Source: Arthrobacter ulcerisalmonis
GTDB lineage: Bacteria; Actinomycetota; Actinomycetes; Actinomycetales; Micrococcaceae
Direction of reading: 5' to 3'
NCBI RefSeq assembly: GCF_900609065.1
Contig: NZ_UXAU01000013.1
Coordinates: forward strand, 1-64,000
DNA length: 64,000 nucleotides
A program made the position numbers and the translations under genes. Shown in pieces: positions 1 to 64,000 of the stretch. Every line of letters starts with the position of its first letter. Within the stretch, counting starts at the first letter, position 1. The notes below the pieces were generated by a model. That model was not told the origin of the DNA. It saw only the letters and a program-made list of their open reading frames with translations, and did not search any database.

Positions 1-98
1 CTGGCTAGACTTCTACAACCACCGCCGAAACCACGCAGCCCTCGGAGGACGACCACCCATCAGCAGATGTAACCAACCTGCTGGCTGAGTACAGCTAG
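1..98 (+). mobile_element. 3' end of IS481-type transposase, frameshifted near its C-terminus
   Basis: The window opens inside a reading frame (from base 2) giving WLDFYNHRRNHAALGG followed by RPPIS, the conserved C-terminal motif of IS481/IS3-like DDE transposases (the WxxYYNxxRPHxALGG region). That frame stops at 86-88. The frame starting at 69 instead reads VTNLLAEYS and stops at 96-98, a tail I recall from IS481 relatives. One extra base near 68 would explain both, so this copy may be frameshifted; the catalytic DDE residues lie off the left edge. The insertion sequence's right terminal repeat cannot be delimited from here. Identification of the family is good; the frameshift reading is tentative. 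Confidence 0.7.
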
Positions 99-292
99 GG
101 CTGGTGCACCAACTGAATCGGTCCCTGGGGCGGCAGCGAATCCGCTGCCGCCCCGGGGGCCGCTTTGTTGTCTGAGCACGTGGCGTCCCCACCTCGGAAT
201 CCCACTCCCTAGCCGCCCCACGCCCCAGTCACCCAGCGCCCTAACCTCGCGCGATCCCGCCGCTGCGACCCAGTGCCCCAAACCCACCGCGC

Positions 293-347
293 GAGATGGC
301 ACTTAATGACAATGTTCGACGTCGGGATCGTCGTTATGTGCCATCTC
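293..347. repeat. 55-nt palindromic repeat, copy 1
   Basis: Arms of 21 nt (293-313 and 327-347) begin GAGATGGCAC and match at 18 of 21 positions as inverted repeats around a 13-nt loop. The second copy has the same arm sequence and the same loop length. No T-run follows on either side, so this copy is not an obvious terminator. It resembles a REP-type or small non-autonomous mobile element. Confidence 0.8.
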
Positions 348-518
348 GGCGAGGGAGCGGGGGCTCCGGTCCGCCGTGGAGACGCGGCTGAAGCGGCGGC
401 GCCGGGGAAGCATGGGTGCGAGCCGCCGTCGCCCTGTCCGGGGACCGCCGTCGGCCATTCACCGCGGACGAGTGAACCGGTCGGCCGAACCTGCCCGGGC
501 ACGCAAAAAACCCCGCGC

Positions 519-573
519 GAGATGGCACTTAATGGCAATCCGGGCGCGGATTATCGTCATTAAATGCCATCTC
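519..573. repeat. 55-nt palindromic repeat, copy 2; likely terminator of the minus-strand operon
   Basis: Arms at 519-539 and 553-573 again start GAGATGGCA, pair at 18 of 21 positions, and enclose a 13-nt loop. The stem extends outward with CCCC/GGGG, and on the minus strand it is followed by six T residues (complement of 505-510). That is the shape of an intrinsic terminator placed 16 nt after the last gene of the minus-strand operon. So a repeat unit appears to have been recruited as terminator. Confidence 0.8.
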
Positions 574-589
574 GGCGGGGGGTGGCTCG

Positions 590-1300
590 TTAGGCCGGGA
601 CGGGGACTTTCTTGGGCTTGGCACGACGGATGGCGTTGGGCTTCCGCGGAGTGCGCTTGCGGCGCAGGAGGAGCTTGTCGGCGATGGTAGCGGCGCCCAC
701 GCTGAGGCCCAGGGCCAGCAGGATCAACGCGCCAGCGGCGGCATTGTTTCGGGTCCCGTGGTAGCTCACTGACGGCGCGGACGGGGAGAGTTCGGTGGTG
801 ATGTGGGCTTTCTGGATCACACCAAGCTTTTGCTGTTCCTCTGCCGCGACTGCGGCCAGCCGATCGGAGAGCGATTTGACGCTGGACAATACTGCCTCAG
901 GGGTTTCGGCGACCACTTCGATGGTGATGACGGCCCTGTCGTACGACGGCTGCCACTGCGTACCGGCGTTGGGGAGGTACACGGAGTATCCCTCCCGGAT
1001 GCCGGTGGCGAAGAGGCTGGCGCCGTTGGTCTCCAACGGCGGGTCACTCGTCCTGGCAATCGCCCGGCGTTGGATGACAGCGGCAAACTGGACGATGTCC
1101 TGGGAGTCCGAGCGCAACGGGTTGCCTGCAGCAGCACCGGGAGGTGGCAGGAAGACGACGTTTTGCTGGGTCCAGTAGACACCTTCAGTCTTCCGGGCCG
1201 TCCAGACGACGGGCATCATCAGGAGCAGCACCAGAAGCACGATGGGCCAGCGCCGGACAATGACCCAGCCGGTGGTGGTGAGTTGGCGATTACCGTGCAT
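590..1300 (-). CDS. Wzz-like polysaccharide co-polymerase paralogue (second copy)
   Basis: A 236-residue protein with a membrane segment at about 18-34, an extracytoplasmic domain, a second membrane segment at about 187-207, and a short basic tail. It has the layout of chain-length determinant (Wzz) proteins without a tyrosine-kinase domain. It shares the pattern PPP...NP after the first helix and DKxLLRR after the second with the protein encoded at 2650-3558, so the two are probably paralogues. The ATG at 1300 is used because the longer frame runs back into the upstream gene; it overlaps that gene by 11 nt. Last gene of the operon. A role in chain length or export is inferred. Confidence 0.7.
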   Translation of the reverse strand: MHGNRQLTTTGWVIVRRWPIVLLVLLLMMPVVWTARKTEGVYWTQQNVVFLPPPGAAAGNPLRSDSQDIVQFAAVIQRRAIARTSDPPLETNGASLFATGIREGYSVYLPNAGTQWQPSYDRAVITIEVVAETPEAVLSSVKSLSDRLAAVAAEEQQKLGVIQKAHITTELSPSAPSVSYHGTRNNAAAGALILLALGLSVGAATIADKLLLRRKRTPRKPNAIRRAKPKKVPVPA

Positions 1301-2666
1301 TTGTCTGTCCTGAAAGTCCCGATGAAAGTCCGGGGGATCGGTCCTGCAGCCGCCAGTAGGCGCCACATACCCCAGCAAGGAGGAAGAGGCAGCCTGCGGC
1401 CTGGGGGAAGGAGAGGGCGTCAAAGAATCCGGTGAGCGAGGTGCCGGCCGCGACGCTGGCTGCCAGCCCGGGGCCCAGGTGGATGAGGCGCTCCTCGGTA
1501 TAGCGCTTGCGGGCCCGTAGAGCGACGACGAAAGCGGTGACGGCAACGCCCGCGAACGCGGCAAAGCCCACCGTGCCCATGTCCACCAGGGTGACCAGGT
1601 ATTGGTTGTCCAGGATCCGGTACTCGGGCAGGAAGGTGCCCATTCCGCGGCCGAAGAACGGATTCATCTCCCAGAAGGACCACACGATGTCGTAGCTGTC
1701 CGTCCGGGATTTGAGGCTGTCATCCTCGCCGCCGAAGAGGCCCAGGAGGGTCCCCATCATGCCGGGGACCAGCGCCCAGACCAGCGCCAGCATGGCGAGG
1801 GCTGCCAGCCCGGCTTTCTTGCGGACTTCAGGGCTCCAGAACGGGAACAGGACAACCAGTGCCACAATCAATCCCACAATGGCGGAGCGCGAGACGGACA
1901 ACATGGTGGCCACCGCCATGGCCGCCACCGGGAACCAGCGGCTGAAGGTGCTGCGGTCCCGGTCATGCAGGGCAAGGCTGATGGCGATTGGGAACAGCAT
2001 GGAGAGTACGTAGGCGTATTCCAGCGGGTTCCGTGCGGTGGAGCTGGGACGGCTGAAGCCACCCCGTTCCTGCAGGGCGCCAAAGTCGCTGACGGACAGG
2101 CCTGGAATGGTCAGATTGGCCACGAAGGACTGGCCGGTGAAGAACTGCGCAATGCCCAGCGAAGCGTAGAGCCCGCCCAGCAGGCAGCACCAGCGCAGGA
2201 ACTGGATGAGCCGTTCCTTGGAGGGGATGCCGTCGTTGGCCAGCACCAGCACACTGGCGAAGGCTGCCATCCGGACCAGCCCCAGATTTAAGGCATTCAC
2301 CTCGGTCTCGGTGAGCGGCCGCAGCGAGCCCGCCGCGTAACTCGCCAGGGCGCAGCCAAGGAAGACGAACATGGCCACCCGGACCGGCTGGGTGGGTGAG
2401 AGTGGCGACCGGCTCGCCTTCTGCACGTGATACCAACCCCACCAGGGCAGGAACACCAGCGCAAACAGTGCCGCGGGCGCGCCGGCACCGCCCAACGCCT
2501 CAATGGTCCGGTTGGAGGGCAGCACCAGCAGGATCATGAAATAGATCAGGAGGACGTCGACGGCGTCCCAGCCCTTCCGCTCCTCGCCTAGGTTGGGCAT
2601 GGTAAGGACGACGGCGGGACTCGCCTTGGCAGTGGGCGTGCGGCGGGCCCTAACGCTGCTGCGCAT
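1290..2666 (-). CDS. O-antigen polymerase/ligase family membrane protein (Wzy-like)
   Basis: A 458-residue polytopic membrane protein with about ten hydrophobic segments. Near residue 330 is the sequence NPFFGRGMGTFLPEY, followed by a long loop and DNQYLVTLVDMGTVG, which is the Wzy_C/O-antigen ligase signature region. Members polymerise or ligate lipid-linked repeat units on the outer face of the membrane. The gene lies between two Wzz-like genes and overlaps both, matching a Wzx/Wzy-dependent route. The ATG at 2666 is supported by coupling to the upstream stop; an ATG at 2600 is possible. Polymerase versus ligase cannot be separated by sequence; polymerase fits the cluster better. Confidence 0.8.
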   Translation of the reverse strand: MRSSVRARRTPTAKASPAVVLTMPNLGEERKGWDAVDVLLIYFMILLVLPSNRTIEALGGAGAPAALFALVFLPWWGWYHVQKASRSPLSPTQPVRVAMFVFLGCALASYAAGSLRPLTETEVNALNLGLVRMAAFASVLVLANDGIPSKERLIQFLRWCCLLGGLYASLGIAQFFTGQSFVANLTIPGLSVSDFGALQERGGFSRPSSTARNPLEYAYVLSMLFPIAISLALHDRDRSTFSRWFPVAAMAVATMLSVSRSAIVGLIVALVVLFPFWSPEVRKKAGLAALAMLALVWALVPGMMGTLLGLFGGEDDSLKSRTDSYDIVWSFWEMNPFFGRGMGTFLPEYRILDNQYLVTLVDMGTVGFAAFAGVAVTAFVVALRARKRYTEERLIHLGPGLAASVAAGTSLTGFFDALSFPQAAGCLFLLAGVCGAYWRLQDRSPGLSSGLSGQTNAR

Positions 2667-3558
2667 GGACGCGCTCTCGCAGGACGCCCTGCTTCACGGG
2701 CGCAGAACCGCGACGCGCCGGAGTTCCGGCGGACGGAACCCGAGTGGGTGCTGGAGTGGGGGCGGGAGTTGTAGAAGGCGCGATGGGGCCGGCAACTGGC
2801 TCATCAGGGGTTTCGGGGGCGGTAGGAGCGGCCGGGGCGTCCGGCGTCGTGTCTTGCTGCTTGCGGTTCCGTGATCGGCGTTCCTTGGGGCCCTCGTCGG
2901 GCGTTTCGGAATCGCCGGCGTCGGCACTGCGGGCACCTCCGCGGCGGCTTGCCTTCGCTGAGCGGCGGCGCAGGAGGATCTTGTCCAGCTGCCCGGTGAG
3001 CAGCAGGGTGGCGGCAGCGCCGGCAGCCGCAACGAACAGGAGGGTCCTGGTGCGTGCGCTGTTGTTGACGGTGGCTTTTTCGTCGCTGGACAGCGGCATG
3101 GAGGTCATTTTGGATTCCTGGCTCAGCTTCAGGGTGTCCTGGAGAACGCCGAGGTTCGCCGGTACAGCCGCGAGGACCTCTTCCAGCGCGCCCAGCGTCT
3201 CGGCTGAGGTTGAGCCCGTCACGGATACCAGGACGATCGGGCCGTTGGTGGAGGGGTCACGGGTGGTGGTGTATTCAATGTCCGGGAATTGCTCCAGGAT
3301 GGGGCGCTTCACTTCCGGCGAATTGAGCTTCACCGTCAGGACGCCCAAGGCCTGCTCCAGGCCGCCCATGTAGAGGAACGGGTTGTCACCTGAGATGACT
3401 GCGGTGGGCGGCGGCACCAGGGCAACGCTTCCGGTTGCCTGGTATTTGACGGGGGTTTCACCGTACGCAAAGTACGCAACGGCCGCCGTGATGAGGATAC
3501 CCACCACAATGAAGTACCACCTGCGTTTGAGGCTTGCGAACAAATCTTGCAAGAACAT
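2650..3558 (-). CDS. Wzz-like chain-length determinant protein with Pro-rich cytoplasmic tail
   Basis: A 302-residue protein: membrane segment about 14-32, extracytoplasmic domain, second membrane segment about 172-188, then a roughly 110-residue tail rich in Arg, Pro, Thr and Ala. No Walker motifs or Tyr cluster are present, so it is a co-polymerase without a BY-kinase. A good Shine-Dalgarno (AAGGAGC) precedes the ATG at 3558. It likely sets glycan chain length with the Wzy-like protein encoded next. The disordered tail is absent from the shorter paralogue at the operon end and could bind a partner protein. Confidence 0.8.
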   Translation of the reverse strand: MFLQDLFASLKRRWYFIVVGILITAAVAYFAYGETPVKYQATGSVALVPPPTAVISGDNPFLYMGGLEQALGVLTVKLNSPEVKRPILEQFPDIEYTTTRDPSTNGPIVLVSVTGSTSAETLGALEEVLAAVPANLGVLQDTLKLSQESKMTSMPLSSDEKATVNNSARTRTLLFVAAAGAAATLLLTGQLDKILLRRRSAKASRRGGARSADAGDSETPDEGPKERRSRNRKQQDTTPDAPAAPTAPETPDEPVAGPIAPSTTPAPTPAPTRVPSAGTPARRGSAPVKQGVLRERVHAQQR

Positions 3559-3576
3559 AACACTGCTCCTTAGCGC

Positions 3577-4455
3577 TCAGCGTTTGGCCAGCGGGCTGAC
3601 CCGGGCTTGCACAAACGACTTGAGCTGGTTGAGACCGGATTTTCCAATAGTTCGCAGGACGGCTTCCTTGGCAAGGTTCCGTGCGGCGTCCCGCGATACT
3701 CGGTAGGGCCGGCTTAGAGTTGATTCGAAGAGTCGTTCCGCGGCGTCGGGGTCTTTGACACCCGCAAGCAGCGGTCCGAAAGTCTGTGCATGGGGGCCGC
3801 GGGCGATCCGGCGGCCGCGGATGCGGTTGCTGACGTTGGTGTCGTGGATCAGCTGCAGCCATCCCGGCCCGCCCTCCACTTCACGCACCGGCATGGACCT
3901 GCCGAGCCGGTTGTGCCAGTCCGCCCAGCACGTCACCGGGTTGTCCCAGGTTTCCCGGACGCTGCAGAAGGCGTTGCTGGGGTCCCGGCGGGCGTAAAGG
4001 CTTTCACCGTGCCGGATGAGACCGTTGACCAGGTACACGGCCTCCCGGGCTGCCCCTGACGGCAGGGTCTGCAGGCGGTCGACGAAATCCGACGCCAGAC
4101 CGTCGTCGTTGTCCAGATTGGTGGTGATGAGGATGTCACCGGTGGCGCCGGTAACTGTCCTGATATCGCTGATCCGGTCCGCATCGGAAATGGCTGTCCG
4201 GTAGATCGGGACGAATACTTCGGGGACGTTGAGTTCATTGAGCCGGGACGTCAGCCATTCGGGGCTTTCCGGATCCAGGTAGATGATCCAGCGGAAGTTG
4301 GTGTTGGTCTGCGCCCGCACCGCTGGCAGGCAGTATTCCTCAAAGAGGGCCAGCCTGTTCCGCAGCCACCCTTCCTTGGCTCGGACAAGGCTTTCGACGC
4401 CGGGCGAGGGGATATTGAAACGGGTCAGGAGGACGTGGTCAATGTTCCGGCTCAT
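3577..4455 (-). CDS. Putative rhamnosyltransferase-family glycosyltransferase
   Basis: A 292-residue cytoplasmic protein beginning HVLLTRFNIPSPG and containing LFEEYCLPAVRAQTN, FRWIIYLDPESPEW and TTNLDNDDGLASDF. This pattern fits the putative rhamnosyltransferase family (GT-A-like, with an acidic D-x-DD nucleotide/metal site). No membrane segment. It is expected to add one sugar to a lipid-linked intermediate; the sugar is unknown and the rhamnose in the family name should not be taken literally. Its start overlaps the preceding gene by 4 nt (ATGA), implying translational coupling. Confidence 0.7.
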   Translation of the reverse strand: MSRNIDHVLLTRFNIPSPGVESLVRAKEGWLRNRLALFEEYCLPAVRAQTNTNFRWIIYLDPESPEWLTSRLNELNVPEVFVPIYRTAISDADRISDIRTVTGATGDILITTNLDNDDGLASDFVDRLQTLPSGAAREAVYLVNGLIRHGESLYARRDPSNAFCSVRETWDNPVTCWADWHNRLGRSMPVREVEGGPGWLQLIHDTNVSNRIRGRRIARGPHAQTFGPLLAGVKDPDAAERLFESTLSRPYRVSRDAARNLAKEAVLRTIGKSGLNQLKSFVQARVSPLAKR

Positions 4456-5732
4456 AGCTTCACCTTGTAGATGTGGTAGTCAGACTCACTGGCTAGGGAG
4501 TCCACGAATTCACCGCCAGTCTGTACTGAAATGCTCCGGTTTTCGTCAAGAACGTCCACGGATGTGGCTTTTATGGTGGCCGGGAGGGTGAACGTGCGGT
4601 TTCCCGAAGCGGATCCGGCGCTTCCCATCGCGAAGATGTAGGCGTACCCGTCATGGGTTTTCAGCATGGTCTGCAGCCCGTCGCCGAAGCTGTACTGGTA
4701 GGACTGGCTGTTGAGGACTGGTGCGAGGGTGTGGATCTGGGTGTTGATCTTCTGCATCGCAGCCACCTGTTCGGCGCCACAGTAATCAGGGGTGACCTGG
4801 GCCAGCCGGAGCACGCTGCCGCCACCGCACGGGCCGGTGAGGCTCTGGTTGAAGTAGACAATGCCGCGGGCCTCATTGATCAGGGAGCTCATCACCGCGC
4901 CCTTGAGTTGGCTTGCTGTGATGTTGGCCGTGAAGGGTCCTTCGCCTGGTCCACCGTTGAGGTCTTCGACGAATTGCCAGAGGGGCTGCAGCTTGCCGTC
5001 GGCGGCGTCCTGTTGGCGGAGGGCTTCCATGGTTTTGCCGTAGCTCGATGCGGTCCGGCAACTGGCCTGCGCCACCGGGGCCAGATGCGCATTGTTATAA
5101 GGCTCCAGACTGCAGTACGGAATGGTGTACCAGTACATATCCACAGAGACCACGTCAGTGAATCCGTTGACGAAACGCTGGGCTGCGCTGGGATCCATGT
5201 AGTGGCTGATCACCATCTGGGTGAAGTTGGCGTACTTGAAGAAGCCGTCCGGTGCCGTATCGGCCAGGTCCTGGAGGTGCTTGGCGCCGTCCACGGGTGT
5301 GAACCGGCCGTCCACCTCGTCATCGAGGAAAGCTCCTACCCAGTTCCGGCTCGCCGTGGTGAAGGACGAGTTCAGCGGTCCACCGATCCAGAAGACATCG
5401 TTTTGCTCAAAGAGTGAGTAGGGCGTGCTGCTGTCCATTCCCATGTACGTGTTGACGCCATGGTCCTTGTCGAACTTCACCTCGGCATCGCTGCTGATCC
5501 CGTTGTACCAGATGGCAATCGGGAAGAAGCTGGGATCGGACCAGCCTGCGGCGTCCGCCTTGGCGAACGATTTCCAGTAATCAGGGCCGCCCTCCCACGG
5601 GATGCGTGGCAGGTCCAGCACCTGCTCGGGGGCCGCCTCCACTACAGGTTGGGTGTCGGCCGTGCAGGAGGTAACGCACAGGCCAACAACGGCCAGCAAG
5701 GCAAACAGTGGGCTACGAGCGGACTTCCACAT
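4452..5732 (-). CDS. Secreted lipoprotein resembling a TIM-barrel glycoside hydrolase
   Basis: The 426-residue product starts with MWKSARS, a hydrophobic stretch and VTSC, a lipobox with Cys23 as the lipidated residue. The mature part contains IPWEGGPDYW, GVNTYMGMD, WVGAFLDDEVDG, SVDMYWYT and PLWQFVED, a spread of aromatic and acidic residues typical of (beta/alpha)8 glycosidases, ending in a beta-rich domain. I cannot assign a GH family. ATG 5732 is preferred over GTG 5741 because GAAGGA lies 10 nt upstream of it. Within a polysaccharide operon a surface hydrolase could trim or release the polymer; that role is inferred. Confidence 0.6.
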   Translation of the reverse strand: MWKSARSPLFALLAVVGLCVTSCTADTQPVVEAAPEQVLDLPRIPWEGGPDYWKSFAKADAAGWSDPSFFPIAIWYNGISSDAEVKFDKDHGVNTYMGMDSSTPYSLFEQNDVFWIGGPLNSSFTTASRNWVGAFLDDEVDGRFTPVDGAKHLQDLADTAPDGFFKYANFTQMVISHYMDPSAAQRFVNGFTDVVSVDMYWYTIPYCSLEPYNNAHLAPVAQASCRTASSYGKTMEALRQQDAADGKLQPLWQFVEDLNGGPGEGPFTANITASQLKGAVMSSLINEARGIVYFNQSLTGPCGGGSVLRLAQVTPDYCGAEQVAAMQKINTQIHTLAPVLNSQSYQYSFGDGLQTMLKTHDGYAYIFAMGSAGSASGNRTFTLPATIKATSVDVLDENRSISVQTGGEFVDSLASESDYHIYKVKL

Positions 5733-6852
5733 GGTCGACACGTCCTTCTATGACATCCAGGAACTGCCTGGCCCGGGCCTGCCAGGAATGGTGGCCCGCA
5801 AAGGTCCTGCGGGCGTCCTCGGCTGCGCGGCTGGTTTCGCTCGCCAGGGCGGCCTGGACGCGCTGCACGTAGTCCTCGGTTCCCCGGCCAACTGCGACCA
5901 GGTCGGTGTCCAGCCAGCGCACGGCGGGCAGGTCGGTAGCTACCACGTGAAGCCCCGCGGCCAAGTAGTCAAGGGTTTTCAGCGGGAAGGACGCACGGTT
6001 GAAGGCGGTGTCGCCGTACGGGGTGAGTCCGACGCGGACCGTGGCCAGGTGATCTTGCGTTGGTGCGAACGGCAGCCGGCCCAGCCAGGTGACGTTCGGG
6101 GCGGCAAGGAATTCATCGAGGTCGCGTCCCGTCTGCGGATCTCGATCCGTGCGGGGCCCAATCACCAGCAGGGGAACCCCTGCCCGGTTGAGGGCGGCCA
6201 GGATGTCCATGTCCAGGCGCTCGTTCAGCTGGCCAACCAGTGCGGCGGTCGCTTCCCGCGGGGCGGCGGAGGGTGCTTGCACCTCGCAGCCGTTTGCCAC
6301 CACTTCCGTGGCGGCTTGCCCCGGCTTCAGCCGCTGATCGATCAGCGCGGCCAGGTCAGGGGAGACGGCAGCGGTGACATCCGCAGCATGCACGTTGGCC
6401 TGCAGGGTCGCGTCAACCAGTGCGGGATCCAGGCCCATGAGCGGCGCACCGGCAGCCCAGTCGTCCGTCACGTAGAGAACGTTCAGGCCACCAAGGCCAG
6501 CAGGGAAGCGTGCGATCGGTGAGGAAACAAACGTTGCCACCGGTTCGAGCTGCAGCTTGCCGACGGCGGCACGGACGGCAGTGGCCAGCAGCCGGCTCGC
6601 CAGCGGGGCCAGGTTCTTGCGGGTGAACCCAGGCAGCGACAGGGACCGCAGCCGGGTGATGTTCGGTGCCACCGGCGAGAGCTCCGAGGCTCGCGTGAGC
6701 CGGTGCGCGCTCCGCACTCCGTGGTGCACGGGCAGCGGCGGATCTACCCAAAGGACGGGCAGCGTGGCTGCCAAGGCGGTGGCCAGTTGGTGGTCAGTAC
6801 CGCCAACGTCCTGCCAGCGACTCCCTGGCATGAAAACTATCGCTTTGGTCAT
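5713..6852 (-). CDS. Glycosyltransferase, GT-B fold (TuaH-like)
   Basis: A 379-residue protein with a Rossmann-like N-terminus (IVFMPGSRWQDVGGTDHQ) and a C-terminal half containing VTWLGRLPF and GLTPYG...FPLKTLDYLAAGLHVVAT, matching the donor-binding domain of GT1/GT4-type enzymes that resemble TuaH. It has no membrane segment and should act on the cytoplasmic face on a polyprenyl-linked acceptor. It overlaps its upstream neighbour by 4 nt and the lipoprotein gene by 20 nt. Donor and acceptor sugars cannot be told from sequence. Confidence 0.8.
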   Translation of the reverse strand: MTKAIVFMPGSRWQDVGGTDHQLATALAATLPVLWVDPPLPVHHGVRSAHRLTRASELSPVAPNITRLRSLSLPGFTRKNLAPLASRLLATAVRAAVGKLQLEPVATFVSSPIARFPAGLGGLNVLYVTDDWAAGAPLMGLDPALVDATLQANVHAADVTAAVSPDLAALIDQRLKPGQAATEVVANGCEVQAPSAAPREATAALVGQLNERLDMDILAALNRAGVPLLVIGPRTDRDPQTGRDLDEFLAAPNVTWLGRLPFAPTQDHLATVRVGLTPYGDTAFNRASFPLKTLDYLAAGLHVVATDLPAVRWLDTDLVAVGRGTEDYVQRVQAALASETSRAAEDARRTFAGHHSWQARARQFLDVIEGRVDHVEVRS

Positions 6853-8117
6853 CGCAGGCTCCCCGCTGCGGGCGCGTTGCCCTGCTGGGCTGGTTCCTTG
6901 CCGGCCAACCGGGAGTTGAAGTCGTCCACGGCCTTGGTGCCGCGGAACTCCTGGATCCGTTGCCCCGCCTGGTGCTTGAGGAACCGGCCGGTGGCCGCCA
7001 GGTTCTCGGGGAGCCGGTTGGTTTTCGGCGCCGCCAGGCTTCGACGGTAAAGGTCTTCCTGCAGCTCAGCGGCGCGGGTCAGGGAAAAGTTTTCGGTAAC
7101 GGTTTTAAGGCTGAACGCAGCAAGATCGCTGCGGCGGATTGGCGTGCTGTACGTGTCGCGGAGCAGGTCCGCAATCTTCGCCGGCCCCTGGCGTGCATCA
7201 GTGCCGATGCCAAACCAGCCCTGGCGCAGGAACAACGGCAGGGTTTGCGGGGTCAGCAGCTCCCAGAACCCATGCTCGCCCTGGACGATCAAGGGTTTGG
7301 CGAAGGACATGGCCCGCAAGGCGGAGCCGCCCATCCCCAGGACCAGGTCTGCGGCTGCGTAGGCGGGGCGGGGGTCGCTGAGCTGGCCCGTCACCACCAC
7401 GGCCGTCCTGGCGAGGCTCTCATTGACGGCGCGAGCGGCCGTTTCGACGGTTTCCCTGCCTGCGCCGTCGCCGGCGATGACCAGCTGCACAGGAATGTGG
7501 TGTCCCACCATACCCACCGCCTCAATGGCGGCGAGAATTCCCTCAAGCTTCAGTTCGGCTGCCAGGCGGGACACGATCGACACCACAAAGGATTCCGGCT
7601 GCAAGCCCCATTGGCGTCGGAACGAGTCCGCGCCGACGTCGATGACAGGGTTGTTTTCCCTCAGGTCAACAGGGGGTTCCAAGAGTTCGGTGTGGGTGCG
7701 GCCAAAATGGCGTTCCGTGTTCAGGATGTCCTGTGTTCCCACCATCAGGGGCACATGCCGGGGGATAAAGGGTGCCACAGACATGGACATCACGGTGGAA
7801 ACTGCCACGGCTTCGGTGCTGCGCGCGGCGAGGAGGCATTCGAGGGTGGGCGGCCATTCGTAGCCGTGCAGCACGTCCAGGCCGCGCTCTGCCGTGAGCT
7901 GTTGGAGCGCGCGGACAATCGAGGGCGTGGGCCGAAGCGACGGCCGTGGGGCCGCGATGAACTCAAGCCCCAACTCCTCGATCCGGCCGTTCAGCTCGCC
8001 TGGGACGCCAAACATGAGAACGTCATGTCCGCGGTCCTGGACAGCGGCGGCGATTTCGATGGCGTTGAGTTGGCTGCCACCGATTTCAAGATCGTGGGGG
8101 AATACCAGAATTTTCAT
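6849..8117 (-). CDS. Glycosyltransferase family 4-like protein
   Basis: The 422-residue protein begins MKILVFPHDLEIGGSQLNAI, the Gly-rich acceptor-side start of GT4 enzymes. The C-terminal domain has VVSIVSRLAAELKLEGILAA and LVIAGDGAGR, the usual GT-B donor-site elements. The later region LGMGGSALRAMSFAKPLIV replaces the usual E-x7-E motif with a degenerate form, so the exact retaining mechanism residues are uncertain. ATG 8117 is chosen because it forms an ATGA overlap with the stop of the flippase gene; the longer frame would run 87 codons into that gene. Confidence 0.8.
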   Translation of the reverse strand: MKILVFPHDLEIGGSQLNAIEIAAAVQDRGHDVLMFGVPGELNGRIEELGLEFIAAPRPSLRPTPSIVRALQQLTAERGLDVLHGYEWPPTLECLLAARSTEAVAVSTVMSMSVAPFIPRHVPLMVGTQDILNTERHFGRTHTELLEPPVDLRENNPVIDVGADSFRRQWGLQPESFVVSIVSRLAAELKLEGILAAIEAVGMVGHHIPVQLVIAGDGAGRETVETAARAVNESLARTAVVVTGQLSDPRPAYAAADLVLGMGGSALRAMSFAKPLIVQGEHGFWELLTPQTLPLFLRQGWFGIGTDARQGPAKIADLLRDTYSTPIRRSDLAAFSLKTVTENFSLTRAAELQEDLYRRSLAAPKTNRLPENLAATGRFLKHQAGQRIQEFRGTKAVDDFNSRLAGKEPAQQGNAPAAGSLR

Positions 8118-9571
8118 GAAGGGACCTTGGCGGGTTCGGGGGCCGATCCGATGGTGCGCAGCAGGCGCAGGGAATCGCGGCGGAGGTAGAGGAGGCCAAG
8201 TGTTGCGGCTCCAGCCACCAGGCCGGCCATCATGACGGCGAGGAAGGAGTTGGTCTGGACCGAGGCAATCCACCAGGCAATGGCACCGGTGGCCAGGCCC
8301 ACCAGGATGGGCAGCCAGATGCCCTGGGTCATGGACCGGAGGTTCACGCCCGCCTTGTGCAGTTGGTACAGGTAGCAAGGCAGCACCACCAGGAACATGA
8401 CCAGCGCCTGCGCGGCGGCGAGCCCGCCGAGGCCAAAGAACTGGGCGCCGCAGATCAGGGCTGGAATCAGAACCACCAGGCTGCCTGCCTGGATCATGAA
8501 GACGGTTCCGGAGCGGCCCAGGACCACCAGGAAGTCGTAGGCCAGGTCGCAGAGGATCTTGGCGAATGCGGCGACAACCAGCCAGGACAGGACCACCGCT
8601 GCCGGCAGCCAGGCTGAGCCGTAAATCACGTCGATGACCGGGGTGGAGCTGGCGGCCAAGAAAAGCAGCACCGGCAGTGCGGCACAGAGGACCACTGAGA
8701 CAATCGCTGAAAGCGTTGCGTTCATCTGCCCACGGTCGTTCTGCATGGCCGAGAAGGCCGCCGGCGCTACGCGTCGCAGCGGCTGGGACAAGATGCTCAC
8801 GGGCCAGCTGGAGAGGTTGAAGGCCAAGACGTACAGGCCCAGTCCGGTGGTACCGAGCACCACACCGGCGGTGAACTGGTCGGCATAGCCGATCACGAAG
8901 AAGATGATGCTGGTGCCTGCAAGGGGCAGGCCGAAGCGCAGCAGCGGCAGGAGGTAGTCGCGGTCCAGACCGAACCGGTAAGGCATCGGCGAGGCGCGGA
9001 GGAACATGACGGCGGTGAGGAGGCTGGCGGCCACTCGGCCAACAGCCAGCGCCATGGCGCCCATTCCGGTCAGGGCCAGCAGCAGCGAGATGCCCGCACC
9101 TACCCAGACGTTGGTCTGGTCGATGATCATCCGCTTCTTCTCAAGGAAGTTGCGTTGCAGCAGGGCCGCCGGGGACGCCACTACACCGTTGATGAAGACG
9201 CTGATGATCAGTACTCGGATCACGTCGGTGGCATCGGGATCGTTGACGGCCGCCGTGAAGATCGGGGCGGCCAGCAGCGCCAGCCCACAGAACAAGGCAC
9301 TGCCCGCCACCGAAATGGTGTTGACGGTGGGAACAATCTTGGCGGGGTCCGCTGGCCACCTGACGATGGCCAGCGAGACACCCAGTTCGTTGAAGCTCAG
9401 GACAGCCATGAGGGCAACAAGGGCCACGGCGAATGTACCGAAGGACTCAGGCCCCAGCACACGCGCCAAGGCGATGCCGATACCCAGGGTGCCCACTCGG
9501 GATAGCACCGTATTGAGGACGCTCCAGCCGAACGCGCCGGAGGCTCCCTGCCGCACCTCGCGGTGTTTCAT
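8114..9571 (-). CDS. Wzx-like oligosaccharide flippase
   Basis: A 485-residue integral membrane protein with about 12-14 hydrophobic segments. The start, GASGAFGWSVLNTVLSRVGT followed by IALARVLGPESFG, is typical of polysaccharide-synthesis exporters of the WzxC/Polysacc_synt type (MOP superfamily). It would flip the undecaprenyl-linked repeat unit across the membrane before Wzy polymerisation. The gene overlaps the aminotransferase upstream and the glycosyltransferase downstream by 4 nt each, so it is embedded in the operon. Confidence 0.85.
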   Translation of the reverse strand: MKHREVRQGASGAFGWSVLNTVLSRVGTLGIGIALARVLGPESFGTFAVALVALMAVLSFNELGVSLAIVRWPADPAKIVPTVNTISVAGSALFCGLALLAAPIFTAAVNDPDATDVIRVLIISVFINGVVASPAALLQRNFLEKKRMIIDQTNVWVGAGISLLLALTGMGAMALAVGRVAASLLTAVMFLRASPMPYRFGLDRDYLLPLLRFGLPLAGTSIIFFVIGYADQFTAGVVLGTTGLGLYVLAFNLSSWPVSILSQPLRRVAPAAFSAMQNDRGQMNATLSAIVSVVLCAALPVLLFLAASSTPVIDVIYGSAWLPAAVVLSWLVVAAFAKILCDLAYDFLVVLGRSGTVFMIQAGSLVVLIPALICGAQFFGLGGLAAAQALVMFLVVLPCYLYQLHKAGVNLRSMTQGIWLPILVGLATGAIAWWIASVQTNSFLAVMMAGLVAGAATLGLLYLRRDSLRLLRTIGSAPEPAKVPS

Positions 9572-10701
9572 CGCCGATTCATCGCCTTAATGAGGACCTC
9601 TGCTACGCGTTCCTGCTGGGCAACGGTGATGTGCGGGAAGATCGGCAGCGACAGGATCCGGCCAGCGGCGTGCTCGGTGACGGGGAAGGAACCTGCGGCC
9701 CAGCCGTCGCCCTCGTACGCGCCGCTGAGGTGCACCGGAATGGGGTAGTGGATTCCGGCGTGGATGCCTTCGGCCTGCAGTTCCGCCAGGACGGCGTCGC
9801 GATCGTCAACGCGCACCACGTATAGGTGCCACACGTCTTCGTTGCCGGGAGCCTGGACGGGAAGTTCGACGCCGGCCACACCGGCAAGCAGCTCGCCGTA
9901 CCGGGCTGCGGCGTCCCGACGCAGCTGGTTCCAGTGCTGTAGGCGGGCCAGCTTTGCCTTGAGCACCACAGCCTGGACGGTATCGAGGCGTGAGTTGATG
10001 CCCACGGCGTCGTGCCGGTACTTCACGGAACTACCGTGGGCGCCTAGCATGCGGACCTGTGCTGCCACGTCGGGGTCGTTGGTCAGCACGCCGCCGGCAT
10101 CGCCTGCGGCGCCGAGGTTCTTGCCAGGGTAGAAGCTGGTGCCGGCTGCCACACCCCAGGTGCCTGCGGGCCGGCCCAGTCGCGTGGCGCCCTGGGACTG
10201 TGCAGCGTCTTCGATGATGACGGCGCCGCAGGCCTCGGCGATGGGGAGGAGCTGCTCAACGAAGGCGCTCTGGCCGAAGAGGTGGACAGGCACTATCGCC
10301 TGGGTCCGCTCGGTGACTGCTGCCGCGACTGCTGCCGGGTCCATCAGGAGGTACTGGGGATCGACATCCACCGGGATGGGGATGGCGCCGATCCGGCTGA
10401 CAGCCTCTGCCGTGGCGATGAAGGTGTTGGCCGGCAGGATGACCTCGCCACCGGCGCGGACACCGCCGGCACGGAGGGCAAGCTCCAGGGCGTCGGTGCC
10501 GTTGGCCACGCCAACGCAATGCTGGGCTCCGGAAAATTCGGCGTAGGCGGTCTCGAATTCGGTGACTGCCGCGCCGCCAATGAAGGCCGCAGCTTCGAAG
10601 ACGACAGCTAGTTCGGCCATGACCTCGTCATGGACTTCGGCCTGCTGTGCGGCCAGGTCTACCAGCGGAACAACAGCGTGCACTGCTACTTCAACACTCA
10701 T
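9568..10701 (-). CDS. DegT/DnrJ/EryC1/StrS sugar aminotransferase (first of two)
   Basis: A 377-residue PLP enzyme. VPLVDLAAQQAEV at the N-terminus, GVANGTDALELALRAGG, EDAAQSQGA, and TSFYPGKNLGAAGDAGG are characteristic of this family; the Lys in SFYPGKNLG is the expected PLP-binding residue. Members transfer an amino group to a 3-keto or 4-keto nucleotide sugar. It follows the acyltransferase gene with an ATGA overlap; an aminotransferase beside an N-acyltransferase suggests an N-acylated amino sugar in the polymer. Regiochemistry is not deducible here. Confidence 0.88.
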   Translation of the reverse strand: MSVEVAVHAVVPLVDLAAQQAEVHDEVMAELAVVFEAAAFIGGAAVTEFETAYAEFSGAQHCVGVANGTDALELALRAGGVRAGGEVILPANTFIATAEAVSRIGAIPIPVDVDPQYLLMDPAAVAAAVTERTQAIVPVHLFGQSAFVEQLLPIAEACGAVIIEDAAQSQGATRLGRPAGTWGVAAGTSFYPGKNLGAAGDAGGVLTNDPDVAAQVRMLGAHGSSVKYRHDAVGINSRLDTVQAVVLKAKLARLQHWNQLRRDAAARYGELLAGVAGVELPVQAPGNEDVWHLYVVRVDDRDAVLAELQAEGIHAGIHYPIPVHLSGAYEGDGWAAGSFPVTEHAAGRILSLPIFPHITVAQQERVAEVLIKAMNRR

Positions 10702-11357
10702 GAGTTTCCCCCAAAAATAAAGTTGTCTTTGCCGATTTCGTGGGCCGGAACGCCCACCCAGGTCTGGCCCTCGGGCACGTTGGTCAAGACTGCTGCCCCC
10801 ATCCCGACAGTCGCGTAGGCGCCGACGGTCGTGCGTTCACGGACGCTGGAATTCATGCCCAGGTAGGCGGCTCGGCCAACCCGGACTCCGCCGCCCAGCG
10901 ACACGCCCGCAGCGAACGTGGCGAAGTCCGCTACGTCGTCGTCGTGCGTGAACGTCACCGAGGGCATCGCCACCACGTGGGAGCCCAGGGTGACCGCGGC
11001 GGTGAGGGTCACGTTGCGCAGCAGGATGGAGCCCCTGCCGATCCTGCAACCCTCGGGGAACTGCACGGACGGGTCAATCGCGGTGGCGTACCGGGCCTCG
11101 TTGATACCCATCGAGGTGAGCCGATCCACCACCGTTTCCCGGGCCCGGCCGGAGCCAATGCATACCAGTACGAAAGCATGGGTGTACTTGACGGCATCGT
11201 CGATCGTCCCCAGGATGGGGGCGTCATCGACGGTCACCCCCGCCAATTCCTTGTTGTCATCGAGAATTCCGACGACGTCGTACTGGCCGCTGCTGCGCAC
11301 CATGGCCAGGACTTCCCTGGCCAGGCCGCTGGCAGCAATCAGAATGAGCTCACTCAT
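10698..11357 (-). CDS. NeuD/PglD-family sugar O/N-acyltransferase
   Basis: A 219-residue protein with an N-terminal nucleotide-sugar binding region (LILIAASGLAREVLAM, VVGILDDNKELAG) as in PglD/NeuD, followed by left-handed beta-helix hexapeptide repeats (for example CRIGRGSILLRNV and GVSLGGGVRVG). It ends with VGVPAHEIG, typical of hexapeptide acyltransferases. It probably acylates the amino sugar made by a neighbouring aminotransferase. Both ends overlap neighbours by 4 nt. Confidence 0.85.
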   Translation of the reverse strand: MSELILIAASGLAREVLAMVRSSGQYDVVGILDDNKELAGVTVDDAPILGTIDDAVKYTHAFVLVCIGSGRARETVVDRLTSMGINEARYATAIDPSVQFPEGCRIGRGSILLRNVTLTAAVTLGSHVVAMPSVTFTHDDDVADFATFAAGVSLGGGVRVGRAAYLGMNSSVRERTTVGAYATVGMGAAVLTNVPEGQTWVGVPAHEIGKDNFIFGGNS

Positions 11358-12520
11358 GTAGAAGCCTCGGTGGCCGCGTCTCGGATGGTGCTGATGATGC
11401 GGTTGAGGCTTTCGTCGTCGAGCTCGTGGTAGACGGGCAGGATGAGGGTGCGGTCGTTGAGGCGTTCGGTGTGCTGCAGGCTGGCGTTGCCGCCGTCGCG
11501 CCAGCGGTACGCCGGCTGGCGGTGGGCCGCCATGATGCCGCGACGGGCAGAGATACCAGCGTCGGCGAGCTTCTCCATCAAGGCCTCACGGCTGATGGGG
11601 AATGCCGGCAGTACTTCGACCCAGAACGACTGGTAGTTGGTGGTGCCGTAGGGCGGATCCGAGACCAGGCGCAGGCCGCGGATGCCGGAAAGTCCAGCCA
11701 CGTAACGGGCAGCGATGTCGCGGCGCTGCTCAAGGATGCCGGGCAGCCGGCGGAGCTGGACCAGGCCCACGGCGGCCTGCAGGTCAGTCATCCGGTAGTT
11801 GAATCCTACTTCGAGATACATTTCCGGCGGGGCCAGCACGGAGCCGTGCCGGTCCGTGGCCGAAACACTCATGGAGTGCTCGCGGAGCGTCCGGGCGCGG
11901 GCGGCCCAGTCGGCGCGGTTGGTGGTCAGCATGCCACCCTCACCCGTGGTGAGGATCTTGCGCGGGTGGAAGGACCACACGGAAACGTCGGCGCCAATAC
12001 CCACCGGGCGGCCCTTGTAGGTGGAACCCACGCCGCAGGCAGCGTCCTCAATGATGGAGATTTCATGCCGGTCGCAGAGTTCCCGGATGGGATCCATGTC
12101 CAGCGGCACGCCGCCCTGGTCCACCACGATGACCGCACGGGTATCCATGGTCAGGGCTGCATGCAAGGTTTCGGCGGTGACGTTGCCGGTGGCCGGATCA
12201 ACGTCGCAGAACACTGGCCGGGCCCCCACGTAGGTGACGGCGTTGGCCGTGGCGATGAAGGACAGGGACGGGACCAGGACATCGTCGCCCGGGCCGATAC
12301 CAGCGACCACCAGGGCCAGGTGCAGGGCCGTGGTGCAGCTTGAGGTGGCCACAGCGTGCCGCACACCCATGGTGGTGGCGAACTGGGCTTCGAATTCCTT
12401 GACCTTGGGGCCCTGGGCCACCCAGCCGGAGGCGATGACCTCGGCGAGGGCGTCGGCTTCCTCCTGGCCGAGGAGGGGCTTCATCACACTGATGCGGGAA
12501 AGTACGGTCTCGGCGCTCAT
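11354..12520 (-). CDS. DegT/DnrJ/EryC1/StrS sugar aminotransferase (second of two)
   Basis: A 388-residue PLP enzyme with KPLLGQEEADALAEVIASG, ATSSCTTALHLALVVAGIG, EDAACGVGSTYKG and SVWSFHPRKILTTGEGG; the Lys in HPRKILTTGEGG is the expected Schiff-base residue. It is clearly in the same family as the product of 9568-10701 but not a close duplicate, so the locus may make two amino sugars or one diamino sugar. ATG 12520 gives an ATGA overlap with the epimerase stop. Confidence 0.88.
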   Translation of the reverse strand: MSAETVLSRISVMKPLLGQEEADALAEVIASGWVAQGPKVKEFEAQFATTMGVRHAVATSSCTTALHLALVVAGIGPGDDVLVPSLSFIATANAVTYVGARPVFCDVDPATGNVTAETLHAALTMDTRAVIVVDQGGVPLDMDPIRELCDRHEISIIEDAACGVGSTYKGRPVGIGADVSVWSFHPRKILTTGEGGMLTTNRADWAARARTLREHSMSVSATDRHGSVLAPPEMYLEVGFNYRMTDLQAAVGLVQLRRLPGILEQRRDIAARYVAGLSGIRGLRLVSDPPYGTTNYQSFWVEVLPAFPISREALMEKLADAGISARRGIMAAHRQPAYRWRDGGNASLQHTERLNDRTLILPVYHELDDESLNRIISTIRDAATEAST

Positions 12521-13512
12521 TTGGTGGCGACCTTTCGGGTTGCAGCAATCTCGGCGCGCAGCGGGGTCCACCAGGTGACCAGCTCGCGGAGGCCTTCCTC
12601 GAGCCCAACTTCCGTGTGGAAGCCAAGGTCGCGGGCGGCTGCGCTGGTGTCAGCGAGGCGGCGGACTACGCCGTTCACGGCACGGTCCGGGCCGTGTTCT
12701 ACGGCGAGGTCCGAATCCATGGCCCGAAGCAAGGCCTGGGCCAGTTCGAGCAGGCTCGATTCGGTGCCGCTGGCCACGTTGTAGACGCCGGAGGTGATGT
12801 CGCTGGCGGCGGCCAGCACGTTGGCGCGGGCCACGTCAGCGGTGTAGACGAAGTCCATGGTCTGCAGGCCGTCACCGAAGATCAGCGGCGACTGACCGTC
12901 CATGATCCGTTCCATCCAGCGCACCAGGACCTCGGTGTAGAGGCCGTGGACGTCCATGCGGGGGCCGTAGACGTTGAAGTAGCGCAGCATCACGTAGTTC
13001 AGGCCGCTCATGGCCTGGAAGCTGCGGGCCATGCCCTCGTTGAAGGACTTGGCGGCACCGTAGAACGTGTCGTTGTTGCCGTGGTGGTGCTTCTCGCCGG
13101 TGGGGAATTCTTCGGCCATGCCGTACACGGAGGCGCTGGAGGCGGAGATGAGCTTGTCCACCTTGTGCTCCGCTGCTGCTTCCATGACGTTGAAGGAGCC
13201 GTCAACCAGGACCTCCAGCGCCAGGCGCGGTTCTTCAGCGCACTGGGTGATGCGGATGGCTGCCTGGTGGAAGACCAGGTCCTTGCCCTTGGTGAGGTCG
13301 TGGATGAGGTCACGGTTCTGGATGTTGCCATCCACCAGTTCCACCTTGCCGGTCTGCAACGCGCCGAACAGGTTGTCGCGGCGGCCGCGGACCATGTTGT
13401 CCAGGACGTCGATGTGGTTCACGCCGGCGGCCAGCAACTGGTCAACAAGGGTGGATCCGATAGTACCGGCGCCGCCGGTAACAAGGACGTTTGCGCCTTT
13501 AAGGGTGCTCAC
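12517..13512 (-). CDS. NAD-dependent nucleotide-sugar epimerase/dehydratase
   Basis: A 331-residue extended short-chain dehydrogenase. The NAD-binding TGGAGTIG is at 12-19, SASSASVYG and FYGAAK supply the Ser and the Y-x3-K catalytic pair, and RYFNVYGPRMD and GDGLQTMDFVYTADVARA match UDP-glucose/UDP-GlcNAc 4-epimerase-like enzymes. It would act on a nucleotide sugar before the aminotransferases. The start is GTG and forms a GTGA overlap with the upstream oxidoreductase stop. The actual substrate is undetermined. Confidence 0.85.
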   Translation of the reverse strand: MSTLKGANVLVTGGAGTIGSTLVDQLLAAGVNHIDVLDNMVRGRRDNLFGALQTGKVELVDGNIQNRDLIHDLTKGKDLVFHQAAIRITQCAEEPRLALEVLVDGSFNVMEAAAEHKVDKLISASSASVYGMAEEFPTGEKHHHGNNDTFYGAAKSFNEGMARSFQAMSGLNYVMLRYFNVYGPRMDVHGLYTEVLVRWMERIMDGQSPLIFGDGLQTMDFVYTADVARANVLAAASDITSGVYNVASGTESSLLELAQALLRAMDSDLAVEHGPDRAVNGVVRRLADTSAAARDLGFHTEVGLEEGLRELVTWWTPLRAEIAATRKVATK

Positions 13513-14633
13513 AGTGCGCGCTCCATTCCGGCGCCTGCGCCAGCTAGTTCAGAACCTTCAACGGGGGAAGCCTGGCCGGACTGGCTCAGGCTGCGGGTAA
13601 CAGCTTCGAGGACGGAGAGGACCCGGAGGCCGGATTCGCCGCCGGTGCGGGCCTGGCGGCCGCCGCGGATGCAGGAGGCGAGCTCCTCGACCACCTGGGC
13701 CAGGGCTTCGCGCTCAACCAGGGCGGGGGACCAGGTGTCGCCAAGCCGGTAGGAGACGGCCGTGGAGGCCTTCTCGCCGAAGGACTTCGGCTGCCGGTCA
13801 AGGCTCACGCCACGGTCGTAGACGCTGAGGCGCTGCTGCGGGTTCAGGTCATCCCAGACCAGGGTGCGCTTGGAGCCACCGATCACCATCTGGCGGATCT
13901 TGGTGGGGCTGAGCCAGTTCACGTGCACGTGGGCGGTGACGTCGTTGGCCAGCCGGAAGTTCAGGTGGCCCACGCAGTCGCGGCCGGTGCCCAGCGGGTC
14001 GGAGCCAAACGCTGAGACCTCCACAGGGTTCAGGCCACCCGGCAGGATGAAGTCCAGGATGGACAGGTCGTGCGGTGCCAGGTCCCAGAAGACGTCGACG
14101 TCGGGCTGGACCAGGCCAAGGTTGATGCGGGTGGAGTCGACGTACAGGATGTCGCCCAGGGAGCCGCTCTGCACGAGTTCCTGCATCTTCAGGACCGCGG
14201 GGGTGTAGCAGTACGTGTGGTCTGCCATCAGTACCAGGCCATTGGCTTCAGCGGTCTGGACCATTTCCAGGCCGTGCGCCCGGTTGTCGGCCAGCGGCTT
14301 CTCCACGAGGACGTGCTTGCCGGCGCGCAGCGCGGTCATGACGGTCCCGTAGTGGGTGCGGGCCGGCGTCGCGATGGCCACGGCGTCCAGGTCGAAGGTG
14401 TCCAGGAGTTCGTCGAGGCTCTCGACCACCGGGATGTCTCCGAGGCTGGAGGCGAGCTTCTGGGCCCGGGCCAGGTCCAGGTCGCAAATGGCGACGAGCT
14501 GCCAATCGGGGCTGGCCTGCAGGTTGCGGGCCAGGTTTGGTCCCCAGTAGCCGGCGCCGACGACGGCGATCCGGAGTTTCCGATCGGAGTGCTGTGAGGA
14601 TTCAGCATGAGGTGCGGTAACTGATGCGTTCAT
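13509..14633 (-). CDS. Gfo/Idh/MocA-family nucleotide-sugar oxidoreductase
   Basis: A 374-residue protein with Rossmann start RIAVVGAGYWGPNLARNLQ, the EKPLA motif (GKHVLVEKPLADN) carrying the catalytic Lys, and the C-terminal substrate domain including VFWDLAPHDLSI. Relatives such as WlbA oxidise C-3 of UDP-GlcNAcA to create the ketone used by a DegT aminotransferase. ATG 14633 is chosen because the longer frame lacks a ribosome-binding site and overlaps the 31-nt gap after the transferase gene. With the two aminotransferases and acyltransferase it forms a plausible amino-sugar module. Confidence 0.8.
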   Translation of the reverse strand: MNASVTAPHAESSQHSDRKLRIAVVGAGYWGPNLARNLQASPDWQLVAICDLDLARAQKLASSLGDIPVVESLDELLDTFDLDAVAIATPARTHYGTVMTALRAGKHVLVEKPLADNRAHGLEMVQTAEANGLVLMADHTYCYTPAVLKMQELVQSGSLGDILYVDSTRINLGLVQPDVDVFWDLAPHDLSILDFILPGGLNPVEVSAFGSDPLGTGRDCVGHLNFRLANDVTAHVHVNWLSPTKIRQMVIGGSKRTLVWDDLNPQQRLSVYDRGVSLDRQPKSFGEKASTAVSYRLGDTWSPALVEREALAQVVEELASCIRGGRQARTGGESGLRVLSVLEAVTRSLSQSGQASPVEGSELAGAGAGMERAL

Positions 14634-14664
14634 GGTTCTTTCTTTTCCCGAAGATGGTTGATGT

Positions 14665-16260
14665 TTAGTAGGCGCCGGACGGTCGAATGACTGTCCGGAA
14701 CGTGCGCCAAAGAATGATGAGGTCACCGGCGATTGACCAGTTTTCGACGTAGTAGAGATCCAGCCGGACAGCTTCGTCCCAGGGCAGGTCCGAGCGGCCG
14801 TTGATCTGCCACAGCCCCGTGATGCCGGGCTTGATGAGCAGCCGGCGGCGGGTGTGCTGCTCGTAGCCGACCACTTCGCTGCCGAGCGGCGGGCGGGGGC
14901 CCACCATGCTCATGTCGCCAATGACCACGTTCCACAGCTGGGGGAGTTCGTCGAGGGAGTACTTGCGCATCCAGGTTCCGCAGCGGGTGACCCGGGGATC
15001 GTTACGGAGCTTGAACAGGGCGCCGTTGCCCTGGTTTTGGTGCTGTAGGCCAGCCAGCTGTGCCTCGGCATCAACCACCATGGAACGGAACTTGAACATC
15101 CCGAAGACCTGGCCGTCCTTGCCGATCCGGTCCTGGCGGAAGAGGACGGGGCCCGGGCTGTCCAGCCTGACGATGATCGCCAGGGCCAGCAGGACCGGTG
15201 AGAGGACCAGGAGTGCGCCCAGGGCAAGGGTGGCGTCCAGGGCGCGCTTAAGGGCGTGCTTGGCGCCGGAGTACTGCGGAATATCGACGTGCATCAGCGG
15301 CAGGCCCTCCACAGGGCGCCAGTGGATGCGGGGACCCGCAACGTTGGTGAGGGTAGCTGCCAGGATCAGTTCGGCTGAGGATTCCTCAAGCTTCCACCCC
15401 AGTTCGCGGATGAACCTGTTGCCACCTGGCAGCGGGCCGGCCACGATCACGGAATCGGCGTCGGCAACCTTGACTGCCCTGGCGATGTCGTCGGTAGAGG
15501 ACAACACGGACACCGGCATGCCTTCCACCCGGAAGTTGCCGCCGCGGCGGGCACCCGGCAGGCAGACGCCCAGGATGTCGTACACGGCGCCGGACTTCTT
15601 GCGGACCTGCTGCACCACGTAGCGGACGTCCTCGGGATCGCCGACGACGATGGTGCGGGACAGGTGCCGCCCCTTCGCCTTTTCGGCGGTGAGGCGCCGC
15701 CGGAAGGCCCAGCGGTTCAGGGTGAGGGCCGCCAGGCCCACGGGCAGGGACACCGTGACGAATGCGTCCGCGCCGTCGACGGAGAAAATCACGGCGAAGA
15801 TCGCCATCAAGCCGAAGACCCGAAGGGTGGCCGAGGCCACCCCCTTGTATTCGTCGGCGCCGATGCCGAGGACTTTAGCGTCACGGGTGTGGTAAATCTC
15901 CAGGGAGGCGAGCCAGCTCAGCGTCACGACGAGTCCCGTGACGACGGCGGCAACACCGGCGCGGCCGCTGGTGGCGCCTGCGGTGGTGGTGATGTAACCC
16001 AGGGCGACCGCCCCGGCTACGAAGAGTGTGTCGGCGCCGCGGATCAGGTTGCGGTGCGCGGAGCTCCAGGCTTCGGCTGCGAGCCTGCCCTCGGACTTGA
16101 CCGGGGTAATTGTTGAACCGGCAGTTGACGGCCGCAGAACCCGGGTTCCTGCGGGTTCCGCCGCCGTCAACTGCGGAGTTGTCGTCCGTTGTGCAGCAAC
16201 TGACGCAACAGGCCACTCACGGACTGAGCGCCGGCTTCTGGCTACTGGGATCTCGACCAT
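14665..16260 (-). CDS. Polyprenyl glycosylphosphotransferase (WbaP/CpsE-type initiating enzyme)
   Basis: A 531-residue membrane protein. About 75 N-terminal residues are hydrophilic, then four to five membrane segments, a CoA-binding-like domain, and the C-terminal bacterial sugar transferase domain: VRLDSPGPVLFRQDRIG, MFKFRSM, YSLDELPQLWNVV, MSMVGPRPPL and KPGITGLWQINGRSD. It transfers a sugar-1-phosphate to undecaprenyl phosphate to start repeat-unit assembly. It is the first gene of the operon. ATG 16260 has GGAAAGGG just upstream. Confidence 0.9.
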   Translation of the reverse strand: MVEIPVARSRRSVREWPVASVAAQRTTTPQLTAAEPAGTRVLRPSTAGSTITPVKSEGRLAAEAWSSAHRNLIRGADTLFVAGAVALGYITTTAGATSGRAGVAAVVTGLVVTLSWLASLEIYHTRDAKVLGIGADEYKGVASATLRVFGLMAIFAVIFSVDGADAFVTVSLPVGLAALTLNRWAFRRRLTAEKAKGRHLSRTIVVGDPEDVRYVVQQVRKKSGAVYDILGVCLPGARRGGNFRVEGMPVSVLSSTDDIARAVKVADADSVIVAGPLPGGNRFIRELGWKLEESSAELILAATLTNVAGPRIHWRPVEGLPLMHVDIPQYSGAKHALKRALDATLALGALLVLSPVLLALAIIVRLDSPGPVLFRQDRIGKDGQVFGMFKFRSMVVDAEAQLAGLQHQNQGNGALFKLRNDPRVTRCGTWMRKYSLDELPQLWNVVIGDMSMVGPRPPLGSEVVGYEQHTRRRLLIKPGITGLWQINGRSDLPWDEAVRLDLYYVENWSIAGDLIILWRTFRTVIRPSGAY

Positions 16261-16453
16261 AGTTGCCCTTTCCGGCGTCTTCCGCCTGTGTTGTTGGCCT
16301 TGATGCAAAATTAGCCACTTCGGGGGTCCGGACGCCGCTGTTTAGGGGGTCCATTGTGGGTCTGGGGAGCCAACACTGCGGATACTGCGGGTACCTGCAA
16401 TTGCTGTCATTTCGGGCTCATGGATGAGGTGGCGAACGGGGCTGTTTCAGTCC

Positions 16454-16482
16454 AAAAATTCCTTGTGTCACAAGGAATTTTT
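16454..16482. promoter_or_regulatory. 29-bp palindrome: operator or bidirectional terminator
   Basis: Perfect 14-nt arms (AAAAATTCCTTGTG and its complement) flank a single T at 16468. As DNA it looks like a dimeric regulator site in the control region of the polysaccharide operon. As RNA, the A-tract/T-tract ends make it a possible terminator on either strand. The two readings cannot be separated from sequence. Confidence 0.6.
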
Positions 16483-16513
16483 GCTGCGACGCAGGACCCG
16501 ATACGGGCGCGAA

Positions 16514-16546
16514 AAGGGCCGCCCCAGCAGCGCTGGAACGGCCCTT
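16514..16546 (-). terminator. Intrinsic terminator of the LuxR-family gene
   Basis: An 8-bp stem AAGGGCCG (16514-16521) with CGGCCCTT (16539-16546), with an inner CCAGC/GCTGG stem in its loop, lies 24 nt after the stop. On the minus strand it ends in a short T-run (CCCTTTTC). Confidence 0.6.
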
Positions 16547-16570
16547 CGGAAGGTGCTTGGCGCGTGGTGC

Positions 16571-19267
16571 CTAGAGCATCGGCAAAACGTACGGCTGCGG
16601 AGCCAGATTTTCCTTGCCGGCGGCCAGTGCGGTGAGCTGCGCGCGGGATTCCACGCCGAGCTTCCGGTAGATGGCGGTGAGGCGAACTTCCACCGTGCGG
16701 ACCGAGACGTACAGGGTTGCTGCGATCTCTTTGTTGCGCATGCCGCGGGACACCATCTTGGCCAGGGCCCGTTCGTGGTCGACCAGAAGGCGCATTGCCG
16801 GGTTGCCCTGCGGCTTGGCTGCCGGTTCCACCCGTTCGTCCAACAGCAGGACGTCAACGTGTTGGGTCCAGGCATCGGCGCCAGCTTCGTCAAACATCAC
16901 TTTGGCGCGGAGCAGGGCGTCGCGGGCATCCCGAAGCCGGCCAAATGCGCTGAGCCGTTCGGCGTAGCACATCAGGGTGCGGGCGCATTCGAGCACCGAC
17001 TCGAGGGCGGCGCGGCCATCAAGTGCCTGGGTGAACAGCTGGAGCGACTGCTCGCCGTCGGCTAGCATGGCACGGCTGCGGGCAACCACCATGACCAGCC
17101 ACGGGGAGCGCAGCCCGATCGAGCGGGCTTCCAGGTTCGCCAGCGCCGTGGTGGCCTCGCGGTGCCTGCCCATCCGGATCAGGACCTCAACAAGGTCAGC
17201 TTCGGAGCGCAGCAGCGTGGGGTTGGTGAACCCTTGGCCGATTTCGGTAGCGCGGGTGAGCTGGGCAAGTGCCTCGGCGAGGTCACCTCGGAGCAATGCG
17301 AAATGGCCGCGGTAGGCAGCGAGTTGGGCGGTGGTGGCCGCGTGGCTTTCGGCGCCCGAGTAGCGCTGGGCCTCGACGGCGTGGACCTGGGCCTGAGCTT
17401 CGTCGCCCAAGGCGTGTGCCCGCCATTCGCGGTACATGTGCCGCAAGCCGCGGTGGTACTTGACCTCCGGTTCGTGCCGCTCCAGGTCCTCGATGAGGCG
17501 TGCAGCCGACCGGATGTTGCCGGCCCGGATTTCGTTGTCGATAGCCAGGAACGCTGCGGTTTCCCGCCAGTTCACGCTGCCGGCGTCCGCTGAGCTGCGG
17601 ACCATGGCGAAGGCTTCCTGCGCGTGGTCGTAGCGTTCGGCGTAGCTGAGGGCCCGGCCTTGGATAAGCAGGCTCGCGGTCCGCGCACTCCCGGCCGGTT
17701 CGTGCTTGCGGCCAATGGCTGCGGTGTTGCCCTTGATGGCCTCGGTGAGCAAGGTGGCGCGATCAATGATGGCGGTGACGCCAGCCGAGGCCGAAGCCTG
17801 GAATTCAATGCCTTGGTGCAGCAGGTCGGTGGCGTCTTTCAGCTCCCAGCGCTCGGCGTAGTACAACGCACCAACGGCCAGCAGGCTGGCTGAGTAGCCG
17901 GGATCGTGGCGGCCGAACTCCTTGACCAGGCGCAGCACCATGCTGGACCGGACTGCGGCGCCCTGCATGAACTGGATCTGGAAGGACAGGCCGGTCAGAC
18001 GCAGGATCAGGGCCGGGTTGCGGGTAACCCGCTGGGCCCAGTCAAGGTAGCGCCGGGCGTAGACGAATTCGCCGCGGTTGAACAGGAGTTCAGCCACCGT
18101 GGCCAAGCGGGAGGCGGTCTCGGCTTCCCAGGGGTTGATGGTCAAGGCGCGTTCGATGTACTCGACGGCGAACGCCACCTCACCGCTGCGGATCAGGTCC
18201 ACGGCGTGCCGGAGCAGACCAAAGGGGGTCTGGCGTTCCAGCGCAGTGAAGCTCAGGTGCCAGCGTCGAGCGTAGGGGTCGGCGGCTTCCGAGGCCTCGG
18301 CAAGGGTTCGGTGGCTGGCCGTGCGGACAGCGGGGGTCATGCCAGCGAAAACGAACCCGCGCAGCAGCTGATCGCGGATACGCAGGTGGTGTCCGGTGCG
18401 GTTGATGACGCCGGCGGCAATGAGTTCGTCGGCGCCTACCCACACATCTGCGTTGATCTTCTCGAGGGCAGTGATGTCGCTGCGGTAGGACAACGACAGC
18501 AGGTCCAGGACGCTGCGGGCCTCGCGGCTGAGTGCGCCCACCACTGCCGCATATTCGGCCTGGAAGCTGTCTTTGCAGGGGAGCGGGACGGGGAAGGCGT
18601 TCTTGCCTTCTGCCTGGCGTTCCAGCAGGCGGCGGTAGAGGTCGACGGCGGCGAGCGGGTTTCCTTGGGTGGCGGCGGCAACCAGGTGGGCGGCCGCCGT
18701 CGTGGTCTGCTTTGCGGGAATTGCCTCCAGCATGCGGACGGTATCGCTGTAGCTGAGCGGGCCCAACTGCAGGACGGTGAGCCCGCTGAAGGGGCCGTCC
18801 GGGATTTCTTCGCGGACGCTGACGAACAAGGCGATGTCGGTGCCGGCCAGCCGGCGGGAAAGGAAACCGATGACGGCCTGGCTGCTTGAGTCAAGGAGGT
18901 CGGCGTCGTCGATCACAATGACGGTGCGTGCCGAGGAGCGTTGCTGCAGACCGTTGAGGAGCATGTTGGACACGGTGGGGACATTCATGGCGCCCACAGT
19001 GTCGCGGAGCAGTTCATCGGCGATGCGACTCAGAACCGGATCGTCGATGCCGTTCAGGAGTGCTGTCAGGCCGGAGAGGGGCCAATCCGATTCCGAGGCG
19101 CTGGCCTGCAAGAAGACGGTGCGGTATTCGGAGAGCGTGGGGATCTGCGCGAGGAGTGCTGACTTGCCCGAGCCTCGGCGGCCGATGATGGCAAGCGCGG
19201 AATCCTTGGGACCACGGATGACAGAGAGAATCCGGTCCGACTCTTTGCTGCGGCCTATCAGTGACAT
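16571..19267 (-). CDS. Large ATPase LuxR-family transcriptional regulator (LAL/MalT-like)
   Basis: An 898-residue protein. The P-loop GRRGSGKS is at 29-36, a Walker B-like TVIVIDDADLL follows near 135, then a long helical (TPR/MalT-like) middle, and a C-terminal LuxR helix-turn-helix: SRGMRNKEIAATLYVSVRTV and YRKLGVESRAQLTALAAG. The family couples ATP and ligand binding to DNA binding. Position directly upstream of, and co-directional with, the polysaccharide operon suggests it controls that operon. ATG 19267 has GGTGGGGA upstream; a TTG at 19324 would add 19 unlikely residues. Confidence 0.85.
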   Translation of the reverse strand: MSLIGRSKESDRILSVIRGPKDSALAIIGRRGSGKSALLAQIPTLSEYRTVFLQASASESDWPLSGLTALLNGIDDPVLSRIADELLRDTVGAMNVPTVSNMLLNGLQQRSSARTVIVIDDADLLDSSSQAVIGFLSRRLAGTDIALFVSVREEIPDGPFSGLTVLQLGPLSYSDTVRMLEAIPAKQTTTAAAHLVAAATQGNPLAAVDLYRRLLERQAEGKNAFPVPLPCKDSFQAEYAAVVGALSREARSVLDLLSLSYRSDITALEKINADVWVGADELIAAGVINRTGHHLRIRDQLLRGFVFAGMTPAVRTASHRTLAEASEAADPYARRWHLSFTALERQTPFGLLRHAVDLIRSGEVAFAVEYIERALTINPWEAETASRLATVAELLFNRGEFVYARRYLDWAQRVTRNPALILRLTGLSFQIQFMQGAAVRSSMVLRLVKEFGRHDPGYSASLLAVGALYYAERWELKDATDLLHQGIEFQASASAGVTAIIDRATLLTEAIKGNTAAIGRKHEPAGSARTASLLIQGRALSYAERYDHAQEAFAMVRSSADAGSVNWRETAAFLAIDNEIRAGNIRSAARLIEDLERHEPEVKYHRGLRHMYREWRAHALGDEAQAQVHAVEAQRYSGAESHAATTAQLAAYRGHFALLRGDLAEALAQLTRATEIGQGFTNPTLLRSEADLVEVLIRMGRHREATTALANLEARSIGLRSPWLVMVVARSRAMLADGEQSLQLFTQALDGRAALESVLECARTLMCYAERLSAFGRLRDARDALLRAKVMFDEAGADAWTQHVDVLLLDERVEPAAKPQGNPAMRLLVDHERALAKMVSRGMRNKEIAATLYVSVRTVEVRLTAIYRKLGVESRAQLTALAAGKENLAPQPYVLPML

Positions 19268-19347
19268 GCGGTCCCCACCCTTGGAAAGAATGAGACCAGC
19301 TTCTTCTTGTCTTCTGACGATCAAATGACGTGCGCTGCCCGCCGATC

Positions 19348-19519
19348 AGTTTCCTGACCCTTGTGCAACATGCTGCCAGCGGTTGCCAGCAGCTCGGATT
19401 CCCAGCCGTAGAACCGAATATAGTGCGGGCTCTCCCAACGTTTCCACCGATTCCTCGCCGTATTGCATCAAGATTGGCCACGCATTTAATCAAGACAAGA
19501 AGTTGCCTGTCAGGAAACT
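19348..19519. promoter_or_regulatory. Repeated inverted motif AGTTTCCTGAC
   Basis: AGTTTCCTGAC at 19348-19358 recurs as its exact complement GTCAGGAAACT at 19509-19519. The second copy is also half of a 19-bp near-palindrome, AGTTGCCTGTCAGGAAACT (19501-19519), with one mismatch. Two copies flanking the luxR-type promoter region fit an operator pair, possibly autoregulatory; no regulator is proven. Confidence 0.4.
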
Positions 19520-19701
19520 TTTGATGCGATGAGTCTCCGGGGTTTTCCACATAGCCGCGACAGCCAGTCCTCGGGGTTTGCTGGGGACGTAGGCTCGGCG
19601 AAGGACGAATCGCCTATAGGCAGCAAATGCACTAGTATTGGGAAGTCTGTGCTGCGCCTGCCTCCGTTCCGGATGCGGGCTCGGCACTTCATCGCAAATG
19701 A

Positions 19702-19746
19702 ACCTCCTGTTACGGAAATGCCGTAACCGCTTAGCCCAAAGGAGGT
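19702..19746 (+). promoter_or_regulatory. rpsF leader with sequestered Shine-Dalgarno, S6:S18-type candidate
   Basis: ACCTCCT (19702-19708) is the exact complement of AGGAGGT (19740-19746), the Shine-Dalgarno of rpsF. Between them a 7-bp hairpin GTTACGG/CCGTAAC (loop 19716-19720) is followed by an unpaired stretch starting with CCG (19727-19729). S6:S18 complexes are known to bind rpsF leaders through a CCG in a bulged hairpin. The arrangement fits autogenous translational control of the rpsF operon. Confidence 0.6.
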
Positions 19747-19756
19747 GGGTTCACAT

Positions 19757-20062
19757 ATGCGTCCTTACGAATTGATGGTAATCATCGACCCCGACGTCGA
19801 AGAGCGTACCGTTGAGCCGTCGCTTCAGAAGTTCCTGAACGTCATCACAACCGATGGTGGAACCATCGAAAAGGTTGACATCTGGGGCCGTCGTCGACTG
19901 GCTTACGACATCAAGAAGAAGTCTGAAGGTATCTACGCAGTGGTGAACTTCACCGCAAAGCCGGATACCGCCAAGGAACTTGACCGCCAGCTCTCTCTCA
20001 ACGAGACGATCATGCGCACCAAGATCACCCGCCCCGAAGAGCAGAAGGTTGTTGCCGAGTAA
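19757..20062 (+). CDS. rpsF: 30S ribosomal protein S6
   Basis: A 101-residue protein with [35 protein letters not shown] and [12 protein letters not shown], all diagnostic for S6. S6 pairs with S18 on the platform of the small subunit. ATG 19757 is used because AAAGGAGGTG ends 10 nt upstream; an in-frame start four codons earlier would overlap that site. First gene of the rpsF-ssb-rpsR-rplI group. No unusual features. Confidence 0.98.
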
Positions 20063-20134
20063 TTTCGGTACCTTTCTTCATTCTTCATCCGCAGGACTCG
20101 AATCTTCACCCAGGATCGAACAAGGAGGCAGTAG

Positions 20135-20719
20135 ATGGCAGGCGAGACCACCATTACGGTCATCGGTAATCTCACCAATGACCCGGAATTGCGGTTCACA
20201 CCGTCAGGTTCGGCAGTAGCGAACTTCACCATCGCTTCCACCCCGCGTACCTTTGATCGCCAGTCCAACGAGTGGAAGGACGGGGAAACCCTGTTCCTCC
20301 GCGCCGCGGTCTGGCGTGAAGCAGCCGAAAACGTAGCGGAGTCCCTAACCAAGGGCATGCGCGTGATCGTTTCCGGCCGCTTGAAGAGCCGTTCCTACGA
20401 AACAAAAGAAGGCGAAAAGCGCACCGTCATCGAGCTTGAGGTCGACGAAATCGGCCCCAGCCTGCGCTACGCCAACGCCAAGGTCAACCGCACCCAACGC
20501 TCCGGCGGGGGTGGCCAGGGTGGCTTTGGTGGCGGCAACAGCGGCGGTGGCAACTTCGGCGGCGGCAACTCTGGTGGAAATCAGGGCGGCAACTCCGGCG
20601 GCACCTGGAACGGTGGCGGCGGCAACCAGCAGGCTGCCCAGGATGATCCTTGGGCAACGCCCGGGGTCTCCAATGCAGGTGGCTGGGGCAACGGCCCCGA
20701 CTCCGAACCGCCCTTCTAA
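20135..20719 (+). CDS. ssb: Single-stranded DNA-binding protein
   Basis: A 194-residue protein: OB-fold in the first 110 residues ([38 protein letters not shown]), then a low-complexity linker of Gly, Asn and Gln, and the acidic tip DSEPPF that binds partner proteins. The linker is built on GGN/GGF repeats as in other actinobacterial SSBs. It coats single strands in replication and repair. The Shine-Dalgarno AAGGAGG precedes the ATG. Confidence 0.97.
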
Positions 20720-20749
20720 AAACTCATTCGGCCCGGCGTCGGGACCGCA

Positions 20750-20822
20750 CCAGCGTGCCGCAAGGCACGCTGGCGAGGGTCGCCGTCGGACCACCACCAT
20801 CCCGTGGATCAATATCCACGGG
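20750..20822 (+). promoter_or_regulatory. Two strong hairpins between ssb and rpsR
   Basis: Hairpin one: CCAGCGTGCC (20750-20759) and GGCACGCTGG (20764-20773), a perfect 10-bp stem closed by the GNRA-type loop GCAA. Hairpin two: CCCGTGGAT (20801-20809) and ATCCACGGG (20814-20822), a perfect 9-bp stem with loop CAAT. Neither is followed by a T-run, so processing, stability or translational control of rpsR-rplI is more likely than termination. Confidence 0.6.
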
Positions 20823-20845
20823 CTCCATAGAATAGGAGCTCCACG

Positions 20846-21085
20846 ATGGCTAAGGCTGAACTCCGTAAGCCCAAACCAAAGTCCAACCCCTTGAAGGCCG
20901 CTGACATCACTGTCATCGACTACAAGGACGTAGCATTGCTGCGCAAGTTCATCTCCGATCGCGGAAAGATCCGCGCCCGTCGCGTCACTGGCGTCACGGT
21001 GCAGGAACAGCGCAAGATCGCACAGGCAATCAAGAACGCCCGCGAAGTTGCACTGCTGCCTTACTCCGGCGCTGGCCGCGGTTAA
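20846..21085 (+). CDS. rpsR: 30S ribosomal protein S18
   Basis: A 79-residue basic protein with [18 protein letters not shown] and [20 protein letters not shown], the S18 signature. Partner of S6 in the 30S platform. The N-terminus [15 protein letters not shown] is basic and extended. No CxxC zinc motif is present, so it is a zinc-free (C-minus) S18, which may be a paralogue pair member if a C-plus copy exists elsewhere. It starts 126 nt after ssb and is followed 14 nt later by rplI. Confidence 0.97.
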
Positions 21086-21099
21086 GGAAGGGAACTAAC

Positions 21100-21552
21100 A
21101 TGGCAAAGCTCATTTTGACCCACGAAGTCACCGGTCTCGGTGCTGCTGGTGATGTTGTCGAGGTAAAGAACGGTTACGCACGTAACTACCTGCTGCCCCG
21201 CAACTTCGCCCTGACCTGGTCCAAGGGTGGCGAGAAGCAGGTTGAGTCCATCAAGGCTGCCCGCGCTGCTCGCGAGCACGCTTCCCTGGAAGATGCTCAG
21301 AAGCAGGCTGCTGCCCTCTCCGCCAAGCCGGTCAAGCTGACCGTCAAGGCCGGCGAGTCCGGACGCCTCTTCGGTACCGTCAAGCAGGCCGACGTTGCCG
21401 ACGCTGTTGAGGCCGCTGGCCTTGGCACCATCGACAAGCGCAAGGTTGAACTGCCGGCTCACATCAAGTCGGTTGGTTCCTACCAGGCCAACGTCCGCCT
21501 CCACGCTGACGTTTCCGCTGTTATCGAACTGAACGTTGTTGCTGGTAAGTAG
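21100..21552 (+). CDS. rplI: 50S ribosomal protein L9
   Basis: A 150-residue protein with the N-terminal rRNA-binding domain [20 protein letters not shown] and [14 protein letters not shown], a long connecting helix, and the C-terminal domain with [20 protein letters not shown]. Full length for the family. Shine-Dalgarno AAGGAAGGG lies upstream of the ATG. A terminator follows 29 nt after the stop, closing the operon before dnaB. Confidence 0.98.
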
Positions 21553-21580
21553 CCAGCAGCAGTAGTTCGTACTGCTTCAA

Positions 21581-21617
21581 GACCCCCGTTGCCGGATTCC
21601 GGCGGCGGGGGTCTTTT
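21581..21617 (+). terminator. Intrinsic terminator after rplI
   Basis: GACCCCCG (21581-21588) pairs with CGGGGGTC (21606-21613) and is followed by TTTT. It ends the ribosomal protein operon and faces the convergent DUF1801 gene. Confidence 0.85.
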
Positions 21618-21626
21618 GCGTTTGGT

Positions 21627-22076
21627 TCAGGGGTGGTGCAGTTCCGCCATGACGTGCTGGTACCCCGTCCTGACCATCTCGGCGAGGACGTCCCTGTCGA
21701 TATCGGCCAACTTGGTGACGTAGAGGCAGGCCGCCCCGGTGGTGTGTTTGCCCAGCCGGGGGAGTTGTTGGGCTGCATCGGGCCCGTAGGTAAGACCGTA
21801 GAGGACCAGCCCTGTCTTGCGCGGCGAAAACCCCACCGCCGCGGCGTCACCCTGCCGGCCACTTTCGTAGCGATAGTGGTACGAACCGAAGCCCACAATG
21901 GTGGGTCCCCACATGGTGGCCTCGTGACCGGTGATGCTGGCCATCAGGGCGGCCAGTTCCTGCCCATCGGCACGGCGCACGGGATGCTCGACGGCGGTGA
22001 GGAACTCGGGTACGGAGATGCCCGTGGGCTTGGTCTTGTTTTCCTTCACGGGCCCAGTCTGGCATGGGGTCGCCAT
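21627..22076 (-). CDS. DUF1801 domain protein
   Basis: A 149-residue protein with VPEFLTAVEHPVRRADGQEL, MASITGHEATMWGPTIVGFG and FSPRKTGLVLYGL, the pattern of DUF1801 (YdhG-like) proteins. The family has a small alpha/beta fold of uncertain function. It is convergent with rplI and divergent from the FMN reductase gene, with which it shares the 92-bp promoter region. No signal or membrane segment. Confidence 0.85.
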   Translation of the reverse strand: MATPCQTGPVKENKTKPTGISVPEFLTAVEHPVRRADGQELAALMASITGHEATMWGPTIVGFGSYHYRYESGRQGDAAAVGFSPRKTGLVLYGLTYGPDAAQQLPRLGKHTTGAACLYVTKLADIDRDVLAEMVRTGYQHVMAELHHP

Positions 22077-22121
22077 CCTGGTCCGGGAATAGTCCAGAGT
22101 TTCCTGCCGTTACGCATATAG

Positions 22122-22133
22122 ATGCATATGCAT
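22122..22133. promoter_or_regulatory. Perfect 12-bp palindrome ATGCATATGCAT in a divergent promoter
   Basis: It lies in an AT-rich 40-bp patch between two divergent genes, 36 nt before the FMN reductase start. Such a site in this position fits an operator for a dimeric regulator. Nothing further identifies the regulator. Confidence 0.4.
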
Positions 22134-22168
22134 GTATGCTGAATATAGCCAGCCTGAGGAGAATTGCC

Positions 22169-22795
22169 ATGGAAACTCGCCGCATCGTTGTTTTGTCTGC
22201 CGGTCTCGGCGTCCCGTCGTCGAGCCGACTGCTGGCTGACCAGCTGGCGGCGTCGGCGCAGCGCCAACTCGGCGCAGCGGGCTACGACGTGGTGATTGAC
22301 GTCGTCGAACTGAGGGATTTGGCCGTGGACATCGCCAACAACTTCGTCACGGGCTATGCCGCACCCAAGCTCGCAGACGTAGTTGCGACAGTTGAAGCTG
22401 CTGATGGCATCATCGCGGTCTCGCCCGTCTTCAGCGCGTCCTACAGTGGGCTCTTCAAGTCATTCATTGATGTCCTGGACCCGAAGTCACTGACCGGCAA
22501 GGCCGTGCTTCTGGGTGCCACCGGTGGAACGGATCGGCACCAGATGGTCCTGGACTACGCGATGCGACCGCTGTTCAGCTACCTCAGGACCCGGACCACG
22601 GCCACGGCCGTGTTTGCCGGACCCCAGGACTGGGGGTCCACGGAACAGGGCGCCTCGCCGCTGTCAGACCGGGTGGACCGTGCCGCCGGTGAGCTCACAG
22701 ATCTCCTGAAGGGCGCGCAGCCGCAGACCAAGCCAGCGGCCCTGGAATCGCTGCCCTTCGAAGAACTCTTGGCGGGCATGTCTGCAGGCCGCTAG
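22169..22795 (+). CDS. NAD(P)H-dependent FMN reductase (CE1759-type)
   Basis: A 208-residue flavodoxin-fold protein: RRIVVLSAGLGVPSSSRLLAD provides the FMN phosphate loop, and VSPVFSASYSGLFKSFIDV and LGATGGTDRHQMVLDYAMRP match NADPH-dependent FMN reductases found beside actinobacterial flavin monooxygenases. It would supply reduced FMN. No partner monooxygenase is adjacent here, so it may serve enzymes elsewhere. ATG 22169 has TGAGGAG at 22155-22161; the longer frame has no support. Confidence 0.8.
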   Translation: METRRIVVLSAGLGVPSSSRLLADQLAASAQRQLGAAGYDVVIDVVELRDLAVDIANNFVTGYAAPKLADVVATVEAADGIIAVSPVFSASYSGLFKSFIDVLDPKSLTGKAVLLGATGGTDRHQMVLDYAMRPLFSYLRTRTTATAVFAGPQDWGSTEQGASPLSDRVDRAAGELTDLLKGAQPQTKPAALESLPFEELLAGMSAGR

Positions 22796-22827
22796 CCAGC
22801 GGCCCGGCACGGGTGCGTTCAGCGGGG

Positions 22828-23409
22828 CTAGTCAGCCAGAAGGGCGATGAACTCGCGTGCCTGATCCAGTGAGACGTCGGAGTGGCGCTTCAATGCCGTG
22901 GCAGCCGCCTCAGTCTCGCCGCTCTGGGCGAGGGTCCGGATCTGGCCGTAGATTTCATCGTTGAGCATGTTGGAGCTGACCTCCCGGGTCAGCTCGCCCT
23001 TGCTGGCAATGGCACGGTACCGGTACGTAAAGCGTTCGGGGCCAGCGGCGTCCTCGACTGCCGGGGCGGGCGTCGAGGGCTGGGGATGACGGTAAGGCTG
23101 GGGGTGGGCTGCTAGGGCTGCGACGGCGTCACGCGAGGCACGGAGGCCGCCGCCGGTGGCGTCGAAGTACACCTTGATGGCAGCGACTGCCTGGCCCTGG
23201 GCGATCAAGGCGTAAATGCGGCGGTGCTGCTCTTCGGAGAGGTTGGCTGCAGCCGAGCGAGCCAAGTCGACTCCCGCAGCGCTGGGTTTATCAGCCGCGA
23301 CGGACGCCGATGAGCCGGCCGGTTTCCGTTTCCCCAAGGCGCGAACCGTGAGGAGGACTGCCGCGAGGACCGCCAAAAGGATGAGAACAGGGGCCACGAG
23401 CGATTCCAT
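22828..23409 (-). CDS. Membrane-anchored protein with ribosomal L7/L12-like motif
   Basis: A 193-residue protein: one N-terminal membrane helix (about 5-25), a linker, then IYALIAQGQAVAAIKVYFDA followed by TGGGLRASRDAVAALA, which resembles the C-terminal domain of ribosomal L7/L12 (the IKxxRxxTGLGLKEAKDxVE pattern). A second, weaker copy is visible near the C-terminus (QIRTLAQSGETEAAATALKR, then SLDQAREFIALLA). L7/L12 uses this domain to contact translation factors; function here is unknown. It is convergent with the FMN reductase and faces away from dnaB. Confidence 0.6.
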   Translation of the reverse strand: MESLVAPVLILLAVLAAVLLTVRALGKRKPAGSSASVAADKPSAAGVDLARSAAANLSEEQHRRIYALIAQGQAVAAIKVYFDATGGGLRASRDAVAALAAHPQPYRHPQPSTPAPAVEDAAGPERFTYRYRAIASKGELTREVSSNMLNDEIYGQIRTLAQSGETEAAATALKRHSDVSLDQAREFIALLAD

Positions 23410-24133
23410 CGTCTAATGCCATTCGTTGTGCGTTGAGAGAGTAATGGGCGCCAACGGTGATTGGCCGCTTCCATTCCTTGAATCTTATGCCAAGGGCACG
23501 TTATCCACAGCAATATTCGTCACCTGGTATGCATCGGCATTATTCGTGGATAACGTAGGCGCGCTGCGGCATACATGCAGGTTGAGATCGACAACACAGC
23601 CATTCAGATCCGGTGCAGTGCCCGGTCCAGCGGCAGCAGTGCCCAAACCACTGTGGATGAAATTCCTTTCAAGAAATATTTACTCCACATGCTGGTTTGA
23701 TTGTTTACGCAGGTCAGATGACTTTGGGCGAGTAAAGATTTTTTCTTTCCACAACGTTGCCCACAGGCTGTGCACAAGCTGGGCGGGGTAGTGCACAGGT
23801 TATCCACAGGGTCGAGCGGGAGTGGGCTTGGCGGCTGGAGAGCGGGCGGCTAGCGTAGCGGAGTACCTATTCTTGCGGCTCTCCTTCACGCCTGTGCTCC
23901 ATCCGGCGAAGAGACCAACTGTTCCTGCGCCCACGTCATGGTCATGCCTGTGGAAAACCTGTGGATTCTGGGGATAACCAGGTGTTTACCCGCGCGGGAG
24001 CCTTCCGGCGCACATTGTCAGAGCCCTCCTGTAGACCTGTTGCAGAGGGGTGCGGGGCTTGGCGCACCTTAAGAACAGGACGATTTTCCTGCCGGGCGGT
24101 CCCTCGCTCCGGCACCTATGAAGGGCGGCAACT
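23410..24133. other. 724-bp gap with DnaA-box-like sites upstream of dnaB
   Basis: No credible gene lies here. The region is unusually AT-rich for this genome between about 23640 and 23760. It contains TTATCCACA at 23501-23509 and 23800-23808 on the plus strand, and on the minus strand TTTTCCACA (23949-23957), TTATCCACG (23545-23553) and TCATCCACA (23652-23660), plus weaker matches. It must also carry the dnaB promoter. It resembles a DnaA-binding region; true oriC usually adjoins dnaA, which is not in the window. Confidence 0.6.
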
Positions 24134-25516
24134 TTGTCAATCGCGCACTTGGACACGGTGGAGGTTGCCCGCAACTCGGACGCAGCACGGAAGCCTCCTC
24201 AGGACATTCCTGCTGAGCAATCAGTGCTGGGCGGCATGATGCTCTCCAAGGACGCCATTGCCGACGTCGTAGAGATCCTCCGCGGCCAGGATTTTTACCG
24301 GCCGGCCCACGAAACCATCTTTGAGGCCATCATTGACCTTTATGGTCGTGGTGAACCTGCCGATGCTGTGACCGTCTCTGACGAGCTCACCAAACGCGCT
24401 GAGATCAACCGCATTGGCGGGCCGGCATACCTGCACGAGCTCATCCAGACGGTACCCACCGCAGCCAACGCCGGATATTACGCGGAAATCGTTGCCGAAC
24501 GGGCTGTCCTGCGCCGGCTTGTGACCGCTGGCACCAAGATCGTCCAGCTGGGCTACGGGTCTGACGGCGAGGTGGAGGACCTGGTCAACCAGGCCCAGGC
24601 CGAGGTCTACGCCGTGGCCGAGCGTCGGACCGCTGAGGACTACGTGGTGTTGAAGGACGTCATGGAATCCACGGTGGATGAGATCGAAGCGTCAGGCCAT
24701 CGTGGTGAGGGCATGACAGGGGTGCCCACCGGTTTCTACGAGCTCGATGAATTGACCCACGGCCTGCACCCCGGCCAGATGATCGTGATTGCGGCCCGGC
24801 CCGCAGTGGGTAAGTCCACCTTCGCCCTCGATTTTGCCCGCTCCGCGGCGATCAAGAACAACTTGGCCACCGTGATGTTTTCCTTGGAAATGGGCCGGAA
24901 CGAAATCGCCATGCGCCTGCTCTCGGCCGAGGCAACCATCGGACTGCAGGACCTCCGCAAGGGCACCATCAAGGATGAGCAGTGGTCCAAAATTGCCACG
25001 ACCATGGGCCGCATGAATGACGCACCGCTCTTCATCGACGACAGCCCCAACATGTCCCTGATGGAAATCCGCGCCAAATGCCGCCGGTTGAAGCAGCAGC
25101 ATGACCTCAAGCTCGTCATCCTCGACTACCTGCAGCTGATGAGCTCAGGCAAAAAAGTCGAATCCAGGCAGCAGGAAGTCTCCGAATTCTCCCGTGCCCT
25201 CAAGCTCCTCGCCAAGGAACTCCAGGTTCCTGTCATTGCCCTTTCGCAGCTCAACCGTGGCTCGGAGCAGCGCCAGGACAAGCGCCCCATGGTCTCTGAC
25301 CTGCGTGAATCCGGCTCCATCGAGCAGGATGCGGACATGGTCATCCTGCTGCACCGCGAGGATGTTTACGACAAGGAATCTCCCCGGGCGGGCGAGGCGG
25401 ACATCCTGATCGCCAAGCACCGTAACGGCCCCACCAAGGACATCGTGGTGGCGTTCCAGGGTCACTACTCGCGGTTTGCCAACATGGCGGCCGACGCCGG
25501 AGGCGGCGGCTTCTAG
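24134..25516 (+). CDS. dnaB: Replicative DNA helicase
   Basis: A 460-residue DnaB: N-terminal domain with DIPAEQSVLGGMMLSKDAI, a linker, and a RecA-like domain with Walker A RPAVGKST at 222-229, Walker B in LVILDYLQLM, and SQLNRGSEQR plus DLRESGSIEQDADMVILLHR. It forms the hexameric helicase at the fork. There is no intein. The start is TTG (24134), with GAAGGG about 9 nt upstream, because no in-frame ATG precedes the conserved region. Its stop overlaps the stop of the convergent thioesterase gene by 3 bases. Confidence 0.97.
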   Translation: MSIAHLDTVEVARNSDAARKPPQDIPAEQSVLGGMMLSKDAIADVVEILRGQDFYRPAHETIFEAIIDLYGRGEPADAVTVSDELTKRAEINRIGGPAYLHELIQTVPTAANAGYYAEIVAERAVLRRLVTAGTKIVQLGYGSDGEVEDLVNQAQAEVYAVAERRTAEDYVVLKDVMESTVDEIEASGHRGEGMTGVPTGFYELDELTHGLHPGQMIVIAARPAVGKSTFALDFARSAAIKNNLATVMFSLEMGRNEIAMRLLSAEATIGLQDLRKGTIKDEQWSKIATTMGRMNDAPLFIDDSPNMSLMEIRAKCRRLKQQHDLKLVILDYLQLMSSGKKVESRQQEVSEFSRALKLLAKELQVPVIALSQLNRGSEQRQDKRPMVSDLRESGSIEQDADMVILLHREDVYDKESPRAGEADILIAKHRNGPTKDIVVAFQGHYSRFANMAADAGGGGF

Positions 25517-26502
25517 TCCTCGACGCCTGATTCGCGTGCTGCGGTCAGCAGGTGGTTGGGCAGGCGATTGCCGGGAGCCGTCCCGCGGATTTCCAACAGG
25601 TGGCGGGCATGCGCGTGCAGCCTGAGGTCTTCGTCGCTGCGCGGCACCCATGCCGGGATGGGCACGGAGGTGCCTTCGTCGTCGCGCGCCACCATGACCG
25701 TGAGGCAGTACGTGGTGAGGTCAAGCTCGCCCACCTTGGGGTCGCCGGAGCGGACGTGGACGGCCACGTGCATGCCCTTGGTGCCCGTGTACACCAGGCG
25801 GGCTTCGACCTCCACGAGGTGCCCGATCCGGAGCGGACGGTAGAACCGCACGCCGCCTGAGAAGACCGCTACGGCGTTTTTGCCTGCGTAGCGGGTGGCG
25901 CAGACGTAGGCGGCTTCATCGATCCACTTCATGACGATGCCGCCGTGGACTTTACCGCCCCAGTTCACGTCGGTAGGGGATGCCATGAAGCGCAGCGTGA
26001 CCCGCTCGGCGGTGCCAGCGTCGGTATATTCCTGCTGGTTCATGGCTTCGACGATCTGCTCCCGGACGGTGACTCTCGCCAGGGCGTGGTCCCGCTGCTC
26101 GATCTGCGCTGGCGTGACAGGCTGGAACTGTGGCACCGGAATGGGCCTGCCGTCCTCGCCCACCGCAACGAAGATCACCATGCACTGGCTCCGCATGGTG
26201 GCAGGCCCGCCCTTGGGGTCGCCTGAGGAAACCACCGTGCGGATGTGCATTGACGACCGTCCGGTGTACACGATGGTGGCCTCTACCTCCACCATGTCGC
26301 CGCTGTTGACGGGATCGGCGAAGTGGATGTTTCCCACGTAGGCGGTGACGCAGTAGGACTTGGACCAGCCCACGGCGGCAGCGTAGGCGGCCTTATCCAC
26401 CCATTCCAGGACGGTACCGGCGTCCACTGATCCGCTGTGGCCCACGTCCATGGGGGCGGCAAGGAAGCGGAGGGTGACTGAATTGGCGGCAGGCTCATTC
26501 AT
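25513..26502 (-). CDS. Acyl-CoA thioesterase with two hotdog domains
   Basis: A 329-residue protein with two tandem copies of the acyl-CoA hydrolase hotdog: VTLRFLAAPMDVGHSGSVDA and VLEWVDKAAYAAA in the first, VTLRFMASPTDVNWGGKVHG and VMKWIDEAAYVCA in the second. The duplicated form hydrolyses acyl-CoA thioesters; chain-length preference is not evident. ATG 26502 has no Shine-Dalgarno but a TAAAGT hexamer 7 nt upstream, so its transcript is probably leaderless. Tail-to-tail with dnaB. Confidence 0.88.
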   Translation of the reverse strand: MNEPAANSVTLRFLAAPMDVGHSGSVDAGTVLEWVDKAAYAAAVGWSKSYCVTAYVGNIHFADPVNSGDMVEVEATIVYTGRSSMHIRTVVSSGDPKGGPATMRSQCMVIFVAVGEDGRPIPVPQFQPVTPAQIEQRDHALARVTVREQIVEAMNQQEYTDAGTAERVTLRFMASPTDVNWGGKVHGGIVMKWIDEAAYVCATRYAGKNAVAVFSGGVRFYRPLRIGHLVEVEARLVYTGTKGMHVAVHVRSGDPKVGELDLTTYCLTVMVARDDEGTSVPIPAWVPRSDEDLRLHAHARHLLEIRGTAPGNRLPNHLLTAARESGVED

Positions 26503-26509
26503 GCTGCCC

Positions 26510-26515
26510 ACTTTA
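26510..26515 (-). promoter_or_regulatory. -10 hexamer TAAAGT for a leaderless thioesterase transcript
   Basis: The complement of 26510-26515 reads TAAAGT and is separated from the ATG by 7 nt, which would put the transcription start at the start codon. No ribosome-binding site is present. Confidence 0.6.
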
Positions 26516-26572
26516 GGGCTCCCCCCGGCTGCGTCCCCACTTGTGACGCCCCCGGACTTCCTACCGCTTAAA

Positions 26573-26684
26573 CCCCAACGCTCCCGGACCTTTCGCGTCC
26601 TTTTCGGCATCCCTCCCGGAGCTTTCCAAAGGAAAGCCGGGAGGGATGCCGAAAAGGCCGTCAGGTGTCCGGGAGCGTTGGGGG
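26573..26684. repeat. Large compound palindrome, 112 bp
   Basis: A perfect 21-bp inverted repeat (26599-26619 with 26637-26657, including ATCCCTCCCGG) encloses a GCTTTCC/GGAAAGC hairpin. An outer pair, CCCCAACGCTCCCGGACC (26573-26590) with 26665-26684, extends it. It lies between two minus-strand genes. The TCCCGGA core recurs in the 59.9-60.2 kb gap, so it is part of a dispersed repeat family. Confidence 0.85.
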
Positions 26685-26709
26685 AATGACCGTAAAAAAG
26701 TCGGGAAGG

Positions 26710-27144
26710 TCAGGCGAGGATCGCCAGCTTGCCCTTCTTGCCACCGAAGAGGGCGCGGTCCACCGAGAGGCGGCCGGGTCCGGTCAGGGCCAGTGCAAAT
26801 GCAGCAGCGGCCAGCAGGAGGACCAGCTCGTAGCCACCGTTGGCAACGAAGACGCCAGCGGAGACATGGACAAGGAAGAGGGCGCCGAGCATGTTGACCA
26901 CCAGCAGTGCGGCCACGATCCTGGTGAGTACGCCAAGGATCAGGGCGATGCCGCCGACGAGCTCCAGGATGGCGACGGCGGGGGCAGCGAAGTCGGCTGC
27001 GGGGACACCCATCTGGGTGAAGGCGGACTGCGTGCCTGCAATGGTCCATTCGTTGAACTTCTGCCACCCGTGGGCTGCGAAGAGGAAGCCGAGGATGATG
27101 CGCAGGGCAGTGATGGCAAGGGTGTTGAGACGTACTTGAGTCAT
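26710..27144 (-). CDS. DoxX family membrane protein
   Basis: A 144-residue protein with four membrane helices and LNTLAITALRIILGFLFAAH followed by GWQKFNEWTIAG and LELVGGIALILGVLTR, the DoxX pattern. DoxX-like proteins are linked to redox and detoxification membrane complexes, though many members have no known role. ATG 27144 is taken; a GTG at 27153 would add three residues. Neither has a strong Shine-Dalgarno. Divergent from the MATE transporter gene. Confidence 0.85.
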   Translation of the reverse strand: MTQVRLNTLAITALRIILGFLFAAHGWQKFNEWTIAGTQSAFTQMGVPAADFAAPAVAILELVGGIALILGVLTRIVAALLVVNMLGALFLVHVSAGVFVANGGYELVLLLAAAAFALALTGPGRLSVDRALFGGKKGKLAILA

Positions 27145-27306
27145 GAGTTTCACCGTTTCTGATGTCGGGCGGGGCTGGACAGTAGCTAGCGAGGCCGGCT
27201 CAGCGTTGAAGCTTGAACATCCATCCTCGCGGTTAATAGTTGAAGAGTCAATAAAATGGCACGCTACGTGGGGTAACTCACGGGCTCATCCCGGCCTCCG
27301 GTTGGT

Positions 27307-27312
27307 TAGGCT
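27307..27312 (+). promoter_or_regulatory. -10 hexamer TAGGCT for a leaderless MATE-transporter transcript
   Basis: TAGGCT ends 7 nt before the GTG at 27320, leaving no room for a leader or ribosome-binding site. It supports the GTG start over upstream in-frame codons. Confidence 0.6.
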
Positions 27313-27319
27313 GGCACTC

Positions 27320-28672
27320 GTGCACCAGCCTGCGACCCCCGCCTCAGGGCGGCCCGAACCCAGCCGCGCCAAGGAAATCCTCCGCCTTGCCGTCCCGGCG
27401 TTTGGTGCCCTGGTGGCCGAACCACTCTTCCTGCTCGCCGACGCGGCCATTGTGGGGCATCTGGGCGTAGCCCAACTGGCTGGCGTGGGCCTGGCCAGTG
27501 CGGTGCTGCACACCGCGGTGGGCCTGATGGTCTTCCTCGCCTACTCCACCACTCCCGCCGTGGCCCGCGCGATGGGGCAGGGGCAACTGGGGAAGGCGCT
27601 GGCCGCCGGGCGCGACGGCGTCTGGCTGGCTCTGCTGCTGGGCGTTCTTCTAGCGGTGGCCGGGTTTGTCGCGGCTGGTCCGCTGGTTGGCCTGATGGGC
27701 GCCCGTGGCGAGGTCCATACGTATGCGGAAGATTACCTGCGCTGGTCAATGCCGGGCTTGGTGGCCATGCTGCTGGTTTTTGCGGGCACCGGGGTGTTGC
27801 GGGGCCTGCAGGACACGAAGACCCCACTGGTGGTGGCCACAGCAGGGTTCGGTCTCAACATTGTCCTCAACCTCTGGCTGGTGTACGGGTTGGGCTGGTC
27901 CGTGGCAGGCTCGGCCGCCGGAACGAGCGTGGCGCAATGGGCCATGGCGGCGGTGTATCTCGTGATGGTGGGGCGTAATGCCCGGCGGCACGGCATTGGC
28001 TTACTGCCCAGCTGGCGCGGAATCCGGGCTTTGGGCCGGGTAGGATCGTGGCTGATGCTGCGGACGCTGAGCCTCCGGGCGGCAATCCTGGCGACGGTCC
28101 TGGTGGCCACAGCGCAAGGCACCGTCAACCTTGCGGCCCATCAACTGGCCATGACCATCTTCTCGTTTCTGGCTTTTGCCCTGGACGCCCTGGCCATTGC
28201 CGCGCAGGCCCTCATTGGGAAGGAACTTGGCGCCGGCAACGCCCGGGAAGCTCGCCAACTGACCCGCGTCATGACGCGGTGGGGGCTGGGGTTTGGGCTG
28301 GTCACGGGCGTGTTGTTGGCCATTGCGGCGCCGTGGGTGGGTGCACTGTTCACCTCCGACCCGCAGGTGCAGGCCGTCCTGGCCTTGGCGCTTTGGGTTC
28401 TTGCGGCAGGCCAGCCGCTCGCAGGATACGTCTTCGTCCTCGATGGAGTTCTGATCGGTGCCGGCGATGCCCGGTACCTCGCCCTGGCCGGACTGGCCAA
28501 CGTGGCGGTCTATGCTCCACTGCTCGCCGGGGCGGCAGTGCAGGGATCATCGGACCCGGCCGCACTGGGTTGGTTGTGGGCTGCGTTTGCGCTGGGTTAC
28601 ATGAGTGCGCGCGCAGTGACCCTAGGCCTGCGCGCCCGCTCCGATCGGTGGATGGTGCTGGGTTCGGCCTAG
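27320..28672 (+). CDS. MATE family efflux transporter
   Basis: A 450-residue protein with about 12 membrane helices: EILRLAVPAFGALVAEPLFL and DAAIVGHLGVAQLAGVGLA at the start, GVLRGLQDTKTPLVVATAGF in the first half and AHQLAMTIFSFLAFALDALA in the second, all typical of the DinF-like MATE branch. MATE pumps export cationic drugs or metabolites using Na+ or H+. Start GTG 27320 is set by the -10 hexamer; upstream in-frame residues are not conserved-looking. Confidence 0.9.
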   Translation: MHQPATPASGRPEPSRAKEILRLAVPAFGALVAEPLFLLADAAIVGHLGVAQLAGVGLASAVLHTAVGLMVFLAYSTTPAVARAMGQGQLGKALAAGRDGVWLALLLGVLLAVAGFVAAGPLVGLMGARGEVHTYAEDYLRWSMPGLVAMLLVFAGTGVLRGLQDTKTPLVVATAGFGLNIVLNLWLVYGLGWSVAGSAAGTSVAQWAMAAVYLVMVGRNARRHGIGLLPSWRGIRALGRVGSWLMLRTLSLRAAILATVLVATAQGTVNLAAHQLAMTIFSFLAFALDALAIAAQALIGKELGAGNAREARQLTRVMTRWGLGFGLVTGVLLAIAAPWVGALFTSDPQVQAVLALALWVLAAGQPLAGYVFVLDGVLIGAGDARYLALAGLANVAVYAPLLAGAAVQGSSDPAALGWLWAAFALGYMSARAVTLGLRARSDRWMVLGSA

Positions 28673-28686
28673 CCAGTGCACCACAC

Positions 28687-28692
28687 TAAACT
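28687..28692 (+). promoter_or_regulatory. -10 hexamer TAAACT for a leaderless transcript
   Basis: TAAACT lies 6 nt before the GTG at 28699, only 14 nt after the stop of the MATE gene, so the membrane protein gene has its own promoter. Confidence 0.6.
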
Positions 28693-28698
28693 GGTCCG

Positions 28699-29289
28699 GT
28701 GAGCCAACCCTTGACCCCTGCCGGAACCACCTCCCACGCCGCAGCGCTGCCCGAACTCTGGAAACCCGTGCTGCTTCGGTCGGCCGTAGCGTTGGCCTTT
28801 GGCGCCGTCACTATTTTTTGGCCTGCCCCCTCCATTGAGGTGATGGGCTGGGCCGGCGGGCTGTACCTCGCGGCCACCGGTGTGGTGCTCCTCCGTGGAA
28901 TCGGCGCCACGGGCCTGGTCAGGGAATCCGTGGTGGGCAAGCTGCTTTCGGCGGCAGGTGCTGCCCTCGCCGGTGCGGGCTTTGCGGTGGTTTTCCTGCA
29001 TAGCGACCTGCTTTTCGCCGTGATTGGCGCCCTGGGCCTCGGCGCCGCAGGGGCCCTTGAACTTCTGGCAGGACTCCGGCTCCGCGGCCAGCATGTCATG
29101 GCAAAAGACTGGATCGCCTCCGGCGTGATCGGCCTGGGTACCGCCGTGCTGCTGCCGTTCTTCACCAGCCTCGGCGCGCACGCCCTGCTCGGCGTGGCCG
29201 GCGGTGGCGCCATCATTTCGGGAGTGTTGTGGGCCCTGGCGGGCCTGACGCTCAAACACGATGCCCGCAGTGGAGCAACTACCCCGTAA
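28699..29289 (+). CDS. HdeD/DUF308 family membrane protein
   Basis: A 196-residue protein with about six membrane helices, including LLRSAVALAFGAVTIFWP and LALRGIGATGLV-like segments arranged in pairs, as in HdeD/DUF308 proteins. Members are implicated in acid or membrane stress in enterobacteria; no function is established in actinobacteria. GTG start at 28699, probably leaderless. Same strand as the MATE gene but separately promoted. Confidence 0.7.
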   Translation: MSQPLTPAGTTSHAAALPELWKPVLLRSAVALAFGAVTIFWPAPSIEVMGWAGGLYLAATGVVLLRGIGATGLVRESVVGKLLSAAGAALAGAGFAVVFLHSDLLFAVIGALGLGAAGALELLAGLRLRGQHVMAKDWIASGVIGLGTAVLLPFFTSLGAHALLGVAGGGAIISGVLWALAGLTLKHDARSGATTP

Positions 29290-29304
29290 ACTGGAGACGC
29301 ACGG

Positions 29305-29321
29305 TTCTACTTCCTGTAGAA
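29305..29321. repeat. Short inverted repeat TTCTAC-5-GTAGAA
   Basis: Six-base arms (29305-29310 and 29316-29321) around TTCCT, upstream of the small membrane protein gene. It could be an operator for that gene; no T-run supports termination. Confidence 0.35.
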
Positions 29322-29386
29322 AATATCGTGTACCCACCGCATCAAACCCAGGACTGCCATTGTGGCGCCTGCAGGGAGGAATCATC

Positions 29387-29776
29387 GTGGCAGACCAGCA
29401 TCAAGGCAAACCGCGCAATCTGCGGACCTCGGTGAAGGGCCCGCTCATGTTTTCCGCTTTCTGGGCGGTGGTGGCCTTCGTGGCAGTACTGATTTTCGCC
29501 TCAGGCGGCAGCGCCCGAGCCCCTCGATTCGACCTCGCTTTCACCGGTGCCGGCATCGCCTTCATCGTGACGCTGGTCATCGCTGCCATGCTCTCCATGA
29601 GCTACAAGGACAACGCCGAGCACCTCGGTAAAGGATCCGGCGTCAACCTCAGCTCGGCCCGGGGCTCCAGCCACGGCTTCGGCGGCCCTGGCTCCGCGGC
29701 GCCGGGCAAGGCTCCCGGCAGTGCAGGGGACACCCCGACGACGGACGAGCGGCCAAGCGACTCCACGCAGGCTTAG
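29387..29776 (+). CDS. Small two-helix membrane protein, unknown function
   Basis: A 129-residue protein: MFSAFWAVVAFVAVLIFASG and AFTGAGIAFIVTLVIAAML are membrane helices, followed by a hydrophilic tail rich in Gly, Ser, Pro and Thr. I do not recognise the family with certainty; such proteins are common in Arthrobacter relatives. The GTG start at 29387 is supported by AGGGAGGA at 29373-29380. Separated from the DUF308 gene by 97 nt with the short inverted repeat. Confidence 0.65.
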   Translation: MADQHQGKPRNLRTSVKGPLMFSAFWAVVAFVAVLIFASGGSARAPRFDLAFTGAGIAFIVTLVIAAMLSMSYKDNAEHLGKGSGVNLSSARGSSHGFGGPGSAAPGKAPGSAGDTPTTDERPSDSTQA

Positions 29777-29820
29777 CCGCGCGAAGGGTCAGCCCAGACC
29801 CGACGCCGCGACAGCTCGCG

Positions 29821-30369
29821 TCAGTCCGTCGTGGCTGCCTGGCGCGCCCGATAGGCGGCGACGTGCTTGCGGTTGGCGCAGTTTCCGGTATCGCAATAAC
29901 GCTTTGACCTGTTCCGGCTGAGATCCAGTACGGCAGCATCGCAGTCTTCGGCCTCGCAGGTGCGCAGCCGGTCCATCTCCTTGCCGCGGATCACATCAGC
30001 CAAGGCCATGGCCGCTTCAGTGCTCATGCGATCCGCTAGTGGGGCGGCTGGCAATGTGGCGTGCAGGTGCCAATCCCAGCCGTCGTGCTTGGTCAACTGC
30101 GGCAGTGCGTGGGCGTCGCGGAGGAGTCGATTGATGGTCTCTACTGCGCTGTCCTCGCCCGCCGTCCACAGCTGGGAGAGGTCGCTGCGAAGGGCCCGCA
30201 CGCTGGCCAGCTCGGGTTCATCGCGGGTACGGGAGCCGGTGAAGCCCTCGGCCGCCAGGAAAGCGTCAAGGGCGGCAGAGGTGTCGAGGGCCTCGCGGCC
30301 ATTGGCGCCGGAGTTGATGAGATTCACGACGGTGCGGAGGGCGACCTCTGTGTCAGGGGCAAACAGCAT
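29821..30369 (-). CDS. ABATE/CGNR zinc-finger regulator
   Basis: A 182-residue protein: an N-terminal ABATE-like domain (DTEVALRTVVNLINSG) and a C-terminal CGNR zinc finger, RTCEAEDCDAAVLDLSRNRS then RYCDTGNCANRKHVAAYRAR, with four Cys ligands. The family is a putative transcription factor often divergent from a transporter. Here it is divergent from an EamA exporter with 71 bp between starts, so it likely controls that gene. AAGGAG lies upstream of the ATG. Confidence 0.85.
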   Translation of the reverse strand: MLFAPDTEVALRTVVNLINSGANGREALDTSAALDAFLAAEGFTGSRTRDEPELASVRALRSDLSQLWTAGEDSAVETINRLLRDAHALPQLTKHDGWDWHLHATLPAAPLADRMSTEAAMALADVIRGKEMDRLRTCEAEDCDAAVLDLSRNRSKRYCDTGNCANRKHVAAYRARQAATTD

Positions 30370-30440
30370 CTTGACTCCTTACGGCAAGCGGGCGTAATGT
30401 CATGACCATAACCCTACTTTACTCCTGACAGGAGGCCGTC

Positions 30441-31457
30441 GTGCCTGCCGTAACCAGTGGGCGCCGGCCCCTTCGCACCAACTTCCTTGCCTCAGGCCTG
30501 GGCATTGCGTTGTTCTCCTCTGCTGTTTTCGGCATCTCCGGCTCATTCGCCAAATCACTGCTGGAAACCGGCTGGAGTCCGGGAGCCGCTGTCACCGCCA
30601 GGCTGACGGGCGCAGCCCTGATCCTTGCGATTCCAGCGATCCCGGCGTTGCGGGGCCGGTGGCACCAACTCCGGGACAACTGGCTGACCATCGCCCTGTT
30701 TGGCGTCATCGGTGTGGCCGCCTGCCAATTGTTCTACTTCAACGCCGTGGCCCGGCTCTCGGTGGGCGTTGCCCTCCTGCTCGAGTACCTGGCGCCGGTC
30801 ATGATCGTCCTCTGGCTCTGGATTGCCAGCCGGCGCCGCCCACGGGTCCTGACCTTGGGCGGAACCCTGCTGTCGCTCGCCGGCCTCGTGCTGGTCCTGG
30901 ACCTGACCGGGGCAGTCAAGATCGACGTCGTTGGCGTCCTGTGGGGCGTAGCCGCGGCGGTCTGCCTGGCCATGTATTTTTTCATTACCGCCAAGGAGAA
31001 CGACACGCTGCCGCCACTGGTCCTGGCCGCCGGTGGCCTGACGGTCGGTGCCGTGGTGATGTGGCTGGCGGCGGCCACCGGACTGCTCCCCATGACGTTC
31101 AACACCGCCGACACCACGTTGGGACCGTGGCAGACGCCGTGGTGGGTCTCCGTGGCCGGCCTGGTCATCCTGGCAACGGTCCTGGCCTACGTTTCGGGCA
31201 TCATGGCCGCCCGCGCGCTGGGGTCCAAAGTGGCGTCCTTCGTCTCCCTCACCGAGGTCCTGTTCGCCGTGCTGTGGGCCTGGCTGCTGCTGGGTGAACT
31301 CCCCGGCGTCATCCAACTCCTGGGCGGCGCCCTGATCGTCGGAGGCGTCATCCTGGTGCGCCTGGACGAACTGCGGGCACCTGCCGCGGCTGACGCCAGC
31401 ACCGTTGCGGCGGGGGCGGCACTCAGGCACGCAAACGACGTCGAACCCGTCCCCTGA
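30441..31457 (+). CDS. EamA (DMT superfamily) transporter
   Basis: A 338-residue protein with ten membrane helices in two EamA repeats: GIALFSSAVFGISGSFAKSL with CQLFYFNAVARLSVGVALLL in the first, and ALGSKVASFVSLTEVLFAVL with LLLGELPGVIQLLGGALIVG in the second. The fold exports metabolites or amino acids (RhtA-like). The GTG start has ACAGGAGG 5 nt upstream. Divergent from its likely CGNR regulator. Confidence 0.88.
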   Translation: MPAVTSGRRPLRTNFLASGLGIALFSSAVFGISGSFAKSLLETGWSPGAAVTARLTGAALILAIPAIPALRGRWHQLRDNWLTIALFGVIGVAACQLFYFNAVARLSVGVALLLEYLAPVMIVLWLWIASRRRPRVLTLGGTLLSLAGLVLVLDLTGAVKIDVVGVLWGVAAAVCLAMYFFITAKENDTLPPLVLAAGGLTVGAVVMWLAAATGLLPMTFNTADTTLGPWQTPWWVSVAGLVILATVLAYVSGIMAARALGSKVASFVSLTEVLFAVLWAWLLLGELPGVIQLLGGALIVGGVILVRLDELRAPAAADASTVAAGAALRHANDVEPVP

Positions 31458-31512
31458 GCCGCGCCCCCTCCCCGCACTGCGGGGCCGAGCCGCTGTTGCC
31501 GGGATTAAACGA

Positions 31513-31543
31513 CAGGGCCCGGACACCAAGTGTCCGGGCCCTG
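31513..31543. terminator. Perfect 14-bp hairpin between convergent genes
   Basis: CAGGGCCCGGACAC (31513-31526) pairs fully with 31530-31543 around a 3-nt loop. It lies between the EamA gene and the convergent WXG100 gene and would act as a shared terminator, though without T-runs. Confidence 0.7.
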
Positions 31544-31563
31544 CGGGTCCTGCCAGCGTGGGG

Positions 31564-31827
31564 CTAGCGGGAAGCCTGATCCTGCTCTTCTGCGTTGCGG
31601 GTGGCCTTGCCGCCAGCTTCCTTCAACGCCTCAGCAACCTTGCTGAGCATGGCGGTGTGGGTACCTGACCACTCGTTGCGGAACTTCTGCGCGTCGGGGC
31701 CTTCCCAGTTCGTGCTGCTCAGGATCTTGGTGAGCGTGTTCTTCTGCGTCTCGATCTCGGACGCACCTGCCTGAAGCTTGCTGCCCAGCTGACGAAGCTG
31801 CTGAACGTCTGCACCCCAAATAGCCAT
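31564..31827 (-). CDS. WXG100 family protein, orphan
   Basis: An 87-residue all-helical protein with WEG at 41-43 in NWEGPDAQKFRNEW, the WXG turn of EsxA-like type VII secretion substrates. A C-terminal helix carries KATRNAEEQDQASR. No EccC, EccD or other secretion gene is near, so it is either exported by a system encoded elsewhere or has an intracellular role. AAGGAG precedes the ATG. Monocistronic by position. Confidence 0.85.
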   Translation of the reverse strand: MAIWGADVQQLRQLGSKLQAGASEIETQKNTLTKILSSTNWEGPDAQKFRNEWSGTHTAMLSKVAEALKEAGGKATRNAEEQDQASR

Positions 31828-32074
31828 CAGTTTCTCCTTGTGTCATCGGTGGACCCGGATTGTTCCGGTATCCCCAGCGGCCCCCGGCTCATCCGGAAGA
31901 TCCATTGCCTAAAACCTACCCCGGCTGGCAAAACAGTGTCGATGGGCACTCCTGCCCATGCCGTTCTCCCCATCCGCCGCACCCCCAAGCCACCCCCGCG
32001 TCGGCGCCGTTCGTGGCCCCAGTGAACCGTAGGACGATCGCCGGGAAAGGCTCGATTCGGAGCGATCCAGAGCC
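31828..32074. other. Gap between WXG100 and DUF2277 genes
   Basis: About 247 bases with no credible gene. It must hold the WXG100 promoter on the minus strand. No palindrome or repeat stands out. Confidence 0.4.
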
Positions 32075-32080
32075 TAGCAT
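32075..32080 (+). promoter_or_regulatory. -10 hexamer TAGCAT for a leaderless DUF2277 transcript
   Basis: TAGCAT sits 6 nt before the ATG at 32087; no ribosome-binding site is seen. Confidence 0.6.
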
Positions 32081-32086
32081 GGGGCT

Positions 32087-32359
32087 ATGTGCCGGAACAT
32101 TCGTACGCTCTCAAACTTTGAACCGCATGCCACCAGCGAGGAGGTGCAGGCGGCCGCCCTGCAATACGTTCGCAAGATCAGTGGCACCACCAAACCCTCC
32201 AAGGCCAACCAGCAAGCCTTTGACGAGGCAGTCCACGAGATCGCCCACATTACGGAGCACCTGGTGGCGGCGCTGGTGAGTACCGCGCCGCCCAAGGACC
32301 GTGAGGTGGAGGCGGCCAAAGCCAAGGCCCGGTCAGCGGTCCGCTTCGGCGCCGCCTGA
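32087..32359 (+). CDS. DUF2277 domain protein
   Basis: A 90-residue protein beginning MCRNIRTLSNFEPHATSEEV, with ALQYVRKISGTTKPSKANQ and STAPPKDREVEAAKAKARS, matching the whole DUF2277 family. A small helical protein of unknown role, widespread in actinobacteria. The family's near-invariant MCRNIxTLxNFEP start confirms the start codon. Convergent with copA, 41 nt apart. Confidence 0.92.
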   Translation: MCRNIRTLSNFEPHATSEEVQAAALQYVRKISGTTKPSKANQQAFDEAVHEIAHITEHLVAALVSTAPPKDREVEAAKAKARSAVRFGAA

Positions 32360-32400
32360 ACCCGCTCTGCCTGAGCCCAGCCCGCCTGACCCGTCCCCGC

Positions 32401-34698
32401 CTACTTTCCGAAGCGGCGCAGCCTGAGCGAATTCGCCACCACCAGCACGGAACTGGCGGCCATGGCTGCGCCGGCAAGCATCGGGTTCAGCAGGCCCAGT
32501 GCCGCCACAGGGATGCCCACCGCGTTGTAGAAGAAGGCCCAAAATAGGTTGGTTTTGATGGTGCCGAGGGTCTTGCGGGAGAGCTGGATGGCCTGCACCA
32601 CCTGGGCGAGGTCGCTGCCCATCACGGTCAGGTCCGCGGCTTCGATGGCCACATCAGTCCCGGATCCCATCGCAATCCCCAGGTCGGCCTGGGCCAGCGC
32701 CGCAGCGTCATTGACGCCGTCGCCGGCCATGGCAACTGTTGCCCCGCCAGCCTGCAGTTCCTTGACGGCGGCCACTTTGCCCTCGGGGGTCACGCCAGCG
32801 AACACGTCCTCCGGGGCGATCCCGACGGCGGCAGCCACCCGGGCGGCGACGGCGGCGTTGTCGCCGGTCAATAGCATGGGCCGCAGGCCCAGTTCCCGCA
32901 GCGCGGCAATGGCGGACGCCGAGCCGTCCTTGACGGAGTCGCGCAGGCTGATAATGCCTGCAGCGGCACCGTCCACCGCGACCCAGATCGCCGTGGCACC
33001 GCCGGCTTCCGCTGCCGCCAGCTCGTCCTTCTGCGCTGCGGACAGCGGCACGCCCGCTTGCACCAGCCAGCCGGTCCGGCCGGCAGCCACGCGCCGGCCG
33101 GCAACGGTTCCCGTGACGCCGCCGCCGGGCTCGGAACGGAAGTCGACGACGTAGGGGAGGGCGCCGTCGTCGTCCGCGGCACCTTGCGCGATTCCGGCCG
33201 CGGCGATGGCCCGGGCCACAGGGTGTTCGGAGGCGACCTCAACGGCCGCTGCCAGCCGCAGCACCTCCGCTTCGGTGAAGCCGTCGAAAGCGCGGGTGGC
33301 GTCCACGGCAAGGCTCCCGGTGGTGACGGTTCCGGTTTTGTCGAGCAGGATGGTGTCCACCGTGCGGGTGTCTTCCAGGACCTGCGGGCCTTTGATCAGG
33401 ATTCCCAGTTGCGCCCCGCGGCCTGTTCCGGTGAGGAGGCCAACGGGGGTGGCCAGGCCCAATGCGCAGGGGCAGGCGATGACCAGGACGGCGACGGCGG
33501 CCGTGAACGCCGCGCGCAGGTCCGCCGGTGCAATCTCGGGCGCCGCAGCGAGGAGCCACAGTCCAAAGGTGGCCACGGCGATGACCAGCACCACGGGGAC
33601 GAACACGGCGCTGACGCGGTCCGCGAGCCGAGCGATGGGGGCCTTGCCGGTCTGTGCCTGCGATACGAGGCGCGCCATGTGCGCCAGCGTGGTCTCGGCG
33701 CCAACGCGGGTGGCCCGGACCAGGAGTCGGCCCGCGGTGTTGATGGTGGCGCCCGTGACGGTGCTGCCCGGGCCGACCTCAACCGGCACGGATTCGCCGG
33801 TCACCAGCGAGGTATCCACGGCTGACGCACCGTCAACCACCTCGCCGTCGGTGGCAATTTTCTCGCCGGGGCGGACCACCAGCACATCCCCTGCCTGCAG
33901 CTGATCTGCGGGGATACCCACTTCGGCGCCGGCGCGAAGCACGGTGGCGTCCTTGGCGCCGAGGTTCAGCAGGGCTTGGAGGGCGTCGCCGGCCTTCTGC
34001 TTGGCGTTCGCCTCGAGGTACCGGCCCAGTAGGAGGAAGGTGGTGACCACGGCGGCCACCTCAAAGTACAGTCCGCCCGCTGCCATGTCGGTCATGGACT
34101 CCATGCCCGGATGCGCCGTAAGGGCTGGATTGGCCACGAGTTGCCAGGCGGAAAAAAGGTACGCCGCGGTCACGCCGATGGAAACCAGGGTGTCCATGGT
34201 GGAGGCCAGGTGCCTGGCATTGACGGCGGCCGCGCGGTGGAAGGGCCATGCCGCCCACGTGACCACCGGCAGCGCCAGGACCGCCGCAACCCAGCCCCAG
34301 TTCGGGAACTGCAAGGCCGGAAGCATGGAGATGAGGAAGACGGGGAGGGTGAGGGCGGTCGCCAGGAGCAGGCGGGGCCGGAGCGTCGCCGCAGTTCCAC
34401 CGTGGGAGAGGTGATCGTGCGCGTCGTCGTGGTCGGGTTCTGGGTGGTGCCCGACGTCGGTCCGCACCGTGGCGGTATAGCCCGCCGAGGCGACTGATGC
34501 CAACAACTGCTGGTCCGTGATGTCCGGTGGCACGCTCACCTGGGCGGACTCCAGGGGAAGGTTGACGGCTGCACTCACGCCGGCCAGCCTGCCCAATTTC
34601 TTCTCGACCCGCATGACGCAGGAGGCGCAGGTCATGCCTTGGATATTCAGGTTTACCTCGCGATTTTGGGCGCGCGGCATCAGCTCATTCGGATTCAT
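32401..34698 (-). CDS. copA: Copper-translocating P1B-type ATPase
   Basis: A 765-residue P-type ATPase: heavy-metal domain with GMTCASC (Cys 24 and 27), a His/Asp-rich stretch (HHPEPDHDDAHDHLSH, 84-99), actuator TGES at 300-303, CPC at 409-411 in the sixth helix, the phosphorylated Asp in DKTGT (453-457) and the EHP motif at 491-493. CPC and its neighbours mark Cu(I) export. The His-rich linker is notable. Start codon follows AGGAGGGTGAG. Co-directional with the CopZ-like and csoR genes downstream of the CsoR operators. Confidence 0.95.
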   Translation of the reverse strand: MNPNELMPRAQNREVNLNIQGMTCASCVMRVEKKLGRLAGVSAAVNLPLESAQVSVPPDITDQQLLASVASAGYTATVRTDVGHHPEPDHDDAHDHLSHGGTAATLRPRLLLATALTLPVFLISMLPALQFPNWGWVAAVLALPVVTWAAWPFHRAAAVNARHLASTMDTLVSIGVTAAYLFSAWQLVANPALTAHPGMESMTDMAAGGLYFEVAAVVTTFLLLGRYLEANAKQKAGDALQALLNLGAKDATVLRAGAEVGIPADQLQAGDVLVVRPGEKIATDGEVVDGASAVDTSLVTGESVPVEVGPGSTVTGATINTAGRLLVRATRVGAETTLAHMARLVSQAQTGKAPIARLADRVSAVFVPVVLVIAVATFGLWLLAAAPEIAPADLRAAFTAAVAVLVIACPCALGLATPVGLLTGTGRGAQLGILIKGPQVLEDTRTVDTILLDKTGTVTTGSLAVDATRAFDGFTEAEVLRLAAAVEVASEHPVARAIAAAGIAQGAADDDGALPYVVDFRSEPGGGVTGTVAGRRVAAGRTGWLVQAGVPLSAAQKDELAAAEAGGATAIWVAVDGAAAGIISLRDSVKDGSASAIAALRELGLRPMLLTGDNAAVAARVAAAVGIAPEDVFAGVTPEGKVAAVKELQAGGATVAMAGDGVNDAAALAQADLGIAMGSGTDVAIEAADLTVMGSDLAQVVQAIQLSRKTLGTIKTNLFWAFFYNAVGIPVAALGLLNPMLAGAAMAASSVLVVANSLRLRRFGK

Positions 34699-34724
34699 CT
34701 CACCCTCCTGGGTGGTTGGTACTC

Positions 34725-34964
34725 TTACGCGTTGTTGGCGACGACCATATAGCCGGCCTCGGCGACAGCTTCACCAATGTCAGCGGGCGAGAGCGGCCCG
34801 GCGGAGGTGATGGTGACGGTGGAGGCGCCATCGGCATTGAGGTTCACGGCGACGCCTTCAACTCCTGCCAGGGACTCAAGTTCCTCGCTGACGGCGGAGA
34901 CGCAGTGGTTGCAGGTCATGCCGGACACGCTGACGGTGGTGATGACGGGGTTGGTGGTGCTCAT
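34725..34964 (-). CDS. copZ: CopZ-like copper chaperone
   Basis: A 79-residue HMA-domain protein with SGMTCNHCVSAVSEELESLA, the MxCxxC copper site, followed by the conserved GVEGVAVNLNADGAS core. It would deliver Cu(I) to CopA, encoded 26 nt downstream, and to CsoR. AAAGGAAC precedes the ATG. Almost certainly in one transcript with csoR and copA. Confidence 0.93.
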   Translation of the reverse strand: MSTTNPVITTVSVSGMTCNHCVSAVSEELESLAGVEGVAVNLNADGASTVTITSAGPLSPADIGEAVAEAGYMVVANNA

Positions 34965-35024
34965 GATCGGGTTCCTTTTCGTCAGGCCGGGGGCCGGTTG
35001 GTGGATGCGGGGGATGGGGTGGCG

Positions 35025-35360
35025 TCAGCGCAGGAGCCGGCCGATGGCGTCCGTGGCTTCCTTGACCTTGCTGTCAATGGCCGCCGAGCGGAGGGTGGGG
35101 TCTGGTTCTGCGGCGGCACCCACGACGCAGTGGCCGATGTGTTCCTCCACCAGGCCCAGGCTGACGGCGTGCAGGGCCTTGGTGACTGCGGCTACCTGGG
35201 TGAGGATGTCGATGCAGTACTTGTCTTCATCCACCATGCGGGCAATGCCCCGAACCTGGCCCTCGATGCGCTTGAGGCGCTTCAGGTAGGCGTCTTTGTT
35301 ATCGGAGTAGCCATGTTTTGCCTCGGCCTGCTCCAGTGGGGTTGCGTCGATCTGCTCCAT
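35025..35360 (-). CDS. csoR: CsoR family copper-sensing repressor
   Basis: A 111-residue protein: YLKRLKRIEGQVRGIARMVD, KYCIDILTQVAAVTKALHAV and LVEEHIGHCVV contain the Cys-His-Cys Cu(I) ligands of CsoR. The four-helix fold releases DNA when copper binds. Two matching operators are present 12-50 nt upstream of the start, so it likely represses its own copper operon. Confidence 0.93.
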   Translation of the reverse strand: MEQIDATPLEQAEAKHGYSDNKDAYLKRLKRIEGQVRGIARMVDEDKYCIDILTQVAAVTKALHAVSLGLVEEHIGHCVVGAAAEPDPTLRSAAIDSKVKEATDAIGRLLR

Positions 35361-35371
35361 GCTCCCAAGCT

Positions 35372-35388
35372 ATACCCCCTTGGGGTAT
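35372..35388. promoter_or_regulatory. CsoR operator 1
   Basis: ATACCCC-CTT-GGGGTAT, a perfect 7-bp palindrome with 3-nt centre, matches the G-tract/C-tract operators bound by CsoR proteins. It lies in the csoR promoter. Confidence 0.85.
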
Positions 35389-35396
35389 CCGTCAAG

Positions 35397-35411
35397 TACC
35401 CCCTGGGGGTA
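35397..35411. promoter_or_regulatory. CsoR operator 2
   Basis: TACCCC-CTG-GGGGTA, a second palindrome of the same type, centred 24 bp from the first, which suggests two repressor tetramers on one face of the promoter. Confidence 0.8.
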
Positions 35412-35439
35412 TCTTTGGGTGGAAAGTGGACACAAAAAA

Positions 35440-35478
35440 GCTCCAGAGTGCGTTATTGGGGGATACGCACTCTGGAGC
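35440..35478 (-). terminator. Strong terminator-shaped hairpin facing csoR
   Basis: A perfect 14-bp stem (GCTCCAGAGTGCGT with 35465-35478), 11-nt loop, and six T residues after it on the minus strand (complement of 35434-35439). It is a textbook intrinsic terminator on the minus strand, but no gene is visible upstream of it there. It may end an unannotated short RNA, or insulate the csoR promoter. Confidence 0.75.
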
Positions 35479-35629
35479 AGCTTTTGGAAAGGTCTACAGC
35501 CGGTTGACCTTGCGATATTCAGCCTACGTGGTGACACAGCGCATCACCAGCATCTCGAATTACTACTTTCGCTTTATTTTCTAGGGCTCGGAAAACTGGC
35601 CATTGCGGTGGCCCGGAGGCGGTGGTTGC

Positions 35630-36736
35630 ATGGGAGGTATGGCGACTCCAGAGAGTTATCTATTGGCAGTAGGCACCAAAAAAGGCCTGTGGCTGGCTAC
35701 CAGCGCCGACCGCAACGAGTGGACCTGGACCGGCCCGCACTTCTTCATGACGGAGATTCCCAGCATCGGAATCGATACCCGCGCCGGCCGGACCAGGATC
35801 CTGGTGGGCATCCGGAGCGAGCATTGGGGTGCCACCGTGGCGCACTCGGATGACCTGGGGCGGACCTGGTCCGAACCCGAGGCGGGTGCCATCACCTTCC
35901 CGGGGGACACCGGCGTCGCGCTTGAACGAATCTGGCAGATCTACCCGGACGCAGAGCACCGGCCGGGGGTGGTGTGGGCGGGTGCCGAACCCATCTCGGT
36001 CTGGAAATCGACGGACGGCGGCGAGCATTTCGAGCTGAACCGTGGCCTCTGGGACCATCCGCACCGCAGCGAGTGGGGCGAGGGTTACGGCGGTGGCGCA
36101 GCGCATTCGATTGTGGCCCAACGCCACGATGACACCGTGCACATCGCCATGAGTACGGGCGGCGTCTATCGCTCGCCCGACGGCGGGACCTCTTGGGAAC
36201 CGCGAAACTCAGGCATTTCCGCGTACTTCATGCCGGATCCGAACCCCGAATTTGGCCAGTGCGTGCACAAAATAGCCGGGGACGCCGCCGTCGACGGCCG
36301 CCTCTACGCGCAAAACCACCACGGCGTGTACCGTACGGACGACAACGGCGAGAACTGGATCTCCATTGCCGATGGCCTGCCCGCGGACTTTGGCTTCGTC
36401 ATGCTCACGCACCAGCAACGCGGCGGCACAGCCTGGGTGATCCCGTTGAAGGCCGACGGCGAACGCATCCCGCCGGACGCTGAACTCGCCGTGCACAGGA
36501 CGGACGATGCTGGCGGCACCTGGCAGAAGTTACGCACCGGATTGCCGGACGGTGAGTTCAACAGCATCCTGCGCGACGCCGCCAGTGTGGACGCCGCAGA
36601 GCCCGCCGGCGTGTATTTTGGCACGCGCGGCGGGGCGGTCTACGCCAGTGCCGACGAGGGGGAGACGTTTACCGAGGTGGCGGCGCATCTTCCCGATGTC
36701 TTGTGTGTCAGGGCTGCAGTGGTGGCGGGTGGCTGA
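35630..36736 (+). CDS. BNR/Asp-box beta-propeller protein, sialidase-like fold
   Basis: A 368-residue soluble protein with six Asp-box motifs: SDDLGRTW (73-80), STDGGEHF (127-134), SPDGGTSW (182-189), TDDNGENW (236-243), TDDAGGTW (291-298) and SADEGETF (340-347). The spacing of about 50 residues gives six or seven propeller blades, as in sialidases and VPS10 domains. No signal peptide and no clear sialidase Arg triad or FRIP start, so enzyme activity is uncertain. ATG 35630 is supported by GGAGG at 35615-35619. Its end overlaps the next gene by 8 nt. Confidence 0.8.
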   Translation: MGGMATPESYLLAVGTKKGLWLATSADRNEWTWTGPHFFMTEIPSIGIDTRAGRTRILVGIRSEHWGATVAHSDDLGRTWSEPEAGAITFPGDTGVALERIWQIYPDAEHRPGVVWAGAEPISVWKSTDGGEHFELNRGLWDHPHRSEWGEGYGGGAAHSIVAQRHDDTVHIAMSTGGVYRSPDGGTSWEPRNSGISAYFMPDPNPEFGQCVHKIAGDAAVDGRLYAQNHHGVYRTDDNGENWISIADGLPADFGFVMLTHQQRGGTAWVIPLKADGERIPPDAELAVHRTDDAGGTWQKLRTGLPDGEFNSILRDAASVDAAEPAGVYFGTRGGAVYASADEGETFTEVAAHLPDVLCVRAAVVAGG

Positions 36737-37016
36737 GATTTCGGTGGTGCTGCCGAGCGTCCTGCAGCCCCTGGCCGGCGGGCAGTCGGTGCTGACTGCG
36801 CCCACAGTGGGGGCCATGACGGTGGCCGAGCTCCTTGATGCGATAACGGCCGACTTCGCCATTCTGGGTCGGCGAATTCGCGATGAAACGGGTGCGTTGC
36901 GCCGTTTTGTCAACGTGTACGTGGATGGCGACGAGGTGCGCCAGCTGAACGGACTGGCCACCCAAGTCCGGCCTGGCCAGGAGATCCTGGTGATCCAGTC
37001 CGTGGCGGGTGGGTAG
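36729..37016 (+). CDS. MoaD/ThiS ubiquitin-like protein
   Basis: A 95-residue beta-grasp protein with VAELLDAITADFAILGRRI, RRFVNVYVDGDEVRQLNGLA and the ending QEILVIQSVAGG. The C-terminal Gly-Gly is the activation site that ThiF/MoeB-type E1 enzymes adenylate. The GTG start lies inside the propeller gene's end, giving an 8-nt overlap and likely translational coupling. No E1, sulfurtransferase or molybdopterin gene is adjacent, so it may be a sulfur carrier or modifier linked to the propeller. Confidence 0.85.
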   Translation: MAEISVVLPSVLQPLAGGQSVLTAPTVGAMTVAELLDAITADFAILGRRIRDETGALRRFVNVYVDGDEVRQLNGLATQVRPGQEILVIQSVAGG

Positions 37017-37036
37017 CCGCTCTTGGCCGGTGCCGT

Positions 37037-37064
37037 GCGGGCAGTCCTTACTGACTGCGCCCGC
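37037..37064. terminator. Hairpin after the MoaD-like gene
   Basis: GCGGGC and AGTC (37037-37046) pair with GACT and GCCCGC (37053-37064) with a 2-nt bulge. It lies between convergent genes; no T-run. Confidence 0.45.
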
Positions 37065-37086
37065 ATGGCGGCGAACTCTTGAACGC

Positions 37087-37323
37087 TTAGGCGATCCGCC
37101 AGACCGTACATTCGTCGGTGTTGACGATGCGCCTTGCCCCCGTGAATCGATCAAGAATCCAGAGGACGCCGATTCCGGGGGCTGTTTCCTGGACCCGGCC
37201 GCGGCGGATGACCACGTCGTCGTAGGAGGGGCCGACGGACATCCGGGCTTCGATTTCGTCGCCGCGGTGGAGTTGGTCCAGGGCATGGACTCGGGTTACT
37301 TTCGTCTTCTCTTTCGTCAACAT
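37087..37323 (-). CDS. Small protein of unknown function
   Basis: A 78-residue protein, mixed charged and hydrophobic, beta-rich in appearance (DDVVIRRGRVQETAPGIGVL). I do not recognise a family. A strong Shine-Dalgarno (AGGAGG, spacing 5) supports translation. It is convergent with the MoaD-like gene and shows no signal or membrane segment. Confidence 0.65.
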   Translation of the reverse strand: MLTKEKTKVTRVHALDQLHRGDEIEARMSVGPSYDDVVIRRGRVQETAPGIGVLWILDRFTGARRIVNTDECTVWRIA

Positions 37324-37451
37324 GGGGCCTCCTGGCGCTGGTGCGGGCTCTTGCCCGTGAATCCAGTGTGCGGTGGCAATGTTGCGTCCCGGTTTCGCGC
37401 CGGTAAGAAGGTGGTTAGCTCTGCGCGCCGGCCCGGTTTCGCCCCTGCCCT

Positions 37452-37517
37452 CCCAACTGGGTAGCGCTAAGTGCAGTTTTGACCCCTCAAAAGTGCAGTT
37501 AGCGCTACCTACTTGGG
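37452..37517. repeat. 66-bp palindromic element, copy 1 (GGTAGCGCTA family)
   Basis: Arms CCCAACTGGGTAGCGCTAA (37452-37470) and 37499-37517 match at 17 of 19 positions, enclosing a 28-nt core with GTTTTGA. It abuts the 3' end of the aminotransferase gene and may act as its terminator. The second copy lies downstream of pcaC and has the same length. Confidence 0.85.
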
Positions 37518-37518
37518 A

Positions 37519-38745
37519 TCAGGCTGCGCCGCGACTCCGGTAGCCCGCCAGGAAGGACGAGATCCGGCCCACCGCTTCCTCAATATCGAGCACAGACGGC
37601 AAGATGACGAACCGAAAATGATCAGGAGCCGGCCAGTTAAACGCTGTCCCGTGGGAGACCAGGAGCTTCTGGTCCCGGAGCAGGTCAAGGACGAACTGCT
37701 CGTCGCTGTCAATCGGGTACAGTTCCGGGTCGAGGCGGGGGAAGAGATACATGGCGCCAGCCGCCGGCACGCAGGTGACGCCCGGGATGGCAGTCAGCAG
37801 CTTGTGGGCCAGGTCCCGTTGCTCCCGAAGCCTGCCACCGGGTTGCACCAACGCTTCGATACTCTGATACCCGCCCAGGCATGTCTGGATCGCGTGCTGT
37901 GCCGGCACGTTCGGACATAGCCGGAGGGACGCCAGCAATTCCAGTCCCTCCCGGTAGCTCGCGGTCGCGGCCAGCGGACCCGTAATAGCCACCCAGCCGG
38001 CGCGGTAGCCAGGCATCCGGTAGGCCTTCGACAACCCGCTGAAGGTCAGGCAACACACATCCTCGGCGATAGCTGCCATATGGAGGTGCTGCGCTTTTTC
38101 GTACAGCACTTTTTCGTAAATCTCGTCGGAGAACAGCACCAGGTTGTGCTTCCGGGCCAGGTCGGCGAACTGCTCCAGCACATGCCGCGGGTAGACGGCG
38201 CCAGTGGGGTTGTTGGGGTTGATGATCACAATCCCCTTGGTCCGGTGAGTGATCTTTGCTTCGACGTCCGCCAGGTCCGGCCACCAGTTCTCGGCCTCGT
38301 CGCAGAGGTAGTGCACGGGTTTTCCGCCCGTCAGCGTGACCGCGGCAGTCCATAGCGGGTAATCCGGGGCGGGAACGAGGATTTCGTCGCCGTTCTCCAT
38401 GAACGCCTGCAGGCACATGGAAATCAGCTCACTGACGCCGTTGCCAATGAAGATGTCCTCGACGCCGATCTGCATGAGCCCACGGGTCTGGTAATACTGC
38501 GAAATGGCTGTCCGTGCGGAGAAAATACCCTTGGAATCGCTGTAACCCTGTGCGCCACGAAGATGATGGATCATGTCCACCACCACCGACTCCGGCGCCT
38601 CCATGCCAAACGGTGCGGTGTCGCCCAGGTTCATCTTGAGGATCCGATGCCCCTCCGCCTCCATGCTTTTCGCGGCTTGGAGGATGGGACCGCGCAGTTC
38701 GTAGCGGACGTTCTGGAGTTTGCTTGAATGTTGCATGGCGCGCAT
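37519..38745 (-). CDS. AlaT-like pyridoxal-phosphate aminotransferase
   Basis: A 408-residue class I/II aminotransferase. NPNNPTGAVYPRHVLEQFAD, VLFSDEIYEKVLYEKAQHL and TFSGLSKAYRMPGYRAGW are diagnostic; the Lys in SGLSKAYRMPG binds PLP. It is close to alanine aminotransferases such as AlaT. ATG 38745 gives eight N-terminal residues before the first conserved block; ATG 38736 is an alternative. Divergent from ligC across 166 bp. Confidence 0.88.
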   Translation of the reverse strand: MRAMQHSSKLQNVRYELRGPILQAAKSMEAEGHRILKMNLGDTAPFGMEAPESVVVDMIHHLRGAQGYSDSKGIFSARTAISQYYQTRGLMQIGVEDIFIGNGVSELISMCLQAFMENGDEILVPAPDYPLWTAAVTLTGGKPVHYLCDEAENWWPDLADVEAKITHRTKGIVIINPNNPTGAVYPRHVLEQFADLARKHNLVLFSDEIYEKVLYEKAQHLHMAAIAEDVCCLTFSGLSKAYRMPGYRAGWVAITGPLAATASYREGLELLASLRLCPNVPAQHAIQTCLGGYQSIEALVQPGGRLREQRDLAHKLLTAIPGVTCVPAAGAMYLFPRLDPELYPIDSDEQFVLDLLRDQKLLVSHGTAFNWPAPDHFRFVILPSVLDIEEAVGRISSFLAGYRSRGAA

Positions 38746-38898
38746 GGTTGATCTTTTCACAGCCGCCGGGGTTGGTGCGTGCGTGACGATCCAGGGACCA
38801 CGGCTACCAGCGCATCCGGCTGCCTGCCCACCTGAAGGGGGTCCCGCCGTCATCCGCCCAAAAGGAACGCCGGGGTACCGTCCGGCCTGCGCGGGCGA

Positions 38899-38904
38899 CA
38901 GAAT
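38899..38904 (+). promoter_or_regulatory. -10-like hexamer CAGAAT for ligC, probably leaderless
   Basis: CAGAAT ends 7 nt before the ATG at 38912. It favours that start over an in-frame ATG at 38903, which would fall inside the promoter. Confidence 0.4.
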
Positions 38905-38911
38905 GGGGACC

Positions 38912-39991
38912 ATGGACCTTCCCGTGATGCCGCCCGTCAAACCGATGCTGGCCAAAGCCGTCAGTGGCATACCTGCCGGTGACCTTAGCTACGAACCGAA
39001 ATGGGACGGCTTCCGGTCCATCATTTTCCGCGACGGGGATGACGTTGAGATCGGCAGCAGGAACGAAAAGCCGCTCACCCGGTACTTTCCCGAACTCGTG
39101 GCGGCGTTGAAGGTGAACCTCCCGCCGCGCTGTGTGGTGGACGGCGAGATCATCCTCATTGGCGCCAGCGGCGATCGGCTGGACTTCGACGCCCTGCAGC
39201 AGCGCATTCACCCCGCCGCAAGCAGGGTGAAGCTGCTGGCCGGTGAGACGCCGGCGTCTTTCGTGGCCTTCGACCTGCTGGCGCTCGGCGACGAGGACTT
39301 CACCGGCAAGCCGTTCGCCGAGCGACGGCTCGCCCTTGAGGGTGCGCTCGCCGAGGCCAACGCACCGATCCACGTCACGGCTGCCACCGCCAGCCCGGAG
39401 ACGGCCGGGCAGTGGTTCCAGCAGTTCGAGGGTGCGGGGCTGGACGGAATTATCGCCAGGCCGCGCACCGGCACGTACCAGCCGGACAAACGAAGCATGT
39501 TCAAGGTCAAGCACGAACGCACCGCCGACTGCGTGGTGGCAGGCTACCGGGTGCACAAGTCGGGCCCGGACACCATCGGATCGCTGCTCTTGGGGCTCTA
39601 TAACGACGACGGTGGCCTGGCGAGTGTCGGGGTCATCGGAGCATTCTCGATGGCACGCCGGCAGGAACTGTTCCAGGAACTGCAGCCACTGGTGACCGAC
39701 TTTGAGGAGCACCCGTGGGCGTGGGCCAAGCAGGAGGCCGGTGAACGGACGCCTCGAAAGGCCGAAGGGAGCCGGTGGAGCGGCGGGAAGGACCTTTCCT
39801 TCGTCCCGCTCCGGCCAGAGCTGGTGGTGGAGGTGCGGTATGACCACATGGAAGGTGACCGCTTCCGGCACACGGCGCAGTTTTCCCGGTGGCGCCCAGA
39901 CCGTGACCCAGAATCCTGCACGTACGCCCAACTTGAGGAGCCCGTCAGCTTCGACCTGGCCACCGTGTTGGCGGCCGGGCTGCCAAACTAG
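38912..39991 (+). CDS. ligC: ATP-dependent DNA ligase, LigC type
   Basis: A 359-residue ligase: adenylated Lys30 in EPKWDGFRSI, PRCVVDGEIILIG, GLDGIIARPRTGTY and KVKHERTADCVVAGYR in nucleotidyltransferase order, then an OB domain ending FSRWRPDRDPESCTY. Length and motifs match mycobacterial LigC (about 358 residues), which joins nicks in non-essential repair. No Ku or LigD polymerase domain is nearby. Its stop lies inside a palindrome shared with the convergent transporter gene. Confidence 0.9.
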   Translation: MDLPVMPPVKPMLAKAVSGIPAGDLSYEPKWDGFRSIIFRDGDDVEIGSRNEKPLTRYFPELVAALKVNLPPRCVVDGEIILIGASGDRLDFDALQQRIHPAASRVKLLAGETPASFVAFDLLALGDEDFTGKPFAERRLALEGALAEANAPIHVTAATASPETAGQWFQQFEGAGLDGIIARPRTGTYQPDKRSMFKVKHERTADCVVAGYRVHKSGPDTIGSLLLGLYNDDGGLASVGVIGAFSMARRQELFQELQPLVTDFEEHPWAWAKQEAGERTPRKAEGSRWSGGKDLSFVPLRPELVVEVRYDHMEGDRFRHTAQFSRWRPDRDPESCTYAQLEEPVSFDLATVLAAGLPN

Positions 39992-40060
39992 CCCAGTTTT
40001 GACCCGGAAAAGCCCGCCATCTCCAGGGGATGGCGGGCTTTCGGGGCTCAAAACTGGGCT
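39990..40060. terminator. 71-bp palindrome, bidirectional terminator between ligC and transporter
   Basis: Left arm 39990-40021 (from AGCCCAGTTTTGA) and right arm 40029-40060 pair almost perfectly, giving a 32-bp stem. The ligC stop codon is within the left arm. Contains AAGCCCGCCATC/GATGGCGGGCTT, a standard terminator core. Confidence 0.75.
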
Positions 40061-40066
40061 GGAGTG

Positions 40067-41386
40067 TTACTTCCCGCCAAGCTGGGCGGTTGGCGTTCGG
40101 AAGGTTTCCTTGGCGGTCAGCGCAGAGACGGCTGCCACCACACAGATCACGGCAGTAAAGATGCTGATCTGGACCCAGCCGCCGGGCCGGATGCCGCCCA
40201 TGGCAGCGACAATCGCTGGTGCGAAGCCGGCCATCAGGAAGCCCAGCTGCGTGCCAATGGCCAGACCCGAGAAGCGCACCTTGGTGCTGAACATCTCGGC
40301 GTAGAAAGACGGCCAGACGGCGTTCGAGGCTGCGTAGCCGAAGGAGAAGAAGCCGATGGCGGCCAGGAACATCAACGGAATGCTGCCGGATTCAAGGCTG
40401 AGGAGGAACACCGGGGTGAGGATGGCGCTGGCCACAGCACCGTAGATGAAGACGGGCTTGCGGCCGATCTTATCCGCGAGCCTGCCGAAAAGTGGCTGGG
40501 TGCCCAGGGCGACGAAGTTGGCGCCCACCACCAGCCAGAGCGTGGTGGTGCCGTCCACGCCAGCCACGGTTTTGGCGTAGCTGATGGCAAGGGTTCCGAA
40601 CACGGTGGAGACTGCAGCGATGAACGCGCAGCACACCACGCGGAGCACGTCGCGCCAGTGGCCCTTCATGAGGTCGGCCACGGGAAGCTTGGAAATCTGC
40701 GCGGTCTTCTGAGCCTCGGCAAACGCCGGCGGCTCGTGCAGGGTGCGACGGATGAAGAAGGCAACCAGGACAACGACGGCGCTCAACCAGAACGGGATGC
40801 GCCAGCCGATGCCGTACTTGATGTCGTCAGGGAGGGCCAGGACGGGGATGAACACCAGTGCAGCAAGGATCTGGCCGCCCTGCGTGCCGGTCAGGGTCCA
40901 TGAAGTGAAGAAGGCGCGGCGGTTGTCTGGAGCGTGTTCCAGCGTCATTGACGATGCGCCGGCCTGCTCACCGGCGGCAGACAGTCCTTGGGCCAGACGT
41001 GCCAGCACCAGCAACGCCGGCGCCCACCAACCCACAGTGTTGAAGTCAGGCAGGCAGCCGATCAGGAACGTTGAGGCTCCCATCAGCACCAGGGTAAACA
41101 TCAGGACTTTCTGCCTGCCGACCCGGTCGCCGAAGTGTCCAAGGATGACGGCACCAACTGGTCGGGCAATGTAGGCAAACCCAAACGTTGCAAACGACAT
41201 GATGGCGGCGTTGGCATCGGCGCTGGGGAAGAAGACGGTGGGGAAGATCAGCGCTGCTGCCGATCCAAAGATGAAGAAGTCGTAGTACTCGACGGCGCTG
41301 CCCAGGAAGCTGGCTAGGGCCGCCTTCTTTGGCGTCCCCTGCTGGCTGGCAGTTCCCTCTCCGGCGGACGGGAGTGTCTGGCTCAT
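40067..41386 (-). CDS. MHS-family MFS transporter, likely for quinate/shikimate
   Basis: A 439-residue 12-helix transporter: FLGSAVEYYDFFIFGSAAAL, FGHFGDRVGRQKVLMFTLVL-type loop between helices 2 and 3, and ARLAQGLSAAGEQAGAS, all typical of the metabolite:H+ symporter branch (ShiA-like). The first gene of the catabolic region, divergent from its IclR regulator. Shikimate/quinate as substrate is inferred from the neighbours; protocatechuate transport is possible. AAAGGAAC precedes ATG 41386. Confidence 0.8.
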   Translation of the reverse strand: MSQTLPSAGEGTASQQGTPKKAALASFLGSAVEYYDFFIFGSAAALIFPTVFFPSADANAAIMSFATFGFAYIARPVGAVILGHFGDRVGRQKVLMFTLVLMGASTFLIGCLPDFNTVGWWAPALLVLARLAQGLSAAGEQAGASSMTLEHAPDNRRAFFTSWTLTGTQGGQILAALVFIPVLALPDDIKYGIGWRIPFWLSAVVVLVAFFIRRTLHEPPAFAEAQKTAQISKLPVADLMKGHWRDVLRVVCCAFIAAVSTVFGTLAISYAKTVAGVDGTTTLWLVVGANFVALGTQPLFGRLADKIGRKPVFIYGAVASAILTPVFLLSLESGSIPLMFLAAIGFFSFGYAASNAVWPSFYAEMFSTKVRFSGLAIGTQLGFLMAGFAPAIVAAMGGIRPGGWVQISIFTAVICVVAAVSALTAKETFRTPTAQLGGK

Positions 41387-41612
41387 GAGGTTCCTTTGGT
41401 GTGACGACGGTGTCGGGAGTTTATGCGTGGATCCGCCGTTGTCCTGGTGAGACGTTCGCGGAGGGGCCCGATCTGAACTAGTCGGGGGGGTTAGTAGCCA
41501 CATGGTGGAAGCTTCTTTTGCGATACAGCAATGATGCCTGTGAGCCCCGTCACCTGTCAAGAAAAATAATCACTATCTAGAAATAGCTCTCATATTGTGG
41601 CAACATCAACTC
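41387..41612. other. Divergent promoter region of transporter and IclR regulator
   Basis: 226 bases, AT-rich near 41560-41600, with the overlapping short inverted sequence CTATCTAGAAATAG. An IclR operator is expected here. No clear canonical box can be assigned. Confidence 0.4.
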
Positions 41613-42437
41613 ATGAGTGTGAACCAAACCACAGCCGCATCCCTGCCGGACCCGGCCATCGAGCAGGAACCGGAAAAAGCGTCCCGCAGTACCGATATGG
41701 TGGGCAAGGCCTTGGGGTTGCTGGTCCTGCTGGGGGACGAGCCTAGGGGTGCCAGTGCTGCCGATATCTCCCGCCGGGCGGGCCTGCCCTTCAGCACCAC
41801 CTATCGCCTGCTTGGATCCCTGACGCGGGACGGCTTCGTGGACTATGAGCCGGACGGCCGCCGCTATCACCTGGGCCTGCGGATCTTCCAGCTGGGCCAG
41901 CGCGTGTCGAACCATCATGGATTTGCCGGCACGGCCATGCCTGTACTCCGGCGGGTGACCGAGCAGACGGGCGAAGCCACCATCCTCAGCGTGCGGGACG
42001 GTCATCATCACCTGACGGTCAACAAGGTGGACGGTCCGCAGATCTTCCGCGTGACCAGCGATCCGGGCCATCTGGGCTCACTGTCCACGACGGCGGTGGG
42101 GAAGGCGTTGGTGGCGTTTGCCGACGAGAGTGAGCGCGAGCAACTCCTGGCTGAGCTGCCCTTGGATGCCTTGACGGACAGGTCCATCACCGACCGGCAA
42201 GCCTTCCGGGCGGAAATCGAGCAGGTCCGCCAGCGCGGTTATGCCGTCATGGACGAAGAAAACGAGATGGGGATGCGAGCCGTGGCCGTCCCGCTGCTCA
42301 CCAATCAGGGGGTGGCCTTCGCATCCCTCGCTACGGCCGCGCCCGTTTTTCGGATCAGTGAGGAGGCGCTCGTTGCGCACGTTGCGCTCCTCCAGGAAGC
42401 GGCTGCGGAGCTTGCCGCACGGCTGCCGCAGCGCTAA
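41613..42437 (+). CDS. IclR-family regulator of the quinate/shikimate genes
   Basis: A 274-residue IclR protein: winged-helix ALGLLVLLGDEPRGASAADI and RAGLPFSTTYRLLGSLTRDG, then the ligand domain with LGHLGSLSTTAVGKALVAFA-type loop and RGYAVMDEENEMGMRAVAVP. IclR proteins of this type respond to aromatic or hydroaromatic acids. It is divergent from the transporter and precedes qsuD, so it likely controls both. ATG 41613 lacks a Shine-Dalgarno; the upstream in-frame start adds six residues. Confidence 0.88.
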   Translation: MSVNQTTAASLPDPAIEQEPEKASRSTDMVGKALGLLVLLGDEPRGASAADISRRAGLPFSTTYRLLGSLTRDGFVDYEPDGRRYHLGLRIFQLGQRVSNHHGFAGTAMPVLRRVTEQTGEATILSVRDGHHHLTVNKVDGPQIFRVTSDPGHLGSLSTTAVGKALVAFADESEREQLLAELPLDALTDRSITDRQAFRAEIEQVRQRGYAVMDEENEMGMRAVAVPLLTNQGVAFASLATAAPVFRISEEALVAHVALLQEAAAELAARLPQR

Positions 42438-42566
42438 TTCTGTTCGCATGACGAACATGCGTGCGACTAGTGAACAAATACTGTACTGTCATTATTACCA
42501 CCGAAAGGCCCTCGTCCCGTTTACCGGGCGCTGCCACCCGGTGCCGTTACCGAAGGAGCTGAACGG
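42438..42566. promoter_or_regulatory. Promoter region of the quinate/pca genes
   Basis: AT-rich between 42460 and 42510 (AACAAATACTGTACTGTCAT) before the long gene series. The start of qsuD has GAAGGAGC just upstream. A likely IclR binding target; no box confirmed. Confidence 0.45.
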
Positions 42567-43448
42567 ATGAGTCTTCTAACTGAGTCCTACCTGGTAGGAC
42601 TGGTTGGCGATGGCGTTTTGCCATCACTCACGCCGCCCATGCACGAGCACGAAGGCGACGTCCTCGGCGTCCGCTACCTCTACCGCCCCATCGACCTGCT
42701 GGACCTGCAACTGCCAGGGACCGCCGTCGGGAATCTTCTCCAGCAGGCCCGGACACTGGGCTTCAACGGACTCAACGTCACCCACCCGTGCAAGCAGCTG
42801 GTCCTCGAATACCTCGACGAGGTCACCCCGGACGCGCGGCGGCTGGGAGCAGTGAACACCGTGCTGATCCGGGACGGCAGGTTCGTGGGACACAACACCG
42901 ACTGTTCGGGGTTTGGCGCGGCTCTGGCTGGCGGGCTCCCCGATGCTGCCCTGGACCGCGTAGTGCAGTTGGGCGCTGGTGGCGCCGGCTCGGCGGTGGC
43001 ATACGCGCTCCTGAGCGCCGGCGTCCAGATTCTTGATCTGGTGGACGTCGATCCAGCACGGGCGGCCGCCCGCACCGCCGAACTCGCGGGATTCTTCCCC
43101 AGCGCCACGGTCACGGCCCATGCCCCCGAAGAGCTGCCGGCGTTGATGCCAGCCGCGGACGGCCTGGTGCATTGCACCCCCATTGGCATGGCAGCCCATC
43201 CAGGCGTCCCCCTGGACCTGGCGCTGCTGGAGCCCCGGCACTGGGTGGCAGACATTGTCTACCGCCCCATCGACACCGAACTCATCCGCGCCGCTCGCGC
43301 CAAGGGCTGCGCAGTGCTCGACGGCGGCCGCATGGCTGTTGCGCAGGCGGCAGATTCCTTCCGCATCTTCACCGGCCTGGAACCCGACGCCGAACGGATG
43401 CGCGCGCACTTCCTGGACCTCGTGGCCGCAGAGGCCGTGGCCGCCTGA
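42567..43448 (+). CDS. qsuD: Quinate/shikimate dehydrogenase
   Basis: A 293-residue shikimate-dehydrogenase-family enzyme: SLTPPMHEHE at 20-29, NVTHPCKQ with catalytic Lys76, GHNTDCSGFG with Asp112, and the nucleotide loop GAGGAGSA at 136-143. The SxTPxMHExE pattern is seen in actinobacterial QsuD and AroE3-type enzymes rather than biosynthetic AroE. It would oxidise quinate or shikimate to 3-dehydroquinate or 3-dehydroshikimate. Followed by the dehydratase with one base of overlap (TGATG). Confidence 0.88.
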   Translation: MSLLTESYLVGLVGDGVLPSLTPPMHEHEGDVLGVRYLYRPIDLLDLQLPGTAVGNLLQQARTLGFNGLNVTHPCKQLVLEYLDEVTPDARRLGAVNTVLIRDGRFVGHNTDCSGFGAALAGGLPDAALDRVVQLGAGGAGSAVAYALLSAGVQILDLVDVDPARAAARTAELAGFFPSATVTAHAPEELPALMPAADGLVHCTPIGMAAHPGVPLDLALLEPRHWVADIVYRPIDTELIRAARAKGCAVLDGGRMAVAQAADSFRIFTGLEPDAERMRAHFLDLVAAEAVAA

Positions 43449-45307
43449 TGCGCACCGGAATCGCCACTGTCTGCCTGTCAGGCACGCTCAAGGAAAAGAT
43501 GCAGGCCTGCGCGATTGCTGGCTTTGACGGAATCGAGATCTTCGAACAAGACCTCGTCACGTCCCCGCTGCCGCCCGAAGACCTCCGCAAAATGGCGGCC
43601 GATCTGGGCCTCACCCTTGACCTGTACCAGCCGTTCCGCGACTTCGACAGCGTCACCGAGGACCTGCTGGCCGCCAACCTGCACCGCGCCGATGCAAAAT
43701 TCCGGCTGATGTCCCGGCTCGGCATGGACACCATCCTGGTCTGCAGCAATGTGGCCACGGCCAGCATCGACAGCGACGAGCTCCGGCAGGATCAACTGGC
43801 GCAGCTGGCCCACTTGGCCGGTGAGCACGGTGTGAAAGTGGCCTATGAGGCGCTGGCCTGGGGTAAGTACGTCAACGACTACGAACACGCGCATCGCCTG
43901 GTAGCTGCAGTGGACCACCCGAACCTGGGCACCTGCCTTGACTCCTTCCACATCCTGTCCCGTAACTGGGACACTGCGCCCATTGAAGCGCTGGATCCTG
44001 CCAAGATCTTCTTCGTCCAGGTAGCCGACGCGCCCAAGCTCGCCATGGACGTCCTGTCCTGGAGCCGGCACTACCGGGTCTTCCCCGGCGAGGGCCAGTT
44101 CGCGCTGGCCAAGTTCATGGCGCACGTGGTGCGGTGCGGCTACTCCGGACCCGTCTCGCTCGAGATCTTCAACGACGTTTTCCGCCAGTCAGACGTGGAG
44201 CGGACCGCCGTGGACGGCATGCGGTCGCTCATCTGGTTGGAAGAACAGACTGCTAAGTGGCTCGACGCCGAGGCCGCGCCCGGCGGTGGGTCCCGGCGTC
44301 GTTATTCGATGGAACTGGCCACGCTGCCGCAGGTGACCGAGCCTGCGGGCTGGAATTTCGCCGAGGTTCGCGCCACGGAAACCGCCGGCCTGGAGGCTGT
44401 CCTTGGCCAGTTGGGCTTCGCTTTCAACGGCAGGCACCGCACCAAGGACGTGCAGCTGTGGACCATGGGGGCCGCGCGCGTGGTCATCAACGAGGCCCCG
44501 GCTGCCGGCGCCGCACCGGCCATTTCGGCGTTGGGGTTCGACGTCGATTCGCCCGTCATGTCCGCCGCCCGGGCCCAGCAACTCAAGGCCCCCGCGGTCC
44601 CCCGGAAGAGCCAGGCCAACGAGGAAGTGTTCCAAGGCTTCGCGGCACCTGATTCCACCGAGGTCTTCCTCTGCCAGGGCAACGCCGACGGAACCGCTGC
44701 GTGGACGTCGGAATTCGGTGCCGGAGCGCCCGTAGAGGCAGCCGGCACGGGGACCGTCATTGACCACATCAACCTGGCCCAGCCGTGGCAGCATTTCGAC
44801 GAAGCTGTCCTGTTCTACACCTCGGCGCTGGCATTGGCTCCACAGCCCTTCGCCGAAGTCCCCAGCCCCACCGGCCTGGTGCGCTCGCAGGTGATGCTGA
44901 GCGCCGACCGGTCAGTCCGGCTGGTGCTGAATTTGGCCCCGCTGATCCAGCAGGACGGCGCGCAGGGCAACTACCAGGAACACATTGCCTTCGCCGTCAC
45001 TGACCTGGTGGCAACGGCCCGCGCAGCCCGGGACAGGGGGCTGGAGTTCCTGCAGATCCCAGCCAACTACTACGAGGACCTCGCCGCGCGGTTCGGCCTG
45101 GAGCCGGACTTCCTGGCCACGCTCCAAGAGCTGAATCTGCTCTACGACCGGGATGCGGACGGCGAGTTCCTGCACTTCTACACCGCCACCATCGGCAGCG
45201 TATTTTTCGAGATGGTGGAACGTCGCGGCAGCTACGACGGGTACGGCGCCCCCAACGCGCCAGTCCGCCACGCCGTCCAATACGACCACCTGAACCGGAC
45301 CACGTAG
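43448..45307 (+). CDS. qsuB: 3-Dehydroshikimate dehydratase fused to an HPPD-like domain
   Basis: A 619-residue two-domain protein. The N-terminal TIM barrel has FDGIEIFEQDLV, VAYEALAWGKYVNDYEHA, NLGTCLDSFHIL, FFVQVADAP and VSLEIFND, supplying the Glu-Asp-Gln-Glu metal ligands of QuiC/AsbF-type 3-dehydroshikimate dehydratases. The C-terminal half resembles 4-hydroxyphenylpyruvate dioxygenase: DHINLAQPW, EHIAFAVTDL and FFEMVERRGSYDGYG keep the 2-His-1-Glu pattern. It forms protocatechuate; the second domain's role is not established. Confidence 0.88.
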   Translation: MRTGIATVCLSGTLKEKMQACAIAGFDGIEIFEQDLVTSPLPPEDLRKMAADLGLTLDLYQPFRDFDSVTEDLLAANLHRADAKFRLMSRLGMDTILVCSNVATASIDSDELRQDQLAQLAHLAGEHGVKVAYEALAWGKYVNDYEHAHRLVAAVDHPNLGTCLDSFHILSRNWDTAPIEALDPAKIFFVQVADAPKLAMDVLSWSRHYRVFPGEGQFALAKFMAHVVRCGYSGPVSLEIFNDVFRQSDVERTAVDGMRSLIWLEEQTAKWLDAEAAPGGGSRRRYSMELATLPQVTEPAGWNFAEVRATETAGLEAVLGQLGFAFNGRHRTKDVQLWTMGAARVVINEAPAAGAAPAISALGFDVDSPVMSAARAQQLKAPAVPRKSQANEEVFQGFAAPDSTEVFLCQGNADGTAAWTSEFGAGAPVEAAGTGTVIDHINLAQPWQHFDEAVLFYTSALALAPQPFAEVPSPTGLVRSQVMLSADRSVRLVLNLAPLIQQDGAQGNYQEHIAFAVTDLVATARAARDRGLEFLQIPANYYEDLAARFGLEPDFLATLQELNLLYDRDADGEFLHFYTATIGSVFFEMVERRGSYDGYGAPNAPVRHAVQYDHLNRTT

Positions 45308-45326
45308 CTCCAGAAAGGAGCCCACC

Positions 45327-46193
45327 ATGACGAACCAGACCAGCACCGACGCGGACGAACTTGTCCCGGCTGCCGAGCCCCAGGCCGGACACGCGCCCCT
45401 GGATTCGGCCGCGGAGACGCAGCAAGATCTCAGCGCAGAGATTGCCGGGCTGAGCGCGGCCTACGCCAAGGCCCGGCAGGACGGCGCTGCGGCAGAGACC
45501 CAGCCCCGGTTGGACTTCGCCCCCTACCGCAGCAGCATTCTGCGCCACCCCACCAAGAACCTGCACCACGCCGATCCGGAAACCATCGAGTTGTACTCAC
45601 CCGCGTTCGGCCACCAGGACGTGCATGCGTTGGAGTCTGACCTGACCATCCAGCACAGCGGCGAGCCGCAGGGTGAGCGGATCATCGTGGCCGGCAAGGT
45701 CCTTGACGGTGACGGACGCCCGGTGGCCGGCCAGTTGGTGGAAATCTGGCAGGCCAACTCTTCCGGCCGCTACATCCACAAGCGCGACCAGCACCCGGCA
45801 CCGCTTGACCCGCACTTCACCGGCGTGGGCCGCTGCATCACGGGACCGGACGGCTCCTACCGGTTCACCACTATCAAGCCCGGCGCCTACCCGTGGAAGA
45901 ACCACCTGAATGCCTGGCGGCCGGCGCACATCCACTTCTCGCTCTTCGGCCAGGAATTCACCCAGCGCATCATCACCCAGATGTACTTCCCCGGCGACCA
46001 GTTGTTCCCGCTGGATCCCATCTACCAGTCAATCGTTGACCAGGACGCCCGCGACCGCCTGGTGGCCAGCTATGACCACGATCTGACCCAGCCCGAATGG
46101 GCGCTGGGGTACAACTGGGACATCGTCCTGACCGGGTCACAGCGGACCTGGACCGAAAATGAGGCGCATGGCGCTGCCGGAGATGAGGAATAA
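45327..46193 (+). CDS. pcaH: Protocatechuate 3,4-dioxygenase beta subunit
   Basis: A 288-residue subunit. The ferric ligands are Tyr149, Tyr188, His201 and His203 (GRYIHKRDQ, YPWKNHLNAW, RPAHIHFS), with spacing 39, 13 and 2 exactly as in Pseudomonas PcaH. It cleaves protocatechuate to 3-carboxymuconate with PcaG. About 55 extra N-terminal residues, acidic and Ala-rich, are unusual for the family. GAAAGGAGC precedes the ATG. Confidence 0.97.
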   Translation: MTNQTSTDADELVPAAEPQAGHAPLDSAAETQQDLSAEIAGLSAAYAKARQDGAAAETQPRLDFAPYRSSILRHPTKNLHHADPETIELYSPAFGHQDVHALESDLTIQHSGEPQGERIIVAGKVLDGDGRPVAGQLVEIWQANSSGRYIHKRDQHPAPLDPHFTGVGRCITGPDGSYRFTTIKPGAYPWKNHLNAWRPAHIHFSLFGQEFTQRIITQMYFPGDQLFPLDPIYQSIVDQDARDRLVASYDHDLTQPEWALGYNWDIVLTGSQRTWTENEAHGAAGDEE

Positions 46194-46194
46194 G

Positions 46195-46755
46195 ATGACG
46201 TCCCCCAAGCTCATTGCCACCCCCGCCCAGACCGTGGGCCCCTTCTACGGCTACGCCCTGCCGTTCGCCAAGGACAACGAACTCCTTGCGCCGGGTTCCG
46301 CTGGCAGCATTCGGCTGCAGGGCACCGTGTACGACGGCGCAGGTACGGCCATTCCCGACGCCATCCTGGAGATCTGGCAGGCCGACGCCGCCGGCAACGT
46401 GGTGCAGCAGACCGGTTCGCTGGTCCGCGACGGCTACACGTTCACGGGGTGGGGGCGCGCCGCCGTCGGCAATTCCGGCCGGTACACCTTCACCACCGTT
46501 AACCCGGGATCCACCGCCCCCGGATCGGCGCCCTTCATCTCCGTGGTGGTCTTTGCCCGCGGCCTCATGAACAGGCTGTTCACCAGGGTCTACCTGCCAG
46601 AAGACACCGAAGCCCTGGCCAATGACCCGCTGCTGAGCTCGCTTCCCGCTGACCGCCGGTCCACCCTGATTGCCCGCCGTGACCCGGACGGCGGTTTGAC
46701 GTGGGACATCCGCCTGCAGGGCGAAGGCGAGACAGTCTTCCTGGACTTCCAGTGA
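46195..46755 (+). CDS. pcaG: Protocatechuate 3,4-dioxygenase alpha subunit
   Basis: A 186-residue subunit with TPAQTVGPFYGYALPF, LEIWQADAAGNVVQQ and TGWGRAAVGNSGRYTFTTVN, matching PcaG; it lacks the iron ligands, as expected. It pairs with PcaH in the (alpha-beta-iron)12 enzyme. ATG 46195 follows pcaH by one base and has TGAGGAA upstream. Its stop overlaps pcaB. Confidence 0.95.
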   Translation: MTSPKLIATPAQTVGPFYGYALPFAKDNELLAPGSAGSIRLQGTVYDGAGTAIPDAILEIWQADAAGNVVQQTGSLVRDGYTFTGWGRAAVGNSGRYTFTTVNPGSTAPGSAPFISVVVFARGLMNRLFTRVYLPEDTEALANDPLLSSLPADRRSTLIARRDPDGGLTWDIRLQGEGETVFLDFQ

Positions 46756-48200
46756 CGGACGAGGGGTTGTTGAGTCCGGTCTCGGCGTCGCCGTCGGTCG
46801 CTGCGGTGACCGGTGACCGCGCCGTGCTGGCCGCCATCCTCGACGTCGAGGCTGGCTGGGCTGCCGTGCTGGTGGCTGCCGGCCTGGCGCCTGAGGGAAC
46901 CGCCGCCGTCGTGGCCTCAGCTGCGGACCCGGACCGGTACGACGTCGCCGACATCGCGCACCGGGCCCAAGGCGGCGGCAACCCCGTCATCCCGCTGCTT
47001 AACGATCTACGGCGGCACGTGGCTGCGCTCGACACCGCCGGACTTGGCGCTGGCAAAGCCGTTCACACGTCACTGACCAGCCAGGACGTCCTGGACACGG
47101 CGCTGATGCTGGTGGCCAGGAAGGCAGTTGCCGCGCTGCTCACCGATCTTCGCGGGGCAACGAACGCGCTTGCTGCGCTTGCCGAACACCATGCGGCTAC
47201 GTTGGCCGTGGGCCGGAGCCTGACCCAGCATTCGCTGCCCTACACCTTTGGGCTGCGGTCGGCGCAATGGTTCCAAGGCCTCGCTGCGGCCGGCCGGCAG
47301 CTGGCGGAGCTGGATTTTCCCGTGCAGTTTGGTGGGGCGGCCGGGACCTTGGCCGCAGGGACCGTCCTGACCCAGGGCACGTCCCACACTCCCTTCAGCC
47401 TTGCCGATGATCTGGCCAGCCAGCTTGGCCTGGCACCAACCCCGGCCCCGTGGCACACGAACCGGCTGGCCGTCACGGCGCTCGGAAACGCGCTCGCCGC
47501 AACCCTGGACGCCGCTGGAAAGATCGCCACTGACGTATTGTTCATGAGCCGGCCCGAGGTGACGGAAGTGGCCGAACCACGGGCTGCTGGGCGTGGTGTT
47601 TCCTCCGCGATGCCACAGAAGCAAAATCCGGTCCTCTCGGTCCTCGTCCGCAGTGCCGCATTGCAGGGGCCGCAGCTCGTGGCCCAACTGCACCTGGCCG
47701 CCGCGACCTTCAACGATGAACGCCCGGACGCCGCCTGGCACCTCGAGTGGCCTGCCCTCCGGGGTCTGCTCCGGTTGGGCCTGGCCGCAGCAGGGCACCT
47801 GCGCGAGCTTGCCGAAGGCCTGCAGGTCTTTCCTGCCGCGCTGACCCGCAACCTTGGCCTCGCCGGACCGCTGCTGCTTGCCGAAGGTGTCAGCGCCGCC
47901 GTCGCGCCGTTGCTGTCCGAGCGTGCTGGCCGGAGCGGCAAGGACCAGCTCCAGGACGTGGTGGACCAGACGTTGGCCGTGCCCGCGGAGGACCAGGGCG
48001 TCACCTATCAGCGGCTCCTCCGCACAGCGGTTCCGCAGGAACTTCTCTCGGACGACCGGCTTGCCGATCTTCTTGATCCTGCCAACTATGTGGGCCAGGC
48101 CGCGGAAATCGCCCGCCGGATCCTGGCCGCCTACCCAGAATTTACCCATGCACGCCACGGGTCCGCAGACCCCCGCCAGAACGGAGCCACCCATGGCTGA
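46752..48200 (+). CDS. pcaB: 3-Carboxy-cis,cis-muconate cycloisomerase
   Basis: A 482-residue fumarase/aspartase superfamily enzyme with SSAMPQKQNP at 284-293, HTSLTSQDVLDTALML and GRSLTQHSLPYTFGL. It turns 3-carboxymuconate into the gamma-carboxymuconolactone. GTG 46752 is used: it overlaps the pcaG stop by 4 nt (GTGA) and the longer frame lies in pcaG. The C-terminus is short compared with Pseudomonas PcaB but complete. Confidence 0.94.
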   Translation: MTDEGLLSPVSASPSVAAVTGDRAVLAAILDVEAGWAAVLVAAGLAPEGTAAVVASAADPDRYDVADIAHRAQGGGNPVIPLLNDLRRHVAALDTAGLGAGKAVHTSLTSQDVLDTALMLVARKAVAALLTDLRGATNALAALAEHHAATLAVGRSLTQHSLPYTFGLRSAQWFQGLAAAGRQLAELDFPVQFGGAAGTLAAGTVLTQGTSHTPFSLADDLASQLGLAPTPAPWHTNRLAVTALGNALAATLDAAGKIATDVLFMSRPEVTEVAEPRAAGRGVSSAMPQKQNPVLSVLVRSAALQGPQLVAQLHLAAATFNDERPDAAWHLEWPALRGLLRLGLAAAGHLRELAEGLQVFPAALTRNLGLAGPLLLAEGVSAAVAPLLSERAGRSGKDQLQDVVDQTLAVPAEDQGVTYQRLLRTAVPQELLSDDRLADLLDPANYVGQAAEIARRILAAYPEFTHARHGSADPRQNGATHG

Positions 48201-49014
48201 ACCAACACTGAAGGCAGTCCTGCTGTCCCCGGAACGAGACCTCGGTGACCGGCCGCTGCTGGTGGTGGGCCCCTCCCTGGGTACCGCTGCCACCGTATTG
48301 TGGGGCGCCACGGCGGGACTCCTGGCCAATGACTTCGATGTGGTGGCTTGGGACCTGCCCGGTCACGGCGTCTCACCCAAGGCCAGCGAACCGTTTGCCG
48401 TGGCGGATCTCGCCTCGGCTGTAGTAACGCTGGTGGACTCGATCGCGCCCGGCACCAACTTCCACTACGCCGGCGTCTCCCTGGGCGGCGCCACCGGGCT
48501 GCAACTCGGGGTGGCGCACGGGGACAGGGTCAAAAGCCTGTCCATCCAGTGCTCAGGGGCCAAGATCGGGACGCCGGAAGCCTGGCTTGACCGCGCCGAG
48601 CTAGTCCGTGCGCAAGGCACGCCGGTCCTCATCCAAGGCTCCGCCGAACGATGGTTTGCCCCCGGCTTCATGGACCGTGCGCCCGAACTTAGCAGCCACT
48701 TGCTGCACTCGCTGCGGGACGCTGACCCCACGAGCTACGCGTTCTGCTGCGAGGCGCTCGCTGCCTATGACGTCCGCACCCACTTAGCCGGTATCAAGGT
48801 TCCCACCCAGGCCGTTGCCGGTGCCGCAGATACTGTGGTGCCGCCGTCGTTCGCCGAAGAAATCGCTGCCGGCATCACCGCGGGCGGTGGCACGGCAAAC
48901 GCGGTGACCTTGGAAGGCGTGGCGCATTTGGCCCCCGCCGAGGCACCTGCCCACGTGGCGGAACTGTTGCGCAGCCTCATTGGCTGGGCGGAAACGCTGG
49001 AGGTCGGCAAATGA
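48193..49014 (+). CDS. pcaD: 3-Oxoadipate enol-lactone hydrolase
   Basis: A 273-residue alpha/beta hydrolase: oxyanion VGPSLGTAATVL, nucleophile Ser96 in GVSLGG, later AGAADTVVPP carrying the acid and GVAHLAP the His. It converts the enol-lactone to beta-ketoadipate. Not fused to PcaC (unlike Streptomyces PcaL), as the two genes overlap by 4 nt (ATGA) but keep separate frames. The start overlaps pcaB by 8 nt. Confidence 0.94.
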   Translation: MAEPTLKAVLLSPERDLGDRPLLVVGPSLGTAATVLWGATAGLLANDFDVVAWDLPGHGVSPKASEPFAVADLASAVVTLVDSIAPGTNFHYAGVSLGGATGLQLGVAHGDRVKSLSIQCSGAKIGTPEAWLDRAELVRAQGTPVLIQGSAERWFAPGFMDRAPELSSHLLHSLRDADPTSYAFCCEALAAYDVRTHLAGIKVPTQAVAGAADTVVPPSFAEEIAAGITAGGGTANAVTLEGVAHLAPAEAPAHVAELLRSLIGWAETLEVGK

Positions 49015-49451
49015 GCGCGGACGCTCGCCACGGCGCGGTGCAGCCGGAGGCGACCAGCCAGGAGATTTACGACGGCGGGATGGCCGTGCGGCGTGAGGTG
49101 CTCGGCGCGGCGCACGTGGACCGGGCCAACGCCCGGAAGGACGATTTCACCGAAGATTTCCAGGACATGATCACGCGGATCGCGTGGGGTGGGATCTGGA
49201 CCAGGCCCGGGATTTCCCGGCAGATGCGCTCCGCGGTGACCATTACCGCAATGGTGGCGCACGGTCATTGGGAGGAGCTGGCCATGCATATCCGCGCGGC
49301 CATCACCAACGGCCTGAGCAGGGATGAGATCAAGGAGATCCTGCTCCAGACAGCAATCTACTGCGGTGTGCCGTCGGCCAACACCGCATTCAAGACGGCG
49401 CAGCAGGTGTTTGCGGAGCTGGACACCGCTGCGTCCCCCTCTCCCAACTAG
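49011..49451 (+). CDS. pcaC: 4-Carboxymuconolactone decarboxylase
   Basis: A 146-residue protein with FQDMITRIAWGGIWTRPGIS, VTITAMVAHGHWEELAMHIR and LLQTAIYCGVPSANTAFK, diagnostic of PcaC. It decarboxylates the lactone before PcaD. The stop codon TAG lies in the left arm of a 66-bp palindrome, so pcaHGBDC probably ends transcription partly here. Confidence 0.96.
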   Translation: MSADARHGAVQPEATSQEIYDGGMAVRREVLGAAHVDRANARKDDFTEDFQDMITRIAWGGIWTRPGISRQMRSAVTITAMVAHGHWEELAMHIRAAITNGLSRDEIKEILLQTAIYCGVPSANTAFKTAQQVFAELDTAASPSPN

Positions 49452-49508
49452 GTAGCGCTAAGTGTCGTTTTGAGGGTTCATAACTGCAGATAGCGCTACC
49501 TAGTTGGG
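49443..49508. repeat. 66-bp palindromic element, copy 2 (GGTAGCGCTA family)
   Basis: Perfect 18-bp arms, CCCAACTAGGTAGCGCTA (49443-49460) with 49491-49508, around a 30-nt core. It shares arm sequence, the GTTTTGA core and exact length with the copy at 37452-37517. It separates pcaC from pcaF and may attenuate transcription between the two halves of the pca genes. Confidence 0.9.
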
Positions 49509-49534
49509 TGGCGCACGACGTTTAGAGGAGCATC

Positions 49535-50746
49535 ATGGAGCAGGCTTTTGTGTACGACGCCGTTCGGACCCCGTTCGGCAAGTTTGGGTCAGGTCTCGCG
49601 GGGGTTCGCCCGGACGACTTGGCAGCGCACGTCATCAAGGAATCGGTGCGCCGCGCCCCCGGCCTTGACCCTGAGCGGATCGACGAAGTGGTATTCGGCA
49701 ACGCCAACGGCGCCGGCGAGGAAAACCGCAACATTGCCCGGATGGGGACGCTGCTCGCCGGGCTTCCGGTCAGCATTCCCGGCACCACCGTCAACCGGCT
49801 GTGCGGGTCTTCCCTCGACGCGGCCATGATCGCGTCGCGCCAGATCAACACCGGCGATGCGGATGTGATCCTTATTGGCGGGGCCGAGTCCATGTCGCGT
49901 GCTCCCTGGGTGCTGCCCAAGACCGAGAAGCCCTACCCGGCAGGGGACCTGAACCTCGCCTCCACCACCTTGGGCTGGCGCCTGGTGAACAAGGCCATGC
50001 CTTCCGAGTGGACCATTTCGCTGGGTGAAGCCACCGAACGGCTCCGCGAGAAATACGGCGTGACCCGGGAGCAGCAGGACGAATTCGCTGCGAACTCGCA
50101 CAACCTCGCCGCGGCCGCCTGGGACGCAGGGTTCTACGACAACCTGGTCACCCCCGTCCCCGGGACCGACCTCACCCGCGACGAAGGCATCCGCGCCGGC
50201 TCCACGGCAGAGAAACTCGGCGGCCTCAAAACGGTCTTCCGCGCCGAGAACGGCACCGTCACGGCTGGCAACGCTTCGCCACTGTCCGACGGCGCCTCCG
50301 CCGCCTGGGTGGGCAGCGAAGCTGCCGCCGGGGTGCTGGGCCTGGACCCGATAGCTCGCATCGCCGGACGAGGCGCGCACGCCAACGATCCCCAGTACTT
50401 TGGCTACGCCCCCGTCGAAGCGGCGAACAAGGCCCTCGCGAAGGCGGGCATCGGCTGGGATCAGGTCGGCGCCGTCGAACTTAACGAAGCATTTGCTGCG
50501 CAGTCCCTGGCCTGCGTCAACGCCTGGGGCATCGACCCCGCCATCGTGAACCAACACGGCGGCGCGATCGCCATGGGCCATCCCCTCGGCGCGTCCGGCA
50601 CCCGCATCCTGGGCACGCTGGCCCGCTCCCTGCAGGCCTCCGGGCAACGCTGGGGCGTGGCTGCGATCTGCATTGGCGTGGGGCAGGGCCTCGCCGTTGT
50701 CCTCGAAAACGTCACGGCACCCAACACCACCGCCCGAAAGGCCTGA
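49535..50746 (+). CDS. pcaF: Beta-ketoadipyl-CoA thiolase
   Basis: A 403-residue thiolase: nucleophile Cys90 in NRLCGSS, GHPLGASG with His349, and Cys379 in AICIGVGQGLA. It splits beta-ketoadipyl-CoA into succinyl-CoA and acetyl-CoA, the last step of the pathway. Family length is normal. It is placed next to the CoA-transferase subunits, which supports PcaF rather than a fatty-acid thiolase. Confidence 0.93.
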   Translation: MEQAFVYDAVRTPFGKFGSGLAGVRPDDLAAHVIKESVRRAPGLDPERIDEVVFGNANGAGEENRNIARMGTLLAGLPVSIPGTTVNRLCGSSLDAAMIASRQINTGDADVILIGGAESMSRAPWVLPKTEKPYPAGDLNLASTTLGWRLVNKAMPSEWTISLGEATERLREKYGVTREQQDEFAANSHNLAAAAWDAGFYDNLVTPVPGTDLTRDEGIRAGSTAEKLGGLKTVFRAENGTVTAGNASPLSDGASAAWVGSEAAAGVLGLDPIARIAGRGAHANDPQYFGYAPVEAANKALAKAGIGWDQVGAVELNEAFAAQSLACVNAWGIDPAIVNQHGGAIAMGHPLGASGTRILGTLARSLQASGQRWGVAAICIGVGQGLAVVLENVTAPNTTARKA

Positions 50747-50748
50747 GC

Positions 50749-51414
50749 ATGCTGAATTTCGTAGACACCGTCACCGAGGCGGTTGCCGGTATCCAGGACG
50801 GGTCCACCGTGATGATCGGCGGGTTTGGCAACGCTGGCCAGCCATTCGAGCTCATTGACGCGTTGATGGATTGCGGTGCCAAAGACCTGACAGTGGTGAA
50901 CAACAACGCTGGCCAAGGCGATCAGGGCCTGGCCCTGCTCATCAAGGAAGGCCGGGTACGGAAGATGATCTGCTCTTTCCCCCGCCAATCCGATTCCTGG
51001 CACTTCGACGCCAAGTTTCACGCCGGTGAGATCGAGCTCGAATTGGTCCCGCAGGGCAACCTGGCGGAACGGATCCGGGCCGCCGGAGCTGGCATTGGCG
51101 GCTTCTTCACGCCCACCGGCTACGGCACCACCTTGGCCGAAGGCAAGGAAACGCGCATCATTGACGGCCGCGGACAGGTTTTCGAGACCCCCATCCACGC
51201 CGATGTTGCCCTGATCAAAGCCCTCACGGCAGATGGTCGGGGAAACCTGGTGTACCGCAAAACGGCCCGCAACTTTGGCCCCATCATGGCAGCCGCCGCC
51301 AAGCACACCATCGCCCAAGTCACCGACATCGTGCCCACGGGCGGCCTCGACCCGGAAAATGTGGTCACTCCAGGTATCTATGTCAACAGCATCGTAAAGG
51401 TGGCCTCTGCATGA
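50749..51414 (+). CDS. pcaI: 3-Oxoadipate CoA-transferase subunit A
   Basis: A 221-residue CoA-transferase alpha subunit with GSTVMIGGFGNAGQPFELID, VVNNNAGQGDQGLALLIKEG and GIGGFFTPTGYGTTLAEGKE, the family I pattern. With PcaJ it transfers CoA from succinyl-CoA to beta-ketoadipate. It follows pcaF by two bases and overlaps pcaJ by 4 nt. Confidence 0.94.
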   Translation: MLNFVDTVTEAVAGIQDGSTVMIGGFGNAGQPFELIDALMDCGAKDLTVVNNNAGQGDQGLALLIKEGRVRKMICSFPRQSDSWHFDAKFHAGEIELELVPQGNLAERIRAAGAGIGGFFTPTGYGTTLAEGKETRIIDGRGQVFETPIHADVALIKALTADGRGNLVYRKTARNFGPIMAAAAKHTIAQVTDIVPTGGLDPENVVTPGIYVNSIVKVASA

Positions 51415-52079
51415 GCAGCGAAACCAGTCTCCAGACCTCTCCCACACCCCTGGGCCGGGACGATCTTGCCCGCCTGGTGGCCCGGGACATCGTGCCCGGT
51501 TCCTTCGTGAACCTGGGAATTGGCCAGCCCACGCTGGTATCCAATTACCTCACCACGGAGCAGAACGTCACGCTGCACACCGAAAACGGAATGTTGGGGA
51601 TGGGTCCTGCCGCGGAAAGCGACCAGATCGACGGCGACCTCATCAACGCCGGCAAAATCCCCGTCACCGAACTGCCGGGGGCGTCCTACTTCCACCACGC
51701 CGATTCGTTCGCGATCATGCGCGGCGGTCACCTGGACATTTGCGTGCTCGGCGCGTTCCAGGTCTCCGCCAGCGGTGACCTCGCCAACTGGCACACCGGC
51801 GCACCCGATGCCATTCCGGCCGTGGGTGGCGCCATGGACCTGGCCACCGGCGCCAAGGACGTCTTCGTGATGATGACGCTCCTGACCCGTGAGGGCGCCT
51901 CAAAGATCGTCGAAGCATGCACCTACCCGCTGACCGGGGTGGGCTGCGTGACCCGGGTGTACACGGACAAGGCTGTTTTCCTGACTGGGCCGGGTGGCGT
52001 CACCGTCCGTGAAACGTTCGGCTACACCCTGGCCGAGCTGCAGGACCTGGTGCCGGTGCCGCTCACGGCTGCGGCCTGA
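51411..52079 (+). CDS. pcaJ: 3-Oxoadipate CoA-transferase subunit B
   Basis: A 222-residue beta subunit with VNLGIGQPTLVSNYLTTEQN and HTENGMLGMGP, in which Glu58 is the residue that forms the enzyme-CoA thioester. The C-terminal part, GVTVRETFGYTLAELQDLV, matches PcaJ. The end of the catabolic gene series; 140 bases without a gene separate it from pcaR. Confidence 0.95.
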   Translation: MSSETSLQTSPTPLGRDDLARLVARDIVPGSFVNLGIGQPTLVSNYLTTEQNVTLHTENGMLGMGPAAESDQIDGDLINAGKIPVTELPGASYFHHADSFAIMRGGHLDICVLGAFQVSASGDLANWHTGAPDAIPAVGGAMDLATGAKDVFVMMTLLTREGASKIVEACTYPLTGVGCVTRVYTDKAVFLTGPGGVTVRETFGYTLAELQDLVPVPLTAAA

Positions 52080-52205
52080 CTGGCCCGGCCATTGCCGTAC
52101 CCGGCGCCGCCTGACTTGGCTGCGCCGGCGCAGACCCGGCCTCCCGCGCCCGACCCTGCTGGCCGCCGTCGTACCCCGGGCCAGCAGCACACCCCGCGGT
52201 GCCCC

Positions 52206-52211
52206 TAGGAT
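52206..52211 (+). promoter_or_regulatory. -10 hexamer TAGGAT for the pcaR-like gene
   Basis: TAGGAT ends 8 nt before ATG 52220 with no Shine-Dalgarno between, a leaderless or near-leaderless arrangement and evidence of a separate promoter for the regulator. Confidence 0.5.
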
Positions 52212-52219
52212 TGGAAACC

Positions 52220-53020
52220 ATGACTGACGCCCCCTCCCGCGCACCTCAAGCCGGCGACCAGTATGTCCAGTCCCTGGCGCGTGGGCTGGCCGTGATTCGT
52301 GCGTTTGGCCCCGACCATCCGGTGATGACCCTCACCGAGGTGGCGGCGCGAACGGACTTGACTCGGGCCACCGCTCGGCGCTTCCTGCTGACCTTGGTTG
52401 AGCTGGGCTACGTGCGGTCTGACGGGAAGACGTTCGCGCTCACGGCCAAGGTTTTGCAGCTGGGGTTTGCCTACCTTTCTGGACTCTCGCTGCCGCAACT
52501 GGCGCAGCCGCACCTGGAGGAGCTCTCCTTGGCGCTGGGGGAGTCCACCTCCGCTGCGGTGCTGGACGGGACCGATATTGCCTACGTTGCGCGGGTCACC
52601 ACGCGGCGGATCATGACGATCGGCATCACTGTGGGGACGCGTTTTCCGGCCTACGCCACGTCCATGGGCCGGGTGTTGTTGGCGCATTTGCCCGCGCCGG
52701 ACCTGAAAGCGTACCTCGCCGAGGCTGAGATCACGCCGCTGACCCCGCGGGCCTTGGGCTCGGTGCAGGAGCTACTGCCGGTTCTCGCCGACGTTCGGAC
52801 CAAGGGTTGGTGCTTGCTGGACCAGGAATTGGAGCAGGGTTTGGTGTCAGTGGCTGCTCCCGTTTTCGACGGCGACAAGGTGGTGGCCGCCGTCAACGTC
52901 TCGTTGCAGGCCCAATCGGTCGCTGACCAGCCAGATCCGGCGGCGTACCTGGACATGGTGCGCGACGGCATTGTGGCCACGGCCCGGCTGGTTTCCGCGG
53001 ATCTGACGGCCAGGGGATAA
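52220..53020 (+). CDS. pcaR: IclR-family regulator, PcaR-like
   Basis: A 266-residue IclR protein: SLARGLAVIRAFGPDHPVMT and RTDLTRATARRFLLTLVELG form the winged helix; TTRRIMTIGITVGTRFPAYA and GRVLLAHLPAPDLKAYLAEA belong to the effector domain. The start SLARGLAVIRAFG is shared with PcaR and PcaU of the pca pathway. It likely senses beta-ketoadipate or protocatechuate; activator or repressor role is not shown by sequence. Confidence 0.85.
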   Translation: MTDAPSRAPQAGDQYVQSLARGLAVIRAFGPDHPVMTLTEVAARTDLTRATARRFLLTLVELGYVRSDGKTFALTAKVLQLGFAYLSGLSLPQLAQPHLEELSLALGESTSAAVLDGTDIAYVARVTTRRIMTIGITVGTRFPAYATSMGRVLLAHLPAPDLKAYLAEAEITPLTPRALGSVQELLPVLADVRTKGWCLLDQELEQGLVSVAAPVFDGDKVVAAVNVSLQAQSVADQPDPAAYLDMVRDGIVATARLVSADLTARG

Positions 53021-53104
53021 ACGGTCGACGGCGGCCCTGTGCGTCCTGCAGCGGGCGCCGGGGATTGCGGCCCCCGCGCGATTGCGCTCCCCGCCGTAGC
53101 GGGG

Positions 53105-53110
53105 CAGACT
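53105..53110 (+). promoter_or_regulatory. -10-like hexamer CAGACT before the YjbR gene
   Basis: CAGACT ends 6 nt before ATG 53117. The same hexamer and distance occur before the phosphatase gene on the minus strand at 60847-60852. Confidence 0.45.
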
Positions 53111-53116
53111 CATGCC

Positions 53117-53431
53117 ATGGTCACCGAAGAGGACGTGCGGCGGGCTGCCGTGTCCCTGCAGGGCGTGGTTGAGTGGCCCAGCTGGGGTAAGCCCGCATGG
53201 TTTGCCAAGACCCTGATGGCCCGCATGTGGGAACCGGAGATCCTGACCGTGAAGACCGCAGAGCGGAATGCCCTGGGCGGAACGGACCCGGACATCTTCT
53301 TCTGGACGCCGCATCACGAGCGGGCGCCGGAGTTGGTGCTCGTCAGGCTGCCCTTGATCGACCAGGAACTGCTGGTGGAGCTTTTGCTTGATGCCTATGA
53401 CCTGGCGGGCGGGCGCGGGAAACATCACTGA
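53117..53431 (+). CDS. MmcQ/YjbR family protein
   Basis: A 104-residue protein with EEDVRRAAVSLQGVVEWPSW, GKPAWFAKTLMARMW and VLVRLPLIDQELLVELLLDA, matching MmcQ/YjbR (a CyaY-like fold with proposed DNA binding). Function is not established. The longer frame adds 26 poorly conserved residues; ATG 53117 fits a leaderless start. Confidence 0.75.
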   Translation: MVTEEDVRRAAVSLQGVVEWPSWGKPAWFAKTLMARMWEPEILTVKTAERNALGGTDPDIFFWTPHHERAPELVLVRLPLIDQELLVELLLDAYDLAGGRGKHH

Positions 53432-53488
53432 CCCGCAGTCAGGCTACTGTTCTTTCAGGTACACCTTCCGTCGCCAGCAGAGGACATC

Positions 53489-54400
53489 ATGACTGAGCAC
53501 AGCACCGCCCCCAAGCGCGCGGCCATCATCATCAATCCGTCCAAGTCCGTGGACTTCGATGTGCGGGAGTTGCTGACGAAGCACTCCGAAGCCAACGGCT
53601 GGGGTGAGCCCATCTGGCTGGAGACCACGAAGGAAGATCCGGGAGTAGGCCAGGCGCAGCAGGCGCTGGATCAGGGCGCCAGCTTGGTCATCGCTGCCGG
53701 CGGCGACGGCACTGTCCGTTGCGTGGCGCAGGTCCTCGCCGGAACCGACACGCCCATGGCCCTGCTGCCCTTGGGCACGGGCAATCTCCTGGCCCGGAAC
53801 CTGGGCATGGACGTGACGGACTACGACGGCGCCATGGCCGGGGCGCTGGGCGGTACCACCCGCACCATCGACGTTGTCCGTGCCCGGCAGGGCGATGACG
53901 AGCAGGTTTTCCTGGTGATGGCCGGTGTTGGCTACGACGCCACGATCATGGCGGACACCAATTCCGACCTGAAGGAGAAGGTGGGCTGGCTCGCCTACGT
54001 GGATGCGGGCATCCGCAATCTTCCCGGCAAACCGGTCAAGGCAACCGTCAAGATCGATGGCAAAACGGTGGTCCACCGCGGCGTCCGCAGCGTCATGGTG
54101 GGCAACTGCGGGAAGGTCCAGGGCAACGTGGAAATCTTCCCGGACGCCAAGCTCGACGACGGCCTCCTGGACATTGCCGTGCTGGCCCCCCACCACGGCA
54201 AGCTGGGCTGGATTTCGGTCCTGGCCGGAATCATCGGTAAGGGACGCACCAAGGACACCGCGGTGGAGTACTTCCAGGGTGCCTCGGTGGAAATCCTGCT
54301 GGAGGATGAGCAGGATTACCAGCTCGACGGCGATCACTCAGGTCAGACGAAGAAGGTCCAGATGAGCGTTTCCCCCGGAGCCCTGACCATCCAGATGTAG
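53489..54400 (+). CDS. Diacylglycerol kinase-like lipid kinase (DAGK catalytic domain)
   Basis: A 303-residue protein: KRAAIIINPSKS at the start, then IAAGGDGTVRCVAQVLAGTD with the GGDGT nucleotide loop, LLPLGTGNLLARNLGM, and C-terminal VEILLEDEQDYQLDGD as in DagK/YegS lipid kinases. It phosphorylates diacylglycerol or a related lipid or a sphingosine-like molecule; actinobacterial members are often involved in phospholipid synthesis. No membrane helix. Stop 6 nt before the convergent ACT-domain gene. Confidence 0.88.
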   Translation: MTEHSTAPKRAAIIINPSKSVDFDVRELLTKHSEANGWGEPIWLETTKEDPGVGQAQQALDQGASLVIAAGGDGTVRCVAQVLAGTDTPMALLPLGTGNLLARNLGMDVTDYDGAMAGALGGTTRTIDVVRARQGDDEQVFLVMAGVGYDATIMADTNSDLKEKVGWLAYVDAGIRNLPGKPVKATVKIDGKTVVHRGVRSVMVGNCGKVQGNVEIFPDAKLDDGLLDIAVLAPHHGKLGWISVLAGIIGKGRTKDTAVEYFQGASVEILLEDEQDYQLDGDHSGQTKKVQMSVSPGALTIQM

Positions 54401-54406
54401 GGACGC

Positions 54407-55249
54407 TCAGCGCGAGGGTGGCGTCGGGGCGTCACGATGCGCCAGGATCTCTGCCAGTTCGGCAAGCCGATGCGCCCGCGCCGATTCTGCGGGCGTGAAC
54501 GGTTCGTCGTCCCGGGAGAACGTGATGGGCCCGTGCCAGGCGGTGGGGATCTTAAGCCGGGTACCGGCGTCGTACTTGTCCTGGTGCACCTCCGCCGGCG
54601 TGAGGATTCGGGCCCGCAGCAGCTCGGCCACCGCGAGCGGAAGCTCCTTAGGTGCGTCGGCGATCCGTGCGGCAAGGCTCAGCGCCCGAGTCTGCCCGTC
54701 CGCCATGGCCAGGGACGTGGTGGGCCAGACATGGGGATCGGTGCCGCCGCCCTGCTGCAGCGCTGCGAGCAGCGCGCGCTCGCCGACGTTCCCTGGCGTT
54801 GCGACCACGAATTCGTCGAGGACGCCACCCGGCACCGGATGGACGTGGATGCTGAGGATGTTGGCGTCCACTTTGGCGAGGGCCGCGGTGACCCGCTGCA
54901 GGGAACCGGGCCGGTCGGTCAGCTGGGTCCGTGCCCGCCACAAAGAAGGCGCGGCGGACAACCTACGGCGGTGTCGGAGGGCTGGGGCGTGCAGCCAACC
55001 CCGCAGCACTTTCGCGGCCGAAGGCTCCGCAACCCAGATCACCAGCACGGTGGCCGTCACGGTCAGCAGCAGGACCTTGGCCAGATAGGGCAGGTGCGTG
55101 CCCACCACCAGCGCATGCACCAACAGTTCGATGGGCAGCATGACCGCAACATTGGCAAGGGTCAGCCGTGCCTTGGTGGGCTCGGGCAATTGGCCGCAGG
55201 CGTCACATTGCAGTTCTGCGGTGGCTGCTGGCCTTCGGCTCGACTTCAT
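54407..55249 (-). CDS. ACT-domain membrane protein with CxxC start
   Basis: A 280-residue protein: QCDACGQ with CxxC near residue 15, two membrane helices at about 30-75, a basic linker, then an ACT domain (RTQLTDRPGSLQRVTAALAK and NILSIHVHPVPGGVLDEFVV). ACT domains bind amino acids or other small ligands. A membrane ACT protein could be a ligand sensor. I know of similar actinobacterial proteins but no assigned role. Confidence 0.65.
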   Translation of the reverse strand: MKSSRRPAATAELQCDACGQLPEPTKARLTLANVAVMLPIELLVHALVVGTHLPYLAKVLLLTVTATVLVIWVAEPSAAKVLRGWLHAPALRHRRRLSAAPSLWRARTQLTDRPGSLQRVTAALAKVDANILSIHVHPVPGGVLDEFVVATPGNVGERALLAALQQGGGTDPHVWPTTSLAMADGQTRALSLAARIADAPKELPLAVAELLRARILTPAEVHQDKYDAGTRLKIPTAWHGPITFSRDDEPFTPAESARAHRLAELAEILAHRDAPTPPSR

Positions 55250-55437
55250 GCTTCAAGGATGCGCTGCGCCTGTTTCGACGGCGTTGCCTCGGCGTTGCGC
55301 CACTGTACCACTTGCGTGTTCAGCGCCCGCACGGCAGACGGCAGGCCGGCCGGGCGTACGATTGCAGGGGGTCAACGCTGCCCCTCTGTTAGTCCAGATC
55401 AGCTGTCCCGATCCGCGCAGAAAGGCGTTGTTGGTTC

Positions 55438-56511
55438 GTGAAATTGTTTGCCGAATTGTTCACTCTGGCACCCGGTAACAAGGACCACCACCCTGCGATC
55501 AGGTGTGCCGTGGGCGTGTTCGTGCCATTGTTCACCCTGGTGCTGCTCGGCCGGCTGGACTTGGCGATCTTCGCGACTTTTGGCGCGTTCACGGGCATCT
55601 ACGGCCGGGGCGAGCCGCATGGGGCGAGGTTCATTCTCCAGCTCCGCGCTGGCCTGTTGATGTTGCTGATCATTTTCTTGGCTGCCATTGCGGCCCGGCT
55701 GGGTCCCCTCCTGAACCTGGACGCGGTCACCACGTCGTGGCTTCTGGTCCTGGCCACCACCGTGATTGCCGGCGCCTGTTCTGTTGCTGTCTCCTGGCAA
55801 CGGTTGCGACCATCCGGATCGCTCTTCCACATCTTTGCCTTTGCGGCCATCGCGTCGATTCCCAACCAGCCGCCGCTGTGGCAGGGCATGCTGGTGTCCG
55901 CCCTGACCACCCTGTTGTCCCTCCTGATCGGGTTCTCCGCCCGGGTCCTCCGTAGCCACCGAACACCGTGGGTTCGGCCGCAGCCGCTGCGCCGCACGGC
56001 AGAGGAACGGCGCGCAGCGTGGCTGGAAGGCCTGGGATACCTCGTGGCTGCCGGGATTGCCGGCAGCCTGGCCACGCTGGCAGGGCAGGCGCTGGGATTT
56101 GGCCATGCCTACTGGGCCATGGTGGCCGCCGTCGTGCCCCTGGTCGGCCACACCACCACCCATCGGGTCCGGCGGGGCCTGCAGAGAATCATCGGCACCA
56201 TGCTGGGGCTTGGTGTGCTGGCGTTGATCCTGCTGCTGGGCCTGGCGCCCTGGCAGACCGTGCTGGTCATCGCCCTCTGCCAGTTCGGGGCCGAACTCTT
56301 CATCGCCCGGCAATACGTGCTGGCCCAGGTGTTTGTCACCCCGCTGGCCTTGATCTCCACCCTCTTGGTGGTTCCCACGTCGCCAGGAATCCTGCTCCGA
56401 GACCGTATCGTGGAGACCGTCATCGGGGCTTCGGTGGGTGTCGCCGTCGTATTGGCGCCGTTGCTGTGGCGCCGAATCCGTGGCTCCCAGGATGGCACGA
56501 CGCCGGCCTGA
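55438..56511 (+). CDS. FUSC family membrane protein
   Basis: A 357-residue polytopic protein with about ten helices in two clusters: GVFVPLFTLVLLGRLDLAIF and GRGEPHGARFILQLRAGLL, then WAMVAAVVPLVGHTTTHRV and RGLQRIIGTMLGLGVLALIL, the FUSC/aromatic acid exporter pattern. FUSC proteins often export aromatic acids, which would fit the surrounding catabolic genes, but substrate is unproven. The start is GTG with AGAAAGGCG upstream. Confidence 0.75.
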   Translation: MKLFAELFTLAPGNKDHHPAIRCAVGVFVPLFTLVLLGRLDLAIFATFGAFTGIYGRGEPHGARFILQLRAGLLMLLIIFLAAIAARLGPLLNLDAVTTSWLLVLATTVIAGACSVAVSWQRLRPSGSLFHIFAFAAIASIPNQPPLWQGMLVSALTTLLSLLIGFSARVLRSHRTPWVRPQPLRRTAEERRAAWLEGLGYLVAAGIAGSLATLAGQALGFGHAYWAMVAAVVPLVGHTTTHRVRRGLQRIIGTMLGLGVLALILLLGLAPWQTVLVIALCQFGAELFIARQYVLAQVFVTPLALISTLLVVPTSPGILLRDRIVETVIGASVGVAVVLAPLLWRRIRGSQDGTTPA

Positions 56512-56560
56512 CCGCCGCAGCGGGCCTCCGCACCTTCACTATGGCGAAAGGCGGCCCGGG

Positions 56561-57373
56561 ATGGCCAACTCCAGTTCAGGGGACTCAGTAGTGGACCGGG
56601 TTGTCCGGCTGCTGACCGCCATTCCCGCTGATGACAGGGCCGTGCCCGTCGCTGACCTGGCCGAACGCGCCCAGCTGCCGCTGACTACGGCCCAACGGCT
56701 GGTCCGCCAACTCGCCAGCCACGGCCTGCTGGAGGCCATCCCCGGTGGAACTGTCCGGCCCGGGATCAGGCTGTGGGAGTTGGCCAATCGGACCGCACCT
56801 ACTCTGGCCCTTCGGCAGGCGGCCATGCCGTTCATGGACGACGTCCACGCTGTCCTCCACCAGAATGTGAACCTCGCCGTGCTGGACGGCTGGGAAGCCT
56901 TGTTTGTGGAGCGACTTTCGCGCCGGGGGTCCGTGCCCAACCGGGCGCAGGTGGCGGGGCGGATGCCGGTTCACGTCTCTTCGGCCGGGCTGGCGCTGAT
57001 GGCCTTCCAGCCCAAGGACCTGCAGGCCCACTACCTGGGCCACCTCGCTGCGATGTCCGGGTCGGTCGATCAGGTGCGCACGCCCGTCGAGTCCGGCCAC
57101 CCGCATCTGGCTGACATCCCGGCGTCCGCGGATCACGTCCGCCTGCTGCTGGCCGAAGCGGCGCAGCAGGGATTCGCCCAACTTGCCGGCGTAGTGGATC
57201 CGGAGACGTGGGGGATCGCCGTTCCCGTCCTGGACCGGAAGCGGCGCGCAGTAGCATCCCTCGGCGTCGTGGTTCCCCTGCAGGAGATGCGTTTGCAGGC
57301 CCTGATGCCTGCCCTGCAAACCGCAGCCCGCGGCATCGCACGGAGTCTGGGATACGCACCCGGAAACCATTGA
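56561..57373 (+). CDS. IclR-family regulator, probable PobR
   Basis: A 270-residue IclR protein: winged helix VVRLLTAIPADDRAVPVADL and RAQLPLTTAQRLVRQLASHG, then effector domain QVAGRMPVHVSSAGLALMAF. It ends 97 nt before pobA on the same strand, the usual position of a 4-hydroxybenzoate-responsive regulator, so PobR is the likely role. ATG 56561 has AAAGGCGG upstream. The gap to pobA includes TTAATTCACG, a possible operator region. Confidence 0.85.
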   Translation: MANSSSGDSVVDRVVRLLTAIPADDRAVPVADLAERAQLPLTTAQRLVRQLASHGLLEAIPGGTVRPGIRLWELANRTAPTLALRQAAMPFMDDVHAVLHQNVNLAVLDGWEALFVERLSRRGSVPNRAQVAGRMPVHVSSAGLALMAFQPKDLQAHYLGHLAAMSGSVDQVRTPVESGHPHLADIPASADHVRLLLAEAAQQGFAQLAGVVDPETWGIAVPVLDRKRRAVASLGVVVPLQEMRLQALMPALQTAARGIARSLGYAPGNH

Positions 57374-57470
57374 ACGGTTTAGAGCTTTAATTCACGCGCG
57401 GTGCGGCGGCACACTGGTGCCAAGACACCACCGGCTGCGGGCCGGACACCGCAACGAAGCGAGGATTGCC

Positions 57471-58661
57471 GTGGCACGCACCACCATCACCACCCAGGTT
57501 GCCATCATGGGCGGCGGGCCCGCCGGGCTGATGCTGTCCCACCTGCTGGCCAAGCAGGGCATCGACTCGGTGGTGCTGGAGATCCGCAGTCGCCAGGAAA
57601 TCCAGGAAACAGTTCGTGCCGGAATCCTCGAGCACGGCACCGTCAACCTTCTGGTCGATTCCGGCGTTTCAGATCGGGTGCTGCGCGAAGGCGACCGGCA
57701 TGACGGCATCGAGCTTCGATTCAATGGCGAGAGCCACCGGATCGACTTCAAGGAACTGGTGGGGGAGTCGGTGTGGCTGTACCCGCAGACGGACGTTTTC
57801 ATGGACCTCGCCGCCCGTCGCGAAGCCGACGACGGCGATGTCCGCTACAGCGTCACCGATACCAGCGTGTCCGACCCTGAAGGGACCCCTTCGGTCCACT
57901 TCACCGACGCCGACGGGGTCGACTTCGAGGTGCGCGCCGACTTAGTGGTGGGCGCTGATGGCTCGCGCAGCCAGTGCCGTGCCCTGATCCCGGAAGCCGC
58001 CCGGACCCGGCACTTCCACGAGTACCCCTTTGCCTGGTTCGGCATCCTCGCCGAAACCCCCCGAAGCTCCGACGAACTGATCTACGCCAACTCCGAGCAC
58101 GGGTTCGCCCTCATCAGCCAGCGGACCGAGACAGTTCAGCGGATGTACTTCCAGTGCGATCCGAAGGAGAACGCAGCAGATTGGGAAGACGAACGCATCT
58201 GGGCCGAACTCCGCAAACGCGTCAACGGCAACGGTTTTGAACTCAAGGAGGGCGCGGTCATCGACAAGATGGTGCTGCCGTTCCGCAGGTTCGTCCAGAC
58301 GCCCATGCGCCACGGCAAGCTTTTCCTCGCCGGCGACGCCGCGCACACGGTGCCGCCCACCGGAGCCAAGGGCCTGAACTTGGCCATCCATGACGTCTCG
58401 GTCCTGTTCGAAGGACTCGATTCGTACTACCGCACCGGATCGACGGACCTGCTGGATTCCTACAGCGACCGTGCGCTGGAGCGGGTCTGGAAGGCGCAGC
58501 AGTTCTCCTACTGGATGACCACCATGCTGCACACCTCCGCCGACTCGGACAGTTTCTCCCGCGCCCGGCAGCTCGGCGAACTCAACTCCGTGGTCTCGTC
58601 CCGGCACGGCATGGCGTACCTGGCCGAGGCCTACACCGGATGGCCAGGACACGCGTCATAG
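57471..58661 (+). CDS. pobA: 4-Hydroxybenzoate 3-monooxygenase
   Basis: A 396-residue flavoprotein: FAD loop GGGPAG at 14-19, DG motif GADGSRS at 161-167, and GDAAH at 288-292. RAGILEHGTVNLLVDSGV and TPMRHGKLFLAGDAAHTVPP are specific to PobA. It hydroxylates 4-hydroxybenzoate to protocatechuate with NAD(P)H. GTG 57471 has AGCGAGG upstream. It feeds the pca genes about 5 kb away. Confidence 0.95.
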   Translation: MARTTITTQVAIMGGGPAGLMLSHLLAKQGIDSVVLEIRSRQEIQETVRAGILEHGTVNLLVDSGVSDRVLREGDRHDGIELRFNGESHRIDFKELVGESVWLYPQTDVFMDLAARREADDGDVRYSVTDTSVSDPEGTPSVHFTDADGVDFEVRADLVVGADGSRSQCRALIPEAARTRHFHEYPFAWFGILAETPRSSDELIYANSEHGFALISQRTETVQRMYFQCDPKENAADWEDERIWAELRKRVNGNGFELKEGAVIDKMVLPFRRFVQTPMRHGKLFLAGDAAHTVPPTGAKGLNLAIHDVSVLFEGLDSYYRTGSTDLLDSYSDRALERVWKAQQFSYWMTTMLHTSADSDSFSRARQLGELNSVVSSRHGMAYLAEAYTGWPGHAS

Positions 58662-58686
58662 GCCTGGGCTGCTGCGTCCCGGAACC

Positions 58687-58746
58687 ACGACGGCGGTAGG
58701 GCCGGTCGGCAGGCGGGCCGGACGAAGGCGGTAGGGCCGCCGTCGT
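58687..58746. repeat. Inverted repeat ACGACGGCGG between pobA and thioesterase gene
   Basis: 10-bp arms (58687-58696 and 58737-58746) with internal GGCGGTAGGGCC copies. Sited between convergent genes, it could terminate both. Its arm matches the larger palindrome at 60001-60076. Confidence 0.55.
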
Positions 58747-58774
58747 CCGTTCTGGCCGCTGATACGCGGCGGCG

Positions 58775-59209
58775 TCAGTCCTCGTTGAGCGTTTCCGTGA
58801 GGTGATGGTTGGGGATCCGGTCGCGATCGTAGGTGATTTCCGTGTACCCGTGGGGTTCAGGCGTGCCGTCGGCGCTGAGGTTGACGAAGACGATCTCTTC
58901 AATGGTGAGGATGCTGTCCCGGGTGATCATATTGCGGACCTCAGCGCGCATGGTTAGGGACGTCCGGCCGAAGCGGGTGGCGGTCAAGCCCATTTCCACC
59001 AGGTCACCCTGGCGGGCGGAGCTGACAAAGTTGATTTCCGAGATGTACTTGGTGACCGCGCGGCCGTTGCCCAGTTGCAGGATGGCGTAGATCGCGGCCT
59101 CTTCGTCGATCCATTTCAGCAGGCTGCCTCCAAACAGCGTGCCGTTGGCGTTCAGGTCTTCGGGGCGGACCCATTTGCGGGTCCGGAACGTAATGTCTTT
59201 TGACTCCAT
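58775..59209 (-). CDS. Single-domain acyl-CoA thioesterase
   Basis: A 144-residue hotdog protein with FRTRKWVRPEDLNANGTLFG, GSLLKWIDEEAAIYAIL and INFVSSARQGDLVEMGL, an acyl-CoA thioesterase of the YciA/BFIT type. It shares the domain fold of the two-domain enzyme encoded at 25.5-26.5 kb. No Shine-Dalgarno; a TAACCT hexamer lies 6 nt before the ATG, so its mRNA is probably leaderless. Confidence 0.88.
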   Translation of the reverse strand: MESKDITFRTRKWVRPEDLNANGTLFGGSLLKWIDEEAAIYAILQLGNGRAVTKYISEINFVSSARQGDLVEMGLTATRFGRTSLTMRAEVRNMITRDSILTIEEIVFVNLSADGTPEPHGYTEITYDRDRIPNHHLTETLNED

Positions 59210-59215
59210 GAGCCG

Positions 59216-59221
59216 AGGTTA
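59216..59221 (-). promoter_or_regulatory. -10 hexamer TAACCT for the leaderless thioesterase transcript
   Basis: Complement of 59216-59221 reads TAACCT, separated from the start codon by 6 nt. Spacing matches the other leaderless candidates in this window. Confidence 0.6.
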
Positions 59222-59281
59222 GCCCAGTCCTGGCATTGTCTTTTGCCAGTGCGTCACTGTGACGGATCCGGTGGGCCGTTG

Positions 59282-59785
59282 CTAGGCCATGGCGGTGTGC
59301 GCGGCGCTCCCGGCATTGATCCGCTTGGCATAGCAATACGAGTGTGCGAGCCCCACGTAGGCGCCAAAGTTGGGGATTTCCTCGAAGCCACTGTTCTCAT
59401 AGAACGTCCGTCCGTCTGGTTGGGCGGACCCCGCCTCAGCCTTGATGCGTGCGATGCCCTGCCTGAAAGCCTCGGCCTCCAGCGCCGCAAGAATAGAGCT
59501 CGCCACGCCCGAACCCCTGGTGTACGGCAGCACATACAGCCGCTTGATCTCGGCAGTGTCCGCGTCCAGCAGCCGCAGCCCGCCGCATCCCACTGGCTGG
59601 CCGGAACCCTTGTCGTAGGCCACCAGGAACACTGCGCAATCTGCCCCCGACGGCGGTGTTCCCGGTTCGTGGTTCGGCGTGCCGAAGCGGGCATCAAGTT
59701 CGGCCTGCTGGGCGCGTCGGAGGTCTGCGCCCACAGGATTCGACCAGTCCACTGACCTGATGTTGAGCCGTGGGTTGGTCTGCAT
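59282..59785 (-). CDS. GNAT-family N-acetyltransferase
   Basis: A 167-residue GNAT: VAYDKGSGQPVGCGGLRLLD, AEIKRLYVLPYTRGSGVASS (the motif A Q/RxxGxG acetyl-CoA loop, here RGSGVA) and FYENSGFEEIPNFGAY. The substrate is unknown. ATG 59785 is used; a longer frame crosses the repeat region and lacks family similarity. Minus strand, like the phosphatase and purB genes upstream. Confidence 0.8.
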   Translation of the reverse strand: MQTNPRLNIRSVDWSNPVGADLRRAQQAELDARFGTPNHEPGTPPSGADCAVFLVAYDKGSGQPVGCGGLRLLDADTAEIKRLYVLPYTRGSGVASSILAALEAEAFRQGIARIKAEAGSAQPDGRTFYENSGFEEIPNFGAYVGLAHSYCYAKRINAGSAAHTAMA

Positions 59786-59880
59786 GAGGGCCTCGATTCG
59801 CCGAAGGGGTATGCCATCCAACGGTAGGAGGCTGCGGTTACGCAGGTGTTTCGGCTGGGTAAGGGGCAGGCTAACGCTGA

Positions 59881-60160
59881 ACCCTCCCGGAGTTTTTACG
59901 GCCGTTTTGGCCACCCTCCCGGATTTCTTGCGGCTGAATCCGAAGGGCTCCCGGAGATCTTGCAGGTTCCGCCGCGGATCACGCCCGGGTGACGTGCCCG
60001 ACGACGACGGCGGCGCGGCAGTCCGGGGCACGGCACCCAAGGCGATCGACAGGCAGCCCGCTGCCGCCGTCGTCGTCCGCATCTCCGGGAGAGTTGGCTG
60101 GTTGGCCGTAAGAGCTCCGGGACGGTTGTCGATCCAGCCGTAAGAGCTCCGGGAGGGTTG
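59881..60160. repeat. 280-bp compound palindromic region, TCCCGGAG units
   Basis: The region between the GNAT and phosphatase genes holds three forward units (CCCTCCCGGAGTTTTTACGG, CCCTCCCGGATTTCTTGCGG, GGCTCCCGGAGATCTTGC) and three in the opposite direction (for example AGAGCTCCGGGAGGGTTG), plus the central palindrome ACGACGACGGCGGC (60001-60014 with 60063-60076). No gene is seen. The units match those at 26.5-26.7 kb. Confidence 0.8.
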
Positions 60161-60162
60161 GG

Positions 60163-60840
60163 TCAGGGGGCGTCGGGGCGCTGTCCCGTGGGGTCTTCCG
60201 CCGTGGGGTCACTGAGGGCCAGTCCGCCTACGGGACTGCCATCCCAGTGGATCAGTTCCCAGCCGGTAGCGGGAGTGCCCTCAAGGGCCACGATGCCGGT
60301 GTTTTCCAGGACGTGGGTGGTGGCGAAGTCGGGCTCGAGGCCGTGCGCGCGGCGGCCGGTCCACGTTCGGATGGCGGCGCCATGACTCACAATCGCCACG
60401 GCGTCGTGACCCAGCGCATCCGCCTGGGCCGCAACGTTTGCCACGGCGGCATCGAACCGGGCGAAGAAGTCGTGGCCGCTGGGTCCGGCCGGCATGCTGA
60501 CCTCAAGGTCGCCGGCAATCCACGACACAACAGTGCCGATGTACCGCTTGTGCGACTCGTGATCAGTGAGCTTCTCCAGTGCGCCGGCTTCAATTTCGTG
60601 CAGCCCGTCCAAGACGGTGACGTCCAAGCCGTGCAACCTGCCCAGGGGCGCGGCAGTGATCTGGGTGCGCACCAAGGTTGAGGCGTACAGCGCCTGCAGA
60701 GGTTCGTTAGCCAGCGACCGGGCCATCGCCTGGGCCTGCCGCTGGCCGAGCTCGGTGAGCCCAGGTCCGGGATGTGCAGTATCGAGTTGGCCGAGCACGT
60801 TTCCTGGAGTCTGGCCATGGCGGATCAACAGCAGCTTCAT
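60163..60840 (-). CDS. Histidine phosphatase family protein
   Basis: A 225-residue protein starting MKLLLIRHGQTPGNVLGQLD, with the phospho-accepting His in RHG, then YASTLVRTQITAAPLG and IVSHGAAIRTW with the second His. Phosphoglycerate mutase-like fold; substrate unknown. The start is preceded by a CAGACT hexamer 6 nt upstream and no Shine-Dalgarno. Confidence 0.88.
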   Translation of the reverse strand: MKLLLIRHGQTPGNVLGQLDTAHPGPGLTELGQRQAQAMARSLANEPLQALYASTLVRTQITAAPLGRLHGLDVTVLDGLHEIEAGALEKLTDHESHKRYIGTVVSWIAGDLEVSMPAGPSGHDFFARFDAAVANVAAQADALGHDAVAIVSHGAAIRTWTGRRAHGLEPDFATTHVLENTGIVALEGTPATGWELIHWDGSPVGGLALSDPTAEDPTGQRPDAP

Positions 60841-60846
60841 AGGTCT

Positions 60847-60852
60847 AGTCTG
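60847..60852 (-). promoter_or_regulatory. -10-like hexamer CAGACT before the phosphatase gene
   Basis: The complement of 60847-60852 reads CAGACT, 6 nt from the start codon, matching the arrangement at 53105-53110. Confidence 0.45.
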
Positions 60853-60892
60853 ACCCACCTCAGGGAACACGGGCTATGGCACCCACGCGAAA

Positions 60893-60922
60893 CGGTGCCG
60901 GACCTCCAAGGGCCCGGCACCG
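60893..60922 (-). terminator. Hairpin downstream of purB
   Basis: CGGTGCCGG (60893-60901) pairs with CCGGCACCG (60914-60922), 19 nt beyond the purB stop. A three-T run follows on the minus strand; a weak intrinsic terminator. Confidence 0.6.
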
Positions 60923-60940
60923 TCGTCGCCCGTGCAGAAC

Positions 60941-62380
60941 CTACTTGAGGTGATCTACCAGCTGGTCGGCAATACCGGTGTAGGACCCGGGCGTGAGCGC
61001 TAAGAGTCGAGCCTCGGCGTCGGCGGACAGGCCGAGGCTCTGCACGAACTCCTGCATCCGGGCGCCGTCCACGCGCTGGCCACGCGTGAGGTCCTTGAGC
61101 CGCTCGTACGGGTTTTCCATGCCTTCGACGCCGGCAATCGCCTCGGCCCGCATCACCATCTGGATTGCCTCGCCGAGGACCTCCCAGTTGGTGTCCAGGT
61201 CGGCGGCCAGGACATCTTCTGCAACGTCGAGCCGCTCCAGGCCCTTGACCACGTTGGAGATGGCCAGCAGGGAGTGCCCGAACGCCACGCCGATGTTGCG
61301 CTGGCTGGAGGAGTCGGTGAGGTCCCGCTGCCAGCGTGAGGTCACCAGGGTGGAGCCGAGGACATCCAGCAGCCCGGAGGAAATCTCAAGGTTCGCCTCG
61401 GCATTTTCGAACCGGATGGGGTTCACCTTGTGGGGCATCGTGGAAGAACCGGTGGCGCCGGCAACCGGGATCTGCGCGAAGTAGCCAATGGAGATGTAGC
61501 TCCAGATGTCGGTGCAGACGTTATGCAGGATACGGTTGAACCGCGCGACGTCGGCATACAGCTCTGCCTGCCAGTCGTGGCTTTCGATCTGGGTGGTCAG
61601 CGGGTTCCAGGTCAGACCCAAGGCTTCGACGAAAGACTTGGACACGTGCTGCCAGTCGGCGCCGGGGACGGACGCCACGTGGGCGGCGTAGGTGCCGGTG
61701 GCGCCGTTGATCTTGCCGAGGTATTCGGTCTTGGCGATGCGGTCCAGCTGTCGGGTCAGCCGGTGCGCGATGACTGCAAGTTCCTTACCCAAGGTGGTGG
61801 GAGTGGCAGGCTGGCCGTGCGTGCGCGAGAGCATGGGCACGGCGCGGTTCTCTTCGGCCATGGCGCTGATCTGGGCCACGAGTTTGCGGGCGGCGGGCAG
61901 CCACACGTCCTCCACGGCACCCTTGACGCCCAGGGCGTACGAAAGGTTGTTGATGTCCTCCGAGGTGCAGCCAAAGTGCACCATGGCCGTCAGGCCCTCG
62001 ATGCCGATCCCAGCGAGCCGGCGGCCAATGTAGTATTCCACCGCCTTGACGTCATGCACGGTCACGGCCTCGATCTCGGCAAGCTCAACCACTGATGCGG
62101 AGTCGAATTCGGTGACGATCCTGCGCAGTGCTGACTGCTGGTCCGCGGTGAGGGTCCCACTGCCGGGAAGGACGTTGTTGCTGGTCAGGTGGATCAGCCA
62201 TTCAACTTCCACGGCTACGCGGTCACGGTTCAGGGCGGCCTCGGAGAGGTAATCGACAAGTGGCGCCACGGCGGACTGGTAGCGGCCGTCCAGTGGGCCC
62301 AGGGCAATCTGCTCCGGGGAAGCGGCAAGGGCCAGGCGTCCGGAGGGCGTACGGGTATCAGCAGTGGCGTTTTCAGGCAT
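60941..62380 (-). CDS. purB: Adenylosuccinate lyase
   Basis: A 479-residue lyase of the fumarase superfamily: HFGCTSEDINNLSYAL, SRTHGQPATPTTLGKELAV and the signature GSSTMPHKVNP at 311-321. It acts in two steps of purine synthesis. It resembles the Escherichia coli-type PurB rather than the shorter Bacillus-type. The first 25 residues are variable. It is divergent from the small secretion-related genes, with 135 bp between starts. Confidence 0.95.
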   Translation of the reverse strand: MPENATADTRTPSGRLALAASPEQIALGPLDGRYQSAVAPLVDYLSEAALNRDRVAVEVEWLIHLTSNNVLPGSGTLTADQQSALRRIVTEFDSASVVELAEIEAVTVHDVKAVEYYIGRRLAGIGIEGLTAMVHFGCTSEDINNLSYALGVKGAVEDVWLPAARKLVAQISAMAEENRAVPMLSRTHGQPATPTTLGKELAVIAHRLTRQLDRIAKTEYLGKINGATGTYAAHVASVPGADWQHVSKSFVEALGLTWNPLTTQIESHDWQAELYADVARFNRILHNVCTDIWSYISIGYFAQIPVAGATGSSTMPHKVNPIRFENAEANLEISSGLLDVLGSTLVTSRWQRDLTDSSSQRNIGVAFGHSLLAISNVVKGLERLDVAEDVLAADLDTNWEVLGEAIQMVMRAEAIAGVEGMENPYERLKDLTRGQRVDGARMQEFVQSLGLSADAEARLLALTPGSYTGIADQLVDHLK

Positions 62381-62515
62381 GGCCCAATTCTTTCACGAAC
62401 TGCAGCGCCGCATGAGTTGGTTACTTATCCACATACGGCGAAAGTGCCTCCACCGTGCCGGCGCGCATCCCTAAGGTGGGTCAAAGAAGGCCCGACGCCG
62501 GAAGGAGACGTTGTG

Positions 62516-62932
62516 ATGGTCCTGTCCTTGGAAGGCCGGCCAGGTAGCCCGCCAGGTTTCGCGGGCCCGGATCTCGACGGCCTGCAGCAGCAGCGGACAG
62601 CCGAGATTCGGCTGCTTGCCGGACGCCTGGCCGCGTGCGTTGACCTGCTTGAGCAGGTGCTGGTGGGCTGCCGGGACATCCAGTTGATTCAGTGGCAGTC
62701 GCCAGCCGGGCAGGCGTACCGGAGTGCTGTGGCAATGTTGGCTGCCGCGTTGCAGACTGCGTCCCGGCAACTGGCGGAGTCTGCGGCGGACCTGGCCCAG
62801 TCTCCGCCGGAGTCCTGGCCAGCGCCTTGGCCACCGGGGGCCGGCTCACCAGCACCGTTGCCGTTTCCCGCGGACCTCCTCGGCAGCCCAATGAATGCCG
62901 CAGGGACCGCCGCACTCTGGTGGACCGGCTGA
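62516..62932 (+). CDS. WXG100-like small protein, putative type VII substrate or chaperone
   Basis: A 138-residue protein: two amphipathic helices with a W-x-S turn at Trp60-Ser62 (LIQWQSPAGQAYRSAV), the geometry of WXG100 proteins, and a Pro-rich tail. I do not know a named family. ATG 62516 has GAAGGAG about 8 nt upstream. Its stop and the start of the next gene share one base (TGATG), so the two are almost certainly translated together. Confidence 0.65.
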   Translation: MVLSLEGRPGSPPGFAGPDLDGLQQQRTAEIRLLAGRLAACVDLLEQVLVGCRDIQLIQWQSPAGQAYRSAVAMLAAALQTASRQLAESAADLAQSPPESWPAPWPPGAGSPAPLPFPADLLGSPMNAAGTAALWWTG

Positions 62933-64000
62933 TGGCTGACGTTGACGACTGGACTGGCCAGGGTGTGGGGCTGTCACGCGAACCCCGGGATGGGCTCCTG
63001 GGGGTCCGCGGCGGGGTGGGCGGCATCAGTGTGCAACTTGAGGAATTGGGCGCTGGCGCGGAAAAACTGGACGTACTCGCTGCAGAGCTGATGGCAGTGG
63101 ACACTGAGGTGGGCCGTCTGGGTGATGCGCTCTGCCGAGCCACCGGTCAGGTGCAGTGGACGGCGGATCGGCGGATAGCGGCTGTAGCGGACGGGCAACG
63201 GCACATCGATGCGGTGCGGCGGCGGATGCAGGATCTGAGCGAGCACATCAGGGCTTGCCAGCGGGACTATCAGGTTGCCGAGTGGGAGGCGGACGCAGCC
63301 CGTTTCACTGGGATGGCCGGAGTGGCGAGCATTCCTGCTTCCTTGTCCATCATGGCGGGAACTGGAGTGCCGGACGGCGCCACCATGGACAACCTCCTCT
63401 CAGCGCTGGGGGTGAACGCTGCTGCCATGCGTCGTGAGCTGACCCGATACCCGCAGATCCGCGACGTGCTGATGGGCGGCTTCAAACCCCGCCCCTTGGA
63501 CGTGCGGCAGGTCGAGACGGTCTACGTCGACCTGGACAGCTCGCCAGCGGGATTGCTGGAACGAATCCGGAGTATCGACGCCCGCGGGCCGGGGATGATC
63601 GAGGTTGTTGCGGTGGACAACGGGACGGAGCGGGCGTACGTGGTGGTTGTGCCGGGTACCCAAGCCGCCGGCACGCGCGCTGGTGGCAATAACCCCTTCG
63701 ATGAGGCAGGCATTGCCGAGGCGATGTTTTACGATTCTGCCGAGGTCAGCAGGGCTGTGGCGGAGGTGCTCGCAGATTCAGGGGCCAAGGATGGCGACAA
63801 GGTGGTGCTGGTGGGCTACAGCCAGGGTGGGATCCACGCCATGAACATCGCCGCCAATCCCATGATTCAGGAGAAGTACCAGGTGCCTTTCGTCCTCACG
63901 GCAGGATCGCCAGTGGCCGGCATTACACCTCCCGAAACTGTGGAGTCGCTGCATCTTGAACACCGCGCCGACTGGGTGCCAGGAGCGGATGGCGGCCTCA
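62932..64000 (+). CDS. Helical N-domain plus alpha/beta-hydrolase protein, truncated by window
   Basis: At least 356 residues; the stop lies beyond the window. The first 130 residues are predicted helical (for example IDAVRRRMQDLSEHIRACQR), like secreted WXG-type partners. The rest has the alpha/beta hydrolase nucleophile Ser297 in GYSQGG, LTAGSPVAG and HRADWVPG where an Asp-x-V-P catalytic acid is common; the catalytic His would be further on. It resembles type VII-associated or surface lipase-like proteins. Substrate is unknown. Confidence 0.65.
   Translation, partial: MADVDDWTGQGVGLSREPRDGLLGVRGGVGGISVQLEELGAGAEKLDVLAAELMAVDTEVGRLGDALCRATGQVQWTADRRIAAVADGQRHIDAVRRRMQDLSEHIRACQRDYQVAEWEADAARFTGMAGVASIPASLSIMAGTGVPDGATMDNLLSALGVNAAAMRRELTRYPQIRDVLMGGFKPRPLDVRQVETVYVDLDSSPAGLLERIRSIDARGPGMIEVVAVDNGTERAYVVVVPGTQAAGTRAGGNNPFDEAGIAEAMFYDSAEVSRAVAEVLADSGAKDGDKVVLVGYSQGGIHAMNIAANPMIQEKYQVPFVLTAGSPVAGITPPETVESLHLEHRADWVPGADGGL

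Follow-up and report, generated by a model that had tools for sequence, protein, structure and literature searches.

The window analyzed here, a 64,000-nucleotide stretch of DNA, contains two adjoining genes on its forward strand: an Asp-box β-propeller gene (35630-36736; ATG at 35630 or 35639, stop codon at 36734-36736; 365-368 amino acids) and a gene for a MoaD/ThiS-type ubiquitin-like protein (Ubl; 36729-37016; GTG start, stop codon at 37014-37016; 95 amino acids) whose C-terminus reads SVAGG. Both genes are real, and, as the first-pass annotation of positions 35630-37016 had described, they share 8 nt, GTGGCTGA (36729-36736, + strand), which hold the Ubl start and the propeller stop. The propeller reading frame has a CGGAGG sequence ~10 nt 5′ of the ATG at 35630, and the overlap suggests that translation of the propeller and of the Ubl is coupled. 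An 11-nt sequence, GTGGCGGGTGG, closes both genes (36722-36732 and 37002-37012), so that the propeller also ends in VAGG; this ending is probably incidental, because the propeller tail varies among relatives. A 40-nt imperfect direct repeat (78%) is present in the 5′ part of the Ubl gene (36767-36806) and just past the Ubl stop (37026-37065), with a local alignment score of 45, whereas none of 2973 random windows scored above 28; judged by eye, the 3′ copy could fold into a hairpin.

The neighbors of the pair are copper genes, an aminotransferase gene, and a DNA ligase gene. The copper genes form a divergent operon on the − strand (32401-35440) that encodes a P-type ATPase, an HMA chaperone, and a CsoR-type repressor, and just upstream of it are two ATACCCCC/GGGGTAT-type palindromes (about 35372-35413) that resemble CsoR operators. 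The stretch that separates the propeller gene from the copper promoter region holds a perfect 14-bp inverted repeat (35440-35478) with arms 11 nt apart, preceded by an A-run and followed by a T-run, which resembles a bidirectional terminator.

The propeller matches the BNR family in Pfam (PF02012, E 8.7e-10) and contains six canonical Asp boxes (35846-36670, + strand) at residues 70-77, 124-131, 179-186, 233-240, 288-295, and 337-344, which are evident both in the sequence and in the strand layout of the model; a seventh box, at about residues 22-28, is degenerate. In the AlphaFold2 model (pLDDT 95, pTM 0.93) the protein folds into seven blades that track the Asp-box rhythm, and a C-terminal strand (residues 354-363) completes blade 1 as read from the strand order. 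The closest structure is 3b7f, with a TM-score of 0.91 to the model and an E-value of 7e-66 to the sequence; by full-length sequence and fold similarity, the propeller is a member of the 3b7f family. The earlier description of a sialidase-like propeller with six Asp boxes thus stands at the level of the repeat, with six canonical boxes, but not at the level of the fold, which has seven blades rather than six and is nearest to 3b7f. No sialidase is present among the 50 best PDB structural matches to the model, within which 3b7f stands alone at a TM-score of 0.91, and no signal peptide is evident in the protein.

The Ubl matches the ThiS family in Pfam (PF02597, E 1.3e-9, 38.9 bits, where the cut-off is 22.5). 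It shows three features of a MoaD/ThiS carrier, namely a β-grasp ThiS-family sequence, a C-terminal Gly-Gly, and an E1 enzyme in the same genome. Its terminal Gly-Gly, encoded at 37008-37013 (+ strand), is the putative site of adenylation and thiocarboxylation and is invariant in the set of 27 Ubls and 12 fusions described below. The nearest solved relatives are CysO of Mycobacterium tuberculosis (E 1.6e-12) and the ThiS/MoaD protein 4n6e_B, from an entry that we take to be the BexX-CysO complex of Amycolatopsis. Against the NCBIfam model for SAMP1 (NF041918) the Ubl scores 49.3 bits, below the 60-bit cut-off.

The first-pass annotation had noted that no E1 is local, and none was found beside the pair; only one clear E1 is encoded in the source genome, a MoeZ-type ThiF-rhodanese protein of 400 residues, which lies in the thiamin cluster (G000:C55:126726). 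The same genome encodes three ThiS-family proteins, which are ThiS itself, the propeller-paired Ubl, and a MoaD-like protein on another contig, and contains no match to PF14464 (JAMM). In the genomes tested for an E1, one is nearly always present (64 of 66), and the two misses are fragmented assemblies whose genus-mates have one. There is precedent for an E1 that serves several carriers in trans: MoeZR is a shared, trans-acting E1 for MoaD and CysO (PMC3227635).

The propeller is present in all 37 genomes of the genus that were searched, source genome included. At 104 close-relative loci, a count that includes some species twice since it draws on two collections, a Ubl gene follows the propeller gene, usually no more than 12 nt from its stop and at 24 loci with the −8 overlap seen here, and the Ubl ends in VAGG or IAGG in every case. 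In one Ubl of the Arthrobacter group an apparent frameshift splits the gene, which reflects either a sequencing error or decay, and a contig labeled as an Acidobacteria metagenome-assembled genome carries a propeller 74% identical to that of the window and is likely a mis-binned actinobacterial contig. We then considered an even draw of 396 Actinomycetota genomes, 97 of which contain a propeller match. At 68 of the 83 full-length propeller loci examined, a Ubl is adjacent or fused: downstream at 43, upstream at 13, and fused N-terminally in one frame at 12. The 15 loci that lack it belong to one Streptomyces-like genus (11) and one family (f61; 4), and a search of the neighborhoods of these solo propellers found no small, GG-ending, Ubl-like frame. 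On a tree of the 97 proteins, the arrangement changed at least seven times, presence or absence at least four times, and fusion at least twice. The Ubl profile matches 234 of the 396 genomes, a figure that includes CysO and other carriers and so does not give a clean count of Ubls without a propeller.

The pair extends to Pseudomonadota, for which the evidence consists of plasmid and megaplasmid records. When the Pseudomonas aeruginosa Ubl was compared with 72,556 plasmid records, 12 matched, and in 11 of these the Ubl is beside a propeller (Pseudomonas, Burkholderia, Paraburkholderia, Cupriavidus, Mitsuaria, and Arthrobacter); two Rhodobacterales plasmids carry a propeller without a Ubl. No third gene (E1, JAMM, cysM, or transporter) is conserved by the pair, and the other neighbor clusters are antisense or local. 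The pair is kept through about 70% sequence divergence, and the wide survey and the tree rule out a chance neighborhood. The propeller and the Ubl are one functional unit, for which the strongest evidence is that the pairing survives both relocation and fusion. These results agree with the first-pass statement that the pair occurs in other actinobacteria and proteobacteria and with its proposal of an undescribed two-component unit; a search of open-licence papers found none that describes the pair or gives it a function, and a 2006 survey of prokaryotic Ubls contains no mention of a partner of the propeller, BNR, or sialidase type (PMC1779556). The same annotation had named frequent loss of the partner gene or of the terminal Gly-Gly among relatives as grounds against the proposal, and for the most part neither is seen: in the loci sampled, the partner is missing only from the two actinobacterial lineages and the Rhodobacterales plasmids above, and Gly-Gly is lost in one Ubl, from Nonomuraea.

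In 27 Ubls that are 22-47% identical to the one in the window, only R58, G94, and G95 are invariant. All 12 Ubl-propeller fusions keep an SGG sequence, while the 2-25 residues that follow it vary; because Gly-Gly is invariant in these fusions as its surroundings drift, the comparison argues that Gly-Gly itself is under selection. Among the sampled Ubls that are not fused, most stop exactly at Gly-Gly, 12 continue for 1-5 residues, one (L178) runs on for longer, and one (L055) is truncated where its contig ends.

In the propeller, 11 polar residues outside the Asp boxes, in loops and in the A and B strands, are at least 90% conserved (T13, K15, W99, W146, H156, S172, H210, Q225, H227, R276, and R312). 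By strand topology, all 11 lie on the face formed by the B-C and D-A loops, and the A-B loops, on the opposite face, contain none of them. The codons of the pocket residues span 35681-36574 (+ strand), in the order K15 (35681), W99, W146, H156 (36104), S172, C208 (36260), H210 (36266), Q225, H227 (36317), R276, and R312 (36572), and nearly all of the 11 conserved residues are also found in 3b7f. H156, H210, and H227 are invariant or nearly so, and beside them lies C208, where the proteobacterial type has Asp instead. The pocket is kept in propellers that have no adjoining Ubl, in the Streptomyces type, Rhodobacterales, and family f61; because it persists in these lineages, we infer that the propeller serves a conserved function in its own right and can work without a neighboring Ubl, perhaps with another carrier. 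Propellers that have the full pocket and no adjacent Ubl offer natural material for finding out whether a carrier serves them and, if so, which one.

The fusions bear on how tail and pocket might meet. When a natural fusion was modeled, two confident domains were obtained with no confident arrangement between them, the pTM of 0.76 being about what the propeller alone accounts for, and the linker that contains Gly-Gly was disordered. In fusions with short linkers, Gly-Gly would lie by the N-terminal strand at the face opposite the pocket; because the strand order places the propeller N-terminus at that face, such a fusion, if uncut, would be unable to place its own Gly-Gly in the pocket. A JAMM gene is present in all 24 genomes that have a fused or GG-extended Ubl, and the genomes without JAMM all carry a Ubl that ends exactly at Gly-Gly; this co-occurrence is suggestive only, as it is confounded by phylogeny, the JAMM-less genomes tested all being of one order. 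Cleavage of this kind is known elsewhere: MoaX of M. tuberculosis needs a cut after Gly-Gly (Gly82) to work (PMC4326299), and the JAMM protease DRJAMM cuts the Deinococcus DRMoaD-MoaE fusion (PMC8832034).

Most likely, the pair represents a previously undescribed form of sulfur-transfer enzyme in the MoaD/ThiS style. We propose that the Ubl is a dedicated carrier of the MoaD/ThiS/CysO type whose Gly-Gly would be activated in trans by the MoeZ-type E1 of the cell, most likely to a thiocarboxylate, and that the propeller is its partner enzyme, as MoaE is for MoaD. The charged tail would enter the Lys/Trp/His/Arg pocket on one face of the propeller, where sulfur would be passed to a small acceptor; a fused polypeptide would, like MoaX, probably be cleaved behind its Gly-Gly, whether by a protease of the JAMM type or by another. 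Beyond the observed pairing, Gly-Gly conservation, one-face pocket, and E1 elsewhere in the genome, this MoaD-MoaE-like model calls for thiocarboxylate formation, docking, sulfur transfer, and fusion processing, and we put its probability as a whole at roughly 45%. Weighing against it are the fusion model with its lack of confident docking, the retention of the pocket in lineages that have no adjacent Ubl, the Nonomuraea Ubl without Gly-Gly, the phylogenetic confounding of the JAMM co-occurrence, and the finding that no conserved third gene points to a pathway. The more general statement, that the two proteins make up a widespread enzyme in which a trans-charged Ubl gives sulfur or another group into the pocket of a seven-bladed propeller, with fusions processed after Gly-Gly, is offered a shade more tentatively still.

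Other roles for the Ubl can be weighed against this model on the same evidence. The Ubl could be a non-catalytic subunit that docks on the propeller and aids its folding, stability, or targeting, with Gly-Gly kept for binding. Linkers of only 2-4 residues in some fusions would suit such a subunit, as would the 12 free Ubls with 1-5 residues past Gly-Gly, an extension that would block E1 activation unless trimmed, and the Nonomuraea Ubl that has lost it. However, the invariance of Gly-Gly amid drifting residues and the E1 in nearly every genome argue against a docking subunit, and the fusion model gave no confident docking; we consider this role unlikely, though not negligible. Protein conjugation, in which the Ubl would be joined through Gly-Gly to lysines of the propeller or of other proteins and the propeller would act as target, ligase-like adaptor, or regulator, draws on the same terminal Gly-Gly and E1 and on the sub-threshold SAMP1 score; SAMP-type Ubls carry out sulfur transfer as well as conjugation. 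No gene for an E2, an E3, a JAMM protein, or any other conjugation component is linked to the pair, the source genome, with no JAMM match, has no obvious deconjugase, and what is conserved on the propeller is a one-face pocket rather than a lysine patch, so that conjugation appears improbable.

The three histidines raise a further possibility, namely that a charged Ubl is used for different chemistry: hydrolysis of the tail, loading of an amino acid in the manner of CysO-cysteine, or sulfuration of a metal center at H156, H210, and H227. These residues, with Cys208 (or Asp) alongside, resemble a metal or catalytic site, and CysO, the nearest Ubl, is a carrier for cysteine synthesis; but C208 is exchanged for Asp in one subfamily and no cysteine-synthase-like gene is linked to the pair, and we regard this as an outside chance. 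Current annotations, "exo-alpha-sialidase" and "MoaD/ThiS family protein", would instead make the propeller a conventional exo-sialidase or glycosidase that happens to lie next to an unrelated MoaD/ThiS gene. We reject sialidase (GH33) or glycosidase identity on the seven blades, the absence of sialidases from the best structural matches, and the lack of a signal peptide, and the conserved pairing, the fusions, and the standing of 3b7f as sole match at a TM-score of 0.91 make this reading highly improbable.

If the MoaD-MoaE-like model is correct, many mis-annotated genes, including those called "exo-alpha-sialidase", would gain a testable function, as would a partner that is conserved across Actinomycetota and in records from P. 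aeruginosa, Burkholderia, and Cupriavidus and that has a solved yet functionless structure in 3b7f. To our knowledge, few dedicated acceptor enzymes for Ubl sulfur carriers have been found, each of which defined a biosynthetic pathway, and we know of no β-propeller that accepts sulfur from a Ubl. The fusions with an internal Gly-Gly open two tests, one of prokaryotic Ubl fusion cleavage and one of what the charged carrier delivers; processed Ubl-propeller fusions would parallel, in prokaryotes, the precursors in which ubiquitin is made as a fusion.

Comparison with known systems places each half of the pair near a solved protein. 3b7f (Reut_B4987/YP_299179.1) is a seven-bladed Asp-box propeller of unknown function from Ralstonia eutropha, and a review of Asp-box proteins lists its function as "Not known" (PMC2716378). 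It shares K15, W146, H156, S172, H210, Q225, H227, R276, and R312 with the propeller of the window but has Asp at the position of C208 (DPH) and a different residue aligned with W99. On the Ubl side, CysO (3dwg) of the M. tuberculosis CysO-CysM-Mec cysteine route is the closest solved protein, with the same length and a VAGG tail. That route differs in that the partner here is a propeller and no third gene is conserved; a Mec-type JAMM hydrolase was not found in the source genome, nor was cysM linkage at the pair, and by these features and the 60-bit cut-off the CysO-CysM-Mec system and curated SAMP1 are ruled out. A role in bacterial anti-phage defense by Ubls finds no support: the PADLOC models gave no more than a partial match of 15.5 bits between SspC and the Ubl, and no E1, E2, or JAMM is linked. 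MoaD-MoaE and MoaX resemble the pair in having a GG-tailed Ubl, a dedicated partner gene, and natural fusions with an internal Gly-Gly, and differ in that the partner here is a β-propeller and not a MoaE fold, and that fusion cleavage is here putative; molybdopterin synthase itself is ruled out by the propeller partner, and the MoaD-like protein of the genome lies on another contig. BexX is a ThiG-like barrel that uses a shared carrier charged by a shared E1. BexX-CysO is like the pair as proposed here in that a carrier charged by a shared E1 serves an unusual partner enzyme, and is unlike it in combining a ThiG-like barrel with a shared carrier, whereas the carrier here is a dedicated one.
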